Assembly: GCA_938005475.1 (NCBI GenBank)
Contig: CALLNY010000014.1
Coordinates: 1-64,000 of the forward strand
Origin: an uncultured Bacteroidia bacterium
Lineage (GTDB): Bacteria; Bacteroidota; Bacteroidia; J057; CALLMJ01
Direction: 5' to 3'
DNA: 64,000 nucleotides
Shown: one piece after another, positions 1-64,000 of the stretch
Layout of the letters: the number at the start of each line of letters is the position of its first letter
How positions within the stretch are numbered: the first letter of the stretch is position 1
Position numbers and translations under genes: made by a program
The notes under the pieces: generated by a model
The model's database searches: none
Told to the model about the DNA's origin: nothing
What the model saw: the letters and a program-made list of their open reading frames with translations, nothing else

Positions 1-402
1 AAAAAAGCACATACAGTAAAAAATCTTATGATAGTAGATAAGCATAGACAAGTAATTTACCTATCTAGTACAGTTGAGGGAAGGATACATGATAAAAGAT
101 TATTAGAGGAAATACACAGTAATAAACGCATAAAATTGCGGGGGGATTTAGGTTTTTATGGTTATCAACACCCTTTTATTACGGTACAAACGCCTCAAAA
201 AAAGCCAAAAGGAAAATCATTAACAGAAGAACAAAAGCGTGAAAATCAAAAGTATAATGCCTTACAAGTAAAAATTGAACATGTTTTTGCCGATTTAAAA
301 ATTATTAGAATCATTAAAGATAGAATTCGTAATTATAAATTCGGTTTTAAACATTTTGTAATTTTTTTATTGATCAACTCCACAATTTTAAATTATCTGT
401 AA
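1..402 (+). CDS. IS transposase C-terminal part (DDE superfamily, IS5-like), truncated by window edge
   Basis: Frame is open upstream of the called Met (KKAHTVKNL-MIVDKHR); DDE_Tnp_4-like text 'GDLGFYGYQHP' and 'KIEHVFADLKIIRIIKDRIRNY'. Confidence 0.8.
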   Translation, partial: KKAHTVKNLMIVDKHRQVIYLSSTVEGRIHDKRLLEEIHSNKRIKLRGDLGFYGYQHPFITVQTPQKKPKGKSLTEEQKRENQKYNALQVKIEHVFADLKIIRIIKDRIRNYKFGFKHFVIFLLINSTILNYL

Positions 403-475
403 ATCATTTCGTTTTATAGTTGTTCATAAACTCTATTATTTTTAAATGAAATTTGGTAGTTTAGGTATTTATCTC

Positions 476-483
476 TATATTTG
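476..483 (+). promoter_or_regulatory. Bacteroidota-type -7 element TATATTTG with TTG about 20 nt upstream
   Basis: TATATTTG 10 nt before ATG 494; implies the ORF called at 446 really starts at 494. Confidence 0.5.
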
Positions 484-493
484 TGAAAAATTT

Positions 494-859
494 ATGAGAC
501 CACTATTTGTTTTATTTTTTTTAGTGATTTACAATAGCAACTTATTTTCGCAAAATCAAAACAAAGAAGGTTACATTCTACCCAAAATCAAACCACAAAT
601 AGAAGTATTGAAACATGAAGTAACTCCTGGCAACCTGTCTATTCATTATAGTATCAATTTTTCTGGAATGGTAGAATTAAGAATTTTTAATCAGACCAAC
701 AAAATCGTTTACCGAGACCAATATATTGTAGACAAAATAGAGAAAGGTAAACCTTTAACTATTAAAGTAAGCACTAAAAAACTACAAGCAGGCAAATATA
801 CTTATGCTCTATTCTACAAAAACAAGGATGTGAAGAGTTCTTTTATAATAGCTAACTGA
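494..859 (+). CDS. Small secreted protein of unknown function (alternative start 446)
   Basis: Signal peptide MRPLFVLFFLVIYNSNLFSQ; beta-rich C-terminal part resembling a T9SS sorting-type fold. Confidence 0.6.
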   Translation: MRPLFVLFFLVIYNSNLFSQNQNKEGYILPKIKPQIEVLKHEVTPGNLSIHYSINFSGMVELRIFNQTNKIVYRDQYIVDKIEKGKPLTIKVSTKKLQAGKYTYALFYKNKDVKSSFIIAN

Positions 860-865
860 ATTTCT

Positions 866-1744
866 ATGGTATATTCCATGACAGGTTATGGAAGCGCCTT
901 GCTTGAAAATGATAATTTTTCCGTTTTTGTAGAAATTAAATCATTGAACAATAAAAACCAAGATATATTTCTAAAATTACCGAAATATTACTCCGAAGAA
1001 GAACTCAAAATTCGTAACCTTTTAACCACCCACCTAATTAAAGGTAAAATTTCTGCTACTCTAAAAGTTATCAATAAACAACCTTCCTGTGAGCTATCTT
1101 CTATTATTAACAAAGATTTTATTAAAGCAACCTTTAAAGAACTTAATACTTTACAGGAAGAATTGAACTTAAAATCGGAGTTATCTTTGGCTTCTTTGCT
1201 TAATCTACCGAATGCCTTTTTAGAACATGAACAAAAAGTAAGTGAAGAAGAGTGGGAAATTACTGAAAGAGTACTACTTTTAGCCATTGAAAACTTGAAA
1301 ATCTCTCGTTTAAATGAAGGAAAAGTATTACAAGAAGATATTTTAAATCAACTAAAAATTATAGAAAATTTACTTCCCCAAATTCAAAATTATGAAACAA
1401 TACGTATTGAAAACATTAAAATTAAATTGAAGAATGCTTTCAAAGAGATGAGTGTAGAATGGAATATTCCACCTGAGCGTTTTGAACAAGAGCTTTTCTT
1501 TTATTTAGAAAAACTTGATATTAATGAAGAAAAAATTCGGCTTAGTTCGCATATTCAATACTTTAAGGAAACTATTGAAAAAGAGGAAATTGTAGGTAAA
1601 AAATTACAATTTATTGCGCAGGAAATGGGGCGTGAAATCAATACAATCGGCTCCAAAGCTAATGAATTTAATATTCAAAAAATTGTCGTAGAAATGAAGG
1701 ATGCGCTAGAAAAAATTAAAGAGCAAGTTAATAATATTTTGTAA
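866..1744 (+). CDS. yicC: YicC family endoribonuclease
   Basis: N-term 'MVYSMTGYGSA' and C-term 'GREINTIGSKANEFNIQKIVVEMKDALEKIKEQVNNI' are hallmark YicC/DUF1732 motifs. Confidence 0.93.
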   Translation: MVYSMTGYGSALLENDNFSVFVEIKSLNNKNQDIFLKLPKYYSEEELKIRNLLTTHLIKGKISATLKVINKQPSCELSSIINKDFIKATFKELNTLQEELNLKSELSLASLLNLPNAFLEHEQKVSEEEWEITERVLLLAIENLKISRLNEGKVLQEDILNQLKIIENLLPQIQNYETIRIENIKIKLKNAFKEMSVEWNIPPERFEQELFFYLEKLDINEEKIRLSSHIQYFKETIEKEEIVGKKLQFIAQEMGREINTIGSKANEFNIQKIVVEMKDALEKIKEQVNNIL

Positions 1745-2737
1745 ATGAGTGAATTACGATATAACCCTTTTTTAGATACTTATACCATCGTAGCCTCAAA
1801 TCGCCAAAAAAGACCTCATCTTCCCAAAGACTATTGTCCATTTTGCCCCCAGTATGGTCAAGTTCCTTATTATGACGTTATGGCTTATCCTAATGATTTT
1901 CCTGCTTTATCTACCAATCCCGAAGTAGTATTCTCTGAAAATTCCTTTTTTATAAAAAAAGAAGCCTATGGAGCTTGCGAAGTTATTTTATATTCCCCTG
2001 AACATGAAAAACGTTTTTCACAACTTTCTGTAAATCAAATTCTTAAAATATGTAGATTATGGAAAGAGCGTTTTTTATTTTACAAAGAAGACCCTAAAAT
2101 TAAATATATCTTCCCTTTTGAGAACAATGGAGAAGAAGTTGGTGTAACAATTCAGCACCCGCATGGGCAATTATACGCTTATTCTTGGATTCCCGCTAAA
2201 ATTCGCACAGAATTAGATAATTGTATCAAGTTTTATAAGCTTTCTCAAAAACCCCTGATACTCACATGGATTGAAAAAGAAAAAGAAGAAAATACGAGAA
2301 TAATCTACGAAAATGAAGATTTTATTGCTTTAATTCCTTTTTTTACGGACTATCCTTATGGCGTGCAGATTGTAGATAAAAACCTAACCCCAAATATTGG
2401 AGATATGACTGATAATCAATTACTAAATTTAGCTTTAACTCTTAAACATATTACTATGGTGTTTGACAGAATTTTTGATAGACCTTTTCCATACATGTTA
2501 TGTGTACATCAAACACCTGTAAATGATGAATTTTATGCAGATGCTTCAAAATATTATAGTTTTCATATAGAATTTTATCCTCCTTTACGTGAAAAAGATA
2601 AAATTAAGTGGTATGCTTCCTCTGAAATGGGAGCTGGTGCCGCAACCAATACTCAAAAAGTAGAAGATACAGCTAAAATCTTAAAAAATATTCTCAAAAA
2701 TGATATTCTAATAAACCCCAAAAATGACACGTTATGA
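1745..2737 (+). CDS. galT: Galactose-1-phosphate uridylyltransferase
   Basis: 'RYNPFLDTYTIVASNRQKRPHLPKDYCPFCP', 'FENNGEEVGVTIQHPHGQLYAY' (HPHGQ active site). Confidence 0.93.
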   Translation: MSELRYNPFLDTYTIVASNRQKRPHLPKDYCPFCPQYGQVPYYDVMAYPNDFPALSTNPEVVFSENSFFIKKEAYGACEVILYSPEHEKRFSQLSVNQILKICRLWKERFLFYKEDPKIKYIFPFENNGEEVGVTIQHPHGQLYAYSWIPAKIRTELDNCIKFYKLSQKPLILTWIEKEKEENTRIIYENEDFIALIPFFTDYPYGVQIVDKNLTPNIGDMTDNQLLNLALTLKHITMVFDRIFDRPFPYMLCVHQTPVNDEFYADASKYYSFHIEFYPPLREKDKIKWYASSEMGAGAATNTQKVEDTAKILKNILKNDILINPKNDTL

Positions 2738-4055
2738 CTATATTATTGTAGGCGGTGGTATTAGTGGCTTAAGTGTAGCTTATAATTTAAAGAAAAAACA
2801 AAAAAATTTCATTTTATTAGAAAAATCTAACCGATTAGGCGGTGTTATACAGTCCGAAAAAATAGATGGTTTTCAAATTGAAAAAGGGGCTAATACTGTA
2901 CTTATCCGCAATCAAGAAACTTTTCTTATTTTTAAAGATATAGGTATTTTAGAAAAATTAAAATTACCTAATTCATCCGCTAAAAAACGATATATCCTTA
3001 ACAATCAAAAACTTATACCTTTACCTACAGGTCCTTTCTCCACTTTTTTTCATCCTATCACTCCATTAAGCAGACTAATAAAATGGTCTTTTAAGGATTA
3101 TTTCTCTCAACCTATTCAAGCGGATGTAACTATTAAAAACTTCTTTACTAATAGATTTGATTTTTTTTTCTATGAGAATTTAATTTTTCCGATGGTATCC
3201 GGAATTTACGCAGGAAATCCTGATATAATGAGTCTAGAATATAATTTTCCTAAAATTTTTCAATATGTTAAAGAATATGGAAGTATTATTAAAGGTTTTC
3301 AGAAAAGTCCTCGAAATCATATTCCTGATGAAGCCAAACCCTATTGGAACAAAATGTTTTCCTTTGATGATGGTCTTGAAACAATCATTCAACATCTAGA
3401 AATTAATTTGAAAGGTTTAATACAAAAAAATCAATCTGTTAAACAGATAGAACCTTACGAAGGATATTGGAAGGTATTTACAGAAAATCAAATTTTAGAG
3501 ACTTATCAGTTGATATTAAGTGTTCCTGCCCCTACAACTGCCCTATTTTTGAAAGGTATAGAAGATGAATTATCACAACAACTTATTGGTATTCAATATG
3601 TTCCTTTAATAGTTTTACACTTCACTTTTCCTACTGCAATATGGAAAAGACCTCTCAATGGTTTTGGTTTTTTACGTTCAGAAAAAGAAAATACTAGCAT
3701 TTTGGGCTGTATATTTAACAGCAGAATTTTTGATCATGTGGCGCCCAAGGGTTACGAACTCATTACCGTTATGATTGGTGGTGCTACGCAACCAGATTTA
3801 GTAAACGAAAAGATTGAAAAGTTAGTATATAAAATTCAAAAAGAAATTAAAATTATATTAAATCTGCAAAAAAAACCAGATTTACTTCATTCACAAAAAT
3901 GGGAGATGGCTATTCCTGAATATACTATGCTTCATCACAATTTAGAAAAGTCCTTACTAAAATTTTACAAAAGATTTTCTAATATAAAAATTTTAAGTAA
4001 TTTTTGGGGGGGAATCGGTGTCCCCGATTGTATTCAAAAAGGATTATCCGTATGA
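2724..4055 (+). CDS. hemG: Protoporphyrinogen oxidase
   Basis: FAD-binding 'DYIIVGGGISGLSVAYNLKKK', C-term 'ILSNFWGGIGVPDCIQKG'; overlaps galT by 14 nt. Confidence 0.85.
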   Translation: MTRYDYIIVGGGISGLSVAYNLKKKQKNFILLEKSNRLGGVIQSEKIDGFQIEKGANTVLIRNQETFLIFKDIGILEKLKLPNSSAKKRYILNNQKLIPLPTGPFSTFFHPITPLSRLIKWSFKDYFSQPIQADVTIKNFFTNRFDFFFYENLIFPMVSGIYAGNPDIMSLEYNFPKIFQYVKEYGSIIKGFQKSPRNHIPDEAKPYWNKMFSFDDGLETIIQHLEINLKGLIQKNQSVKQIEPYEGYWKVFTENQILETYQLILSVPAPTTALFLKGIEDELSQQLIGIQYVPLIVLHFTFPTAIWKRPLNGFGFLRSEKENTSILGCIFNSRIFDHVAPKGYELITVMIGGATQPDLVNEKIEKLVYKIQKEIKIILNLQKKPDLLHSQKWEMAIPEYTMLHHNLEKSLLKFYKRFSNIKILSNFWGGIGVPDCIQKGLSV

Positions 4056-4135
4056 TTTCATTTATTCACAAATAAAGCTATAAGGAGAACCAAACCAAAG
4101 GAAAAGTTTTACACAGTATTAAACGTTTAGATTTC

Positions 4136-4143
4136 TATTTTTG
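4136..4143 (+). promoter_or_regulatory. -7 element TATTTTTG upstream of cmk
   Basis: TAnnTTTG match 14 nt before TTG start 4158. Confidence 0.45.
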
Positions 4144-4157
4144 CGAAAAATAAGCAA

Positions 4158-4826
4158 TTGAAAAAAATCATTATTGCCATTGATGGTTATGCGGGTTGTG
4201 GAAAAAGTACCACAGCCAAAGGAGTTGCCAAAGCATTAGGTTATATTTTTATTGATACTGGTGCTATGTATCGTGCGGTAACTTATTATTTTATAACCCA
4301 TCAAATTCCGATTAAAGAGCCGTCCGAAGAAATTTTAAACCAAATACAACTTCGATTTCAAAAAGTAGAAGGGCAACCACAAATATTTCTAAATGAAATG
4401 CCTGTTTACCAGTGGATTAGAACAAAAATGGTGAATGAATACGTTAGTCAAGTAAGCGCATTGAAAGCGGTTAGAAGACACTTAGTAGCCCAGCAACAAC
4501 TCATGGGGCAGGAAAAAGGAATTGTAATGGATGGACGTGACATCGGAACGGTCGTTTTCCCTAACGCTGAACTCAAAATCTTTATGCAAGCTTCACTAGA
4601 AGCACGTGTTAAAAGAAGGCACTCCGAACTCCTAAAATTGAATATTGATATGACCGAAGAAGAAATTCGCTTGAATTTAATTGAAAGAGATTACCAAGAT
4701 ACTCACCGAGAAGAAGGTCCTCTAAAAAAAGCTAATGATGCTATTGTTATCGATACTTCTAACTTAACTATTGAAGAACAAATCCAGCAAGTTTTAAATT
4801 TAGCTTATGAAAAAATTCGTTCTTAA
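4158..4826 (+). CDS. cmk: Cytidylate kinase (TTG start)
   Basis: 'IIIAIDGYAGCGKSTTAKGVAKALGYIFIDTGAMYRAVTY', 'MDGRDIGTVVFPNAELKIFMQAS'. Confidence 0.95.
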   Translation: MKKIIIAIDGYAGCGKSTTAKGVAKALGYIFIDTGAMYRAVTYYFITHQIPIKEPSEEILNQIQLRFQKVEGQPQIFLNEMPVYQWIRTKMVNEYVSQVSALKAVRRHLVAQQQLMGQEKGIVMDGRDIGTVVFPNAELKIFMQASLEARVKRRHSELLKLNIDMTEEEIRLNLIERDYQDTHREEGPLKKANDAIVIDTSNLTIEEQIQQVLNLAYEKIRS

Positions 4827-6453
4827 TCTGATATCCTTATTATTCTTTTGCAGTTTTAGTAAAACTCAAAACGACCCACTTAAAGGGCAAGACTCTTTGG
4901 TTCTTGAATTAGAAAGAAATGAATGGCTACCTGAAAGTCATAAATTTAAACCAGAATTTCCTAAAATTAACTTAAAATTACCACCTAAATTACCGTATCA
5001 TTACACCGCCGATAGCTTCCCACATCAACCTAAAATGATTTTACCTACTTTGAAAGTAGAAGCTTTACAAAAACCTACTATGGAAAAACTCTATCAGGGA
5101 TATATTAAATCAAGCTTCTCATCCCTATTGCAACCGCATTTTACCCTCAACATAAATCAAGGTAGAACCTCCAATTTAGACTGGGGCTTCCTCGCAGACT
5201 ATCAAGGTTTATTTAAGAACTATGTACCTAACGCTCAACGAAATACCTTACATTTAGCTACTCATGCAAGCTGGAATAAAGAAAATTATAGTTTAAAAAC
5301 TTATTTACTATATCACCGTTTTATGTTTAATTACTTCGGAGATAGCACTTATATGAATATTATACCAACTGCTGATTCAATCAAAAGTAACTTCGGTTAT
5401 TTCAATTGGAGTAATCAACTTACCTATGGTAATCCCAATAAAGGTTGGTATACGAGTATCCCTCTCCATCTCATTCTGTATAATGATAAATGGAAGAATA
5501 AAGAATTTCATGTTCAAACCTTTCCAGAGGTACGCTATAATTTTCAAAAATATAGCATAGGCTTGCAAGGTACTATTCAAAATGTAAACTCAAAGAATGA
5601 ACTAAAACAAAATACGCGTACATTGCTCGTTGTAAATCCCTATGGAAAAGTATATCTTGAACGTTTACAATTAAAAATGGGAATTTATTGGTCCCAAGTA
5701 GACACAATGAGTTTTTTTCTTCCTGAATTAGAATTAAATTATCAAATTTTCCCAAATATTTTACAAATATTTTTTGGAGTAAAAGGCGATGGTAGTTTAA
5801 ATACTCTTTATGAAACTAAAAGATTATATCCTTTCCTAGAAAAAAATTTTTATCAACAATCAACCACCACACCTTGGAAAATTTTTGCAGGAGGGAAACT
5901 ATCTATACATCACTTTACTTTACAAACAATGGCTTTTTACAAAAAAGTTAATAATTTGATGATAATCTACGGAAACTTCCAAGATAGTATCCTTCAAGAA
6001 AGATGGGTAAAACAAGGTTACTTGACAGGAATTTATGATAAAGGTTCTAGAATTTATGGTGTAAAACTTTCTTCCTTATGGAACAATCAAAAGAATACAT
6101 CGGTTTTAATAGAAATGGATTATAAGAATTGGAAATTAGAAAATTATGAATTTAATTTTCATCAGCCTAATCTTAAATTAAAAATAGAAGCAAAACACAG
6201 TGTAAACAAAAAAATAGAATTTTTAACACAAGTATCTTACTTTAGTTCTATTCCGATTGGTTACCTTTCTGATAATTCTGTCATTAAACAAAAAAGGATA
6301 TTTTTGTTAGATTTACAAGTCAGTTATTTCATAAAGCCTAATCTTAAAATATTTATAGGTGGTATGAACATATTGAATCAAAGGTATTACCTTTTAAGAG
6401 ATTATCAAGAATTACCATTAAATGGTTATGCGGGAGTAAGATTTTTATTTTAA
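4807..6453 (+). CDS. Outer-membrane beta-barrel protein (TonB-receptor-like / putative porin)
   Basis: Signal peptide, alternating beta-strand pattern, C-term 'GGMNILNQRYYLLRDYQELPLNGYAGVRFLF' ending in Phe. Confidence 0.65.
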   Translation: MKKFVLNLISLLFFCSFSKTQNDPLKGQDSLVLELERNEWLPESHKFKPEFPKINLKLPPKLPYHYTADSFPHQPKMILPTLKVEALQKPTMEKLYQGYIKSSFSSLLQPHFTLNINQGRTSNLDWGFLADYQGLFKNYVPNAQRNTLHLATHASWNKENYSLKTYLLYHRFMFNYFGDSTYMNIIPTADSIKSNFGYFNWSNQLTYGNPNKGWYTSIPLHLILYNDKWKNKEFHVQTFPEVRYNFQKYSIGLQGTIQNVNSKNELKQNTRTLLVVNPYGKVYLERLQLKMGIYWSQVDTMSFFLPELELNYQIFPNILQIFFGVKGDGSLNTLYETKRLYPFLEKNFYQQSTTTPWKIFAGGKLSIHHFTLQTMAFYKKVNNLMIIYGNFQDSILQERWVKQGYLTGIYDKGSRIYGVKLSSLWNNQKNTSVLIEMDYKNWKLENYEFNFHQPNLKLKIEAKHSVNKKIEFLTQVSYFSSIPIGYLSDNSVIKQKRIFLLDLQVSYFIKPNLKIFIGGMNILNQRYYLLRDYQELPLNGYAGVRFLF

Positions 6454-6466
6454 CTGAAAATTATTT

Positions 6467-6937
6467 ATGGAAGAGCCTTATTTTTCTCATTTAGTGATGC
6501 TATTCCGAGAATTAGACGTTTTTTCCATTCCAGAAATTGGAACATTTATAAAAATTGTTCATCCTGTTATACGTTCAGAAGATAAATTGATTGCCCCAAG
6601 AGAAGAATTTATCTACGATTATAAAGAAGAATACCTTTCTGAAACCGCTAAATTCTTATCTGAAAGACTGGAAATTTCATTAAAAGAAGCCAAAAAACTT
6701 TTAGAGGATATCAGTATTTATATGTTCCGCTATTTTGATTACGAATCAAGAGATTTATTGATACCGGGTATTGGGATTATGCATCATTATCCTAAAAACG
6801 ATACTTTTTCTATAAAAAATATCGAAGACGTACGCTTAAATACCTATGGAATGAAAGATTTATCGTTAAATAACAACGAAACCAATGAACAAAAAGGCTG
6901 GGTCAAAGGATTAATTAGATGGTTTATTAAAAGATGA
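6467..6937 (+). CDS. HU-domain-like (CCDC81-type) cytoplasmic protein, tentative
   Basis: 'LFRELDVFSIPEIGTFIKI...' and 'LSERLEISLKEAKKLLEDI' resemble prokaryotic CCDC81-like HU domains. Confidence 0.45.
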   Translation: MEEPYFSHLVMLFRELDVFSIPEIGTFIKIVHPVIRSEDKLIAPREEFIYDYKEEYLSETAKFLSERLEISLKEAKKLLEDISIYMFRYFDYESRDLLIPGIGIMHHYPKNDTFSIKNIEDVRLNTYGMKDLSLNNNETNEQKGWVKGLIRWFIKR

Positions 6938-7266
6938 ATAGCTTACTGTTTTTATTATAAATTCGTAATGATTGTCCATTTTTCATTACATCATGCCTAT
7001 CCCATTCAACAAACCACCTTATCATAGTAGGCTTATGCAATTGTATCAATTTCATATGCCTATCCGATGACGCCTCAAAACTATAAACACACCAACCAAC
7101 TTTGTACGGGTTTTTCATTGGATATGAATATACTCATCAAAAGTAATAGCAAAAAGTAAAACATAAGTCTACTTATTCTCAAGAAATATATCAAGTAACG
7201 TAACAAACGTGTTTGAATAGAAAAATTTAATATTTATTTCCTATCTCTGCTTCACTAAAACTAAAA

Positions 7267-7296
7267 AGGGAACAAACTGATTAGAGTTTGTTCCCT
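7267..7296 (-). terminator. Intrinsic terminator for the glycine-rich protein gene
   Basis: AGGGAACAAACT-tgatta-AGTTTGTTCCCT, 12-bp perfect stem, T-rich on the minus strand after the hairpin. Confidence 0.8.
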
Positions 7297-7321
7297 AAAA
7301 ATAAAATCTTGTAATTAAATA

Positions 7322-8743
7322 TCAATAAATGATAACTACTCTACCATGACCTCCGTTGGTACCACTACCATGATAGTGATTTCCCCCAAGACCACCATAA
7401 CCACAACCGAAGCATAAATCAGAGTCAGTAGAATTTCCGGGAACTCTACCTGAACCATTAGTAATTGTTGTACCAAGGCTATTACCTCCGCCGCCACCGC
7501 CCGCAGCGCAATCACAATTCCCAATACCTCCTCCCAAGCCACCATTGGTATATCCTCCACCACCGCCTCCACCACCGCCTCCATCATCTGGACCACGAGT
7601 AGCTCCATTAGTACCATTTTGAGAACTACTGCTAGATGCCAATCCTCCCGTTCCGCAAATACCGCAACTTCCACAGACTGCATTATTGCCATTAGAACCT
7701 GATGCACCTCCCGCACCACCAACATCTGTCATATCACAACCAAAACCGCCGCCTCCCCCGCCTCCAGCCGCTACGCATAATAATGTACTGGTGGTAGAAT
7801 TAAAGACTGCCGAAGAACCACCTCCTCCACCGCCACCACCCGAGCATCCTGCTCCTCCAGCGTTGCCTCCATTTCCTCCTGAACCATAACCCCAGCCCCC
7901 AGCACCTCCTCCAGTACTATATACACAACTTAATCCTCCTTCCCCCATACCACCCACATAGATATATAAAACATCTCCTGGTGATACAGAAACCGTCGTA
8001 TTAGAATAAGCTCCACCGCCTCCATCTGCTAATGGTCCAGAATAATAATATGCCATTCCGCCGCCGCCACCGCCACCAGCACCCCACGCCTTAATGGTTA
8101 TGCTTGTAACGTTACAAGGAACTACCCAGGTCTGATAGGCATTTGAAACATAATTAAAAGTAACCTTACCCGATGAACTAGGTGAACTACTAATATTAAC
8201 TGAAATCACATTCGTTACGGCTGTAGTTCCACATGTGTTTGAACCTTTAACTCGGTAGTAATATGTCCCACAAACCAAGCCTGTTACACTATAACTAGTT
8301 ACATTACCGACGTTTAAATTATTGTATCCTGATACATAATTGGTAAAACCTGCATCCGTAGCAACTTCTAAAATATAAGAAGTAGAACCAATGCTGGATG
8401 TCCAATTGGCTGTAAAAGAGGAAAAGGTGATACTTGTTGCCGCTGTAGCCACAAAATTGCCAGGCAATTGGCAATCTATACATCCGATAGATACCCATGC
8501 ATTGGTATTTGCATTATAGATTTCCAGGCATCTTGTGGTAAGATTAAAAATCATTAACGCATCAGCAGGACTTACAATCGCATTTCGTTCAGTGGTTGTA
8601 AGCCTAGGAATTAAAACTCCCTTATCATTCGTTTGCATTTCTAATAATGCAGTAGGGTCAGGACTACTCGTTCCAATCCCTACATTCTGTGCTTGCAAAA
8701 ATACATTACCTAATAGCAAGTAAAAAAATATTAACTTTTTCAT
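7322..8743 (-). CDS. Secreted protein: 'VGIGTSSPDPTALLEMQ' N-domain, fibronectin III-like domain, glycine-rich C-domain
   Basis: Signal peptide; 'VGIGTSSP...KGVLIPRLTTTERNAI'; FN3-like segment; about 250 aa of poly-Gly blocks ending 'GHGRVVIIY'. Confidence 0.8.
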   Translation of the reverse strand: MKKLIFFYLLLGNVFLQAQNVGIGTSSPDPTALLEMQTNDKGVLIPRLTTTERNAIVSPADALMIFNLTTRCLEIYNANTNAWVSIGCIDCQLPGNFVATAATSITFSSFTANWTSSIGSTSYILEVATDAGFTNYVSGYNNLNVGNVTSYSVTGLVCGTYYYRVKGSNTCGTTAVTNVISVNISSSPSSSGKVTFNYVSNAYQTWVVPCNVTSITIKAWGAGGGGGGGMAYYYSGPLADGGGGAYSNTTVSVSPGDVLYIYVGGMGEGGLSCVYSTGGGAGGWGYGSGGNGGNAGGAGCSGGGGGGGGSSAVFNSTTSTLLCVAAGGGGGGGFGCDMTDVGGAGGASGSNGNNAVCGSCGICGTGGLASSSSSQNGTNGATRGPDDGGGGGGGGGGYTNGGLGGGIGNCDCAAGGGGGGNSLGTTITNGSGRVPGNSTDSDLCFGCGYGGLGGNHYHGSGTNGGHGRVVIIY

Positions 8744-8762
8744 TGTCGTTTAATTTTTTATG

Positions 8763-11700
8763 TTATTTAACTATAAACTTACCTGTAATTTGTTGTTCTT
8801 TGAATAGTACTCGGTAACTATAAACACCAGAACTTAGTTTTTCTTTAGATAATTTATAAGCATACAGTCCATTCACTTCAAGCGACTCATTGATTACCAG
8901 TTTACCGATAGCATCGTAGATTTCTAAATTAAGCGTTCCTGTATCACCGGTTTGAATAGAAAGCGTAGCAAAATCGGTCATAGGATTAGGATAGAACTGA
9001 ACGACTAATGGCGAGCCATCAGGTAATAAAATCGCTTCTGCAATGTTAGAATAGCGATAATTTCCGTTATGGTCAATAGCTTTATAACGATAAAAATACT
9101 TGGTGTTCCATTCTACTTGATAATCCATGAATTGATAGTTAGAAGTATTTCCATGAGGAGTAAAAGTTTGTATTTTTTCGTACTGTGTGAAGTAGGGGCT
9201 CAAAGATTTTTCTAGTTCATAATGTGATAAGTCTTGTTCAACGATACTGTTCCACTGTACTTGAATAGCTTTATGAGAATGAATGGGAGAGGCTACAAGC
9301 GGTGTAGTTTCTACGGGAAGCGTAACATCTGCGGTAACAATCGCAAATTCAGAGAAGGAGTCATAACCAGTTCTTTCAAAATCAGAGATACGGGTACTAC
9401 CGTGCCAATTCCATTCATCTGCAGGAGAAGGTAATGAAGGAGAGCGTTTTGCAAGGGCTTTTTCCGAACCTGTATAAACCCAGTAAGTTGAAGGAATGAC
9501 TTGTACGCCATAATCAATACTTCCACTAGGGATAGGACTAGGAATCATTTCCCAGTAACCTTCGGTTTCAAGATGGATATAATTTTTACTTAATTCGGTA
9601 ATTGGCGGTGTCCAAGAAGTAGAAATTCCAGAGTTATAAAAACGCGTTAAGATAGAATTAGTACCCGTTAAAGCGGAGTTCATGTTGAGGAAGATAGGTT
9701 CATAATAGGTATTATTAGAGTTATCACTACCTACGGGGAAGAAGTAAGTAGCAGGGAAGACGGAAGAATTGATAACACGTTGTAAGTGCCCTACGATATG
9801 ACCCCCTGTTCTATTCACTGAACCAAGAGCAGGATTTGCAACTATCATAATGCTCGTATTACCAAGCACATAATTACCTAATGCCGTCGGTAAATTGAGT
9901 AATAACCTTGACATTACCCCTACGTTAGAACTATAATCTTTTATTCCCGTACCCGCAAAATTGAGTTCATAATAAGTTATAGTTGGAGAAGAAGCTAACG
10001 AACGAATGGTTTGATTTCCATTACCATTAAAGGTGATTCTTCCTCCCAGAAGGGTATAAGTACCCGTAAATTCGGGGACAATCAAAGCAGTAGAATTGAG
10101 CGTAGCAATTTGAAGTTCACCGCCTGTCATACGTAACTCTGCTGTACCATTGAATTGGTCTGTACCGTTTGGAACAATGACTAAGCCATTCGTGATGTTA
10201 ACGCTTCGGGTTGCTGTTGTAATCCCTGCTTGCAGGGTTTTAGTTCCTATATTACTGAAAATTAAATTTCTATACGGATTTGCAGGACCTTGCAAGCGTA
10301 AGGTTTGGTTTCCATCACCGTATAATTCCACAGCAGGAGAGTTGGGAGTATTGATTCCATCGATGTAATTATAACTACCTGTAAATTCAGGTAATACAAC
10401 TCCATTTTTAGCAAGTCTTAAAACAGATGCATGCTGCATAATTAAATTCGCCGTACCATTAAAGGTTTTGGTTTCGGCATCCACGAAGTTAAGAGTAGTA
10501 GGGTAAGTTCCGCCGGCATTGGTTATACGCACTTCGCTGCTTACGGAAGTATTGCCTTCCAAATAACGAGTAACCACACAATTAGCAGTGGGATTAGCGA
10601 ATAACAAACGTGCGTAATTGGCTTGTCTTAAATATTGCGTTTGTGTACCTGGTGAGGCAGTATAAAGTTCTACGACCGAAGGTGCGTTCAGTGTATAAGT
10701 TCCTAACAATTCAGGTAAGGTGGGAGAGCCTGCGGTTTTGGCGACCCTTAAAGTACAAGCCGTTGCCGCCATAGTTAGGTCTGCATTTCCGTTAAAAGTA
10801 TTGTTTTGAACATCTACGGTAGCGGTGCCTTGTATCGTTACTAAATGGTTGCAAGTAGTGGTACCAGGTTGGAAGGTTTTTGTTCCAGAACCTTGGAAAA
10901 TCATATCATAATATGGCGTAGAAGCACCTACCGGCAACTGTCTAACAATTTGATTACCAGCACCATAAAAATCAATTGCGCCTGCGGTTAAAGTGTAAGT
11001 ACCTGTAATCTCAGGAAGTACTACACCCAGTTTAGCCAATCGTAATTGCCCACCAGTCATGAGTACATTTCCTGCACCGTTGAGAGTTTGTACACCTGCA
11101 TCTAATGTGCCAGATTCTATTCTTAATAGATTAGAAACACTGTAAATTTGTGGGGAAACTAACGATAAAACATTTGCATTCGCTTGTTTTTTGACAATAA
11201 GATTAGGGAAAGTAGTAGCAGAAGCGATGGTAATACTTTGATTGGTAGTAACATCTTGAGTAGTAATCGTCGGAGAACCATAATCATAAGGGTTAACCCA
11301 AGTTGCTGCCATAGGACCGTCAAAAACAAAAGTGGAAGAAGTCGTAGTATTAAAGGTAGTACCTGCGGCACGAGTGAAGTCTTTCTTAAGAGTAAGAGTA
11401 TTATTCCCTACGTTGAGGGTACCATTATTCAAATTAAAAGAGCGGCAAGAGAGATTATTTTCAAGGGTTAGAACATGAGTAGTAGCCGTACCAGTTTGAT
11501 AGTCTACATCCACATTGAGCCCACCGCCTCTGTAAACACAAGCATTGCCTGCAAAGATGATGTCTGCTGCGGTATTCGTAGTGGTAGTAGTAATGGCACC
11601 ATAGTTATTCAAGAAGCCACCGATGGTTAAGTTTCTATTGTTCTGAATGGTGATGGTACCCGAATTACAAACATTTAGCGCTTGTGCGTTAGCGGAAGAG

Positions 11701-13979
11701 ATAACAGGCATAAATTTTCCGGGACCTAATGTTGTAACATCAGGGATTTGAACGTTTGTAGTAGCATCAGGAACGACGCCTGAACTCCAATTGGAAGCGG
11801 TATGCCAATCAGCGGTATTTCCAAGCCATACTGTGGGCGTAGCAGGAGGAGGAGTTCCCCAAATAATTAGTTTGTCCACCGCAAAAGACGGGTCTGCGGC
11901 ACCCGCACTTCCTGAAATGATAAATCTGAATCGTATTCTTAAATTAGAGATATTTTCGCAAGCGGCAGGCATATTCCAAGTTACTCGTGTCCATTGTCCC
12001 TGTGGAGTACAAGTATTGGAGCGAATGGTAGTAAGATTAGAACCCGCTGGCACTGCGGGCGTAGCTGTTGTAAAATTAGGAGAAGCAGGGGTTGTCCATG
12101 AGGTTCCCCCATCTATTGAATATTGAAAATCGGCTTTACAACAAGTACCTCCCCCCTTTCCAATAAAATCAAACTGTAAAACTAAATTCGTATAACCTAC
12201 GGTACTGATGAGAGGGCTTTGAATAATATCGGTTTCATTTTGCCCACCTGCACAAAAGGCGGCACCCATTCCTGCAGCATAACCAAAATAAAGACTTCTA
12301 TCTCCCATGTTCGCTGCTCCACACATTACGGGCGGTCTTGCAGATTCTCCATCATCAACACGCCACTGGTTGTTAAATCCAACCCATGAACATAAACCAC
12401 TTCCTTCATTTTGAGTAACATTCCATCCTAAAAAATCATCGTCTGCGTTCCAATCATAACTTACAATAGGTACGCTTCCGGCAGAGGCAGCGCCACATTC
12501 ACAATTTACAGCATTGATATAACTGGTTTTGGTAAGGTTTGCGGAGCCATCTTGGTTGGTTGCTGTCAGTGTAACGGTGTATAATCCAACTGCCCCCAAA
12601 GTTACTTGCGGATGGGTAGAAGTGCTGGTAGTAGCATTTACGTAAGTAACAGTTCCGGGTCCAGTAATACTCCATGAATAAGTTACGGGGTTCCTACTTG
12701 GTACAGAGACTGTTTGATTATTAAAAGTAACTACCGTTTGAGAACCGCCCACAGGCGTAGGAGAAGTAGCACATATCGTAGTATAATCCGCTGTAAAATC
12801 AACAACAGGTAGGCATTGTGCAAGGGTTATATTTCTTGAGAAGGTTACTTGGCAACCAGAGCCATAGAGTACGGTAAGGGTTACGGTTTTAGTACCGAAG
12901 GATTGGGAGTTATCAAACATAAATTGAGGTTCAAAACTGGTAGCACTAGTTGAATTGACATAAGTTGCACCGGGAATATTCCATAAATAACCTGTAATAC
13001 CGGATCCTGAGGTATTATTTCGGATAGAAGTAACCTGTTCTAATTTACAAACTGAAAGGGTCGTGATAATAAAATTACCGATACCCCCGAAATCAAAGTC
13101 AGCAGTAGGTCCAATTTCTTTAAGGACAATATTATCCACGTTGAAGCCAGCCATAAGGGTATAATCTGCGGTTGTATTGATAGCGTCACCGTCATTTCTC
13201 CAACGGAAGGCTAAGCGTAAAGTAGTAATACCTTCACATTCAGCAGGAAGAAGCCATCTTCGCATTTCCCAGTTATTACAAGTTCCGGCAAGGAACCAGG
13301 CAGTAGGTCCAATATTATCTGCTAAAACTTTCCAAGTTACACCGGAATTAATACTATATAAAATTGTTCCGTAGGAATGGGATTGTGTTTGGTCTCCGCC
13401 TAAAAAGAACTGTCCTTCTAAATAGATATTACATTTTCCGACGGTGCTTATATCTTGGGTTAGATAAGCGTATTGGTCAGAGGAAGAGGCACCAGAAGAA
13501 GTAGGACCGTTTACATTTAAGATGGAATATTCATCCGCATAATCAGCGGGACCGTTGTTCATGCCAAAGTCATAACTATCGGAACAACCTTGGAAAGTGA
13601 TATGCAAACTACGGTTGGTGACAGGAGCACCGGGGTCAGGATTAGGCAAGTTATTCGGTGATGAACAATTGTAATTTCTTCCTCTCACAAAACGGGATGA
13701 ATAACTATCTGTGGAACCATTAGGTAGAACTCCATAGGGATTGTTCTCTGGGGTGTTCACATCGTTGATAATCCAATAGTTATTGCACGATTGATTGGTA
13801 ATGTAATTCAATCCTGTAATCCCCGGAGGGGTAGGATTGGTTTTAGACCCCGGAGCATTTTCTGTAGCCCAACGGGTATTCGCACCAGCATCATTAAAAT
13901 CTTCACTCCAAAAAACTTGGGCTTGAAGATTAGAAAGAGCAAGACTATGGATAAGAAAAATAAAATAAAAATGCTTCAT
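8763..13979 (-). CDS. Giant (1738 aa) secreted multidomain protein with PKD-like domains, internal beta repeats and T9SS type A C-terminal sorting domain
   Basis: Signal peptide; PKD-like segments; repeated 'LPE(F/I/L)TGTY...GNQ..R' units; C-term 'FYPNPMTDFATLSIQ...YDAIGKLV...LSSGVYSYRVLFKEQQITGKFIVK'. Confidence 0.88.
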   Translation of the reverse strand: MKHFYFIFLIHSLALSNLQAQVFWSEDFNDAGANTRWATENAPGSKTNPTPPGITGLNYITNQSCNNYWIINDVNTPENNPYGVLPNGSTDSYSSRFVRGRNYNCSSPNNLPNPDPGAPVTNRSLHITFQGCSDSYDFGMNNGPADYADEYSILNVNGPTSSGASSSDQYAYLTQDISTVGKCNIYLEGQFFLGGDQTQSHSYGTILYSINSGVTWKVLADNIGPTAWFLAGTCNNWEMRRWLLPAECEGITTLRLAFRWRNDGDAINTTADYTLMAGFNVDNIVLKEIGPTADFDFGGIGNFIITTLSVCKLEQVTSIRNNTSGSGITGYLWNIPGATYVNSTSATSFEPQFMFDNSQSFGTKTVTLTVLYGSGCQVTFSRNITLAQCLPVVDFTADYTTICATSPTPVGGSQTVVTFNNQTVSVPSRNPVTYSWSITGPGTVTYVNATTSTSTHPQVTLGAVGLYTVTLTATNQDGSANLTKTSYINAVNCECGAASAGSVPIVSYDWNADDDFLGWNVTQNEGSGLCSWVGFNNQWRVDDGESARPPVMCGAANMGDRSLYFGYAAGMGAAFCAGGQNETDIIQSPLISTVGYTNLVLQFDFIGKGGGTCCKADFQYSIDGGTSWTTPASPNFTTATPAVPAGSNLTTIRSNTCTPQGQWTRVTWNMPAACENISNLRIRFRFIISGSAGAADPSFAVDKLIIWGTPPPATPTVWLGNTADWHTASNWSSGVVPDATTNVQIPDVTTLGPGKFMPVISSANAQALNVCNSGTITIQNNRNLTIGGFLNNYGAITTTTTNTAADIIFAGNACVYRGGGLNVDVDYQTGTATTHVLTLENNLSCRSFNLNNGTLNVGNNTLTLKKDFTRAAGTTFNTTTSSTFVFDGPMAATWVNPYDYGSPTITTQDVTTNQSITIASATTFPNLIVKKQANANVLSLVSPQIYSVSNLLRIESGTLDAGVQTLNGAGNVLMTGGQLRLAKLGVVLPEITGTYTLTAGAIDFYGAGNQIVRQLPVGASTPYYDMIFQGSGTKTFQPGTTTCNHLVTIQGTATVDVQNNTFNGNADLTMAATACTLRVAKTAGSPTLPELLGTYTLNAPSVVELYTASPGTQTQYLRQANYARLLFANPTANCVVTRYLEGNTSVSSEVRITNAGGTYPTTLNFVDAETKTFNGTANLIMQHASVLRLAKNGVVLPEFTGSYNYIDGINTPNSPAVELYGDGNQTLRLQGPANPYRNLIFSNIGTKTLQAGITTATRSVNITNGLVIVPNGTDQFNGTAELRMTGGELQIATLNSTALIVPEFTGTYTLLGGRITFNGNGNQTIRSLASSPTITYYELNFAGTGIKDYSSNVGVMSRLLLNLPTALGNYVLGNTSIMIVANPALGSVNRTGGHIVGHLQRVINSSVFPATYFFPVGSDNSNNTYYEPIFLNMNSALTGTNSILTRFYNSGISTSWTPPITELSKNYIHLETEGYWEMIPSPIPSGSIDYGVQVIPSTYWVYTGSEKALAKRSPSLPSPADEWNWHGSTRISDFERTGYDSFSEFAIVTADVTLPVETTPLVASPIHSHKAIQVQWNSIVEQDLSHYELEKSLSPYFTQYEKIQTFTPHGNTSNYQFMDYQVEWNTKYFYRYKAIDHNGNYRYSNIAEAILLPDGSPLVVQFYPNPMTDFATLSIQTGDTGTLNLEIYDAIGKLVINESLEVNGLYAYKLSKEKLSSGVYSYRVLFKEQQITGKFIVK

Positions 13980-14208
13980 AAGTTATGATTATTTTTTTTG
14001 CAAAGATAACTTTTTTGATGTATTAAACAATAGGTGTCTGAAAAAAGTTTAAATTTTTCTTACAATGATATTTTGTTAAAAAATGTAAAATAAAAATTTT
14101 AATTGTTGATAATCATAGTATTAGTATTTTAAAATTGAGGTTTTTTCTTACATCAATAAATTTTTTGAGATAAGGATAAGGAGCTTTTTCGAGTTAAGAT
14201 GAGGTGTT

Positions 14209-14907
14209 TTAGGGGTTGTAAGAATTTTCCCATTTATGGAAGAGGTCGGGGCGTAATTTTTGAGTTTTTTGTAGGGAGGCTTGCAATCTCCACTCTTCAA
14301 TTTTCTGGTGGTCTCCTGATAGTAGTATTTCAGGGACTTTCATACCTTCAAATACAGCCGGTCTAGTATAACAAGGGGCATCTAGGAGCCCATTTTGAAA
14401 GGAGTCAGAGAGTGCAGAAGTTTCATCATTTAGTACGCCGGGAATAAGTCTAACAATAGCATCTACCAAAACCAAAGCTGGTAGTTCACCGCCTGAAAGT
14501 ACATAATCCCCGATAGAAATTTCTTTGGTTACATATTTATCGCGAATGCGTTGGTCAATACCTTTGTAATGGCCTGCAATAAGTAATAAATTTTGCTTCA
14601 AGGAGAGTTGATTGGCTATTTTTTGATTGAAAGTTAGACCATCTGGGGTTAAAAAAATAATTTCGTCATAAGGTATGTTTTGAGATAAAGATTGAATAGC
14701 ATTAGCGAGCGGAGGAGCAGATAAAACCATTCCTGGTCCGCCACCGTATGGATAATCATCTACACTTCGGTGTTTATCTAAGCTGTAATCCCTTAAATTA
14801 TGCACATAAACTTCTAATAGTTTTTTTTGTTGGGCACGTTGTAGTATGCTATGATTTAAAGGACTGTATAATAATTCGGGAACACAACTTAGAACATCAA
14901 TTCTCAT
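14209..14907 (-). CDS. trmD: tRNA (guanine-N1)-methyltransferase
   Basis: 'MRIDVLSCVPELLYSPLNHSILQRA', 'DDYPYGGGPGMVL', 'EISIGDYVLSGGELPALVLVDAIVRLIPGVL'. Confidence 0.96.
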   Translation of the reverse strand: MRIDVLSCVPELLYSPLNHSILQRAQQKKLLEVYVHNLRDYSLDKHRSVDDYPYGGGPGMVLSAPPLANAIQSLSQNIPYDEIIFLTPDGLTFNQKIANQLSLKQNLLLIAGHYKGIDQRIRDKYVTKEISIGDYVLSGGELPALVLVDAIVRLIPGVLNDETSALSDSFQNGLLDAPCYTRPAVFEGMKVPEILLSGDHQKIEEWRLQASLQKTQKLRPDLFHKWENSYNP

Positions 14908-14910
14908 AAA

Positions 14911-16485
14911 CTAAATGATTACCTTCTGCGTAATAGGTAGTAAATTTAATTTAACCTTAAAAGCTTCTTCAAATAAAACTTTTTCTTTATTAGCGGCTTC
15001 AATTTCAGGAGTAATATCTTCATTAGCAATTACATAGATATTAACCGTTTGTGGTGTACATTCAACATTGAGTTTTTGAACTAGACCACGATGTCCTTTA
15101 TCTAAATGGTCTGCAATTCTTAAGAAAGAAGCTAATTTTTTTACCATGTTTTTGTGTTCAGGGGTTAATATGTTGAAGTAAGGGTGTTCTTTAGAAGGTA
15201 AACTTTTTCTGTGGTAACGGACGATATTACCGATAAGTAAGAGTTCATCATTGGAAAATCCGGGCATTTGGGAGTTCATAATAATGTATTGCCCGTGTTT
15301 ATGATGCCCACTTCTATGAATAAAGTAACCTACATCATGCAATAAAGTGGAGTAAGTTAGTAATTCTTTTTCTAGTTCAGCATAGCCATGTAGTTCGTGG
15401 GTTTGTTCAAATAAAGATAGCGCTAGGTAGAGAACCTTTTGGGTATGTTGCTCGGAACAATTGAACTTCTTGAATAAAAAAGAAACCGATTTCTCTCGAA
15501 GTGATTTATCTTTGTTAGAAGAGGCGCCCATTCCATGAATTTTACAACCTAAGTGGGTAAAGACGATACCATCTTTCAATGCATAAGTAGAAACAAGAAA
15601 CTGTTGCAAAGAAAGGTGTTTTTGAATAGTAGCAATTAAAATGGCGGCAACGTTGATGAGGTCAACTCTTTGTTTATCCATACCTTGGATTTGTAGGCGT
15701 TGCTCACGATTAGAAGCAATAAGCTGTTGATAAATCTTATTAAACTGTTCAGGGTGAAAGCGATAGCCGTTAATATTACCCTCAGCGGAGAGGGTATCAC
15801 CATTTTGATAGGCAATCATAGTAGCAAGCGTTTCAAAAGCACCACTTGTACCAATAAGTTTTTTTACTTTAAATTCTTTAACTTCTTCAATTAAAGATTT
15901 AAGTTCTTGGTAATAGTAATTTTCAATACGAGTTATTTCATGGGGAGTGATAGGGTCAGAAGGTTTAAAGGTTTCATAAATTCTGGAAGCTCCCAGTTTT
16001 AGGCTTCGTAATAACAAGGGATGGAGACTATTCGCTACAATAAATTCAACAGACCCCCCTCCAATATCCATTATTAAGACGGGTTCCTCGCTTGATAATT
16101 GAATACCATTTTTAACACCTTCATAAATCAAAGCGGCTTCTTCATTTCCATTGATAATTCTAATTGCAATGCCCGTTTGTTCGTAAACTTTATCAATAAA
16201 ATCTTGCCCATTCTTTGCGGTTCTTACAGCAGAAGTAGCAAAAGCAATAATACGATTACATTTATGTTGCTGTATGAATTGAGAATATTTTTTTATTGCA
16301 TTCAATCCTCTCTGAAAAGCAGGTTCCGCAATTCTATCTGTGTCAATACCACCTTCTCCTAATTTGACCATTTCCTTGAACTTATGTTTAATGTAAAACT
16401 CTCCTTCTGGATTTACATCAGTAATAAGCAAATGAAAAGTGTTTGTACCTACATCAATGACCGCTACGGATTCTTTTTCCATCAA
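14911..16485 (-). CDS. ppx: Exopolyphosphatase / GppA family with C-terminal HD domain
   Basis: 'VAVIDVGTNTFHLLI', 'VLIMDIGGGSVEFI', HD motif 'LLHDVGYFIHRSGHHKHG'. Confidence 0.9.
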   Translation of the reverse strand: MMEKESVAVIDVGTNTFHLLITDVNPEGEFYIKHKFKEMVKLGEGGIDTDRIAEPAFQRGLNAIKKYSQFIQQHKCNRIIAFATSAVRTAKNGQDFIDKVYEQTGIAIRIINGNEEAALIYEGVKNGIQLSSEEPVLIMDIGGGSVEFIVANSLHPLLLRSLKLGASRIYETFKPSDPITPHEITRIENYYYQELKSLIEEVKEFKVKKLIGTSGAFETLATMIAYQNGDTLSAEGNINGYRFHPEQFNKIYQQLIASNREQRLQIQGMDKQRVDLINVAAILIATIQKHLSLQQFLVSTYALKDGIVFTHLGCKIHGMGASSNKDKSLREKSVSFLFKKFNCSEQHTQKVLYLALSLFEQTHELHGYAELEKELLTYSTLLHDVGYFIHRSGHHKHGQYIIMNSQMPGFSNDELLLIGNIVRYHRKSLPSKEHPYFNILTPEHKNMVKKLASFLRIADHLDKGHRGLVQKLNVECTPQTVNIYVIANEDITPEIEAANKEKVLFEEAFKVKLNLLPITQKVII

Positions 16486-16519
16486 GCAAAATTACGAATA
16501 GCTAACAAAATTTGAAAAT

Positions 16520-17482
16520 TTAAGTACAAATATCGTTTAAAATTTGGTTTTCAATAACATAAGGAGCTAACAACGTTCCTTTTGAGCCCATTCCATTGAC
16601 CATAAAAACATTGGAATAATGTGCAGATTGCAAAAATAAAGGTTTACGTTCTTTTAAAATAGGGCGTATTCCAATAGATTTTTGGATGATTCTGTAAGGG
16701 ACCTTTAAAAATTGGGACAAAAAATCTTCTAATTCCTTTGTTGGATAGTAATTAGAGAAATCTGTCTCTCTTAAATAAGTAGCACCAAGCCAGTAATAAT
16801 CATATCCCAAAGGAATAAGGGTTAGTTTTTGAAACTGAACAATCTCCCCTAAATTTAATGCAGGAGCATGAAAAATAATTATCTCTCCTAAAGCATTCTC
16901 CCATTTCAAACCAGGAAATAATCCAAAATACGCTTCTTGGTAACCTCTGCAAAGAAAAATTTTATCAAATTTATTACAAGGTATTTTCTCATTAAAATGC
17001 TTATGAAAGAAACGATTAGATTTTTTTAAGTACTCATGGATGAGTTCTAACAAAAAAACAAGGTTAACACGGTAAGCTGGCTCTATTTGCAAGCAATTTG
17101 CTTGTATTTTTAGGGTATCTATTGAGAAATGGGTTTTTAAATTCATGAAATGAAGGTATTCAGGATGATTTTGCTTGAGTTGGTAGTGCTTGAATAAATC
17201 TGGATTATCAATGAAACGATAAATTTTATGGGGATAAACCAGTGGTACATGAAAAAAATTTTCTATTTCATGGTAACAATTCAGAGCACAGTGTAGTAGG
17301 AGGTCGTAATTTTCCAATTTAGCAAGACGCTTTCCTGTAATAGGATTGATAAGCCCTGCGGCGGTTTGAGAGGCTGAAGGAATTTGGGGATTTGCCCATA
17401 ACTCAAAATCAATATTTTTTTTTAATAATCTCCATGCTAAAAGAGTTCCTGTAATTCCCGCACCCACTATTAAAACTTTCAT
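16520..17482 (-). CDS. FAD-dependent DAO-family oxidoreductase, possibly equivalent to the MnmC C-terminal domain
   Basis: 'KVLIVGAGITGTLLAWRLLKK', 'TAAGLINPITGKR', 'VNGMGSKGTLLAPYVIE'. Confidence 0.75.
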   Translation of the reverse strand: MKVLIVGAGITGTLLAWRLLKKNIDFELWANPQIPSASQTAAGLINPITGKRLAKLENYDLLLHCALNCYHEIENFFHVPLVYPHKIYRFIDNPDLFKHYQLKQNHPEYLHFMNLKTHFSIDTLKIQANCLQIEPAYRVNLVFLLELIHEYLKKSNRFFHKHFNEKIPCNKFDKIFLCRGYQEAYFGLFPGLKWENALGEIIIFHAPALNLGEIVQFQKLTLIPLGYDYYWLGATYLRETDFSNYYPTKELEDFLSQFLKVPYRIIQKSIGIRPILKERKPLFLQSAHYSNVFMVNGMGSKGTLLAPYVIENQILNDICT

Positions 17483-17488
17483 TTTAAG

Positions 17489-18136
17489 CTATTGATAATC
17501 CGATGCTTTGGTGAGAAGATAATATTTCAAATGATTCACTACTACTTCCACACCATAAGGGATTTCGTTAGTATTGTTCTGGATAATAATATCAGCGTAT
17601 TGTTTGGTAGGTTCTACAAACTGCCTATACATAGGCACCACATGGTTAGCATATTGTTCTAAAATATTTTCTAATGAGTATCCTCTATCCTGGTGATCAC
17701 GGCTTATTCTACGTATCAATTTAATGTGTTCATCAGCTTCTACAAAAACTTTTAAATCTAATAATTTACGAATTTCTTTTTTATAAAAAACAAAGAGCCC
17801 TTCAATAACTAAAATAGGTGCAAGATGATAGGTAATCCAATTTTCAGGTTTATTAGGATTATTGAAATGATATTCTTTGATTTTGAGTTCATTACCTTCC
17901 AATAAAAACAGTAAATCATGATAAAATTTATCTAAATCAAGAGCATTAGGGTGGTCAAAGTTGATGGTACCGTCAGGTTGAACGGTTTGTTGGTCTTTAG
18001 GCTTGTAATAATTGTCAAGAGATATAATTGTAACTTGTTGATTATTAAATGATTTTGCTATACTATTTAAAAGAAACGTTTTCCCTGAAGCAGAACCACC
18101 TGCAATTCCAACAAGTAAAGGTTTAATCAGCTGCAT
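17489..18136 (-). CDS. udk: Uridine kinase
   Basis: 'LVGIAGGSASGKTFLLNSI', 'ISLDNYYKP', 'FDHPNALD'. Confidence 0.9.
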   Translation of the reverse strand: MQLIKPLLVGIAGGSASGKTFLLNSIAKSFNNQQVTIISLDNYYKPKDQQTVQPDGTINFDHPNALDLDKFYHDLLFLLEGNELKIKEYHFNNPNKPENWITYHLAPILVIEGLFVFYKKEIRKLLDLKVFVEADEHIKLIRRISRDHQDRGYSLENILEQYANHVVPMYRQFVEPTKQYADIIIQNNTNEIPYGVEVVVNHLKYYLLTKASDYQ

Positions 18137-18138
18137 GT

Positions 18139-18732
18139 TTAACGATGCAAATGTAAATAGTTTTTTAGTTTTTGCAAAGCCAGAGCTCTGTGAGAAATTT
18201 GATTTTTTTGCTCGGGATTCATTTGGGCGAAAGTTTGCAAAAAGCTATCAGGAATAAATACAGGGTCATAACCAAAACCTTGATTTCCCATAGGTTCTTT
18301 TGCAATGTAACCTTTGATTATACCTTCAAAAGTTTTCAATACTACACCATCATAAAATGCTATAACGGTTCTAAATTGAGCTTTTCTAGAATCAGAGTTT
18401 AAGGCATTTTTTTCTTGAAGTTTGAGTAGTAGTTTTTGAATATTTTTTGAGTTATCTGGTGGTTCACCTGCATACCTTGCACTCATAACACCAGGCTCTC
18501 CCCCCAAAATCTCAACTTCTAAACCAGTATCATCGGCAATACAAGGCATCTGAACTTGCTCAAAGTAAGATTTTGCTTTTAGGATAGCGTTCCCTTCTAA
18601 TGTAAGCTCAGTTTCCTGTATTTCTTGGATATAGATATCCTGAAAACTGATAAGTTGGTATTCCAAACCTAAAATTTGAGTAAGCTCTTTTAATTTTTTA
18701 GGATTATGTGTACCAACAAAAAGTTTTTTCAT
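18139..18732 (-). CDS. rdgB: Non-canonical purine NTP pyrophosphatase (RdgB/HAM1)
   Basis: 'KLFVGTHNPKKLKEL', 'ADDTGLEVEILGGEPGVMSARYAG', 'GFGYDPVFIPD', 'ISHRALAL'. Confidence 0.95.
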   Translation of the reverse strand: MKKLFVGTHNPKKLKELTQILGLEYQLISFQDIYIQEIQETELTLEGNAILKAKSYFEQVQMPCIADDTGLEVEILGGEPGVMSARYAGEPPDNSKNIQKLLLKLQEKNALNSDSRKAQFRTVIAFYDGVVLKTFEGIIKGYIAKEPMGNQGFGYDPVFIPDSFLQTFAQMNPEQKNQISHRALALQKLKNYLHLHR

Positions 18733-19128
18733 TTAGTTATAATTCCTTTTGATTTTGGGTAAGATATTATTCCGCCAATTAGGGTCATAATAGATAAAAA
18801 AACTTAAATAGATACTACGAGAAATTCTAAACATAAGCGGATACAACAAAATTAAAGTTATAACCAAATAAGGAATAAAGAACCAAAGAGAAATATGGAA
18901 AATAAAATAAAGGATAACAAAATTAGCAATAGCCCAACCTGCGGTCATAGCGTAACTAACGTACATAGCCCCCCAGTAAAATCCTGTTTCTAATTCAAAT
19001 TGTTGACCACATTCTTCGCAAAACTCGTACATCTCCATACCTCCTTTACCGTAAGGATTGCTATTTTTAAACATATCTCCTTCATGGCATCGTGGGCATT
19101 TGGATTGCAAGATGGTTTTTATACTCAT
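18733..19128 (-). CDS. DUF983 family membrane protein
   Basis: 'KCPRCHEGDMFKNSNPY', 'CEECGQQFELETGFYWGAMYVSYA' plus TM helices. Confidence 0.85.
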   Translation of the reverse strand: MSIKTILQSKCPRCHEGDMFKNSNPYGKGGMEMYEFCEECGQQFELETGFYWGAMYVSYAMTAGWAIANFVILYFIFHISLWFFIPYLVITLILLYPLMFRISRSIYLSFFIYYDPNWRNNILPKIKRNYN

Positions 19129-19252
19129 AACTTTGTTTTTGATTGCAAATTTATAACAATAATCAGAAACGATTGAGTGACAAAAGTTACAAATTTAGAT
19201 TTTATGCAAATTTTGAGGATTAAATAAAAAAATTTTTTATTTTGCAAGCGTT

Positions 19253-22200
19253 TTGAATAAAATGAAATGCTCCAAACTAAACATACTGATTTTATTGTTG
19301 TTAGGTAGTAATCTGTATGCACAAAAAGGCTTACCTGCATTAGTGAATATATCCAGTAAAGAATATAACGCAGACCCCAAAAATTATGACTTAATTCAAG
19401 ATAACAGAGGAATCATCTTCATTGCTAATCAAAATGGTATTCTAAGCTTTGATGGTACTTACTGGAATTTGACGGAGTTACCCAACAAAGTTGTCCCCAA
19501 TACACTAGATATAACTTCGGATAACCAAATTATTGTTGCAGGAAACAATATTATAGGAATTTTAAAAGCGAACAAACGTGGAGAGCCATATTTTCATACG
19601 CTAAAAACAGGTGGTTGGGGAAACGCCCGTAAAATTTATGTTTTAGGTAAAAATGCTTATATCAGTACGGATAGCTCGCTATTTTACTTTGAAAATCAAC
19701 AAATTAAAGAATGTTCACTAGGGCAACCTGTTACTTGGAATAAAAATCAAACCTTAATTGTACATCATAAGTGGGGACTTGGCGCTGTAAACAATAATAT
19801 ATTTCAACCTATTCTACCAACCCAAAATATATCCAATAAAAATTTAGTTTCTCTTGTAAAAATAGAAGATAACCATTATTTGATTTGCTCATCCGAAAGA
19901 ATATGGAATTTTAAAAATGGATTGGTATTACCTTTTCCCAATAAATCTGAAAATATTTATAAATCAGGGATTATCACTGACCTACGACGCTCAAAAAATG
20001 GATATTTAATTATTTCTACTTTACGTTCAGGGGTTTTAGTATTAACAGCAGATGGAAACTTACAATATTGGCTCAACAGAAACGCTGGTTTAGAATCAGA
20101 AGCTGTTTTAGGTACGATGGTAGATGACCGTGAACATCTATGGATGGCTACTGAAAGGGGTATCTCCTATGCAGACCTTAACCCTGGAATTACCTTCTTC
20201 TCTGAACGTTCAGGGCTCAAAGGTAGCGTAAACCAAATCTATAAAAAAGATAAAAATCTTTACGCCGCTACGGATAGAGGTTTATTTGTGCTTTCCATTG
20301 AAAATCAAATTCCTATCTTTAAGCCCATTAAAGGAATTGCTTCAACTACCTTCAAAATTAAAGAATACCAAAAAAATCTTTTTGTTGCTTCTTTTTCAGG
20401 CTTATTTCGTTTAGAAAAAGATTCCGCCATCGTCATATCCAAAGAACCTACTTTTGATTTGTGTTTATCTAAAACAGGCAATTTTTATGCAGTAACAGAA
20501 AATAAATTGATTAAAATACAAAAAGAATTTAAAACTAAAAAATTTGAAGTCATTACCCTAGATACCCTTACTCAAACTATTGAGTTCCTTATTGAAGACA
20601 ACAAACGTAGAGATTGGTTCTGGATTGGTAATTCCAAAAATGTCTCTCTTATCCATTTACAAGATAATACCATTCAAAAGCAGTTTCCATTTCAATTACA
20701 AGCCAATGACCTCAAACCCGCTCAAACTACAAATAAAATTCTTTTAAGTAATGAAGGAATTTTTAGATTTGATAACCAAAAATGGCGTTTCATAAAAGAT
20801 ACCTCCTTCGGAGAACAGTGGCTCTCTAAACCGATACAATTTTTACATAAAGATACTAAAGGTTACCTTTGGCTGAATGCTGATGAAAAACTTTTCCAAG
20901 CCGCTTGGAATGAACAAAGTAAAGAATACCAATGGAAACAAGTCCCAATTAAAAAACTTAAAAATTTGATTGTCAATGATTTTTATCGTGAAAATGATAA
21001 AGTTTTCTGGTTAGGTACTACCCAAGGGCTAGTCCGTTTTGAACCCAAAGCAAGAGAAATAAAGTCTACCAAATTTTTTGTTTTACCCCGAAAAATTTTT
21101 ATAAACCGCGATTCCTTATTCTTTGCTGGTAATTTTTTTGATAGTACTCATTTCGTTCTAAATCAAATACCTTCTTTTAAAAATACCGCAAAATTTTATA
21201 CAGATTTACAATCAATCGAGTTCTACTTTACTGCTACTACCTATGAAGACCCCGCAGGAACTTATTTTCAATACCGATTATTAGGATTAGATTCCACCTG
21301 GAAAAATTGGTCTAAAAACAATGTTTTTACTTTCAATAATCTGCCTATTGGAAACTACACGCTCCAAGTTCGTGCTAAAAATATTTTAGAGGAAATTTCA
21401 CCCATTTTTAGTTATGAATTTGTAGTTCAGCCTTTCTGGTACCAAACTACTTGGGCAAAAATTCTTTTTTGGTTAATCGGTTTAATTTTATTAGGGGCTA
21501 TTATTTGGGCTGGTATTGTTATCAACACAAAACGTTTAAAAGCTCAAAATGAATGGTTAAAATCCGAAATAGATAAAGCCACCGCTGAAATTCAACAACA
21601 AAAAGCTGAAATTGAAAAACAAAATCAAAAATTACTAGAAACTAATCAAATTATACTCGAACAAAAAACTGAAATTGAGAAAGATAAGTTGATTATTGAA
21701 GAAAAAAATCAGGAGATTTTAGATAGTATCACCTATGCCAAAAGAATCCAAAATGCTTTACTGCCCACAGAAGAAAGCCTCACCAAAGCTTTTGGAGAGG
21801 AGCATTTTGTCGTATTTTTTCCGAGAGATATCGTTTCAGGTGATTTTTATTGGCTCACCGAAGAAAATGACATTTACATTATGGCTGTTGCTGACTGTAC
21901 AGGGCACGGCGTTCCCGGAGGTTTTATGACCATGATCGGTAGTACCCTCCTAAACCAAATCGTCGGGTTTTACAACATTTTAGAACCTCACCTCATCTTA
22001 AATCAACTTCATATAGAAATTCGTAATGCTCTAAAACAAGACGAAGAAGGTTCGGAAGTACGTGATGGTATGGATTTAACGATAATTGCCTACCACAAAC
22101 ATAAAAATTTATTACAATTTGCTTCCGCTCAAAGACCCGTTTATTACGTTAATCCGAAAGGTATACTAAAAGAAATTAAAGGCGATAAATTCCATATTGG

Positions 22201-22465
22201 CGGTAAAGACCCCGAAAGAAATTATACCTTAAAAGAATTTTATCTTCAAAAAGGTGATGCTTTTTATTTCAGTTCAGACGGCTACGGTGACCAGTTTAAC
22301 CCTGACGATAAAAAATTTTCCACCAGTAAACTCAAAAAACTCATCCAAGAAATTTATCCCCTTCCTATGAAAGAACAAGGTAAAATACTCTCCCAAACCT
22401 TTCTAGACTGGAAAGCCAATGCTGAACAAATTGATGATGTGCTTATTTTGGGTGTAAAATTTTAA
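19253..22465 (+). CDS. Reg_prop beta-propeller + Y_Y_Y domain + TM + coiled coil + SpoIIE-type PP2C phosphatase (start 19253 TTG or 19262 ATG)
   Basis: Propeller repeats ('LWMATERGISYADL'), 'YFQYRLLGLDSTWKNWSKNNVFTFNNLPIGNYTLQVRAKN', TM 'WAKILFWLIGLILLGAIIWAGIV', 'ITYAKRIQNALLP', 'DIVSGDFYWL', 'ADCTGHGVPGGFMTMIG'. Confidence 0.9.
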   Translation: MNKMKCSKLNILILLLLGSNLYAQKGLPALVNISSKEYNADPKNYDLIQDNRGIIFIANQNGILSFDGTYWNLTELPNKVVPNTLDITSDNQIIVAGNNIIGILKANKRGEPYFHTLKTGGWGNARKIYVLGKNAYISTDSSLFYFENQQIKECSLGQPVTWNKNQTLIVHHKWGLGAVNNNIFQPILPTQNISNKNLVSLVKIEDNHYLICSSERIWNFKNGLVLPFPNKSENIYKSGIITDLRRSKNGYLIISTLRSGVLVLTADGNLQYWLNRNAGLESEAVLGTMVDDREHLWMATERGISYADLNPGITFFSERSGLKGSVNQIYKKDKNLYAATDRGLFVLSIENQIPIFKPIKGIASTTFKIKEYQKNLFVASFSGLFRLEKDSAIVISKEPTFDLCLSKTGNFYAVTENKLIKIQKEFKTKKFEVITLDTLTQTIEFLIEDNKRRDWFWIGNSKNVSLIHLQDNTIQKQFPFQLQANDLKPAQTTNKILLSNEGIFRFDNQKWRFIKDTSFGEQWLSKPIQFLHKDTKGYLWLNADEKLFQAAWNEQSKEYQWKQVPIKKLKNLIVNDFYRENDKVFWLGTTQGLVRFEPKAREIKSTKFFVLPRKIFINRDSLFFAGNFFDSTHFVLNQIPSFKNTAKFYTDLQSIEFYFTATTYEDPAGTYFQYRLLGLDSTWKNWSKNNVFTFNNLPIGNYTLQVRAKNILEEISPIFSYEFVVQPFWYQTTWAKILFWLIGLILLGAIIWAGIVINTKRLKAQNEWLKSEIDKATAEIQQQKAEIEKQNQKLLETNQIILEQKTEIEKDKLIIEEKNQEILDSITYAKRIQNALLPTEESLTKAFGEEHFVVFFPRDIVSGDFYWLTEENDIYIMAVADCTGHGVPGGFMTMIGSTLLNQIVGFYNILEPHLILNQLHIEIRNALKQDEEGSEVRDGMDLTIIAYHKHKNLLQFASAQRPVYYVNPKGILKEIKGDKFHIGGKDPERNYTLKEFYLQKGDAFYFSSDGYGDQFNPDDKKFSTSKLKKLIQEIYPLPMKEQGKILSQTFLDWKANAEQIDDVLILGVKF

Positions 22466-22480
22466 TATGCTAATTTTAAT

Positions 22481-23131
22481 ATGCTAATTGAATTAACCCA
22501 AGACGGCTCTAATACAATCTTCATCCCTGAATGGAACGAACGCTATCACTCCAAAAATGGTGCTTTGCAAGAATCTATTTATGTCTACATTCAAAATGGC
22601 TTACTACACCTCCAAAAATCTAATATTCAAATTCTTGAAATTGGCTTCGGAACTGGACTCAATGTTTTACTTTCTCTTCTATATCAAAAATTTGATACTC
22701 AAATTATTTATACCACGCTTGAACCTTATCCTATCCCTAAATCTCTCTACAAGCAACTCAATTACACCCATTTAAAAAACTTACATTCTTTACACCAAGT
22801 CTTTTTAACCATTCATGAATGTAAACCCGCTGAATGGATTGGTATAAGAGATAATTTCCAATTTATCAAACATTTAATAAAAGTACAAGATTTTGAAACC
22901 ACACAAAAGTACGATTTGGTTTATTGGGACGCCTTCGGACCACGTGTGCAACCTGAAATGTGGTCTTTTGAGCTTTGTAAAAAAATTCATCACTTATTAA
23001 ATCCTGGGGGATTAATTGTAACTTATTGTTCACAAGGGCAATTTAAAAGAAATTTAAAGGAAGCTGGATTTAAAGTTGAAGTACTTCCAGGTCCCCCCTT
23101 CAAACGTGAAATGACCCGCGCATCTAAATAA
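22481..23131 (+). CDS. mnmD: tRNA (5-methylaminomethyl-2-thiouridine) methyltransferase MnmD, standalone
   Basis: 'ILEIGFGTGLNVLLSL', 'YDLVYWDAFGPRVQPEMWS', 'GGLIVTYCSQGQFKRNLKEAGFKVEVLPGPPFKREMTRA'. Confidence 0.9.
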   Translation: MLIELTQDGSNTIFIPEWNERYHSKNGALQESIYVYIQNGLLHLQKSNIQILEIGFGTGLNVLLSLLYQKFDTQIIYTTLEPYPIPKSLYKQLNYTHLKNLHSLHQVFLTIHECKPAEWIGIRDNFQFIKHLIKVQDFETTQKYDLVYWDAFGPRVQPEMWSFELCKKIHHLLNPGGLIVTYCSQGQFKRNLKEAGFKVEVLPGPPFKREMTRASK

Positions 23132-23197
23132 CCTTTTTTGTTATATTTGTTAGGTTAGAAACAAACTTTCTGTTTATTTTGCAAAAAAATAAAAGCA

Positions 23198-24073
23198 ATG
23201 AAGAAAAAAATCCTTCAGCTTATCAGAGGAAGTTATGACAATAAACACGCCGCGGTTATTCAAATTATCATGATTAACATCGCTATCTTTTCTATTGTCG
23301 TCCTTACTAATTTCATTTTTTTTCTTTTTAATCAACTAACCTTCGTTGAAAAATTTTTTAAATATTTCTATCTCCCTTCTAATTTAGAAAAATTTCTTTT
23401 TCAACCTTGGTCACTAATTACTTTTCAGTTTTTACATTCTTTAAAAAATCCCTTTCATATCATCTTCAATTTATTATGGCTTTATTGGTTCGGTAGAATG
23501 TTTAATTTTTATTTCGGAAATCAAAGAGTTTGGTTTTTATATTTAACAGGTGGAATAGTAGGTGGAGTATTATTTATGATTTCATACAACACCTTTCCTG
23601 TTTTCTATGGTTATACTGCCTATCTGATAGGTGCATCAGCCGGAGTTACTGCCATTGTCATCGCTTTAGCTACCTATTTACCTAATTTTGAAGTTTTTAC
23701 CATTCTGGGTCCTATCAAATTAAAATGGATCGCTTTTATTACTATTTTAATGGATTTCGCTATGACTACCAATGGATTAAACGCTGGCGGTAATATTTCG
23801 CATCTCGGCGGGGCTTTGTTAGGATTCCTTTATATGTATTTTTACCAAAAAAATAACGACTGGGCTTCTTTTTTTATCAACTTTTCTAAAAAATCTTATA
23901 AACCCAATATCCGAATTGTCAATTTTGAAAAAAAGAACCCTTCAACCAATAATCCCTCTGAAAAACCTACACAACAAGAAATAGATAGAATTTTAGATAA
24001 AATCGCTTCGCAAGGCTATGATAAACTCACCAAAGAAGAAAAACAAACCCTCTACAACGCTTCCAAAGACTGA
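23198..24073 (+). CDS. Rhomboid family intramembrane serine protease
   Basis: 'LIGASAGVTAIVIALATY' (GASAG catalytic Ser), 'NISHLGGALLGFLYMYF' (catalytic His). Confidence 0.9.
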   Translation: MKKKILQLIRGSYDNKHAAVIQIIMINIAIFSIVVLTNFIFFLFNQLTFVEKFFKYFYLPSNLEKFLFQPWSLITFQFLHSLKNPFHIIFNLLWLYWFGRMFNFYFGNQRVWFLYLTGGIVGGVLFMISYNTFPVFYGYTAYLIGASAGVTAIVIALATYLPNFEVFTILGPIKLKWIAFITILMDFAMTTNGLNAGGNISHLGGALLGFLYMYFYQKNNDWASFFINFSKKSYKPNIRIVNFEKKNPSTNNPSEKPTQQEIDRILDKIASQGYDKLTKEEKQTLYNASKD

Positions 24074-25136
24074 AGTCCGTTCTTCCATAGCAAAAGTCTT
24101 CAGAAAATCTTTGTTAATACTTAATATTTTTACTATCTTCCCTATTATGATGGCTAACCTAGCCTGGTTTATCCCTCCTAACGATTTTTGGTTACCTTCC
24201 TTCCTCGCCTTAATGACACCTTGGTTATTCATTCCTCCTTTTTTCTGGATGTTTTTTTGGTCATTTTCATTTTTTCCTTATGCTATCATTAACTTAGCAG
24301 TATTACTAATCAATTTTCAGTTCTTTTTTAATACCTTTCAGTTCCATTTATCCTCTAAACCCTCAAAAGATGCTATATCCGTTGTGAGTTTTAATGCTGC
24401 CGCTTTTTATTATCAACCCCCTAAAATTGAAGAAGTTGCACAAGAAATTAAAAAATTTGAACCCGACATCCTTTGTATTCAGGAATTTTTAAATTACAAA
24501 CCCAAAGAATATGAAGATGCTATTGATTGTTTTAAACAAAAATTAAATTTTAAGCATCATGCTTTTGTTGAACTACTACCCCAAAGTAAGTTTGGATTAG
24601 TGATTTTCTCTAAATACCCCATCAAAAAGTTTAGTCAAATCTCTGAAACGAATCAAAAAAATGGTATCATGTTTGCTGATTTAGAATGCTATGGAAAAAT
24701 TATACGTGTTTACAATATGCATTTGCAATCCTATAATATTGATGATAGCACCAAAAATGAAATCAATAACTTTGGAGATGCTTGGGCTATTGCTAAAAAA
24801 TTAAGAAGTACATGGGTCATTCAAGAACAACAACTGCAACGATATGATTTATCCTTAAAAGATAATAAAAAACCTGTTTTAGTTTGTACAGACCTTAACA
24901 ATCCTCCTTACAATACCTTCTATAAAAGAGCTAAAAAAGATTTTCAAGATACTTTTCTTGCAGCAGGCTGGGGATTAGGTCATACCCACGGTAAAGGATT
25001 TTTCTCTTTCAGAATCGATTACATCTTTGCCTCCTATCACTTCAACGTAGAAAGACATTCTGTATACTACTCTAAACATTCCGACCACTACCTACTCCAC
25101 TCTTATATCAACTTTGATGAAAATATTAAAGAATAA
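24018..25136 (+). CDS. Membrane-anchored endonuclease/exonuclease/phosphatase family protein
   Basis: 'ISVVSFNAAAFYY', 'DILCIQEFLNY', 'VLVCTDLNNPPYN', 'RIDYIFAS', 'SDHYLLHSYI'; N-terminal TM helices. Confidence 0.85.
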   Translation: MINSPKKKNKPSTTLPKTEVRSSIAKVFRKSLLILNIFTIFPIMMANLAWFIPPNDFWLPSFLALMTPWLFIPPFFWMFFWSFSFFPYAIINLAVLLINFQFFFNTFQFHLSSKPSKDAISVVSFNAAAFYYQPPKIEEVAQEIKKFEPDILCIQEFLNYKPKEYEDAIDCFKQKLNFKHHAFVELLPQSKFGLVIFSKYPIKKFSQISETNQKNGIMFADLECYGKIIRVYNMHLQSYNIDDSTKNEINNFGDAWAIAKKLRSTWVIQEQQLQRYDLSLKDNKKPVLVCTDLNNPPYNTFYKRAKKDFQDTFLAAGWGLGHTHGKGFFSFRIDYIFASYHFNVERHSVYYSKHSDHYLLHSYINFDENIKE

Positions 25137-25336
25137 TAGAATTTATACCCAATTTATAATTACGAAGAATTCTTTTTTTCTCTCGGTATTCTTTCATTTC
25201 AAAACCAAAACTTTTCTATCTTATTTTTTAAAGATTGTCATAAAAATACAATAATTTCATTTTCAGATAGTTAAATAGAAAAATTAAAAAAAATGTTAAT
25301 GGAAAGATAAAAAATTCCAATTTTGCATCTTTAGAG

Positions 25337-27700
25337 ATGGCAAAAAATTTAGTTATCGTAGAATCTCCTGCAAAAGCAAAAACCATATCCAAATATTTAG
25401 GAAAAGATTTTGAAGTGAAAGCTTCTTATGGTCATATTCGCGATTTAAAAAAGGATGATAAAGCGGTATTAATAGAAAAAGATTTTCAACCTATCTATGA
25501 GGTTCCGGAGGATAAATGGGAAACTGTAAAAGAATTAAGAAAACTAGCTGACAAATCAGAAACTATTTGGTTAGCCTCCGATGAGGACCGCGAAGGCGAA
25601 GCTATTGCATGGCATTTATCTGAAATTTTAGAATTACCCCAAAATAAAACTAAAAGAATTGTATTTCATGAAATAACGGAAAAAGCAATCAAAAATGCAA
25701 TTCAAAACCCGCGTACTATCAATATGGATTTAGTCAATGCTCAACAAGCACGTAGAATATTGGACCGTCTCGTGGGCTATGGAATTTCCCCTATACTATG
25801 GAAAAAAATTAAAAACAATCTATCCGCAGGAAGAGTACAATCGGTTGCAGTACGTTTACTAGTTGAAAGAGAACGTGAAATTATGCACTTCCAACCTGAA
25901 ACCTTTTATAAAGTTACAGGAATCTTTCAAACTACTAAAAGTTTTAAAGCAGAGCTTAATCATAAATTTAATCATCTCGATGAGGTAAAATCCTTTCTAG
26001 AATTTTGTAAAAATGCGATATTTATCGTCCAGGGAGTAGAAATAAAGCCCACTAAAAGAACGCCCTCTGCTCCGTTTACAACATCTACCCTACAACAAGA
26101 AGCTTCAAGAACATTAGGCTTTTCAGTAGCTCAAACTATGCGATTAGCTCAAAATTTATATGAAAATGGGCATATCACTTACATGCGTACAGACTCCGTC
26201 AGCTTATCTGATTTTGCATTAGATGCTATCCAAAATACAATTGAAAATCATTTCGGGAAAACCTATTTTCAAAGAAGAAATTACAAAAATAAAATTGTTA
26301 ACGCACAAGAGGCTCACGAAGCTATACGACCAACAGATTTTAATAAAAAGATTGTCTCTGAGGACGACCGCGAACAAAGATTATATGATTTAATTTGGAA
26401 ACGAACTGTAACAAGCCAAATGGCGGATGCCCAACTTGAAAAAACTACTGTCAAAATCAACATCATCAAACAAAATAAAACACATGATTATTCTTTCATT
26501 GCTTCTGGGGAAGTCGTTAAATTTGAAGGTTTCTTAAAACTTTACATAGAATCCCAAGAGGAAGATGAACATGAAGAAAACGAAGACAAAACTACCATTT
26601 TACCACCATTAGAACCTAAGCAAGAAGTAAAAAATATCGAAATTTCTGCATTAGAACGCCAAACTAAACATCCTCCACGCTACACCGAAGCCAGTTTGGT
26701 AAAAAAACTAGAAGAAAATGGTATAGGAAGACCCTCTACTTACGCTCCTACTATCTCTACTATCCAACAACGTAATTATGTAGTCAAAGAAAATCGAGAG
26801 GGCACTGAAAAACATTTTAAATTATTCATACTTAAAGATGACGAAATTACAGAACAAACCAAAAAAGAAATCGTAGGATCAGAGAAAAACAAACTCTTTC
26901 CAACCGATTTAGGAATGATTGTAACGGATTTCCTAACCAAATACTTTGATGATATTGTCGATTATCAATTTACTGCTAAAATTGAACATGAATTTGATGA
27001 AATATCATTAGGAAAATTAGAATGGGTTAAGATGTTAAGGCAATTTTACAATCCTTTCGAAAAAAAACTTAAAAAAGTAGAAATTGAAGCAGAGCGAGCA
27101 AATAGTGAAAGAATACTAGGTAAAGACCCAAACTCTGGAAAGATAGTCATTGCAAGGATGGGACGTTACGGCCCTCTTGTACAAATCGGAGATAATGATG
27201 ACGATAACAAAAAATTTGCCTCATTACAACCTAACCAAAGAATAGAAACAATAACCCTTGATGAAGCTTTAGCTTTATTTCAATTGCCGCGCATGCTCGG
27301 AAAAATGAACGGTCTTCCAGTAACCGCTAACAGAGGTCGCTTCGGACCTTACCTTTCATACGATAAAAAGTTTTACTCTATCCCAAAAGAATATGATTTA
27401 TTTACCCTCACCATTGATGATGCTGAAAGAATTATCAAAACAAAAATTGAAAAAGATGCCCAAAAACTTATTGCCACTTTTCTTTGGAACGATAAAGAAA
27501 TTAAAATTTTAAATGGTAAATGGGGACCTTTCATTGCTTTTAATGATGAAAATTACAAAATACCTAAGGAAACGGATGCCCAAAGATTAACTTTAGAGGA
27601 TTGTATTAAAATCATTGAAACTTCTGCTAGTACAAGTAAAAAAACAACAAAAAGCGTAGCCAAAAATACTACAAAGTCTTTAACTAAAAAGAAAAAATAA
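25337..27700 (+). CDS. topA: DNA topoisomerase I
   Basis: 'KNLVIVESPAKAKTISKYLGKDFEVKASYGHIRDL', 'ASDEDREGEAIAWHL', 'GHITYMRTDSVSLSD', 'EAHEAIRPTD'. Confidence 0.97.
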   Translation: MAKNLVIVESPAKAKTISKYLGKDFEVKASYGHIRDLKKDDKAVLIEKDFQPIYEVPEDKWETVKELRKLADKSETIWLASDEDREGEAIAWHLSEILELPQNKTKRIVFHEITEKAIKNAIQNPRTINMDLVNAQQARRILDRLVGYGISPILWKKIKNNLSAGRVQSVAVRLLVEREREIMHFQPETFYKVTGIFQTTKSFKAELNHKFNHLDEVKSFLEFCKNAIFIVQGVEIKPTKRTPSAPFTTSTLQQEASRTLGFSVAQTMRLAQNLYENGHITYMRTDSVSLSDFALDAIQNTIENHFGKTYFQRRNYKNKIVNAQEAHEAIRPTDFNKKIVSEDDREQRLYDLIWKRTVTSQMADAQLEKTTVKINIIKQNKTHDYSFIASGEVVKFEGFLKLYIESQEEDEHEENEDKTTILPPLEPKQEVKNIEISALERQTKHPPRYTEASLVKKLEENGIGRPSTYAPTISTIQQRNYVVKENREGTEKHFKLFILKDDEITEQTKKEIVGSEKNKLFPTDLGMIVTDFLTKYFDDIVDYQFTAKIEHEFDEISLGKLEWVKMLRQFYNPFEKKLKKVEIEAERANSERILGKDPNSGKIVIARMGRYGPLVQIGDNDDDNKKFASLQPNQRIETITLDEALALFQLPRMLGKMNGLPVTANRGRFGPYLSYDKKFYSIPKEYDLFTLTIDDAERIIKTKIEKDAQKLIATFLWNDKEIKILNGKWGPFIAFNDENYKIPKETDAQRLTLEDCIKIIETSASTSKKTTKSVAKNTTKSLTKKKK

Positions 27701-27712
27701 AGTTTTTTAATA

Positions 27713-28657
27713 TCAAGGTAATCTTTGTTTGTAGTATCCCTCAAATATGCAGATAGCTAAAAGTATATGTACCAACCTAAAATATAATCCATCAAATTTG
27801 GGATTTTTGAGATTATCAATAAGATTAGCTAGGTTAATTAAAAAGTTTTTAAAAAAACAAAGAATATTTAAAAGAAAAATTTTAATGGTCGAGTAATGAA
27901 TTTCGAATTCTTTATGCCCATCATTAAAAGATTTTCTTATGTTATAAGCACCAATTTGTTGTCTTTTAAGCCGATTGCTAAGAATGGTACGATCTTTTTC
28001 GTTATGATAAACTAGAATATTAGTATCAATATACATTTTAATTCCTTTTTGTTTTAATCTTTTAGAAAACTCAAAATCTTCACTGCCTCCCATGAATTTA
28101 TAAGACTCTTCAAACTTACCTGCATTGTAAAAATTTTCTTTGGATATCAACAAACAAAACCCCGATATCTTATCTACCTCAAACAAAGCATTTTTTTGCC
28201 AATTAGAATATTCAACCCAAGATTGATAATCTATCCATTTTTGCTTTAATATGAATCTTCCAAACGCTGTTTCATTCAAACTATTTATCAAGCCTGGTGG
28301 ATAAATCCAATCTGGATTTAAACAAGAATGCGGATTGTTTCGTTTAAATTGAACTATCTTTCTAAATGCATCTTTATCAATTAGTAAGTCATCATCAAAA
28401 AATAAAATATGACTAGCTTGTGCATAACGAACTCCAAAATTTCTATTTGATGCTAAACCACAATTAACATTATTTCTTACGACAATTAAATCAAAATCAT
28501 AATGAGATTGGTCAATATTAACTTTCATAGAATTTTTATCAATAACCAAAATAACCTCAAAAAGTTCCTTCTCTTCTAATTTTTGAATGCTATCTAAAGT
28601 CTCTTTTAATAACTCATTACGATTATAAGTAGATATTACTATCGATATTTCTTTCAT
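27713..28657 (-). CDS. Glycosyltransferase family 2
   Basis: 'ISIVISTYNRNELLKETLDSIQKL', 'HILFFDDDLLIDKDAFR', 'GGSEDFEFSKRLKQKG'. Confidence 0.9.
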   Translation of the reverse strand: MKEISIVISTYNRNELLKETLDSIQKLEEKELFEVILVIDKNSMKVNIDQSHYDFDLIVVRNNVNCGLASNRNFGVRYAQASHILFFDDDLLIDKDAFRKIVQFKRNNPHSCLNPDWIYPPGLINSLNETAFGRFILKQKWIDYQSWVEYSNWQKNALFEVDKISGFCLLISKENFYNAGKFEESYKFMGGSEDFEFSKRLKQKGIKMYIDTNILVYHNEKDRTILSNRLKRQQIGAYNIRKSFNDGHKEFEIHYSTIKIFLLNILCFFKNFLINLANLIDNLKNPKFDGLYFRLVHILLAICIFEGYYKQRLP

Positions 28658-28711
28658 TTAATAAAAAGACCACAAAATTAAATAAATTTTTAATACAGAA
28701 AAAAAAATTCC

Positions 28712-28719
28712 TATCTTTG
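28712..28719 (+). promoter_or_regulatory. -7 element TATCTTTG
   Basis: TAnnTTTG match 23 nt before ATG 28743. Confidence 0.45.
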
Positions 28720-28742
28720 CAACTCCTTAATAGATAAAAACA

Positions 28743-29267
28743 ATGAGAAAATACTTTTTAATCTTGGTTTTGGGATTCACGATTTTATTTAGTTGTAAAA
28801 AAGAAAAAAATGAGCCTGACAACAATAATAATATCAATAATAACATACCTACCGATAAAAGAACTATGGCTTTAGGATTGTATAATTGCAAACAATATAT
28901 TTATAACAAATCTGGAGCTATGATGCAATTAATGGACTCCTCTGCTTATGAAATAGAAATCAAAAAACACGCAACTGATACTACAAAAATTGAAATTTTT
29001 AAAGGTACTCAACTTCTATTTAATACATCTAATGTTCAATTATTGTCCTCTAACAATAAAGTGCTAACTTTTGATATTCCTGCACAAAAATATACTTATT
29101 TAGGAACAGAGCGTGATGTAACAGGAGAACCTTATTTCTTTACGGGCAGTAGTTATAAACATGGAGGATATATTGATAGCACGAAAATGTGCCAATTCGC
29201 AGTTTCTCATCCTGGAGATTATACAGGATTTACTATCGTTCATAGATTCAATTGTACCAAAAAATAA
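28743..29267 (+). CDS. Lipoprotein of unknown function
   Basis: SPII signal 'MRKYFLILVLGFTILFSC' followed by Asn-rich linker. Confidence 0.7.
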   Translation: MRKYFLILVLGFTILFSCKKEKNEPDNNNNINNNIPTDKRTMALGLYNCKQYIYNKSGAMMQLMDSSAYEIEIKKHATDTTKIEIFKGTQLLFNTSNVQLLSSNNKVLTFDIPAQKYTYLGTERDVTGEPYFFTGSSYKHGGYIDSTKMCQFAVSHPGDYTGFTIVHRFNCTKK

Positions 29268-29273
29268 ATATCT

Positions 29274-29702
29274 ATGTCATTTTTTAGTGAGTTTAAGGAA
29301 TTTATCTCTAAAGGAAATGTTATAGATTTAGCAATAGGGGTTATTATTGGTAGCGCGTTTGGAAAAATTGTAAATTCACTCGTTGCAGATGTTTTAACTC
29401 CGCCATTAGGGTTGCTTTTAGGAGGCGTCCAATTTACGGAATTAAAAATTACTTTGAAAAAAGCCGTGATGGAGGGAGAAAAAGTAGTATCCGATGCTGT
29501 TACTATTAACTATGGAAATTTTTTACAGCATGTGTTTGATTTTCTTATTATAGCATTTGCTATCTTTAATCTTATTCGTTTTATTAACATTTTACGAAGA
29601 CGTTTAGATAAACAAAAACGAGAAGATAAGAAAGCCGCTACAGAACCTAGCAAGGAAGAACTGCTTTTAACAGAAATTCGAGATTTATTGAAAAATCGCT
29701 AA
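29274..29702 (+). CDS. mscL: Large-conductance mechanosensitive channel
   Basis: '[45 protein letters not shown]'. Confidence 0.97.
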
Positions 29703-29990
29703 AAAATTAAAAGCTACTTCAAAGATTACTTTTTTCAATTTTTTCGAGAAATAAAAAGTATCGTCCAATTACTCGGTAAAAAATATACAACAACGCATGA
29801 AAGCCTGAACTGAAATTGGAACTCTGCTCATGGAGAAACCTAGAAAAAGCCGCTTTTAAAAAACTAGTAAGCTAATATCATTTTCAAAATAAAACGAAAA
29901 CTCAATTCATACGTAGTTTTACAAAATACTAATCTAATACTTCCTTGAATTTATTTTTTAAAATTTTTGTTTCACAAAGATAGAATATTT

Positions 29991-29998
29991 ATTTTTGT
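29991..29998 (+). promoter_or_regulatory. -7 element TATTTTTG
   Basis: TAnnTTTG match 27 nt before ATG 30026. Confidence 0.4.
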
Positions 29999-30025
29999 AG
30001 TGTTTTCAAAAAATATTGAAAGTTT

Positions 30026-31825
30026 ATGAGTCATACAGTAAGTAACAAACAATTAACGAGAGGTGGGGCTTTTTTAATTCAAGATACCCATCCTGATAAT
30101 GTATTTATTCCAGAAGAATTTACAGAAGAGCAGCTTCAATTAGCCAAAATGTGTGAAGATTTTATCAATGCCGAGATTTACCCCAATCTTGAGAAAATTG
30201 ATAAAATGGAAGGCAATATCATGGTAAATTTATTAAATAAAGCGGCTGATTTAGGCATGTTAGGATTGTCCATCCCTGAAGAATATGGCGGATATGGAAT
30301 GGATTTTACTACCAATATGCTAACATCAGAAGTGCTTGGAGCTAGTCATTCCTTTGCCGTAGCACTCATGGCACACACTGGTATCGGTACTTTACCTATT
30401 TTATATTTCGGAAATGAAGAACAAAAGAAAAAATATTTACCTGGTCTTGCCTCAGGAAAGTTAAAAGCCTCTTACTGTTTAACGGAACCAGGCTCGGGTT
30501 CAGATGCATTAGGCGCAAAAACTAAAGCCATCCTATCAGAAGACGGTAAACATTATATCATCACCGGGCAGAAGATGTGGATTACTAACGCAGGATTCGC
30601 TGATGTTTTTATTGTTTTTGCAAAAATTGATGGCGATAAATTTACAGGATTCATTTTAGAGCGTTCCATGCCCGGTATTACCTTTGGTGAAGAAGAGAAA
30701 AAAATGGGTATTAAAGGCTCTTCCACACGTCAAGTTTTCTTTAATGAAGTAAAAGTACCCGTAGAAAATGTACTCGGCGAAATCGGTAAAGGTCATAAAA
30801 TAGCATTTAATATCCTGAATATAGGAAGAATTAAACTTGCTGCTGCAACACTTGGCGCTGCCAAAAAATGTTCTTCTGCCTCTATTCAATATGCTAATGA
30901 AAGACATCAATTTAATAAGCCTATTGCTTCTTTTGGTGCAATTAAACATAAATTAGCAGAACAAATCATTCGTATCTATACCTTAGAATCCGCTACTTAT
31001 CGTGCTACGAACGATATATCCGAAACAGAAAAATTCAATTTAGCAAATGGTATGTCTTTTAATGATGCTCTACTCGGAGCCGCAGAAGAATATTCTATTG
31101 AATGTGCCATGTTAAAAGTGGCAGGTTCAGAAGCTCTTGACTATGTAGTAGATGAAGGGGTTCAAATTTATGGGGGTATGGGCTTTTCTGCTGAAGCTCC
31201 AATGGATAGAGCCTACCGTGACGCTCGTATCAATAGAATCTTTGAAGGTACCAACGAAATCAATCGTATGCTTACAGTAGATATGATTATGAAAAAAGCC
31301 CTCAAAGGACAATTAGACCTTATGACCCCTGCAATGGCTGTTCAAAAAGAGTTAATGTCTATTCCAGATTTTAATGAAGGGAGAGGAGGTGCATTTTTAG
31401 AATACGAAAAATTCATGATTAGAAATTTCAAAAAAGCTATTCTTCTAACAGCAGGTGCCGCCGCCCAAAAACTCATGCAAAAACTCGCCCATGAACAAGA
31501 AATTCTTATGTATATCGCCGATATGTGCATCTGGACCTATCTCGCAGAATCTACTTTAATCCGCATAGAAAAACTTGCTCAAATTAAAGGACATGAAGCG
31601 ATAGACCTACCATTAGCAATTCTTAAAACTTATATCCATGATGTTGCAGACTTTATTGGTTTGGCGGGCAAAAATGCAATTTGTGCTTTCGCTTCAGGTG
31701 ATGAAATGAAAATGATGTTACTTGGTATCAAGCGTTTTACCAAGCATGACCCCATTAATACCAAAGAATTAAGAAGAAAAATCGCTGATGCCGCAATCCA
31801 AAAAGGAAGCTATCTTTTTTCATAA
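30026..31825 (+). CDS. Acyl-CoA dehydrogenase
   Basis: 'SYCLTEPGSGSDALGAKTKA', 'GQKMWITNAGFADVFIVFAK', 'IYGGMGFSAEAPMDRAYRDARINRIFEGTNEINRM'. Confidence 0.95.
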   Translation: MSHTVSNKQLTRGGAFLIQDTHPDNVFIPEEFTEEQLQLAKMCEDFINAEIYPNLEKIDKMEGNIMVNLLNKAADLGMLGLSIPEEYGGYGMDFTTNMLTSEVLGASHSFAVALMAHTGIGTLPILYFGNEEQKKKYLPGLASGKLKASYCLTEPGSGSDALGAKTKAILSEDGKHYIITGQKMWITNAGFADVFIVFAKIDGDKFTGFILERSMPGITFGEEEKKMGIKGSSTRQVFFNEVKVPVENVLGEIGKGHKIAFNILNIGRIKLAAATLGAAKKCSSASIQYANERHQFNKPIASFGAIKHKLAEQIIRIYTLESATYRATNDISETEKFNLANGMSFNDALLGAAEEYSIECAMLKVAGSEALDYVVDEGVQIYGGMGFSAEAPMDRAYRDARINRIFEGTNEINRMLTVDMIMKKALKGQLDLMTPAMAVQKELMSIPDFNEGRGGAFLEYEKFMIRNFKKAILLTAGAAAQKLMQKLAHEQEILMYIADMCIWTYLAESTLIRIEKLAQIKGHEAIDLPLAILKTYIHDVADFIGLAGKNAICAFASGDEMKMMLLGIKRFTKHDPINTKELRRKIADAAIQKGSYLFS

Positions 31826-31845
31826 TAAAAACCTTTTAGTGATGA

Positions 31846-31873
31846 GCCGCCTAATTGTTTAGGTGGCTTTTTT
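31846..31873 (+). terminator. Intrinsic terminator after acyl-CoA dehydrogenase
   Basis: GCCGCCTAA-TTGT-TTAGGTGGC followed by T-tract. Confidence 0.85.
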
Positions 31874-31892
31874 TATTAAACCCAAAATTCTG

Positions 31893-31900
31893 TAATTTTG
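31893..31900 (+). promoter_or_regulatory. -7 element TAATTTTG immediately before GT2 gene
   Basis: Ends 5 nt before ATG 31906; upstream gene is terminated at 31846-31873. Confidence 0.55.
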
Positions 31901-31905
31901 CTTTT

Positions 31906-32676
31906 ATGATTAAGGGTAAAAAAGTGGTCGTAGTGATGCCCGCCTACAATTCAGAAAAAACTTTAGAAAAAACTTATGCTGAAATCCCTAAAGATATAGT
32001 GGATGAAATCATTTTAGTAGATGACCACAGCAAAGATAATACTACTGAATTGGCTCGTGCCTTGGGAATTGACAAAGTATTAAGACATGAAAAAAATCGT
32101 GGTTATGGGGGTAATCAAAAAACTTGTTACAAGGAAGCATTAAAATCAGGTGCCGATATTGTTATTATGTTACATCCTGATTATCAATATACTCCGCTTC
32201 TTATTGAAGCTATGGCTTTTCCTATTGCAAATGGTTTATATCCCGTAATGCTGGGTTCGCGGATATTAGGAAAAGGAGCTTTGAAAGGTGGTATGCCTCT
32301 CTATAAATATATTGCTAACCGATTTCTTACTTTCTTCCAAAATCTACTAATGAACCAAAAATTAGCAGAATACCATACAGGTTACCGTGCTTTCTCCAAA
32401 GAAATTCTGCTTCAATGCCCCCTCGAAGAAAATTCCGATGACTTCATTTTTGATAATCAAATGCTCGCTCAAATCGCCTTCCTTGATTACGAAATCGGTG
32501 AGATAACTTGCCCCACCAAATATTTTAAAGAAGCTTCTTCTATCAATTTTAAACGCTCTATTATTTATGGAATAGGGGTTCTTAAAGTCTCTATTTTATT
32601 TCGTTTAGCTAAATGGGGAATTTATCGCTCTAAAATCTTCGATTTTCAAAATGGTAAAAAATTAAAATTCTCTTAA
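31906..32676 (+). CDS. Glycosyltransferase family 2 (dolichol-P-mannose-synthase-like); ORF-track start at 31855 overlaps terminator/promoter
   Basis: 'KKVVVVMPAYNSEKTLEKTYAEIP', 'VDDHSKDNTTELARALG', 'NRGYGGNQKTCYKEAL', 'HTGYRAFSKEIL'. Confidence 0.9.
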   Translation: MIKGKKVVVVMPAYNSEKTLEKTYAEIPKDIVDEIILVDDHSKDNTTELARALGIDKVLRHEKNRGYGGNQKTCYKEALKSGADIVIMLHPDYQYTPLLIEAMAFPIANGLYPVMLGSRILGKGALKGGMPLYKYIANRFLTFFQNLLMNQKLAEYHTGYRAFSKEILLQCPLEENSDDFIFDNQMLAQIAFLDYEIGEITCPTKYFKEASSINFKRSIIYGIGVLKVSILFRLAKWGIYRSKIFDFQNGKKLKFS

Positions 32677-32680
32677 ATCT

Positions 32681-33160
32681 ATGCAATGGGCTTTCTATCT
32701 CTTCGGCGCTTTAATGATAATTGGTTGTTTTTTTTTGATAATTCTCAAAAATTTAGTACGTGCTACTTTTTCTTTCTTCCTTATCATTTTTAGTTTAGCA
32801 GGTTTTTTTGTCCTTAACGGTTCCGATTATCTCGCACTTATTCAAATCATGATTGGAATTGGAGGTATCCTCATTGTACTTCTTTTTGGTATTATGCTTA
32901 CACAAAACTTTAATTTTAGTTTCCCCAAATCCGATGGGCATAACATAATCCCTGCTCTTACTATATGTGGGCTCCTAGGTTTTTTTATTTTTCAAGAAAT
33001 CCCTGATAAATGGTTAATCCTTCCTCAAAATATAGAATTCCTCTCCTTAAAAATTATAGGTTTTCAAATGATAACCGAACACTTGTTTGCTTTTGAGTTC
33101 CTCTCGGTTTTATTATTAATTGCTTTAATTGGTGCTAGTTCTATCATAAGAAAATCTTAA
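32681..33160 (+). CDS. nuoJ: NADH-quinone oxidoreductase subunit J
   Basis: 'KNLVRATFSFFLIIFSLAGFFVLNGSDYLALIQIMIGIGGILIVLLFGIML', C-term 'LLLIALIGASSIIRK'. Confidence 0.88.
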   Translation: MQWAFYLFGALMIIGCFFLIILKNLVRATFSFFLIIFSLAGFFVLNGSDYLALIQIMIGIGGILIVLLFGIMLTQNFNFSFPKSDGHNIIPALTICGLLGFFIFQEIPDKWLILPQNIEFLSLKIIGFQMITEHLFAFEFLSVLLLIALIGASSIIRKS

Positions 33161-33161
33161 A

Positions 33162-34307
33162 GTGAGGATAGGAGTTAATACCCGACTATTACAATATGGA
33201 AAATTAGAAGGAATCGGGCGTTTTATGCATGAAACCCTATCGCGAATAGTCCGAGCTATGCCTGAAACTAAATTTATTTTTTATTTTGATAGACCTTACC
33301 ACTCCTCTTTTATTTACCATAAAAACATAATTCCTCGGATTGTACCACCTCCCGCAAGGCATCCTTTCCTATACTGGATTTGGTTAGAATGGACTTTACC
33401 CTTCTACTTTAAAAAAGATAAAATAGACCTATTCTACAGCCCTGATGGTTTTTTATCTCTAAATACAAAAGTACCTCAAATAACCGTATTCCATGACCTA
33501 GCTTTTGAACATTTTTCAGAAGGAATTAGCCGTATCGCTGCTTGGTATTATAAAAGATATATGCCCCGTTTCGCTAACAAAGCCCATCATATTTTAACGG
33601 TATCTGAATTTACTAAACAAGACCTCATCCAAACCTATCAGATTAATCCCGATAAAATCAGTGTGACCTGTAACGGCGTTTCGGATTCTTTTAAACCTTT
33701 ACCCCAAACAGAGCAAGAACTCGTTCGAAAAAAATATACCCAAGGAAAACCTTTTATTTTATACGTTGGTTCTATTCACCCAAGAAAAAATTTAGCACGA
33801 CTTTTAAAAGCCTTTGAAAAACTCAAAAAAGAAAAATCCCATGAAGTTCAGTTATTGATTTGTGGTAGAAAAGCTTGGAATTTTGAGGATATCTTTCAAT
33901 TTTTTGAAAGTATGGAATTTAAAAATCATGTTCATTTTACAGGTAGAATAGATGACCATGAACTTACTCGTATCTATGCTTCTGCCGAAGTTTTATGTTA
34001 TGTCTCTTTGTTTGAAGGTTTTGGGATACCCATTTTAGAAGCTTTTGCTTGTGATACTCCCGTAATTACTTCTAATGTTAGTGCTATGCCCGAAATTGCA
34101 GGAAATGCCGCCCTGTTGGTCAATCCTTATGACGTATCCGAAATCCAAAATGCAATTATCCAAATTCTTGAAAATCCAGAACTTCGCCTCAAACTCATCC
34201 AAAACGCTAAAAAAAGACTTGCAATTTATTCTTGGGAAAAAGCTACAAATGCTATTATACAAGCACTTTTAATCATAAAATCAAACCTAAAACTCAATAG
34301 CAATTAA
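33162..34307 (+). CDS. Glycosyltransferase family 4 (GTG start)
   Basis: 'GKPFILYVGSIHPRKNLARLLKAFEKLK', 'SLFEGFGIPILEAFACDTPVITSNVSAMPEIAGNAALLVNP'. Confidence 0.93.
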   Translation: MRIGVNTRLLQYGKLEGIGRFMHETLSRIVRAMPETKFIFYFDRPYHSSFIYHKNIIPRIVPPPARHPFLYWIWLEWTLPFYFKKDKIDLFYSPDGFLSLNTKVPQITVFHDLAFEHFSEGISRIAAWYYKRYMPRFANKAHHILTVSEFTKQDLIQTYQINPDKISVTCNGVSDSFKPLPQTEQELVRKKYTQGKPFILYVGSIHPRKNLARLLKAFEKLKKEKSHEVQLLICGRKAWNFEDIFQFFESMEFKNHVHFTGRIDDHELTRIYASAEVLCYVSLFEGFGIPILEAFACDTPVITSNVSAMPEIAGNAALLVNPYDVSEIQNAIIQILENPELRLKLIQNAKKRLAIYSWEKATNAIIQALLIIKSNLKLNSN

Positions 34308-34458
34308 CTATGACCTCCTATGAAACAGGTAATTTTTTAATTTTGAAAATAGTTATCATTCCGCAACATATTTGAAGGAAACAACAAAAAACTTTAATTG
34401 CTTTTTAATCTTCTGTTTTCAATCTCAAAACAGACTCTATCACAATCATATTTTTATG

Positions 34459-34466
34459 TAATTTTG
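34459..34466 (+). promoter_or_regulatory. -7 element TAATTTTG upstream of valS
   Basis: TAnnTTTG match 14 nt before ATG 34481. Confidence 0.45.
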
Positions 34467-34480
34467 TTGCTTCATTTTTT

Positions 34481-37141
34481 ATGCAAGACGAATTACCTAA
34501 AAATTACGATTTTATACAAGCAGAAGCTAAAATTTATAACAATGCTTTAAAGTACGGGCATTTTCGTTCTATCCCTGACAATAGACCTCCTTACACGATT
34601 GTAATTCCTCCCCCTAATGTAACCGGTGTTCTACACATGGGGCACGTACTTAATAATACTATCCAAGATGTACTCTGCCGAAGAAAACGTATGGAAGGTT
34701 ACAACGTTTGTTGGGTGCCCGGTACAGACCACGCTTCCATTGCTACAGAAGCCAAAGTAGTTAAAATGCTTCGCGATAAAGGTATTTCCAAAAAGGACCT
34801 AACCCGTGAAGCGTTCTTACAATACGCTTGGGAATGGAAAGAAAAATATGGCGGAATTATCCTCAATCAATTAAAAAAAATAGGATGCAGTTGTGACTGG
34901 GAAAGAACCCGTTTCACTATGGAAGAGTCCCTCTCCAAGGCAGTAACCGAAGTATTTGTTCGTCTATATGAAAAAGGACTTATCTATAAAGCTCAAAGGC
35001 TTGTGAATTGGGATGTAATTGGAAAAACTGCTATCTCCGATGAAGAAGTTATTCATAAAGAAGTACATGGAAAATTATATTACATTAAATATTTTCTCGT
35101 TGATGCCCCTAATGAATATTTAACTATCGCTACGACACGCCCTGAGACGCTTCTAGCGGATACCGCCCTTGCCGTTCACCCTCTTGACACCCGTTATGTA
35201 CCATTCATCGGGAAATACGTTTTTATTCCTCTCATCAAAAGAACTATCCCCATTATTGCAGATGAGTATGTGGATAAAGACTTTGGTACAGGTTGCCTTA
35301 AAATAACGCCAGCCCACGATTTCAATGACTATGAACTAGGGAAAAGACATGGCTTGCCCCTTATCAATATCTTTCACCCAGATGGTACACTGAATGAACA
35401 AGCCCAAAGGTATATTGGTTTAGACCGCCTAAAAGTCCGTGAACTCATCATCAAAGACCTGCAAACTGAAAATCATCTGCTAAAAATAGAAGATTACATT
35501 CATAATGTCGGATTTTCTGAACGAACAGACGCTGTTGTGGAGCCTTATTTATCTTGGCAATGGTATGTTAAGATGAAGGAATTAGCTGAGCCTGCTTTGA
35601 AAGTAGTTTTAGAAGGGAAAATACAATTTCACCCGCAAAAGATTGTCAATACCTACAAATATTGGTTAGAAAACGTTAAAGATTGGTGTATATCACGGCA
35701 ACTATGGTGGGGACATCGTATCCCTGCTTATTATGCAGAAAAAGATGGTAAAACCATTACTATCGTTGCAAGAAATGAAAAAGAGCTTATCCAAAAGACA
35801 CAATCTCTAAATCAAAATTTAAAACTTGAAGATTTTCTTCAGGATGAAGATTGTTTAGACACTTGGTTTTCTTCGTGGTTATGGCCTTTGTCCGTTTTTG
35901 ATTACTTTGAGAATCCTCAAAACCCTGATATTCAATATTATTATCCTACCAATGATTTAGTTACGGCACCCGAGATTTTATTTTTTTGGGTTGCACGTAT
36001 GATTATGGCAGGATTAGAATTTCACGGAGATATTCCCTTCCGAAACGTTTATTTTACTGGAATTGTCCGTGATAAACTGGGCAGAAAAATGAGTAAGTCA
36101 CTCGGAAATTCCCCTGACCCGTTAGATTTAATTCAAAAATATTCAGCGGATGGAGTAAGAATGGGCATGTTGGAATGTGCCCCTGCTGGTAATGACTTAT
36201 TATTTGATGAGTCCCTTTGCGAGCATGGCAGAAATTTTACCCATAAAATTTGGAACGCCTTAAAGTTAGTGAAAATATGGGAAACGAAACAAAATGCAAA
36301 GCTTCCAATCTCCTCAGCTCAAGAAATAGCTTGTCAGTGGATGCATGCAGTATTACAACAAACTTCCTCAGAACTCTCTCATCTATTCGAACACTTCCGA
36401 ATTTCAGAAGCCCTGATGGTAGTTTACAAAGGTATTTGGGATAATTTTTGTTCTACTTTTTTGGAAATTATGAAACCCAGTAAAGATGAACTCTTCTCTC
36501 AACAAGCCTATGAAAAAACAGTATTCTTCTTTGAAGAATGGATGAAATTTTTACATCCCTTTATGCCTTTTATTACTGATGAGGTTTGGCATATCTTAAA
36601 AGAACGTTCTGAAAACCAAACCATTATGTACGAAAAAGTATTAAAAGACTCTCAAGTAGATAAACCTGAAATTTTAACCCACATGAACTTAATCTTGCAA
36701 TTGATTACACAAATACGTGCTTTTCGTACCAAACTCCAAATCAGCCCCCAACAACCTCTCTCTCTTTATGTTAAAACGCATCATGAGTACCTATTCTTGA
36801 GTTATCTCCCTATACTCGAAAAATTGGCTAATGTTCAAAATTTACAAATTACCCAAGAAAGCTTACCCCATGCAACTAAATTATTAGTACATACACACGA
36901 AATTTACATCCCCATTCAATTAGACCCTAACAAAATTCAATTGGAAATAAAAAAATTAGAGAAAGAATTAGAAGCGGCAAAACGTTTATATGAAAGTGCA
37001 ACACAAAAACTTAATAATGAAAAATTTGTTGCCAATGCAAAACCCGAACTGGTAGAAAAAGAAAAACAAAAACAACAGGATGCCCAACAAAGAATATCTT
37101 CCATTGAAGAAAGTTTACGTAGTTTAAGTAACGCTTACTGA
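34481..37141 (+). CDS. valS: Valyl-tRNA synthetase
   Basis: 'PPPNVTGVLHMGHVLNNTIQDVLCRRKRMEGYNVCWVPGTDHASIATE', 'KMSKSLGNSPDPLDLI', C-terminal coiled coil. Confidence 0.98.
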   Translation: MQDELPKNYDFIQAEAKIYNNALKYGHFRSIPDNRPPYTIVIPPPNVTGVLHMGHVLNNTIQDVLCRRKRMEGYNVCWVPGTDHASIATEAKVVKMLRDKGISKKDLTREAFLQYAWEWKEKYGGIILNQLKKIGCSCDWERTRFTMEESLSKAVTEVFVRLYEKGLIYKAQRLVNWDVIGKTAISDEEVIHKEVHGKLYYIKYFLVDAPNEYLTIATTRPETLLADTALAVHPLDTRYVPFIGKYVFIPLIKRTIPIIADEYVDKDFGTGCLKITPAHDFNDYELGKRHGLPLINIFHPDGTLNEQAQRYIGLDRLKVRELIIKDLQTENHLLKIEDYIHNVGFSERTDAVVEPYLSWQWYVKMKELAEPALKVVLEGKIQFHPQKIVNTYKYWLENVKDWCISRQLWWGHRIPAYYAEKDGKTITIVARNEKELIQKTQSLNQNLKLEDFLQDEDCLDTWFSSWLWPLSVFDYFENPQNPDIQYYYPTNDLVTAPEILFFWVARMIMAGLEFHGDIPFRNVYFTGIVRDKLGRKMSKSLGNSPDPLDLIQKYSADGVRMGMLECAPAGNDLLFDESLCEHGRNFTHKIWNALKLVKIWETKQNAKLPISSAQEIACQWMHAVLQQTSSELSHLFEHFRISEALMVVYKGIWDNFCSTFLEIMKPSKDELFSQQAYEKTVFFFEEWMKFLHPFMPFITDEVWHILKERSENQTIMYEKVLKDSQVDKPEILTHMNLILQLITQIRAFRTKLQISPQQPLSLYVKTHHEYLFLSYLPILEKLANVQNLQITQESLPHATKLLVHTHEIYIPIQLDPNKIQLEIKKLEKELEAAKRLYESATQKLNNEKFVANAKPELVEKEKQKQQDAQQRISSIEESLRSLSNAY

Positions 37142-37162
37142 GGTTAGTTATGTTACAATCGT

Positions 37163-37170
37163 TATATTTG
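37163..37170 (+). promoter_or_regulatory. -7 element TATATTTG
   Basis: 11 nt before ATG 37182. Confidence 0.5.
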
Positions 37171-37181
37171 CGAAATATTTC

Positions 37182-38513
37182 ATGAAAAAGATTGGATTAT
37201 GGTGGATTTTTATCGTTTGGTTCTTTGAGCCTTTGAACGCACAGGTTCTGGATAGAATTTTAGCTATTGTAGATGAGGATGTCATTTTAGAATCAGATTT
37301 AGAAAATCAAATAACATATCTCAAAAAAATGGGAGAAAAGGATGAAGATGGCACATTGCGTTGTTTTGTTTTTGAAAACATGCTAACAAATAAGTTATTA
37401 TTAGCAAAGGCAAGATTAGATTCATTAAAGGTAAATGATGAACAAATAGAAAATGAATTAAATAGAAGGTTAAACATGTTCATCATGCAGGCAGGGGGCG
37501 AAGCCGAGTTTGAAAAATTGATGGGCAAATCTATTTTGCAATTTAAAATAGAGTTGCGTCCTAAAATCAAAGAACAATTGCTAATAGAACAACAGAAAAA
37601 TAAGATTACCGAGAACGTGCAGGTTACCCCTAAAGAGATAAGACAATTTTTTAATCAAATTCCCGTTGATTCATTGCCTTATCTTCCCGCAGAAGTCGAG
37701 GTTTATCAAATTGTCATTATACCGAAACCTTCCCAAGAGAGTAAAGAAAAAGCAAGAGCCAAACTACAAAATATACGAAATCAAATTTTAGCGGGCAGTG
37801 CTTTTGAGGATATGGCGAAATTCTATTCAGAAGATATAGAATCTGCTAAACAAGGTGGTAGTCTCGGAGAATTTAAAAAAGGACAAATGGTGCCTGAGTT
37901 TGACGATGTTGTATTTTCATTAAAGGAAGGAGAAATTTCAGAAGTATTTGAAACACAATATGGTTACCATATTGTAAAACTTCATAAAATCATGGGAGAC
38001 CGTGCAAAAGCCAGCCATATTTTAATCTCGCCTGAAAAAACTCCCAAAGATGAGGAGGTAGCCCTTGATAAAATAAAGAAAATTTTACAAGAGATTAAAG
38101 ATAGTACAAAATTTGAGGTTGCTGCTGCAAAATATTCAGACGATGTTCAAACCAAGATGTATGGAGGTTTAATCATGAACCCCCAAACGGGAGAGCCTAA
38201 AGTTCCATTAGACCAATTAGACGCTGAAGTCTATTTAGCTATTGATAAACTTCAAGAAGGTGAAATTTCAGAACCAAGAGAATTTTACAGCAAAAATCCC
38301 CGTATAGGAAAAGCATATCACATTGTCTATTTAAAAAAGAAATATCCACCCCATGTAGCTACTTTAGAGAGCGATTATACCAAATTTAAGCAAGCGGCAT
38401 TAGAAGCAAAAAAAATGGAAGCAATGGAAAAATGGTTTCATAAAGCCAAAGAGCAAGTTTATATTGATATAAAGGATAACACTTGTAAACAGGCATTAGA
38501 AAATTGGCAGTAA
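37182..38513 (+). CDS. SurA-like periplasmic peptidylprolyl isomerase with two parvulin regions
   Basis: 'LDRILAIVDEDVILESDLENQI', 'GGSLGEFKKGQMVPEFDDVVFSLKEGEISEVFETQYGYHIVKL'. Confidence 0.92.
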   Translation: MKKIGLWWIFIVWFFEPLNAQVLDRILAIVDEDVILESDLENQITYLKKMGEKDEDGTLRCFVFENMLTNKLLLAKARLDSLKVNDEQIENELNRRLNMFIMQAGGEAEFEKLMGKSILQFKIELRPKIKEQLLIEQQKNKITENVQVTPKEIRQFFNQIPVDSLPYLPAEVEVYQIVIIPKPSQESKEKARAKLQNIRNQILAGSAFEDMAKFYSEDIESAKQGGSLGEFKKGQMVPEFDDVVFSLKEGEISEVFETQYGYHIVKLHKIMGDRAKASHILISPEKTPKDEEVALDKIKKILQEIKDSTKFEVAAAKYSDDVQTKMYGGLIMNPQTGEPKVPLDQLDAEVYLAIDKLQEGEISEPREFYSKNPRIGKAYHIVYLKKKYPPHVATLESDYTKFKQAALEAKKMEAMEKWFHKAKEQVYIDIKDNTCKQALENWQ

Positions 38514-38547
38514 AAAGAAGGATGCTTAAAAATGTAAAAACATGTAA

Positions 38548-38575
38548 AATGCAGTTAAATTACTTTAACTGCATT
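38548..38575. terminator. Hairpin between convergent surA-like and siaC-like genes
   Basis: AATGCAGTTAAA-TTAC-TTTAACTGCATT, 12-bp perfect stem; no clear poly-T tract. Confidence 0.55.
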
Positions 38576-38613
38576 ATAATGATAATAAATATTTTATCTA
38601 TGCCTTTTAGGGC

Positions 38614-38988
38614 TTAAATCGAAACTAACTCAAAAGGAACTTCCAGTAGAGCTTTATAGTCTTCACCCGTCTCTTTCATGTCTTCATCATCTGCATCGTA
38701 GCACCATGTAATTTCTACTTGATTGCCACTTTTATACATTTTTTCTAATCTTCTGAAAACATCTAGAAGACATTTAGAGGAACTGGTATTAAAGTATTCT
38801 AATTGAAACTTAAAATTAGTTTTTGGATTGGGATTTTTAGAATAATCATCAATCCAATCAATTACTTTTCTATAAAACCCTACGGAATCCTCTGGTATCG
38901 ATCTGCCTGATATTTCAAAAACATTGACATCGGCATTTAATATAATTTTAGGTGTCTTACTTGTTGGTTCTATAATTAAATTTCTCAT
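38614..38988 (-). CDS. SiaC-family regulatory phosphoprotein (DUF1987), copy 1
   Basis: 'FEISGRSIPEDSVGFYRKVIDWIDDY', 'LEYFNTSSSKCLLDVFRRLEK', 'DDEDMKETGEDYKALLEVPFELV'. Confidence 0.88.
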   Translation of the reverse strand: MRNLIIEPTSKTPKIILNADVNVFEISGRSIPEDSVGFYRKVIDWIDDYSKNPNPKTNFKFQLEYFNTSSSKCLLDVFRRLEKMYKSGNQVEITWCYDADDEDMKETGEDYKALLEVPFELVSI

Positions 38989-39010
38989 TGTTTATAAATT
39001 AGTTTATAAA

Positions 39011-39565
39011 TTATGGCTGTACTCTTGAAACTTTTGCCTCCAAACTAAAAAACGAATACATCTCATTCACATAATGAAAATCAAATCCTAATTTTTGACC
39101 TGACTTTCTAGCGATATCAATCATTCCAAGCCCGGCTGTGCCTTTATCGGACATTTCTTCGTTAGAAAGAATCTCTTGGTATAGTTTTTTCAATTCTTCT
39201 TTATCACATTTATTGACACGCTCTAGCTTTTCTTTAACGGCATTTACCCTTTCATTCAATATGTAATTACCCGTTATTACATAGTAATCCGTGTCCTCCT
39301 TACCAATCATTAAAAGTGCTCTTTTGTCGTTGATTTTACCACTCACATTAGAAGTTTCTAATGCGTCCAAGTGATGGTATACATTTTGAAGACATTCTAC
39401 CATCACATTGAAAACTTTCTTTTTAACTTTTTTATCTTCTCCGTCACCATCTAATTTATTTTCCATCATTTGCAGAATGGAAGATACTAAATCTGCTGTC
39501 ACTTCACCCTGGTAAACAAATATTACATTGTTTACCTGCATATTCTTAAAATAACTATATGTCAT
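39011..39565 (-). CDS. SiaB-family protein kinase (DUF6272-like), copy 1
   Basis: 'KKVFNVMVECLQNVYHH' N-box, 'GTAGLGMIDIARKSGQKLGFDF...FFSLEAKV'. Confidence 0.85.
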   Translation of the reverse strand: MTYSYFKNMQVNNVIFVYQGEVTADLVSSILQMMENKLDGDGEDKKVKKKVFNVMVECLQNVYHHLDALETSNVSGKINDKRALLMIGKEDTDYYVITGNYILNERVNAVKEKLERVNKCDKEELKKLYQEILSNEEMSDKGTAGLGMIDIARKSGQKLGFDFHYVNEMYSFFSLEAKVSRVQP

Positions 39566-39588
39566 AATCTGCTAATTCGTTTATAAGT

Positions 39589-39975
39589 TTAATAGTGAGC
39601 TTTCATTACCAATTCCAGCGGGACTTGAAGTAATGCTTTGTAGTCTTCGCCTGTTTCTTCCATATCTTCATCATCTTCATCATAATACCAGATAATGTGG
39701 ACCTCATTTCCTTTATTAAAAATGGCTTCTAATTTTTTTAATAGTTCCAATATGTTCTTGGAAGAACTGGTATTAAAATACTCCAATTCAAATTTGAACT
39801 CTGTTTTGGGATTGGGATTTTCTGCATAAGCATCCATCCACTCTAATATTGGTTTATAAAATCCAACAGAGTCTTCTGGAATAGATCTACCACCTAATTC
39901 AAAGGTGTTAGTTTCGGGCTCTAAATACACCCTAGGCGTTTTGTGTGTCGGTTCTATTTTTAGCGGTTTTAGCAT
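39589..39975 (-). CDS. SiaC-family regulatory phosphoprotein (DUF1987), copy 2
   Basis: 'FELGGRSIPEDSVGFYKPILEWMDAYAENPNPKTEFKFELEYFNTSSSKNILELLKKLE'. Confidence 0.88.
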   Translation of the reverse strand: MLKPLKIEPTHKTPRVYLEPETNTFELGGRSIPEDSVGFYKPILEWMDAYAENPNPKTEFKFELEYFNTSSSKNILELLKKLEAIFNKGNEVHIIWYYDEDDEDMEETGEDYKALLQVPLELVMKAHY

Positions 39976-39996
39976 AGCTAAAATATTTAATTTAAT

Positions 39997-40578
39997 TTAT
40001 TTTTTTATTACTTTTGCTTCTAATGTAAAAAACGTAAAAAATTCATTTACCGTTTGAAATTGATATGCTATTTTTTGTTTTGATTTTCTAGCTATATCAA
40101 TCATCCCTAAACTAGACAATCCTTTCTCCGCAACTGGACTAGCCAAAAGCTCCTGATAATAAACTTTTAATTTCTCACCATCCATTTGATTGATTTTGTC
40201 TAATCTATTCTTAAGTGCATCAACTTCTGTATTTTTTAGATAATTACCCGTAGAAACCAAATATCCATCTTCTTCAGATTTGACTATCAGTATTGCAGTT
40301 GCTTCAAATTCAGATTTCTCCTCTGATATCTCATCAAAATATACATTACGTAAACATTCCACCATTACATTAAAAACCTTCTTAGATGTTTTTTTGCTAG
40401 CTTTATCTTCTTCTAATCTCTCTTCCATAATTTGTAGTACGTGAGTAACTAAATCTGATGTAACAATCCCCCTATACATGAATATCAGATTGTTTGATAA
40501 CATATCTATGAAGCATGGGTAACTGAATTGTAATGGACCACTTATATGGTAATTTTTATCATTAGTATTGAAAATCAT
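39997..40578 (-). CDS. SiaB-family protein kinase-like protein, copy 2 with diverged N-box
   Basis: 'KKVFNVMVECLRNVYFDEI', 'SSLGMIDIARKSKQKIAYQF...FFTLEAKV'. Confidence 0.85.
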   Translation of the reverse strand: MIFNTNDKNYHISGPLQFSYPCFIDMLSNNLIFMYRGIVTSDLVTHVLQIMEERLEEDKASKKTSKKVFNVMVECLRNVYFDEISEEKSEFEATAILIVKSEEDGYLVSTGNYLKNTEVDALKNRLDKINQMDGEKLKVYYQELLASPVAEKGLSSLGMIDIARKSKQKIAYQFQTVNEFFTFFTLEAKVIKK

Positions 40579-40604
40579 TGTCCAACTAAATTTTTAGTTT
40601 ACTG

Positions 40605-40612
40605 CAAATATA
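40605..40612 (-). promoter_or_regulatory. -7 element TATATTTG for the siaBCBC cassette
   Basis: Minus strand TATATTTGC 26 nt upstream of ATG 40578. Confidence 0.5.
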
Positions 40613-40730
40613 TGGATTATTTATTAAATTTCAAATTTCGTTAAAAACTTTAATTCCTAATTTTTTTAATATTATAATTAAAATATTGAAAATCAATATA
40701 TTATTATTTACAAACATTTTTTCTACACAC

Positions 40731-42890
40731 TTATAAATTTTTTAAAATAAACTGAGTAAGCTTAGTATATAGATGGTACCTAGTAACTCCTCCATATATA
40801 CCATGGTTCCTATTAGGGTAAAAAAATTGCTCAAATTGTTTATTATTTTTAATCAAAGCATCTACCATCTCCATGGCATTCTGAAAATGTACATTATCAT
40901 CTGCTGTACCATGAACAATTAAATAATTTCCTTTTAATTTATCTGCAAAGTTAATGGGAGAATTTTCATCATAGCCCGTCGGATTATCTTGAGGTCTTTG
41001 TAAATATCTCTCCGTATAGATGGTATCGTAAAATCTCCAGTTCGTAACAGGTGCTACCGCAATACCAGCTTTAAAATATTCATTTCCTTTTGTTAAACAT
41101 AAACTGGTTAGATAACCCCCAAAAGACCAACCCCAAATGCCTATTCTCGTCTTATCTACATATTTTAATGTACCTAAATACTTTGCTCCTTCTATTTGGT
41201 CTATGGTTTCTAATTTACCTAGTTGTTTGTAAGTGCATTTTTTAAAAGAAGCGCCCCTTGCTCCCGTACCTCTATTATCAATAGAAACAATAATATATCC
41301 TTGACTTGCCAACATCTGATACCAGAAAAAATTGGTTCCATTATATCTGTTGACAACGGTTTGGTGTCCTGGACCTCCATAGCAGTACATCAATACAGGG
41401 TATTTCTTATTTTCATCAAAATTTACAGGCTTTATCATCCAACCATTTAGTTCTACTCCTTCTGATGTCTTAAATCGAAAAAATTCAGGATTACTAATTT
41501 CATAAGTCTGTAATCTTTCCTTTAACTCTTGATTGTTTTCAATTTCTTTTACTAACTTGCCTTCTATGGTCATTAATTTAGTAACGGGGGGAATATCCAT
41601 TTGGCTATAAGTATCAATGTAATAATTAAAAGCAGAAGACAAGGTAATACTATGATTGCCAGGCTCAAAACTTAATCTCTTTTTATTTTTTCCGTTGATT
41701 CCAATTTGGTAAAAATGCTTTTCTAATGGACTAACCTCCGAAGATAAATAATATATCATTTGTTTTTTATTATCAACCCCTAAAATCTCTTGCACCTCAA
41801 AATTGCCTGTTGTAATTTGTTTAATCAGTTTGCCGTTCAGGTCATAATGGTAAATATGATTGAACCCATCTTTTTCGGAGGTCCATAAAAATTCTTTACC
41901 ATTTTCCAAAAAGAATAACATATAATCAGTAATTTCTATATAAGTATCTGATTTTTCGGTTAGTATGATTTTATGAGAACCATCCGTAGTATTACACAAA
42001 AGCACCTCTACATGGTTTTGTAGGCGATTCATTCTCAAAACTGCAAGTTGTTCAGAGGAATAGGTCCAACGGATACGTGGAATATAAATATCTTTATCAT
42101 TGCCTAAATCCATCGCAGACAAAGACTTATTTTCTAAATCATAAACATAAATAGAAATTTCAGAATTTTTTTCCCCTGCTTTGGGGTACTTAAAACGTTC
42201 TTGTTTGGGATATAATTCACCATAAATATCCATAGAAAATTCAGGAACTTGAGATTCATCAAATCGGTAGAAAGCTATTTTTTTTCCATCAGGAGACCAT
42301 TCAAATGCTTTTGTAAAACTAAATTCCTCTTCATAAACCCAATCACATAGTCCATAAATAATTTTATTTTTTTCGCCGTCCTTAGTTATCCTTGTAATTT
42401 CTTTTGTGATGATGTCTTGAATATATAAATTGTTTTCATAAACAAAAGCCACCTTTCGATTATTAGGTGATAAAGTGGCATGTGACACGAGTTTTCCCTC
42501 AAAAATATTCAAAAAATTTTGGGTTTTGAGGTCTAAAATGGTAATAACTTCTTTGGTGGAATGTCTATAAATAGGTGTAACATTGCTTTTAAGAAGTAGA
42601 ATATTTTCGTCTTGAGAGAACTCATAATCTTGAATTTTTGAAGGAAAAGACCCCTTGAAATTAGATACGTCTAAAATAATTTCTTTAAAGTTTTTGTCTA
42701 AAACATTGTATTTAAATAGTTTATTTCCATTGGATAGCCCTGTATAAAATTTATCATCTTTCATCCATCGGAATTTCTCAACTTCGGCAGGATAGAACTT
42801 GTATTCTATCCAAATGTCAGATAACGTGATTTGCTTTTTTTGAGCAAGAACCGAAGAGTAGATAAGAACAATAAAAAAGTATTTTTTCAT
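40731..42890 (-). CDS. Dipeptidyl-peptidase IV-like S9 family peptidase
   Basis: 'GLCDWVYEEEFSFTKAFEWSPDGKKIAFYRFDE', 'GIWGWSFGGYLTSLCL', 'HGTADDNVHFQNAMEMVDALI', 'NRNHGIYGG'. Confidence 0.95.
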   Translation of the reverse strand: MKKYFFIVLIYSSVLAQKKQITLSDIWIEYKFYPAEVEKFRWMKDDKFYTGLSNGNKLFKYNVLDKNFKEIILDVSNFKGSFPSKIQDYEFSQDENILLLKSNVTPIYRHSTKEVITILDLKTQNFLNIFEGKLVSHATLSPNNRKVAFVYENNLYIQDIITKEITRITKDGEKNKIIYGLCDWVYEEEFSFTKAFEWSPDGKKIAFYRFDESQVPEFSMDIYGELYPKQERFKYPKAGEKNSEISIYVYDLENKSLSAMDLGNDKDIYIPRIRWTYSSEQLAVLRMNRLQNHVEVLLCNTTDGSHKIILTEKSDTYIEITDYMLFFLENGKEFLWTSEKDGFNHIYHYDLNGKLIKQITTGNFEVQEILGVDNKKQMIYYLSSEVSPLEKHFYQIGINGKNKKRLSFEPGNHSITLSSAFNYYIDTYSQMDIPPVTKLMTIEGKLVKEIENNQELKERLQTYEISNPEFFRFKTSEGVELNGWMIKPVNFDENKKYPVLMYCYGGPGHQTVVNRYNGTNFFWYQMLASQGYIIVSIDNRGTGARGASFKKCTYKQLGKLETIDQIEGAKYLGTLKYVDKTRIGIWGWSFGGYLTSLCLTKGNEYFKAGIAVAPVTNWRFYDTIYTERYLQRPQDNPTGYDENSPINFADKLKGNYLIVHGTADDNVHFQNAMEMVDALIKNNKQFEQFFYPNRNHGIYGGVTRYHLYTKLTQFILKNL

Positions 42891-43561
42891 ACGTTATTTT
42901 GTTTCTGTTGTTTTGCTAATTTTTTTTCAGATAAATAGGTAGTTATAATTGGAATGACAGATATTATAATAATCAAAAGTATCACAAAATGAATATATTC
43001 TTTAATTCCAGGAATCCATTGCACTAACAAATAACCTGCGGTTAGCATGCTGGTAATCCATAAAATACCTCCCGATATATTATAAAAAACAAAAGTTTTG
43101 TACTCTAACTTAGCAACACCCGCAATCATGGGAGCAAAAGTCCTTACTATCGGGATAAACCGACCTAAAATAATAGCTTTGCCGCCATGTCTATCATAAA
43201 ATTCTTTAGTTTTCTGAACATATTTAGGTTTAAAGAACCATGATTCTTCGCGTGTAAATAACTTTTCTCCCATTTGTTTGCCGATATAATAACCTGTTTG
43301 GTCACCGATTATTGCCGCAAAAATTAAGCTAATCAATAGTACAGGAAAACTAACTTCTAAAACCCCAGAAGAACAAAGTAAACCTGCTGTAAATAACAAA
43401 GAGTCTCCTGGAAGAAAAAATCCTATCATAAGACCCGTCTCTGCAAAAACTACTAACACCAAAGTAATTAAACCGCCCTTCGCTAAAATTTCAGGATTGA
43501 TTAAATCCTTAAAAAAATAATACCACTCTATCAAAAAATCCATACCGCAAAAATAGAACAT
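42887..43561 (-). CDS. DedA family membrane protein, copy 1
   Basis: 'FAETGLMIGFFLPGDSLLFTAGLL', 'GDQTGYYIGKQMGEKLF', 'GGKAIILGRFIPIVRTFAPMIAGVAKL'. Confidence 0.93.
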   Translation of the reverse strand: MFYFCGMDFLIEWYYFFKDLINPEILAKGGLITLVLVVFAETGLMIGFFLPGDSLLFTAGLLCSSGVLEVSFPVLLISLIFAAIIGDQTGYYIGKQMGEKLFTREESWFFKPKYVQKTKEFYDRHGGKAIILGRFIPIVRTFAPMIAGVAKLEYKTFVFYNISGGILWITSMLTAGYLLVQWIPGIKEYIHFVILLIIIISVIPIITTYLSEKKLAKQQKQNNV

Positions 43562-43597
43562 TATTCAATAATTTGTTTTTATATTCCTCATTTTTGT

Positions 43598-43630
43598 CAA
43601 AACTTCTTTATTTTACGTTAAGAAGTTTTG
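43598..43630. promoter_or_regulatory. 11-bp perfect inverted repeat in divergent intergenic region, candidate operator
   Basis: CAAAACTTCTT-N11-AAGAAGTTTTG between divergently transcribed dedA and ABC ATPase genes. Confidence 0.45.
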
Positions 43631-43677
43631 TATTGTTCACTAACAAAATCCATTTTGAATAGCTTAATATTTTTGTT

Positions 43678-43685
43678 TATTTTTG
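43678..43685 (+). promoter_or_regulatory. -7 element TATTTTTG with TTG 20 nt upstream
   Basis: TTG(43655-43657)-N20-TATTTTTG, 16 nt before ATG 43702. Confidence 0.5.
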
Positions 43686-43701
43686 TGAATTGTTTTCAAC
43701 G

Positions 43702-44472
43702 ATGAGTATCGTAATCCAAAATATACATAAGTCTTTTGAGGAGAACCATGTATTAAAGGGAATAGATTTTGAATTTGAGCCAGGAAAAGTAAATATGATA
43801 ATTGGGGCTAGTGGAAGTGGCAAATCAGTACTTACTAAATGTATTGTAGGTTTAATAAAGCCAGATAAGGGAGAGGTATTTTTTGATAATGTAAGTTTTT
43901 GGAAGCAAGATACCAAAACTAAAAAGAATATTCGCAAGAATTTCGGTATGCTCTTTCAATATTCTGCCTTATTTGATTCGATGACCGTAGCTGAAAACGT
44001 AGGGTTTCCTTTACGCATGTTTGATGTAAAGTTTACCGAAAGTCAAATTGAAAAACGTGTAAAAGAATGTTTAGAGCGTGTTAATTTACATAATGTAGAA
44101 AACAAATATCCTTCTGAATTATCAGGGGGCATGAAAAAAAGGGTAGGCATTGCTAGGGCTATTGCATTAAATCCTAAATATTTATTTTGTGACGAGCCTA
44201 ACTCTGGATTAGACCCCCAAACCTCCTCTATCATCGATAAATTGATTTTAGATATCACTAACGAATATAAAACAACTACCGTGGTAATCTCTCATGATAT
44301 GAATTCCGTACTGAACATCGGCGATAAAATTATGTTTATTCACAAAGGAAATAAGGAATGGGAAGGGCATAAAACTGAAATGTTACATTCTAATTCACAA
44401 CCACTTAAAGATTTCTTATTTGCTTCTGAACTTATCGTGAATCAATATAAATTTGAACTTCATAACCGATGA
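43702..44472 (+). CDS. ABC transporter ATP-binding protein (MlaF-like)
   Basis: Walker A 'GASGSGKSVLTKC', signature 'ELSGGMKKRVGIARAIALNPKYLFCDEPNSGLDP', 'VVISHDM'. ORF track start 43690 is a TTG. Confidence 0.93.
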   Translation: MSIVIQNIHKSFEENHVLKGIDFEFEPGKVNMIIGASGSGKSVLTKCIVGLIKPDKGEVFFDNVSFWKQDTKTKKNIRKNFGMLFQYSALFDSMTVAENVGFPLRMFDVKFTESQIEKRVKECLERVNLHNVENKYPSELSGGMKKRVGIARAIALNPKYLFCDEPNSGLDPQTSSIIDKLILDITNEYKTTTVVISHDMNSVLNIGDKIMFIHKGNKEWEGHKTEMLHSNSQPLKDFLFASELIVNQYKFELHNR

Positions 44473-44753
44473 TTTTTTTTAGTGTATTGTTATTTTTAGT
44501 AGGCATTTTTATGGTACTTACTCGTAGAAATGCTGTAATGATGATTATTGGAATTGAGCTTATTTTTAATGCCGCTAATCTAAATTTTATTTTTTTTTCT
44601 AATCAGGACCCCAAGCATTATGGAATTTATTTTGTTCTGTTTGTGATTGCGATAACTGCTTCTGAAACAGCTCTTGGAATAGCTATTCTTTTGAATTTAT
44701 ATAAAACTCATAGAACTATTCAACTAGATGAACTAAATCATGATGTAGATTAA
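44469..44753 (+). CDS. nuoK: NADH-quinone oxidoreductase subunit K
   Basis: 'LVGIFMVLTRRNAVMMIIGIELIFNAANLNFIFFS', 'VLFVIAITASETALGIAILLNLYK'; 4-nt overlap with ABC ATPase. Confidence 0.93.
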   Translation: MIFFSVLLFLVGIFMVLTRRNAVMMIIGIELIFNAANLNFIFFSNQDPKHYGIYFVLFVIAITASETALGIAILLNLYKTHRTIQLDELNHDVD

Positions 44754-44851
44754 AATTCTGTTTTACAATTATTTATAAACTAAAATATTAAACTCATTTT
44801 CAAAAATCTAACTTTATTATAAAAAATGTTGCAATAAATTTTAAGAAGTAG

Positions 44852-44859
44852 TAATTTTG
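44852..44859 (+). promoter_or_regulatory. -7 element TAATTTTG with TTG 20 nt upstream
   Basis: TTG(44829-44831)-N20-TAATTTTG, 8 nt before ATG 44868. Confidence 0.55.
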
Positions 44860-44867
44860 TTACTATT

Positions 44868-45932
44868 ATGAGCATTTTCACAGAGATTATCCAATTAGAG
44901 CATGAGCAAGTGATGCTATGTTCAGACAAAGCAACACAATTAAAGGCAATAATAGCTATCCATAACACAGTTTTAGGACCTGCTTTAGGGGGAACGCGCT
45001 TCTGGAACTACACTTCTGAATCAGAAGCGCTTACTGACGTATTGAGGCTTTCTCGCGGTATGACCTATAAAGCCGCCGCCGCAGGGCTCAATTTAGGTGG
45101 TGGGAAAGCCGTTATTATAGGTGAACCCAACCTAATCAAAAACGAAGCTCTTTTAAGAAGGTTCGGTAAATTTGTAGAAAATCTTAATGGGAAATACATT
45201 ACTGCAGAAGATGTAGGCGTGAACGAAAAAGATATGGAGCATATTCATGCAGAAACCAATCATGTTACTGGACTACCAATTTCTATGGGGGGCTCTGGAG
45301 ACCCTTCCCCTTTTACTGCTTACGGTGTGTATCTGGGCATGAAAGCTACCGCTAAAAAGTTGTACGGTTCAGAAAACCTTTCCCGCAAAAAAATTGTAGT
45401 TCAAGGTGTTGGAAAAGTAGGCTATCATTTGATATCCCATTTAATCAAAGAAGGAGCAAAAGTTTATGCTTATGATATCCAGCAGGAAGCAATCCAAAAA
45501 GTTACTAAAGCCTTTAAAGTAATTCCTATTGATGCCAATAAAATCTTTGAAACAGATGCAGAGATATACGCTCCCTGCGCTTTAGGAGCCACTATTAACC
45601 CTGATACTCTGGCTATCATGAAGTTTGAAATGGTGGCTGGAGGTGCTAATAATCAACTTCTAGACGAACAAAGAGACGGGGATGCCCTATCTCAAAAAGG
45701 AATATTATATGCACCTGACTTCGTCATCAATGCAGGTGGTCTGATGAACGTACAAACGGAACTAGAAGGTTATTCTAAAGAAAGGGCTACTGAAAAAGTC
45801 GAATCCATTTATCAAAACATAATGCAGGTTTTTCAAATTGCTGAAAAACTGAATATCAATACCCAAAAAGCGGCTATCCATTTAGCCGAGCAACGCATTC
45901 AATCCGTTGGTAATATCAAGAAATTTATTTAA
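44868..45932 (+). CDS. Glu/Leu/Phe/Val dehydrogenase (leucine dehydrogenase-like)
   Basis: 'LGPALGGTRFWNY', 'MTYKAAAAGLNLGGGKAVIIGEP', 'VVQGVGKVGYHLISHLIKEGAKV', 'APDFVINAGGLMNV'. Confidence 0.93.
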   Translation: MSIFTEIIQLEHEQVMLCSDKATQLKAIIAIHNTVLGPALGGTRFWNYTSESEALTDVLRLSRGMTYKAAAAGLNLGGGKAVIIGEPNLIKNEALLRRFGKFVENLNGKYITAEDVGVNEKDMEHIHAETNHVTGLPISMGGSGDPSPFTAYGVYLGMKATAKKLYGSENLSRKKIVVQGVGKVGYHLISHLIKEGAKVYAYDIQQEAIQKVTKAFKVIPIDANKIFETDAEIYAPCALGATINPDTLAIMKFEMVAGGANNQLLDEQRDGDALSQKGILYAPDFVINAGGLMNVQTELEGYSKERATEKVESIYQNIMQVFQIAEKLNINTQKAAIHLAEQRIQSVGNIKKFI

Positions 45933-46399
45933 TGCCAAGAAGAAGAGAAATAAGAGAAAAAGCATTACAAGGGGTTTATGCTTGGTTATTAACCCAAGAG
46001 GATCCCCGAAAAGTTTTTGACAAAGTATTGAGCAAATCCTATAAAAAACTTTTAGAAGATTTTGAGCGGTATTCTTCCAAGTATCCTGAGAACGATGCCC
46101 AGTTTCTACATGATTTGTTTTTTGGTGTTACAAGAAACTACGAGAATTATATTCAAGCTATAAAAGAAAAAGTAGAAAATTGGGATATTTCTCGAATTGC
46201 TGTATTAGATAAAGCCGCGATGTTATTAGCGCTTTCGGAAATAGAAAATTTTTCTAGCATTCCCGTTAAAGTGACTATCAACGAATATTTAGATATCATC
46301 AAAAATTTTAGTACACCTAAAAGCACTATTTTTGTAAATGGAATTATAGATAGTATTCATTTAGATTGGATAAAATCAGGAAAAATTCAAAAAAAATAA
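45932..46399 (+). CDS. nusB: Transcription antitermination factor NusB
   Basis: 'RREIREKALQGVYAW', 'RIAVLDKAAMLLALSEIENFSSIPVKVTINEYLDIIKNFSTPKSTIFVNGIID'. Confidence 0.93.
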   Translation: MPRRREIREKALQGVYAWLLTQEDPRKVFDKVLSKSYKKLLEDFERYSSKYPENDAQFLHDLFFGVTRNYENYIQAIKEKVENWDISRIAVLDKAAMLLALSEIENFSSIPVKVTINEYLDIIKNFSTPKSTIFVNGIIDSIHLDWIKSGKIQKK

Positions 46400-46401
46400 A
46401 T

Positions 46402-47424
46402 TTAAGATAAATCAAATAAATTAGGTTTATTAAGATTAGCATAAGGTTTATTAAGGTGCTGATAGGCAAGGAGGGTAGCTTCTCTACCGCGAGGGGTTCT
46501 TTTGATGAGACCTTGCATGATTAGGAAGGGTTCATAAACTTCTTCAATGGTTTCAGGGTCTTCACCACAAGCGGTAGCAATGGTAGTCAAACCGACGGGT
46601 CCACCTTGAAATTTATCGATGATGGTAGTTAAGATTTTGAGGTCCATTTGGTCGAGACCTAAGGAGTCAACTTCTAGTGCCTTCATAGCAAAGAGAGTTA
46701 TTTTCGTATCGATGATACCGGAGCCTTTAATTTCTGCGAAGTCACGGACACGTCTTAGTAATCGATTGGCGATTCGTGGTGTTCCTCTACTTCGGATAGC
46801 AATTTCATAGGCGGCGTTCTCTTCAATAGGGATATTAAGGACTTTTGCGGAGCGTTCAATAATTTTTTGGAGGTATTCAGGTTGGTAGTATTGTAAACGA
46901 GCATGAATACCAAAACGTGCAAGCAAAGGAGCCGTGAGAAGCCCAGCGCGTGTAGTTGCCGCAATTAATGTAAAAGGATGGATAGTAATTTGAATACTCC
47001 TTGCGTTAGGTCCGGATTCTACCATAATATCAATATGAAAATCCTCCATGGCTGAATATAAATACTCTTCAACGATGGGACTTAAACGATGAATTTCATC
47101 GATAAAAAGTACATCAAAAGGTTCTAGGTTAGTGAGTAGTCCTGCCAAATCGGCAGGTTTTTCTAATACGGGTCCGGAGGTAGTATGGATGTTCACGCCG
47201 AGTTCGTTTGCGATGATGTAAGATAAAGTGGTCTTTCCGAGCCCAGGAGGTCCATGCAAAATCACGTGGTCTAATGCTTGCTTACGCTTCTTTGCCGCTC
47301 TAACAAAGACTTCTAAATTTTCACGTAGCGAATCTTGCCCTGTAAAATCTTGAAAAGTCTTCGGTCTCAATACAATTTCTTCATTATCACTATACTGTGC
47401 TTCTAAATTTTCATTTCGCGGCAT
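46402..47424 (-). CDS. ruvB: Holliday junction branch migration helicase RuvB
   Basis: '[58 protein letters not shown]', '[23 protein letters not shown]'. Confidence 0.98.
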
Positions 47425-47426
47425 AA

Positions 47427-48854
47427 TTATACTTTATTCCAACCTTTTTTTACGTTTTCTGTAATGAAATCCTTATAAATTTGATAAATCTGCTCCTTAC
47501 TATTAGAAACTTTTACTTCTATGTCAAGTTCTCCAGATTTACGACCAGGGCTATAGTCTGTAAAAGTGGCTACGTAGGCAGGATAAATACCAGAATCTTC
47601 TTTATTTGTTTTCCATAAAAGAAATTTACGAACCGCCTTGATGCCTTTGGTTTCTTTTACATACACTGCTCGTTCTAAAAGTTCTGATTTTTCAAATTTT
47701 AAGTTTCTTTGTTCTAAGGAGGGAAGTTCTAACCAATCCGTAATTTGTGACAGCCTTAAATCAGTAGGATTAACAGCCTTATCATCTCTTATTCTTTCAA
47801 AAACAGGACTAATAACACTGAATGCAGGTATCCTATGAATAAGCTTATAACCTTCTATATCGTCAAATTGTAATATGGGTTTAAAAATATAGGGTTCTTC
47901 ATGCGTTTCCGTGATGGCATCTAAAAAACCTATTTCTACGACAATTTCAGGTTTAACAAATTGAATAGCAATCCCTGATTTTACGGTCTCTAAATATTCA
48001 CTATCTACTTGATAAAAGCGAAGTTTTTCAAAAAGACTTTTGCGAGTATCCGAGTTGAAACCTGTACCTACTTTGGCAAAAGGTAAAAATTTACCTTCTT
48101 CCAACATTAAAGCTACTAGTACATCCAAGATTTCACCTTCCTCTTTATCAGATTCCGCATATCCTATTATAACAGCATCTATCGTGTGATAAGGTTTGAT
48201 TTTATAAGCGAAATTTTCCGCAGAGCGAATTACTAATCCCTCATTGCCCTCTTGTTGTACCCATTCCTTAAAGTAATGTTCAATTTCTGTACGAGACTCA
48301 ATTTTTTGATGCTTGGGAATATTAACTTTTGAACCTTTACCAAAGATTTTATTCAGCTGATTAAATAATAAATCGGCTTTTTCGAAGTATCTATTATCCT
48401 CTAATTGGTAAATATCAAAAACAGAGATATGAATTTTTTCTAAATCTTTTTCGCTATCGGGAGAATCTAAAATTTTGGTAACCTCAAAAGAACGCGGTCT
48501 TGGAGAGTTTACATAAACTTCACAAGCGAAATATGCTCGGTTTATTTTATTTTTTGTCAGGGATTCTTGTATTTCTTTCAGAACAGGTAAACCCAAACGT
48601 ACTTTACCACGTGGGTTCACCAAAAAACATTGTTCATCTTCCCAGAACAACATATAAAAATGCCCATCAATTTTTTGCGAAATATAGTAATATTCCGAAC
48701 TTAAAATATGGATTGCTTCATGTATAGGCACAGAACGATACCTAGAAGCAACATTTTTTTTGTAATTAAGAGTAATTTTATGGTATTCTGTGTTTTCTAT
48801 TGTCCCGAAACAATAGTCTCCAAAACTAACCTGTAACTTTTTGATATCAATCAT
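47427..48854 (-). CDS. ATP-dependent DNA-ligase-like protein (NTase + OB core with N- and C-terminal extensions)
   Basis: Motif I '[12 protein letters not shown]' (KxDG), 'FACEVYV', 'VFDIYQLE', IV 'EGLVIRS', V '[17 protein letters not shown]', OB '[16 protein letters not shown]', '[10 protein letters not shown]', VI-like '[19 protein letters not shown]'. Confidence 0.82.
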
Positions 48855-49551
48855 TGGGAAGTCCTTTCAGTTCAATATTGGATAAATGCAAAATTAAGAG
48901 ATATTTATCTTCTTGTATACGACCTTCCAAGAAACCTCTATAAGGTTTACCATTATTTGACAAAATTAAAGGTGCTCCTTTGTTATCTGCTCCGATAAGC
49001 ATAAGGGCATTTTTTTCGTGTAATTGCTTTGCCATGTCATACAAAAAATCAAAAGTAATACCACTAGAATGTTTAAGTTGGTATTTACGAACAAAAACAA
49101 ATTTTTTGATAGCTTCTGATTTAGGAATAAATTTACCTGTCCAGATTAAAGGTTTTCCTTCAACGGCAATATTAGCAAACACTTCTTCTGGAATTTTTTC
49201 TTCTATAGGTTCATCTTTTGGGTTGTATCTAATCTCACGAATGCTAACATGATGAATGATTTTTTGTTCTGGGTTTACTAAAATTTTGAAAGTATGTTTT
49301 AAAAATCTACCTGTCAACTCTAAATTGATTTCAGGGTCTTCGTTGATGAGAGCCTCTGCGAGAGCATTACCATCACCATATCTTTCTTTTAATTTGGATA
49401 AAGCTTCTTGGTTGGTAAATTTTACTACTTTGTAAGTATGAACTTTTTGTTTATTAGGGGTTAAGAATTGCCAACGCTTTGGGGCCAAAGTAAAATCTAA
49501 TTTAACAAAACTATCTCTTTTTTTTTCGTTTGAAATATGAATATTTCTCAT
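48847..49551 (-). CDS. Unrecognised protein coupled to the ligase-like gene (longer start at 49602 possible)
   Basis: Long ORF 'MRNIHISNEKKRDSFVKLDF...', 8-nt overlap with ligase-like gene; no family recognised. Confidence 0.75.
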   Translation of the reverse strand: MRNIHISNEKKRDSFVKLDFTLAPKRWQFLTPNKQKVHTYKVVKFTNQEALSKLKERYGDGNALAEALINEDPEINLELTGRFLKHTFKILVNPEQKIIHHVSIREIRYNPKDEPIEEKIPEEVFANIAVEGKPLIWTGKFIPKSEAIKKFVFVRKYQLKHSSGITFDFLYDMAKQLHEKNALMLIGADNKGAPLILSNNGKPYRGFLEGRIQEDKYLLILHLSNIELKGLPND

Positions 49552-49621
49552 AGACTTTGACAAAAAGAAATTTACAGATAAATAGAAAAAAAACCTTCCC
49601 ATGGAAGGCAGTTAAAAAAAG

Positions 49622-49969
49622 TGGAGATGGTGGGACTTGAACCCACGTCCGGCGAAGCTAAAAGTATAACTTTCTCCATGCTCAGTTATTTGTTCTATTT
49701 CGGTTTTTCATACTACAAATAACAAAAGTATTTCAAACCTAGCTCTTTGAGAGTTTAAGTAGTATGAAGAGCATCTACTACCGAGGCAATGTCAGCGATG
49801 TCTAAAAGAAACCCATTGCCCAATTTCTAATAGACATTAGCCGCAGTTAGGCAGCTAAAGAATAAGAAGTATTGCCGTTTATGGCTGATAGCGTTTTTGA
49901 AAAGTGTTGCTATCATCACTTTGCATGCTTGTTATACCTCTAATCAACCCGTCAATTCCATTCATCCCC
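49622..49969 (-). ncRNA. ssrA: tmRNA
   Basis: 5' GGGGATGAATGGAATTGACGGG and 3' GGACGTGGGTTCAAGTCCCACCATCTCCA; 7-bp acceptor stem GGGGATG/CATCTCC; internal tag ORF ending ...YSLAA-stop (49847-49876). Confidence 0.95.
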
Positions 49970-50028
49970 AATTTTAAAGAACTTGTGATAAAATGTCTCA
50001 TCTAGCGAATGCAAAAATAATACCAAAA

Positions 50029-50586
50029 TTATTTTTTGTCAAGAGATACGAATTCAAAATTATGATTAGTAAAGATACAGATATCAGCGGCAATAGATAA
50101 ACTTTCTTTCACAATTTGATAAGCAGAAAGATGGGGAGCAAATTTTTTCATGGCGATAGCGGCAGATAAAGCATACATAGCCCCGGACCCCACAGCGGCA
50201 ATTTGATTATCGGGTTCTAAAACATCACCTGTTCCACTCACAATCAAAATTTCATTAGAAGAAGCTACCACTAACATAGCTTCCAACCTTCGTAAGAAAC
50301 GGTCAGTTCTCCAATCCTTAGCTAATTCTACAGCGGCTCTTTTCAAATTATTTTGGAATTGATTTAATTTATCTTCAAAACGCTCAATTAACGTAAAAGC
50401 ATCAGCTGTAGCCCCTGCAAAACCTGCTAAAATTTTACCGTTACCAATAATACGTACTTTCTTTACGTTGCTTTTAATAACGGTGTTTCCCATCGTGGCT
50501 TGTCCATCTGCACCTAATACAACCTCACCGTTGTGAATAATTCCGAGCACTGTGGTAGCATGAACAAAACTTTCTTTAGTGGGCAT
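50029..50586 (-). CDS. hslV: ATP-dependent protease subunit HslV
   Basis: '[40 protein letters not shown]', '[21 protein letters not shown]'. Confidence 0.97.
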
Positions 50587-51148
50587 GCAAATTTTGGTCT
50601 TTTATACTATGCTTGTTGTTGGCTTTATTGAAATGGTATACCTCACCGTAGTTGGGGTTTTTGAATTTTTTGAGCCAGTCAAGACGTTTTTTTAGTTTGG
50701 TAGCATCTACCATTAACTTTTGTTTATCAAATTTAGCTTGTTCTCGATTACTAAAATTGATGTCGTATTCTTCACTCATTACAATAGCTTCCTCCGGGCA
50801 AACTTCTTCACATAAACCACAATAAATACAACGAAGCATATCAATTTCAAATTTTACAGGATAACGCTCTTTAACATTTTCGGTTTCTCCTGCCTGCATA
50901 CTAATCGCTAAGGGAGGACATACTCTTGCACATAAACCGCATGCAACACATCGCTCTACTCCGTTCTCCGCAACTAAAACAGGTCTTCCTCTGAATTCTG
51001 GACCTAAAATAACTTTTTTTTCTGGATACTCCAAGGTAACCTTGGGTCTAAACATATGTTTAAATGTAAACCACATGCCTTTCAATACGGGTAGTACATA
51101 GGTTCTTTCCCAAAAATTTAGCGTTCTTTCTTTTGATAACTGTGCCAT
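50576..51148 (-). CDS. nuoI: NADH-quinone oxidoreductase subunit I (2x 4Fe-4S ferredoxin)
   Basis: '[23 protein letters not shown]', '[18 protein letters not shown]', '[20 protein letters not shown]'. Confidence 0.92.
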
Positions 51149-51264
51149 AACTTAAATGCTTTACGTCTTTAATAAGGAACAAAAGTACATAATAAAAGAT
51201 TTGAATAAAAATTTTTTTATTTTAAGTTTGGTACAAGCTTTCACAAAAAATTTGAATAATAGGT

Positions 51265-51936
51265 TTATGGAATACTTTCAAGGTCTTCAAAAGAGATATC
51301 TAATAATTCGTATTGTTGGTAGTTTTGAAAATCATAATGCCACCATTCGTGTTCATTAGCTTTAAAACCGTGTTTTTCCATAATTCTTTTCAATAAGTTA
51401 CGGTTATTGATAAAGGAACGCTGTACATTGTAGTATTGGTGTGATGCTTTAATGTTAAATTCATCATATTGAGAGGGCATAGGCACTTCTGTAGAGTCTT
51501 CGATATTTACAAGGGTTAAATCTACAGCAGTAGCACGGTTATGAACTGATCCGTAAACGGGGTTCGCAACATAGGGAGAGCCATTAGTCAATTGCCACAT
51601 TTTTCGGGTAACGGAGTAGGGTCTGTAGGCGTCATATATTTTCAAGGAAAGTCCGAGCGGTTCAATTTCTTTTTGAATATTTGTAAGCGCCAATGCAACA
51701 GGAAAACGTGCATAGGCTTTTGCTTTACTGTAAATAGGAAACTTTAAAAAATTATTTGAGGTTGCATAGCGAATATCAATCATAATAGAAGGGCAGAATT
51801 TTTTTATGTCTACTAAGGTTTTACTAGGGTCCTTTTGTATAAGCTTTATATAATCGTTCAACGATGAAACCACATAAGGCTGATGAAAACTGGAAAGTAG
51901 AACGAACACAAAAAAACTAATTATTCTCCATTTCAT
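51265..51936 (-). CDS. M15 family D-alanyl-D-alanine dipeptidase (VanX/DdpX-like)
   Basis: 'IMIDIRYATSNNF', 'IYDAYRPYSV', 'GSVHNRATAVDLTLV', 'NEHEWWHYDF'; signal peptide. Confidence 0.93.
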   Translation of the reverse strand: MKWRIISFFVFVLLSSFHQPYVVSSLNDYIKLIQKDPSKTLVDIKKFCPSIMIDIRYATSNNFLKFPIYSKAKAYARFPVALALTNIQKEIEPLGLSLKIYDAYRPYSVTRKMWQLTNGSPYVANPVYGSVHNRATAVDLTLVNIEDSTEVPMPSQYDEFNIKASHQYYNVQRSFINNRNLLKRIMEKHGFKANEHEWWHYDFQNYQQYELLDISFEDLESIP

Positions 51937-52591
51937 CTTGTGATAAGATTTTTCTTTTTCGGGATTTTGCTCTTTCTTTTAAAAAGGTTCTCATGATAGG
52001 AATGGTGGTAACAATAATCAAAAAGATTATAATGTATTCTAAATAATGTTTAATTTCGGGAACAAAAACTCCTAAAAAGTAACCAATTAAAATTAGAGAA
52101 AAGACCCAGAGAACACCTCCTATAATATTAAAAAAAATAAATTTTTTATATTCGAGGTTAGCAACGCCCGCTAAAATCGGAGCAAAAGTTCTGATGATGG
52201 GTAAAAACCTTCCTAATACTAATGCTTTTCCTCCGTGTTTATCATAAAATTGTTTCGTAAGGGTTACGTACTCGGGTTTAAATAATAAAGATTCTTTTTT
52301 TTTGAATAGAGCTTTGCCCATTTTTTTTCCTACGTAATACCCAAAACTATCGCCCAGAACAGCGGCTGAAGTAACAGCAATTAGGACTGAGACAATAGAG
52401 TGGTCTAAAATACCCGTTGCCGTGAGTAGTCCCGCGGTAAAAAGTAAGGAGTCGCCTGGCAAAAAAAAACCAACCATAACTCCTGTCTCAGCAAAAATAA
52501 CCAAAACCAGCAACGGTAGTCCACCATAATGGATAATGCTCTGTGGATGGGTTAGTTCTTTAATAAAATCAACAACAGTTTCCCAACTCAT
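51917..52591 (-). CDS. DedA family membrane protein, copy 2
   Basis: 'FAETGVMVGFFLPGDSLLFTAGLL', 'GDSFGYYVGKKMGKALF', 'GGKALVLGRFLPIIRTFAPILAGVANL'. Confidence 0.93.
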   Translation of the reverse strand: MSWETVVDFIKELTHPQSIIHYGGLPLLVLVIFAETGVMVGFFLPGDSLLFTAGLLTATGILDHSIVSVLIAVTSAAVLGDSFGYYVGKKMGKALFKKKESLLFKPEYVTLTKQFYDKHGGKALVLGRFLPIIRTFAPILAGVANLEYKKFIFFNIIGGVLWVFSLILIGYFLGVFVPEIKHYLEYIIIFLIIVTTIPIMRTFLKERAKSRKRKILSQDEMENN

Positions 52592-52613
52592 GAAATTTAT
52601 ACTGCAAAGATAG

Positions 52614-53285
52614 TTATTTTTTTACTTTTTGGTATTCATTTCTTAAATTTTCTACAATTTTGGTTTGTTCCATAATTTGTTTTTCTTTTTCGGCTTGTTT
52701 CTTTTTATTGGCTTCAATATTTTCCTCTTCTTTTTTTATAGTATTTTTGGCTTCTTCAATATTTTTCAGACTTTTAGACTGCTCTTGTTCAAGGTCTTTT
52801 TTCTCTTTTTCATAGTTCTTTAAGACTTTTTCAGCTTGCTCTAAACGATTTTTTAAATCATTTTTAATTACAGATTTCCCAAATTCCAAAAGATGCCCTT
52901 CCATAATTTTGTATTTATCGGCATGCATTTGGGTATTTAAAAAAGCTCCCCCCAAATCCACAAACATCACTAATTTTTGGGCTTTCCCTTTATTTATTAC
53001 TTTTGCATATATATCGATTGTGTTAGCGGATACCTCTTTAATAAAAGCATCATCCGAGAAAACTTCATTATTCTTTTTATCGATTTTGGTTTTCCCTTTA
53101 AATTTATCTACCCAATCTTTAAATTCTTTAAGCAGAAAATCTTCCGATACCTCTGGAAATTCAATTGCAAGACCTTTCTGTGTACCTTTGCTCATACCCT
53201 CTAAAACTTCATCCACTCGAAGATTTTGTGCCTCTAAAAAGCTCGTAAATAAAATAATAATCCATAAGGTTACAATTTCTATCAT
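52614..53285 (-). CDS. Secreted protein with C-terminal coiled coil, unknown function (ORF-track start 53441 is probably too long)
   Basis: Signal-like 'MIEIVTLWIIILFTSFLEAQNLRV'; Lys/Glu heptad-rich C-terminal region. Confidence 0.6.
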   Translation of the reverse strand: MIEIVTLWIIILFTSFLEAQNLRVDEVLEGMSKGTQKGLAIEFPEVSEDFLLKEFKDWVDKFKGKTKIDKKNNEVFSDDAFIKEVSANTIDIYAKVINKGKAQKLVMFVDLGGAFLNTQMHADKYKIMEGHLLEFGKSVIKNDLKNRLEQAEKVLKNYEKEKKDLEQEQSKSLKNIEEAKNTIKKEEENIEANKKKQAEKEKQIMEQTKIVENLRNEYQKVKK

Positions 53286-53400
53286 AAATAATAAGACGTT
53301 TATGCATGCAAATATAACAAATAATGTGCTGTCCTCCACGAAAATTTTTATTATGTGAAATATTTTTTTTGAAATGTGGATTGTATAACAAAAATATCCA

Positions 53401-53408
53401 TAATTTTG
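53401..53408 (+). promoter_or_regulatory. -7 element TAATTTTG
   Basis: 33 nt before ATG 53442. Confidence 0.4.
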
Positions 53409-53441
53409 CAACAAAATAGATAAACAAAATATATAACCCAT

Positions 53442-53894
53442 ATGAATAAGTACATATTGCTTTTATTAGTTTTATTTTTAAATATCTTTTCGTCCTACGG
53501 GCAAGACATGAAGAATGCGGCAAACGTAAATTATGTCTTAGGCGATTTAGAAGTTTTAGACAAAATCGATTTAACAAAAATCTATGTTGCTAAGCTGAAC
53601 AAATTATCCAGTATTACTCCTTACATTCCTTTTGGTGAATTACAACCCAAAACTCCAGCAGAACTAAGAATACCCGCTACCAGTATCAACGAAAAAGCTA
53701 TGGAAAGTTATAGTAAAACAATCCAGGCTTACAATCAAGATTCTGATGCGGCTTTGAGTAATCTAATTCCTTATGCTGACAAAAAAGATATCATGGATGC
53801 CATCATGTTCATGCAAGAAATGATTGCTAAAATTGAATCAATGGGAGAAAAAATTAAAAATCAGTACAAAAAGGGTGGAAACTCTACCGAATAA
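53442..53894 (+). CDS. Small secreted protein of unknown function, paralog A
   Basis: Signal peptide; 'VLGDLE.LDK.DLTK.YVAKLN.L', 'PY.DKKDIMDAIMFMQE'. Confidence 0.75.
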   Translation: MNKYILLLLVLFLNIFSSYGQDMKNAANVNYVLGDLEVLDKIDLTKIYVAKLNKLSSITPYIPFGELQPKTPAELRIPATSINEKAMESYSKTIQAYNQDSDAALSNLIPYADKKDIMDAIMFMQEMIAKIESMGEKIKNQYKKGGNSTE

Positions 53895-54009
53895 CTTATT
53901 TTTTATCTATTGTATGATTACTAGCTGATTTAAGTATCAGCGATTCTTTGGAATTTTACTTTGTAAAATAATTTTCAATAAATTTTGATAAATAAAAATA
54001 ACATAAGAT

Positions 54010-54447
54010 ATGAAAAAATATTTTTTAACAATTTTTGTGTTCATTGCATTGATTTCTAATATCTTTGCACAAACTAACCAACCAGATATGGTTTATGTAC
54101 TTGGTGACTTGGAAAAAATGGACAAGTTACAACTCACCAAGGTTTATCTAGCGAAATTGAACCGTTTAGTAAGAGTAAGTCCTTATATGTCTTTTGGTGT
54201 AATTGAACCTAGAGATACTAAAACTTTAAGAATCCCCTCTCACTCAATCAATGAAAAAAATATGGCTAACTACAAAAAGAAAGAAAAAGAATTCAATAAA
54301 GTAGTAGAAGACAACCTTTACAATATTATACCATATTCTGACAAAAAAGACATTATGGACGCTATCATGTTCATGCAAGAAACCATCCTCAAAATTGAAA
54401 GTATGAGCGAACGTATTCGCAACAACAACATGCCTGAAGCCCAATAA
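54010..54447 (+). CDS. Small secreted protein of unknown function, paralog B
   Basis: Signal peptide; shares 'YVLGDLE', 'SINEK', 'DKKDIMDAIMFMQE' with 53442-53894. Confidence 0.75.
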   Translation: MKKYFLTIFVFIALISNIFAQTNQPDMVYVLGDLEKMDKLQLTKVYLAKLNRLVRVSPYMSFGVIEPRDTKTLRIPSHSINEKNMANYKKKEKEFNKVVEDNLYNIIPYSDKKDIMDAIMFMQETILKIESMSERIRNNNMPEAQ

Positions 54448-54470
54448 ACTTAATGTAATTTAATTTCATT

Positions 54471-54505
54471 AAAGACTACCAGAATTTATAGGTAGTCTTT
54501 TTAAT
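54471..54505 (+). terminator. Intrinsic terminator
   Basis: AAAGACTACC-N10-GGTAGTCTTT followed by TT; 10-bp perfect stem. Confidence 0.8.
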
Positions 54506-54520
54506 TATTTTCTTTTTGAA

Positions 54521-55777
54521 ATGAAAAACGTAGAAATTATTGCTATTGGAACAGAAGTGCTAATTGGTCAAACTATTGATACCAACAGTGCCTGGATAGG
54601 AGAAAAACTTCAGATGGTTGGGCTTAACATTTTCAGGAAAACTACTATTGTTGATACTCCTGAATTGATAATACAAACATTACAAAAGGCTTATGAAGAA
54701 AATGATATTATCATTACAACAGGAGGGTTAGGACCTACGAAAGATGATATCACGAAAACCGCAATAGCAAAATGGTTAAACAAAAAATTGGTTTATCATG
54801 AAGCATCTGTTCAACATATTCAAGCATTTTATAAAAAAAGGAATCGTGAAGCCAATGAACTAGTGTTGAAAATGGCACTAATATTAGAAGGTAGTGAAGG
54901 GTTTGTGAATCCCGTAGGTGCTTCTCCTGGAATGATGATTCCGCTTCCTAACCACAAAGTTTTGTTTTGTCTTCCCGGTGTCCCAACTGAAATGAAAGCA
55001 ATCTTTCAAACTTATGTAATGGAGATACTTAAAGCCCTCTCCCAAAGATATACCGAACACTTTCATTTACATCTAACCGGTTTACCAGAATCACAAGCAT
55101 CATTTTTGTTAAAAGATTTTGAAAATTCTCTTCCTGAATACATGTCAATCGCATATTTACCGAGCTATAAACTACTTAAAATGCGTTTGGATTTAAATAT
55201 AGAGAAAGATAATGAACATGCTAAACAAGAATTTAAAGAAAAATGCCAAGAAATGAGTAGTATTTTAGAGGACTACATTATTTCTTATGAACAAGAGACT
55301 CTGGAAGAGGTAGTCTTCCGCTTACTTTTAGAACAAAATAAAACGCTTGGAATAGCGGAATCATGTACAGGGGGAAATTTAATTGGTAGTTTAGTAAAAT
55401 TAAGTGGTATTTCAAAAGTTTTAATAGGAGGAATAGTAGCATACAGTAACTCAGTAAAACAGAAGCAATTAGGGGTTTCTCATGAAATATTAGAAAATTA
55501 TGGAGCAGTTTCAGAGCACTGTGCCTTGCAAATGGCAAAAGGTGTCAAAAACGCTATCCAATCTGACATAGGCATTGCAACCACCGGTATCGCAGGTCCA
55601 GACGGTGGAACCGACTTAAAGCCTGTTGGAACCGTTTGTATTGCATTATTTACAAAAAATTTTGAATTTGTCAAAACCTATCATTTAGGAAATAATCCTC
55701 GTGAAATTTTTATAGAACGTGTCATTGCTATAGCGTTAGAGAACTTAAGAAGATATCTACTTGGCAAACCTTTGTGA
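54521..55777 (+). CDS. cinA: CinA family protein (nicotinamide-nucleotide amidohydrolase)
   Basis: 'VEIIAIGTEVLIGQTIDTNSAWIGEKL', 'TGGLGPTKDDITK', 'GIAESCTGGNLIGSLV', 'ATTGIAGPDGGTDLKPVGTV'. Confidence 0.96.
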   Translation: MKNVEIIAIGTEVLIGQTIDTNSAWIGEKLQMVGLNIFRKTTIVDTPELIIQTLQKAYEENDIIITTGGLGPTKDDITKTAIAKWLNKKLVYHEASVQHIQAFYKKRNREANELVLKMALILEGSEGFVNPVGASPGMMIPLPNHKVLFCLPGVPTEMKAIFQTYVMEILKALSQRYTEHFHLHLTGLPESQASFLLKDFENSLPEYMSIAYLPSYKLLKMRLDLNIEKDNEHAKQEFKEKCQEMSSILEDYIISYEQETLEEVVFRLLLEQNKTLGIAESCTGGNLIGSLVKLSGISKVLIGGIVAYSNSVKQKQLGVSHEILENYGAVSEHCALQMAKGVKNAIQSDIGIATTGIAGPDGGTDLKPVGTVCIALFTKNFEFVKTYHLGNNPREIFIERVIAIALENLRRYLLGKPL

Positions 55778-55778
55778 T

Positions 55779-57746
55779 TTAAAATTTTAAAATATTTTTT
55801 AACTTTTCAAAATGTTCTGAATTTTTTCGTATAAAAATGAGAATATCACTCGTTTGAAATTGATAAAAACCATCGGAATAATATTGTTTGTTATTAGGGC
55901 AGTACCAAGTTTCTTTGGGTAGAAACACTTCTATTTTGGGGGTATCAAAGTAAGGATAAATCAATAAATCCTTACCTACTAAAAAGCCGTGATGGGTTTT
56001 CCATGAAGCCTCTAAATCAGGATATTCTAACAATAAATGCCGAACCACTGGTAAGCCAGTTTGCACCGCTTCTTGTACATACTGTTGAAAATAAAATTTC
56101 AATTGAAAATGAATTTTTGCCCACAAAGTAAAATGAGCTATAGCACTATCATGAGTATAAAATTGATAGTTTTTTTTAGGGATTAGTCCTTCATGCGTCC
56201 TGAAAATAGGGAAGAAAGCAGACATTTCCGTCCATTTTTGCATAAGTTTCGGTGTTCTTAGATATTTTGGGGTAAATCCGAAATTTATATTTGTATAACC
56301 TCCAATATCAGCGTGATTGATAGCAAAACCCGATAATCCGCCTGTTAAAATACCTGTTAAAGCGGAAGGCATACCATCATGTTTTTGAAAAGAGGTCATT
56401 TGGTCTCCTGCCCATAAGCTGTTCATGTTTTGAGCGCTGCCACTGAAAGCAGAACGATTAAAAAATAATATCGTAGTGTCTAATCCTAATTCTTGAATAG
56501 CTTCGCGGTTAATTTTAGCCCATTCTACAACATATTGATTATGAAATTCTTTTGATTTGCCGTAATATATTTTTGCTTTATATGGTAACCACTCCCCAAA
56601 ATCTGCCATCCAACCACTTAAACCGTTGTTAATCATTTGATTTTGGATTACAGATTTTATCCATTGTCGCGTTGCGGGATTCGATAAATCTATTAAGTAT
56701 GCTTTGAATCCACCCACCTTAATTTTATAGGGTTTATTTTTAACATTTTTAACTAAAAAATTTTTTTGAATAGCTTCTTTGGCTAAACTTCCTTTTGTAG
56801 ATAAAAAAGGGTTAATATATCCCAACACTTTAATATTAAAATGTTTGTTTAAGCTATCACAATAGTTTTTAAAATCTGGATACTGTTTGAGGTTGGGGAG
56901 CCAGTTCCATTGTAAACGAGAACCATAGAAAGTTTTTCTTTTTCCTACCCAATCTTGAATCCACAGGGCAGATATTGGGTGTTCATACTTTTGTAGTTCC
57001 TCTAAAATTTTATTACATTTGTTTTTACCACCTTGCAATCCTAACCAAGAGCCATAAGCCCATTCAGGTAAAGAATGAAATCTACCTATAATTTGTGTAA
57101 ATTTTTGTAATAATTCTTTGGGGCTTTGTCCATAAAAAATATGCATCGTTACGGCAGTATCCCAAATTTCCCAAGTAAAATATTCTGTACTTTCAAAATT
57201 GATTATTTGATAATTCGGAGATGAACAGTAAATCCCACGATTTTTATTAGAAAAAATAAAGGGAACAGGAGCATAAGTTGTGAACTCATTACCTTGAATA
57301 CCCAGTTTTTTTGTAAGTTTAGAAACAGGCATATCACCTCTGCCTATACCTTGCTCTTCCACCCAAATCGGAACTTTATGCCCATTTAAAATTACATGAG
57401 AAAATTGCTCCCCTCCTCCTATAAAAAGTTCATTTTTTAAGGTTTTAAATTTTATTTGTATTCGATTAAATTTTGAAGTCTGAATTTTTAACTCAAATCC
57501 ATATTCTTTATCGTAAATTTGTACGCTATGATATTCGCCATCAAAAGAATACGATTTATTGATAACCATTTTATGAAGATGAAAAAAGGAATTTGATTTT
57601 TTATCCTTGAAATGATAACTAGCCATTTTTTCTTTGACTTTTTCTTTACCTACTTGGAAATGTATATTTTCAATTTCAAAGGATTGTGAAAAAATATTTT
57701 GAAAAGCAATGATTGACAGCAACCCCAAAAAGATTAGAGTATTCAT
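55779..57746 (-). CDS. Glycoside hydrolase family 31, YihQ/sulfoquinovosidase-like
   Basis: Signal peptide; 'LWIQDWVGKRKTFYGSRLQWNW', 'GLSGWMADFGEWLPYKAKIYYG', 'NRSAFSGSAQNMNSLWAGDQMTSF'. Confidence 0.88.
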   Translation of the reverse strand: MNTLIFLGLLSIIAFQNIFSQSFEIENIHFQVGKEKVKEKMASYHFKDKKSNSFFHLHKMVINKSYSFDGEYHSVQIYDKEYGFELKIQTSKFNRIQIKFKTLKNELFIGGGEQFSHVILNGHKVPIWVEEQGIGRGDMPVSKLTKKLGIQGNEFTTYAPVPFIFSNKNRGIYCSSPNYQIINFESTEYFTWEIWDTAVTMHIFYGQSPKELLQKFTQIIGRFHSLPEWAYGSWLGLQGGKNKCNKILEELQKYEHPISALWIQDWVGKRKTFYGSRLQWNWLPNLKQYPDFKNYCDSLNKHFNIKVLGYINPFLSTKGSLAKEAIQKNFLVKNVKNKPYKIKVGGFKAYLIDLSNPATRQWIKSVIQNQMINNGLSGWMADFGEWLPYKAKIYYGKSKEFHNQYVVEWAKINREAIQELGLDTTILFFNRSAFSGSAQNMNSLWAGDQMTSFQKHDGMPSALTGILTGGLSGFAINHADIGGYTNINFGFTPKYLRTPKLMQKWTEMSAFFPIFRTHEGLIPKKNYQFYTHDSAIAHFTLWAKIHFQLKFYFQQYVQEAVQTGLPVVRHLLLEYPDLEASWKTHHGFLVGKDLLIYPYFDTPKIEVFLPKETWYCPNNKQYYSDGFYQFQTSDILIFIRKNSEHFEKLKNILKF

Positions 57747-57804
57747 ACATTCGCAAAAATCGTAATTTTTAGTTATAGGTGTTATATGTAGCGGATAAAA
57801 TATT

Positions 57805-57812
57805 TAAATTTG
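57805..57812 (+). promoter_or_regulatory. -7 element TAAATTTG upstream of uvrA
   Basis: 20 nt before ATG 57833. Confidence 0.4.
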
Positions 57813-57832
57813 CGTTCAGATAGAATTACGGG

Positions 57833-60685
57833 ATGGAATTAGAGTGCATAGAAATAATAGGGGCAAGAGAACATAATCTGAAAAATATTGATATTCAAAT
57901 TCCAAGAGACCAGTTAGTTGTGGTTACGGGGGTAAGTGGTTCTGGAAAAAGTTCATTAGTTTTTGATACCATTTACGCAGAAGGTCAACGAAGATATATA
58001 GAGACTTTTTCAAATTATGTAAGGCAGTTCATCGGAAATTTAGAAAGACCTGATGTTGACAAAGTAAATGGATTAAGCCCTGTGATAGCAATTGACCAAA
58101 AAACTACCAACAAAAACCCTCGTTCAACTGTTGGAACGGTAACTGATATATATGATTTTTTTCGTCTGTTATATGCAAGGATAGGAGAGGCTTATAGTTA
58201 CGTCTCTGGGAAGAAGATGGAACAACTCTCCGTGAACGAAATTTTGAACAGAATTTTAAGCCAGTATAAAAAACATAAAATTTATATTCTTGCGCCGATT
58301 GTAAGAGGAAGGAAGGGACATTACCGTGAAGAGTTAAGAAAAATTCTTCAAATGGGTTATCAGGCTCGTATAGATAAAAAAATTATTGATATAAAGCCAG
58401 GAATGAGTTTAGAGCGTTACAAAGTCCATGATATAGAAGCGATAATTGATAAGGTAGAAGTAAATGAAGAGAATGCCTCTCGAATAGATAAATCAATAGG
58501 ACTGGCGCTGAAACTTGGGAAAAAAACAGTAATTATTCATGATGAAACTACGAAACAGGATAAACAATTCAGTTTAGCCCTAATGGATCCTGAGTCTGAT
58601 TTGAGCTACCCCCCCCCAGACCCCAATAGCTTTTCTTTTAATTCGCCCTACGGGCAATGCCCTAAGTGTTTAGGTTTAGGAATGTTTCTTGATATTCCTA
58701 TTGAACAAATTTTGCTTCATCCTGAAAAATCTCTACTGAAAGGAGCTATTCCTTTATTAACTGAAAATGAATATTTTGAAGACATTTTAGATGTCGTAAA
58801 AGCCTTTTGTAGAGAACAAAAAATTGATATCAAAAAACCTTTCAATACTTTTTCAGAAGCAGTTCAAGAGCATTTAATTTACGGTGAGCCTGAAATTAAT
58901 GCTGAAGAAGAAAACGAGGAGGTTTCTTTGATGGAAATTTATATTGCTAATCTTTCTCGGTATAAAGGAATAAAAAATTATCTGATTTCAGCTTATAACA
59001 ATGGAAATCAAAATATTCAAAACATCATCGAGCCCTACATACGACAGGTGAACTGCCCTGCTTGTAATGGAGCCAGACTTAAAAAAGAAAGTCTATACTT
59101 CAAAATTGCAGGGAAAAATATCCATGAAGCTTGCTCGCAAGATTTAGAGCAACTTTTACAATGGATAAACGATTTGCCTAATCATCTAACGAATAACCAA
59201 AACCTAATTGCCAAAGAGCTAATCAAAGAAATAAAACAACGCCTTGAATTTCTTATTCAGGTAGGTTTAGGATATCTAAATTTACAAAGACCTTCTGCTA
59301 CGCTCTCAGGTGGTGAATCGCAACGTATTAGACTTGCTACACAAATTGGTACTCAACTTACAGGAGTTACCTACATTTTAGATGAACCTAGTATCGGTCT
59401 ACATCAAAGAGATAATTTTAAGCTAATAGAATCATTAAAATCATTAAGAGATTTGGGAAACTCGGTTTTGGTAGTAGAGCACGATAAAGATATGATGTTA
59501 CACGCTGACTACATCATTGATATCGGTCCGGGAGCAGGAACCCATGGTGGGCATATTGTAGGTCAGGGAAAACCTCAAGATTTTATTAAAATTGAAGGCA
59601 ATATCACTGCTGACTATCTGACAAACCGTAAAACGATTGTAGTACCTTCTAAACGTCGTCCTATAAACCCCGAAAAAAAAATTGTTCTACAAGGAGTAAG
59701 GGGGCATAATCTAAAAAATTTAACCGTTGAAATCCCTTTAGGCTTGTTAGTATGTGTTACTGGAGTATCTGGCTCCGGAAAATCATCTTTGATACGTCAT
59801 ACTCTATATCCTATTCTTCATAAACATCTTTACGACTTTCATAAAGAGTGTTTACCTTACGATAATATTTTAGGATTAGAACATATTGATAAGGTTATTG
59901 AAGTAGACCAAAGCCCTATTGGAAGGACACCTCGTTCAAATCCTGCAACTTATACGGGGCTATTCACACTGATTCGAAATTTATTTGCAGAATTACCCGA
60001 ATCAAAGATTAGGGGCTATACACCCGGGCGTTTTTCTTTTAATATTAAAGGGGGGCGTTGCGAAACTTGTAAGGGCGGTGGTATGCAAATCATTGAAATG
60101 AACTTCTTACCAGATGTGTATGTACCTTGCCCCGATTGTAGAGGAAAACGTTACAAACGTGAAACCCTTGAAGTTCGTTTTAAGGGAAAATCTATCAATG
60201 ATGTTCTAGAAATGACTGTTGAAAATGCTATTTCCTTCTTTGAAAATCAACCTTCTATCCGTAAAAAATTAGAGGTACTAAATGATGTCGGGCTAGGCTA
60301 TCTTACGATAGGACAGTCCTCCACTACTCTATCCGGAGGAGAAGCCCAAAGAATGAAAATCGCTACAGAACTCTCCAAAAAAGATACTGGTAAAACTTTT
60401 TATATTTTAGATGAACCTACCACAGGTCTTCATTTTCAAGATATCGATAAACTAATTCAAATTCTTAATAAGTTAGTAGGCAAAGGAAACACCGTTTTAG
60501 TCATAGAACACAACTTAGATGTAATTAAGATGGCTGATTATATCATCGATATGGGGCCCGAGGGAGGTAGTAAAGGTGGAGAAATAGTAGCTTGTGGTAC
60601 CCCTGAAGAAGTGGCAAAATCACCCCATTCTTACACAGGAAAATATCTCAAAATTGAGTTAGAGAAAAGTATTTACTCATGTTAA
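57833..60685 (+). CDS. uvrA: Excinuclease ABC subunit A
   Basis: 'IIGAREHNLKNIDIQIPRDQLVVVTGVSGSGKSSLVFDTIYAEGQRRYIETFS', 'CPKCLGLG', 'GGRCETCKGGGMQIIEMNFLPDVYVPCPDCRGKRY'. Confidence 0.98.
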   Translation: MELECIEIIGAREHNLKNIDIQIPRDQLVVVTGVSGSGKSSLVFDTIYAEGQRRYIETFSNYVRQFIGNLERPDVDKVNGLSPVIAIDQKTTNKNPRSTVGTVTDIYDFFRLLYARIGEAYSYVSGKKMEQLSVNEILNRILSQYKKHKIYILAPIVRGRKGHYREELRKILQMGYQARIDKKIIDIKPGMSLERYKVHDIEAIIDKVEVNEENASRIDKSIGLALKLGKKTVIIHDETTKQDKQFSLALMDPESDLSYPPPDPNSFSFNSPYGQCPKCLGLGMFLDIPIEQILLHPEKSLLKGAIPLLTENEYFEDILDVVKAFCREQKIDIKKPFNTFSEAVQEHLIYGEPEINAEEENEEVSLMEIYIANLSRYKGIKNYLISAYNNGNQNIQNIIEPYIRQVNCPACNGARLKKESLYFKIAGKNIHEACSQDLEQLLQWINDLPNHLTNNQNLIAKELIKEIKQRLEFLIQVGLGYLNLQRPSATLSGGESQRIRLATQIGTQLTGVTYILDEPSIGLHQRDNFKLIESLKSLRDLGNSVLVVEHDKDMMLHADYIIDIGPGAGTHGGHIVGQGKPQDFIKIEGNITADYLTNRKTIVVPSKRRPINPEKKIVLQGVRGHNLKNLTVEIPLGLLVCVTGVSGSGKSSLIRHTLYPILHKHLYDFHKECLPYDNILGLEHIDKVIEVDQSPIGRTPRSNPATYTGLFTLIRNLFAELPESKIRGYTPGRFSFNIKGGRCETCKGGGMQIIEMNFLPDVYVPCPDCRGKRYKRETLEVRFKGKSINDVLEMTVENAISFFENQPSIRKKLEVLNDVGLGYLTIGQSSTTLSGGEAQRMKIATELSKKDTGKTFYILDEPTTGLHFQDIDKLIQILNKLVGKGNTVLVIEHNLDVIKMADYIIDMGPEGGSKGGEIVACGTPEEVAKSPHSYTGKYLKIELEKSIYSC

Positions 60686-61014
60686 TCTTTCATATTACCA
60701 CACCCGAACTTTGGCAAACTGCTTTGAACCGAGGCATCTATGAATGCCCCTCTTTAAAAGAGCAAGGTTTTATACACTGTTCTACCTTAGAACATTTATT
60801 AGAAAGTGCAAATATTCACTTTAAAGACGCAGAATGTAACGAGTTAGTGGTACTGCATATCCCTGAAAAAAAAGTAAAAAAAAACTTGAAATGGGAAATT
60901 ACTCGCAATGAGATTGCTTTTCCACATATTTACGGAAAAATTCCGTTGGAGGTCATCCAAGATATCAGTATATTAGAACGGAATACAGAGGGCTCATGGG
61001 TTTTTTCAGAATAG
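60679..61014 (+). CDS. DUF952 family protein
   Basis: 'LIFHITTPELWQTALNRGIYECPSLKEQGFIHCSTLEHLLESAN', 'FPHIYGKIPLEVI'. Confidence 0.88.
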   Translation: MLIFHITTPELWQTALNRGIYECPSLKEQGFIHCSTLEHLLESANIHFKDAECNELVVLHIPEKKVKKNLKWEITRNEIAFPHIYGKIPLEVIQDISILERNTEGSWVFSE

Positions 61015-61060
61015 AAGTTGAAGGACTACCTATCCAAAATTTAAATCTTGCTATTTAAAA

Positions 61061-61096
61061 ACAGGCTCAACAGAATTTTTATATAGTTGAGCCTGT
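61061..61096. terminator. Bidirectional hairpin between convergent DUF952 and gcvP genes
   Basis: ACAGGCTCAAC-N14-GTTGAGCCTGT, 11-bp perfect stem. Confidence 0.7.
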
Positions 61097-61127
61097 GATT
61101 GTTATGATTTTTGAATTTTACAGGATA

Positions 61128-64000
61128 CTACTGATAGGCTTCTATAGGAGGACAAACACAAACTAAGTTTCTGTCTCCGTAAGTATTGTTAATTCTTGCT
61201 ACAGAGGGCCAGAATTTATTTTGTTTTAGGTAAGGTAGAGGGAAAACTGCTTTTTCACGAGAGTAAGGGTGTTTCCATGTATCAGCAGTTACCATTTCTG
61301 CGGTATGAGGAGCATTTTTGAGCACATTATCTATTTTGTCTGCTTTACCTTCTTGAATTTCTTGGATTTCATGATAAATACTAATCAGGGCGTCGCAGAA
61401 TCTATCCAGTTCTTCTTTGGGTTCGGATTCGGTGGGCTCAATCATAAGTGTTCCTGGGACAGGGAAAGAAACCGTTGGGGCATGAAAGCCATAATCCATA
61501 AGTCTTTTTGCTACATCTTCTACTTCAATACCGCAGGTATGTTTGTATGCCCTTAAATCAAGAATAAATTCATGGGCACAAAAGCCATGAGTTCCTTTAT
61601 AGAGGACTTTATAGTAAGGCTCGAGGCGTTTCATCAAGTAGTTAGCATTTAAGATAGCGTATTGAGTAGCTTTTGTGAGTCCTTTCTCGCCCATCATGTT
61701 AATATAAGCATAAGGAATCAATAAAATTAAAGCGGAAGAGTACTGGGAAGCGGCAACAGAAGAAATATTTTTATCATTAGGTTTTCTTTCAAATACAGAT
61801 TTAGGGAGGTAGGGAATAAGATGTTTAGCAACGCATATAGGTCCCATGCCAGGTCCTCCGCCACCATGAGGGATACAGAAAGTTTTATGTAAATTTAAGT
61901 GGCAGACATCTGCACCAATCTTAGCAGGAGAAGTTAAACCAACTTGTGCGTTCATATTTGCACCATCCATATAAACTTGCCCGCCGTAAGCATGTATTAA
62001 AGAACAAACCTCTTGAATTGCTTCCTCAAAAACACCATGAGTGGAAGGATAGGTAACCATAAGCCCTGCAAGATGCTCTTTATGTTGGTCTGCTAACTGG
62101 CGAAGATGCTCAAAATCAATGTTTCCATTTTCATCACATTTCACGACCACGACTTGAAAACCAGCCATCACCGCAGAAGCAGGGTTCGTTCCATGCGCAG
62201 AAGCTGGAATTAGCATGATGTTTCGGTGACCCTCACCTTTATCTTTTAAATAAGCTTTTATGACTAATAAACCCGTATATTCTCCTTGTGCTCCTGAGTT
62301 CGGTTGAAAAGAAACACCCGCAAATCCAGTTATCTGACATAATGCCTTCTCTAATTCTAAAAATAAAGTGTGATAACCATTCGCTTGATTCTTAGGAATA
62401 AAAGGGTGCATATCCGCAAATTCAGGCCAAGTAATTGCCAACATTTCCGTAGTAGCATTTAGTTTCATAGTACAAGAGCCTAAAGAAATCATAGAGGTAG
62501 TTAAACTTAGATCTTTCTTTTCTAAACTCTTAATATATCTTAAAAGTTGGTGTTCAGAATGATAAGTATTAAAAATAGGATTTTCTAAGTAGGGCGTATT
62601 TCTTTTAGCGAAATCAGGAATATTGGGTTTTACCTCATTCGCAATTGCATATACATTCGGGATATCCTGAACTCCGTCTAAACATCTAACAAAAACTTTA
62701 ACAATAAGATCTAGATCCTCTAACGTAGTAGTTTCATCGATTGCAATACCGACGGAAAGGTCATCAAAGTAACGGAAATTGATTTTTTCTTTATGGGATT
62801 CTAACTTGAGGATATCACACTTGATACCTGCATTATCATTGAATTCAATTTTGAGGGTATCAAAAAAATAGTTATGTTCTTGGTAGAGACCGATTTGCTG
62901 TAAGGCTTGCAATAGTATTTGAGCTTTATGATGGATAGTAGTAGCAATATATTTTATACCATCTTTGCCATGATAAACGGCGTACATAGAAGCCATGATA
63001 GCAAGTAAAACTTGGGAGGTACAGATATTAGAAGTAGCTTTTTCACGTCGGATATGTTGTTCACGGGTTTGGAGAGCCATTCTTAAAGCGTATTTTCCGT
63101 TTGCATCAATAGAAACGCCTATAATTCTTCCGGGGATCACTCTTTTAAAATCTTCGGTAGTAGCAAAAAATGCGGCATGGGGTCCACCATATCCCATAGG
63201 CACTCCGAAACGTTGAGTAGAGCCAACTGCCACATCAGCCCCTAACTCACCAGGAGATTTGATTAAAGCCAAAGCAAGCAAATCCGTAGCCATAACTACG
63301 TAAATATTTTGGCTTCTCAAATTTTTTATGATAGCAGAATAATTCTCTATTGCGCCATTGGTATCAGGGTACTGAATAAGACAACCGAAATAATCATCAT
63401 TTTTGTAATCGATTTCGTGTACATTTCCAATTTTTAGTTTGATGTCAAGAGCTTCTGCACGCGTTTTTAGTACATCAATAGTTTGAGGATGCACGTTTTC
63501 TGAAACATAAAAAGTATTACCTTTATTTTTTGCACGAGATTGCCCGTAGACCATAATCATAGCTTCCGCGGCAGCAGTGGCTTCATCTAACAACGATGCA
63601 TTCGCAATAGGTAAACCTGTTAAATCCGATACCATCGTTTGAAAATTTAATAAAGCCTCTAATCTACCTTGTGAAATTTCTGCTTGATAGGGGGTATATT
63701 GCGTATACCAGCCCGGATTTTCTAATATATTTCGCTGAATGACTGTCGGCGTGATGGTGCCGTAGTATCCCATGCCAATATAAGACTTAAAAACTTTGTT
63801 CATTGATGCCAAAGATTTTAGTTTTTTAAGCATCTCATACTCTGTCAATGGGGAGGGTAGTATTAGTTGTTTATTTAAACGAATTTTTTCAGGTACCGTT
63901 TTCTCAATGAGTTCCTCAACCGAATTTACTCCTATAGTTTTCAACATCTCTTCTGTATCCTTTTCACTCGGTGATATATGACGACGTGAAAAGTCATAAA
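61128..64000 (-). CDS. gcvP: Glycine dehydrogenase (P-protein), 5' end beyond window
   Basis: '[46 protein letters not shown]', '[21 protein letters not shown]'; frame stays open to 64000 reading [17 protein letters not shown] before the called Met. Confidence 0.97.

Follow-up and report, generated by a model that had tools for sequence, protein, structure and literature searches.

Results

A ligase-like gene and its overlapping neighbour lie upstream of ruvB

The window analysed here is a stretch of 64,000 nucleotides from the genome of an uncultured Bacteroidia bacterium (contig CALLNY010000014.1). Read along the minus strand, it contains in succession the tmRNA, a gene for a 234-aa protein (hereafter the partner), a gene for a 475-aa ligase-like protein, and ruvB (Table 1). 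The ORF coordinates bear out the tight spacing given in the original prediction: partner and ligase genes share 8 nt (48847-48854), and the stop codon of the ligase and the start of ruvB are 2 nt apart. The predicted partner ORF likewise exists, but it encodes 234 rather than 235 aa, as the stop codon had been counted. Extending this ORF to its most upstream ATG (48847-49602, minus strand) would yield 251 aa; the shorter version, starting at ATG 49551, is likelier because the protein of a sister species begins at the equivalent ATG. Just past the tmRNA, a hairpin that resembles a terminator and carries a run of T was found by eye at 49585-49612, leaving ~35 nt to the partner start. Housekeeping genes surround the pair in both the window and the sister species, namely nusB, ruvB, tmRNA, an hslV-like gene, and the gene of a 4Fe-4S protein. 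Elsewhere in the window, two similar DedA/VTT-domain-like proteins are encoded on the same strand ~8 kb apart (42887-43561 and 51917-52591).

Table 1. Features of the ligase locus and related loci. Coordinates refer to the window unless a locus (L) is given.
Feature	Location	Strand	Basis or remark
ruvB	46402-47424	-	RuvB_N, E 1.9e-75
Predicted divergent ATP-dependent polynucleotide ligase, 475 aa	47427-48854	-	ORF call; PF04679, TIGR02779, phrog_114, hhalign
C-terminal extension, residues 360-475	47430-47777	-	No Pfam match above cut-off; strongly conserved with sister species
Nucleotidyltransferase and OB core, residues 52-359	47778-48701	-	Profile alignment; motifs nearly invariant in sister species
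Motif VI RIRDDK, residues 354-359	47778-47795	-	
Motif V YKIKP, residues 217-221	48192-48206	-	
Motif IV EGLVIR, residues 205-210	48225-48242	-	
Motif I KIDGHF	48657-48674	-	
N-terminal extension, residues 1-51	48702-48854	-	No domain match above cut-off
Partner protein, 234 aa	48847-49551	-	No significant family match; homologues in L059 and L060
tmRNA	49621-49969		Directly before partner in minus-strand order
Gene X	L059:2-577 (G1099); L060:8303-8602 (G040)		Acidic tail, ends DFGML; two Bacteroidia families
Unannotated Sulfurospirillum diekertiae ligase relic	L008:5001-5165 and L010:5001-5165		

The 475-aa protein has a ligase core with an altered motif I

By sequence, the ligase-like protein of 475 aa is a divergent polynucleotide ligase of the ATP-dependent type. 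Profile alignment places the covalent nucleotidyltransferase motifs I, III, IV, V, and VI in the expected order, and all motifs named in the original prediction were located (KIDG at residues 61-64, EV at 112-113, VFD at 145-147, and FAKVGTGF at 259-266, in addition to those in Table 1). The predicted OB fold was recovered by Pfam as PF04679 (residues 242-359; 42.4 bits, cut-off 27.5), whereas the adenylation domain PF01068 matched neither this protein nor any other in the genome. The Pfam search also agreed with the claim that a DNA_ligase_A_N domain is missing. Comparison of a two-row profile with LigC/LigD-type domains from sampled Bacteroidota (hhalign) aligned residues 52-368, including motifs I-VI, at 98.7% probability. 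The top single profile match was phrog_114, a family of phage ATP-dependent DNA ligases (E 2.4e-19, residues 52-299), and the top match in the PDB was the DNA ligase 9fzx (E 3e-05). These similarities show homology with LigC/LigD-type ligases and make a similar mode of action probable. Nevertheless, we class the protein as a divergent variant and not as a member, because it fails both the curated cut-offs of the LigC/LigD type (TIGR02779, NHEJ_ligase_lig: E 1.3e-14, 54.2 bits against a cut-off of 227.75) and their motif I.

In DNA ligases, the Arg of motif I (KxDGxR) touches the 5'-phosphate of the nick. Of 17 LigC/LigD-type proteins inspected, 16 had a recognisable motif I, each with this Arg, but Phe takes its place in the KIDGHF motif of both the window and the sister species. 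Ordinary nick sealing should therefore not be assumed. The altered motif, together with sub-threshold matches to PF09414 (RNA_ligase; 17.6 bits, cut-off 27) and, weakly, to PF01331 (mRNA_cap_enzyme), would be compatible with an RNA ligase that acts in RNA repair or processing, for example after ribotoxin cleavage, on RNA recognised by the partner. We consider this unlikely: the OB domain exceeds the cut-off of a DNA-ligase C-terminal domain, the best-matching solved structure and PHROG are DNA ligases, and the genes recognised next to the ligase include no kinase, phosphatase, or methyltransferase.

The core is flanked by two extensions for which Pfam returned no family (residues 1-51 and 360-475). 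That they cannot be assigned had been predicted, yet with lengths of about 70 and 80 aa; we measure ~51 aa at the N-terminus and ~115 aa after motif VI. Profile comparison revealed no relationship among the partner, the extensions, and a further gene described below (gene X). AlphaFold2 runs on two-row alignments of ligase and partner reached a pLDDT of 33-34, which makes the models unusable and provides no fold backing for roles of either the extensions or the partner.

The gene pair is maintained under purifying selection

In the sister species (G001, contig CALLMJ010000090.1) the order partner-ligase-ruvB is preserved, with 82%, 76%, and 89% protein identity, respectively. All ligase motifs are invariant except for F146Y and one position of RIRDDK. 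Estimates by NG86 gave dN of 0.16 and 0.12 for the pair against dS of ~1.5-1.6, and dN/dS of ~0.10 for the ligase, ~0.08 for the partner, and ~0.04 for ruvB, with dS near saturation. Given these low ratios, ligase and partner both appear to be functional genes, and the pair is real and under purifying selection. Conservation of gene order, of an overlap, and of the motifs further shows that the observed features are not a chance finding.

Still, the two genes might be unrelated in function and share an operon by chance, with the ligase acting alone like LigC. The overlap, which measures 26 nt in the sister species compared to 8 nt in the window, speaks against this possibility, as does the fact that gene order has persisted although the proteins have diverged by ~24% and a different feature stands upstream of the pair in each species (the tmRNA in the window, another gene in the sister species). 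Evidence in its favour comes from the partner homologues described in the next section, which adjoin a different gene without the ligase; one of their genomes, G040, has no such ligase at all. On balance, we regard a chance association as possible but rather improbable. Since the genes overlap and their order is conserved, partner and ligase probably function together in this genus.

The partner belongs to a candidate new family that also occurs without the ligase

Consistent with the original prediction, the partner had no significant match in Pfam, NCBIfam, PHROGs, PADLOC, or the PDB, so that neither a known ligase accessory family nor any other library family or solved structure accounted for it. 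Phage and plasmid records likewise contained no match. Weak similarities to XPD helicases (PDB), SIR2 (PADLOC), ribosomal L27, and a phage exonuclease were sub-threshold and were rejected. Searching 395 Bacteroidia genomes with a partner profile recovered two nearly full-length homologues, in G1099 (E 1e-59, 42% identity) and G040 (E 5e-57, 39%); additional hits in G1039, G061, and G1149 proved on inspection to be unrelated proteins. The conserved blocks include KYQL.H..G.T.DFLY.MA and K.YR..LEGR. By these alignments, the partner would define a new family, represented in four genomes of Bacteroidia.

Outside the window and the sister species, the pairing was not seen: in the fetched neighbourhoods of G040 and G1099, no ligase of the 475-aa type accompanies the partner homologue, and none was detectable anywhere in the G040 genome (99% complete). 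Instead, both homologues are preceded by gene X, a different gene of no known family that is cut by the contig end in both cases and whose C-terminal parts are ~60% identical between the two genomes. Gene X may be the more usual neighbour of the partner. These observations weaken the idea that the partner is a subunit dedicated to the ligase, and the existence of stand-alone partners argues against an obligate complex. The original prediction had named a lack of co-occurrence in other genomes as refuting evidence, and this partly applies here.

Between gene X and the partner homologue, G1099 encodes a protein of 178 aa that weakly resembles YraN. Two consecutive GmrSD-type genes (PF03235) lie near the homologue in G040 (L060:3480-6633), which suggests that this neighbourhood is rich in defence genes. 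Both features, along with a patchy distribution and a relic on plasmids (see below), might fit an anti-phage or conflict system that mends nucleic acids cut by an effector. However, the pair sits amid housekeeping genes in the window and the sister species, and PADLOC gave no significant match; we consider this explanation quite improbable.

The ligase is restricted to one genus among sampled Bacteroidota

In a search of 22 genomes, none of the others in the order contained the ligase. Wider samples of Bacteroidota gave short matches only, and those inspected were LigC/LigD-like ligases; among sampled Bacteroidota, the ligase is found only in this genus. Scanning contigs with narrow peptide patterns returned the sister species only, which is no measure of distribution. 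Outside the phylum, a decayed ligase relic of 55 aa, 49% identical to residues 180-233, is located on two plasmids of Sulfurospirillum diekertiae, beside transposase genes. The relic suggests the existence of mobile, related ligases beyond Bacteroidota. Phage and viral contigs yielded no relative carrying the ligase extensions or the partner; the pattern hits on viral contigs came from phage ligases of the ordinary kind or from unrelated proteins, and a phage origin was rejected for want of relatives. The pair probably entered the genus by horizontal transfer and would then have settled upstream of ruvB.

Discussion

The genome encodes LigA and has no match to Ku (PF02735), for which a B. subtilis control was positive. 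With LigA present and Ku absent, the ligase probably does not serve as the replicative enzyme, nor does it belong to Ku-dependent NHEJ; it is a surplus ligase outside this pathway, in line with the original view that the locus does not look like a LigD/Ku arrangement. From the LigC/LigD ligase domain (TIGR02779, PF01068 plus PF04679) it has the core, aligned end to end over residues 52-368, the OB domain, and motif VI. It departs from this type by scoring below the TIGR02779 and PF01068 cut-offs, by Phe in place of the KxDGxR Arg, by an insertion before motif VI, by two unassigned extensions, by an overlapping partner gene, and by the lack of Ku in the genome. Phage ATP-dependent DNA ligases (phrog_114) provide its best single profile match, in contrast to the extensions and the partner, for which phage and viral contigs held no relative. 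The operon of Deinococcus DRB0100 offers a useful precedent, albeit with a different domain content. It, too, combines a divergent ATP-dependent ligase-like protein with a multi-protein operon in a genome with LigA and no Ku (PMC1997131). DRB0100 is reported to comprise the adenylation domain only, seemingly without motif V, and to be inactive in ligation, and its operon includes PNKP and a macro-like protein (PMC1997131). The ligase described here, however, contains motifs V and VI as well as the OB domain, and its recognised neighbours include no PNKP.

These sequence comparisons are best read as pointing to a repair ligase in an accessory role, accompanied by a factor for recruitment or specificity. 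Specifically, we favour, at a probability of roughly 0.6, a surplus chromosomal ATP-dependent ligase that serves a Ku-independent repair step, with extensions and partner providing substrate recognition. As suggested by motifs I-VI together with the OB domain, Lys61 would be adenylated by ATP, and AMP would be handed to a 5'-phosphate, followed by sealing of the nick or end. The substrate would most likely be recognised by the extensions and the partner, in place of the DNA-binding domain, Ku, or PCNA employed by other ligases. Given that the partner also occurs without the ligase, it probably has a nucleic-acid-related role of its own. The coupling to ruvB might reflect mere shared transcription. 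A more daring version, which we hold only tentatively and think doubtful, is a two-protein, Ku-independent ligation machine. Here the partner family would recognise nucleic acids, could also serve other effectors (as in G040 and G1099), and would steer the ligase, with its changed motif I, to a substrate outside the standard range.

If the pair does work together, it would constitute an added ligation pathway for bacteria without Ku, and would provide the first functional handle on a partner family missing from every searched library. The changed motif I makes the question of the substrate directly testable.
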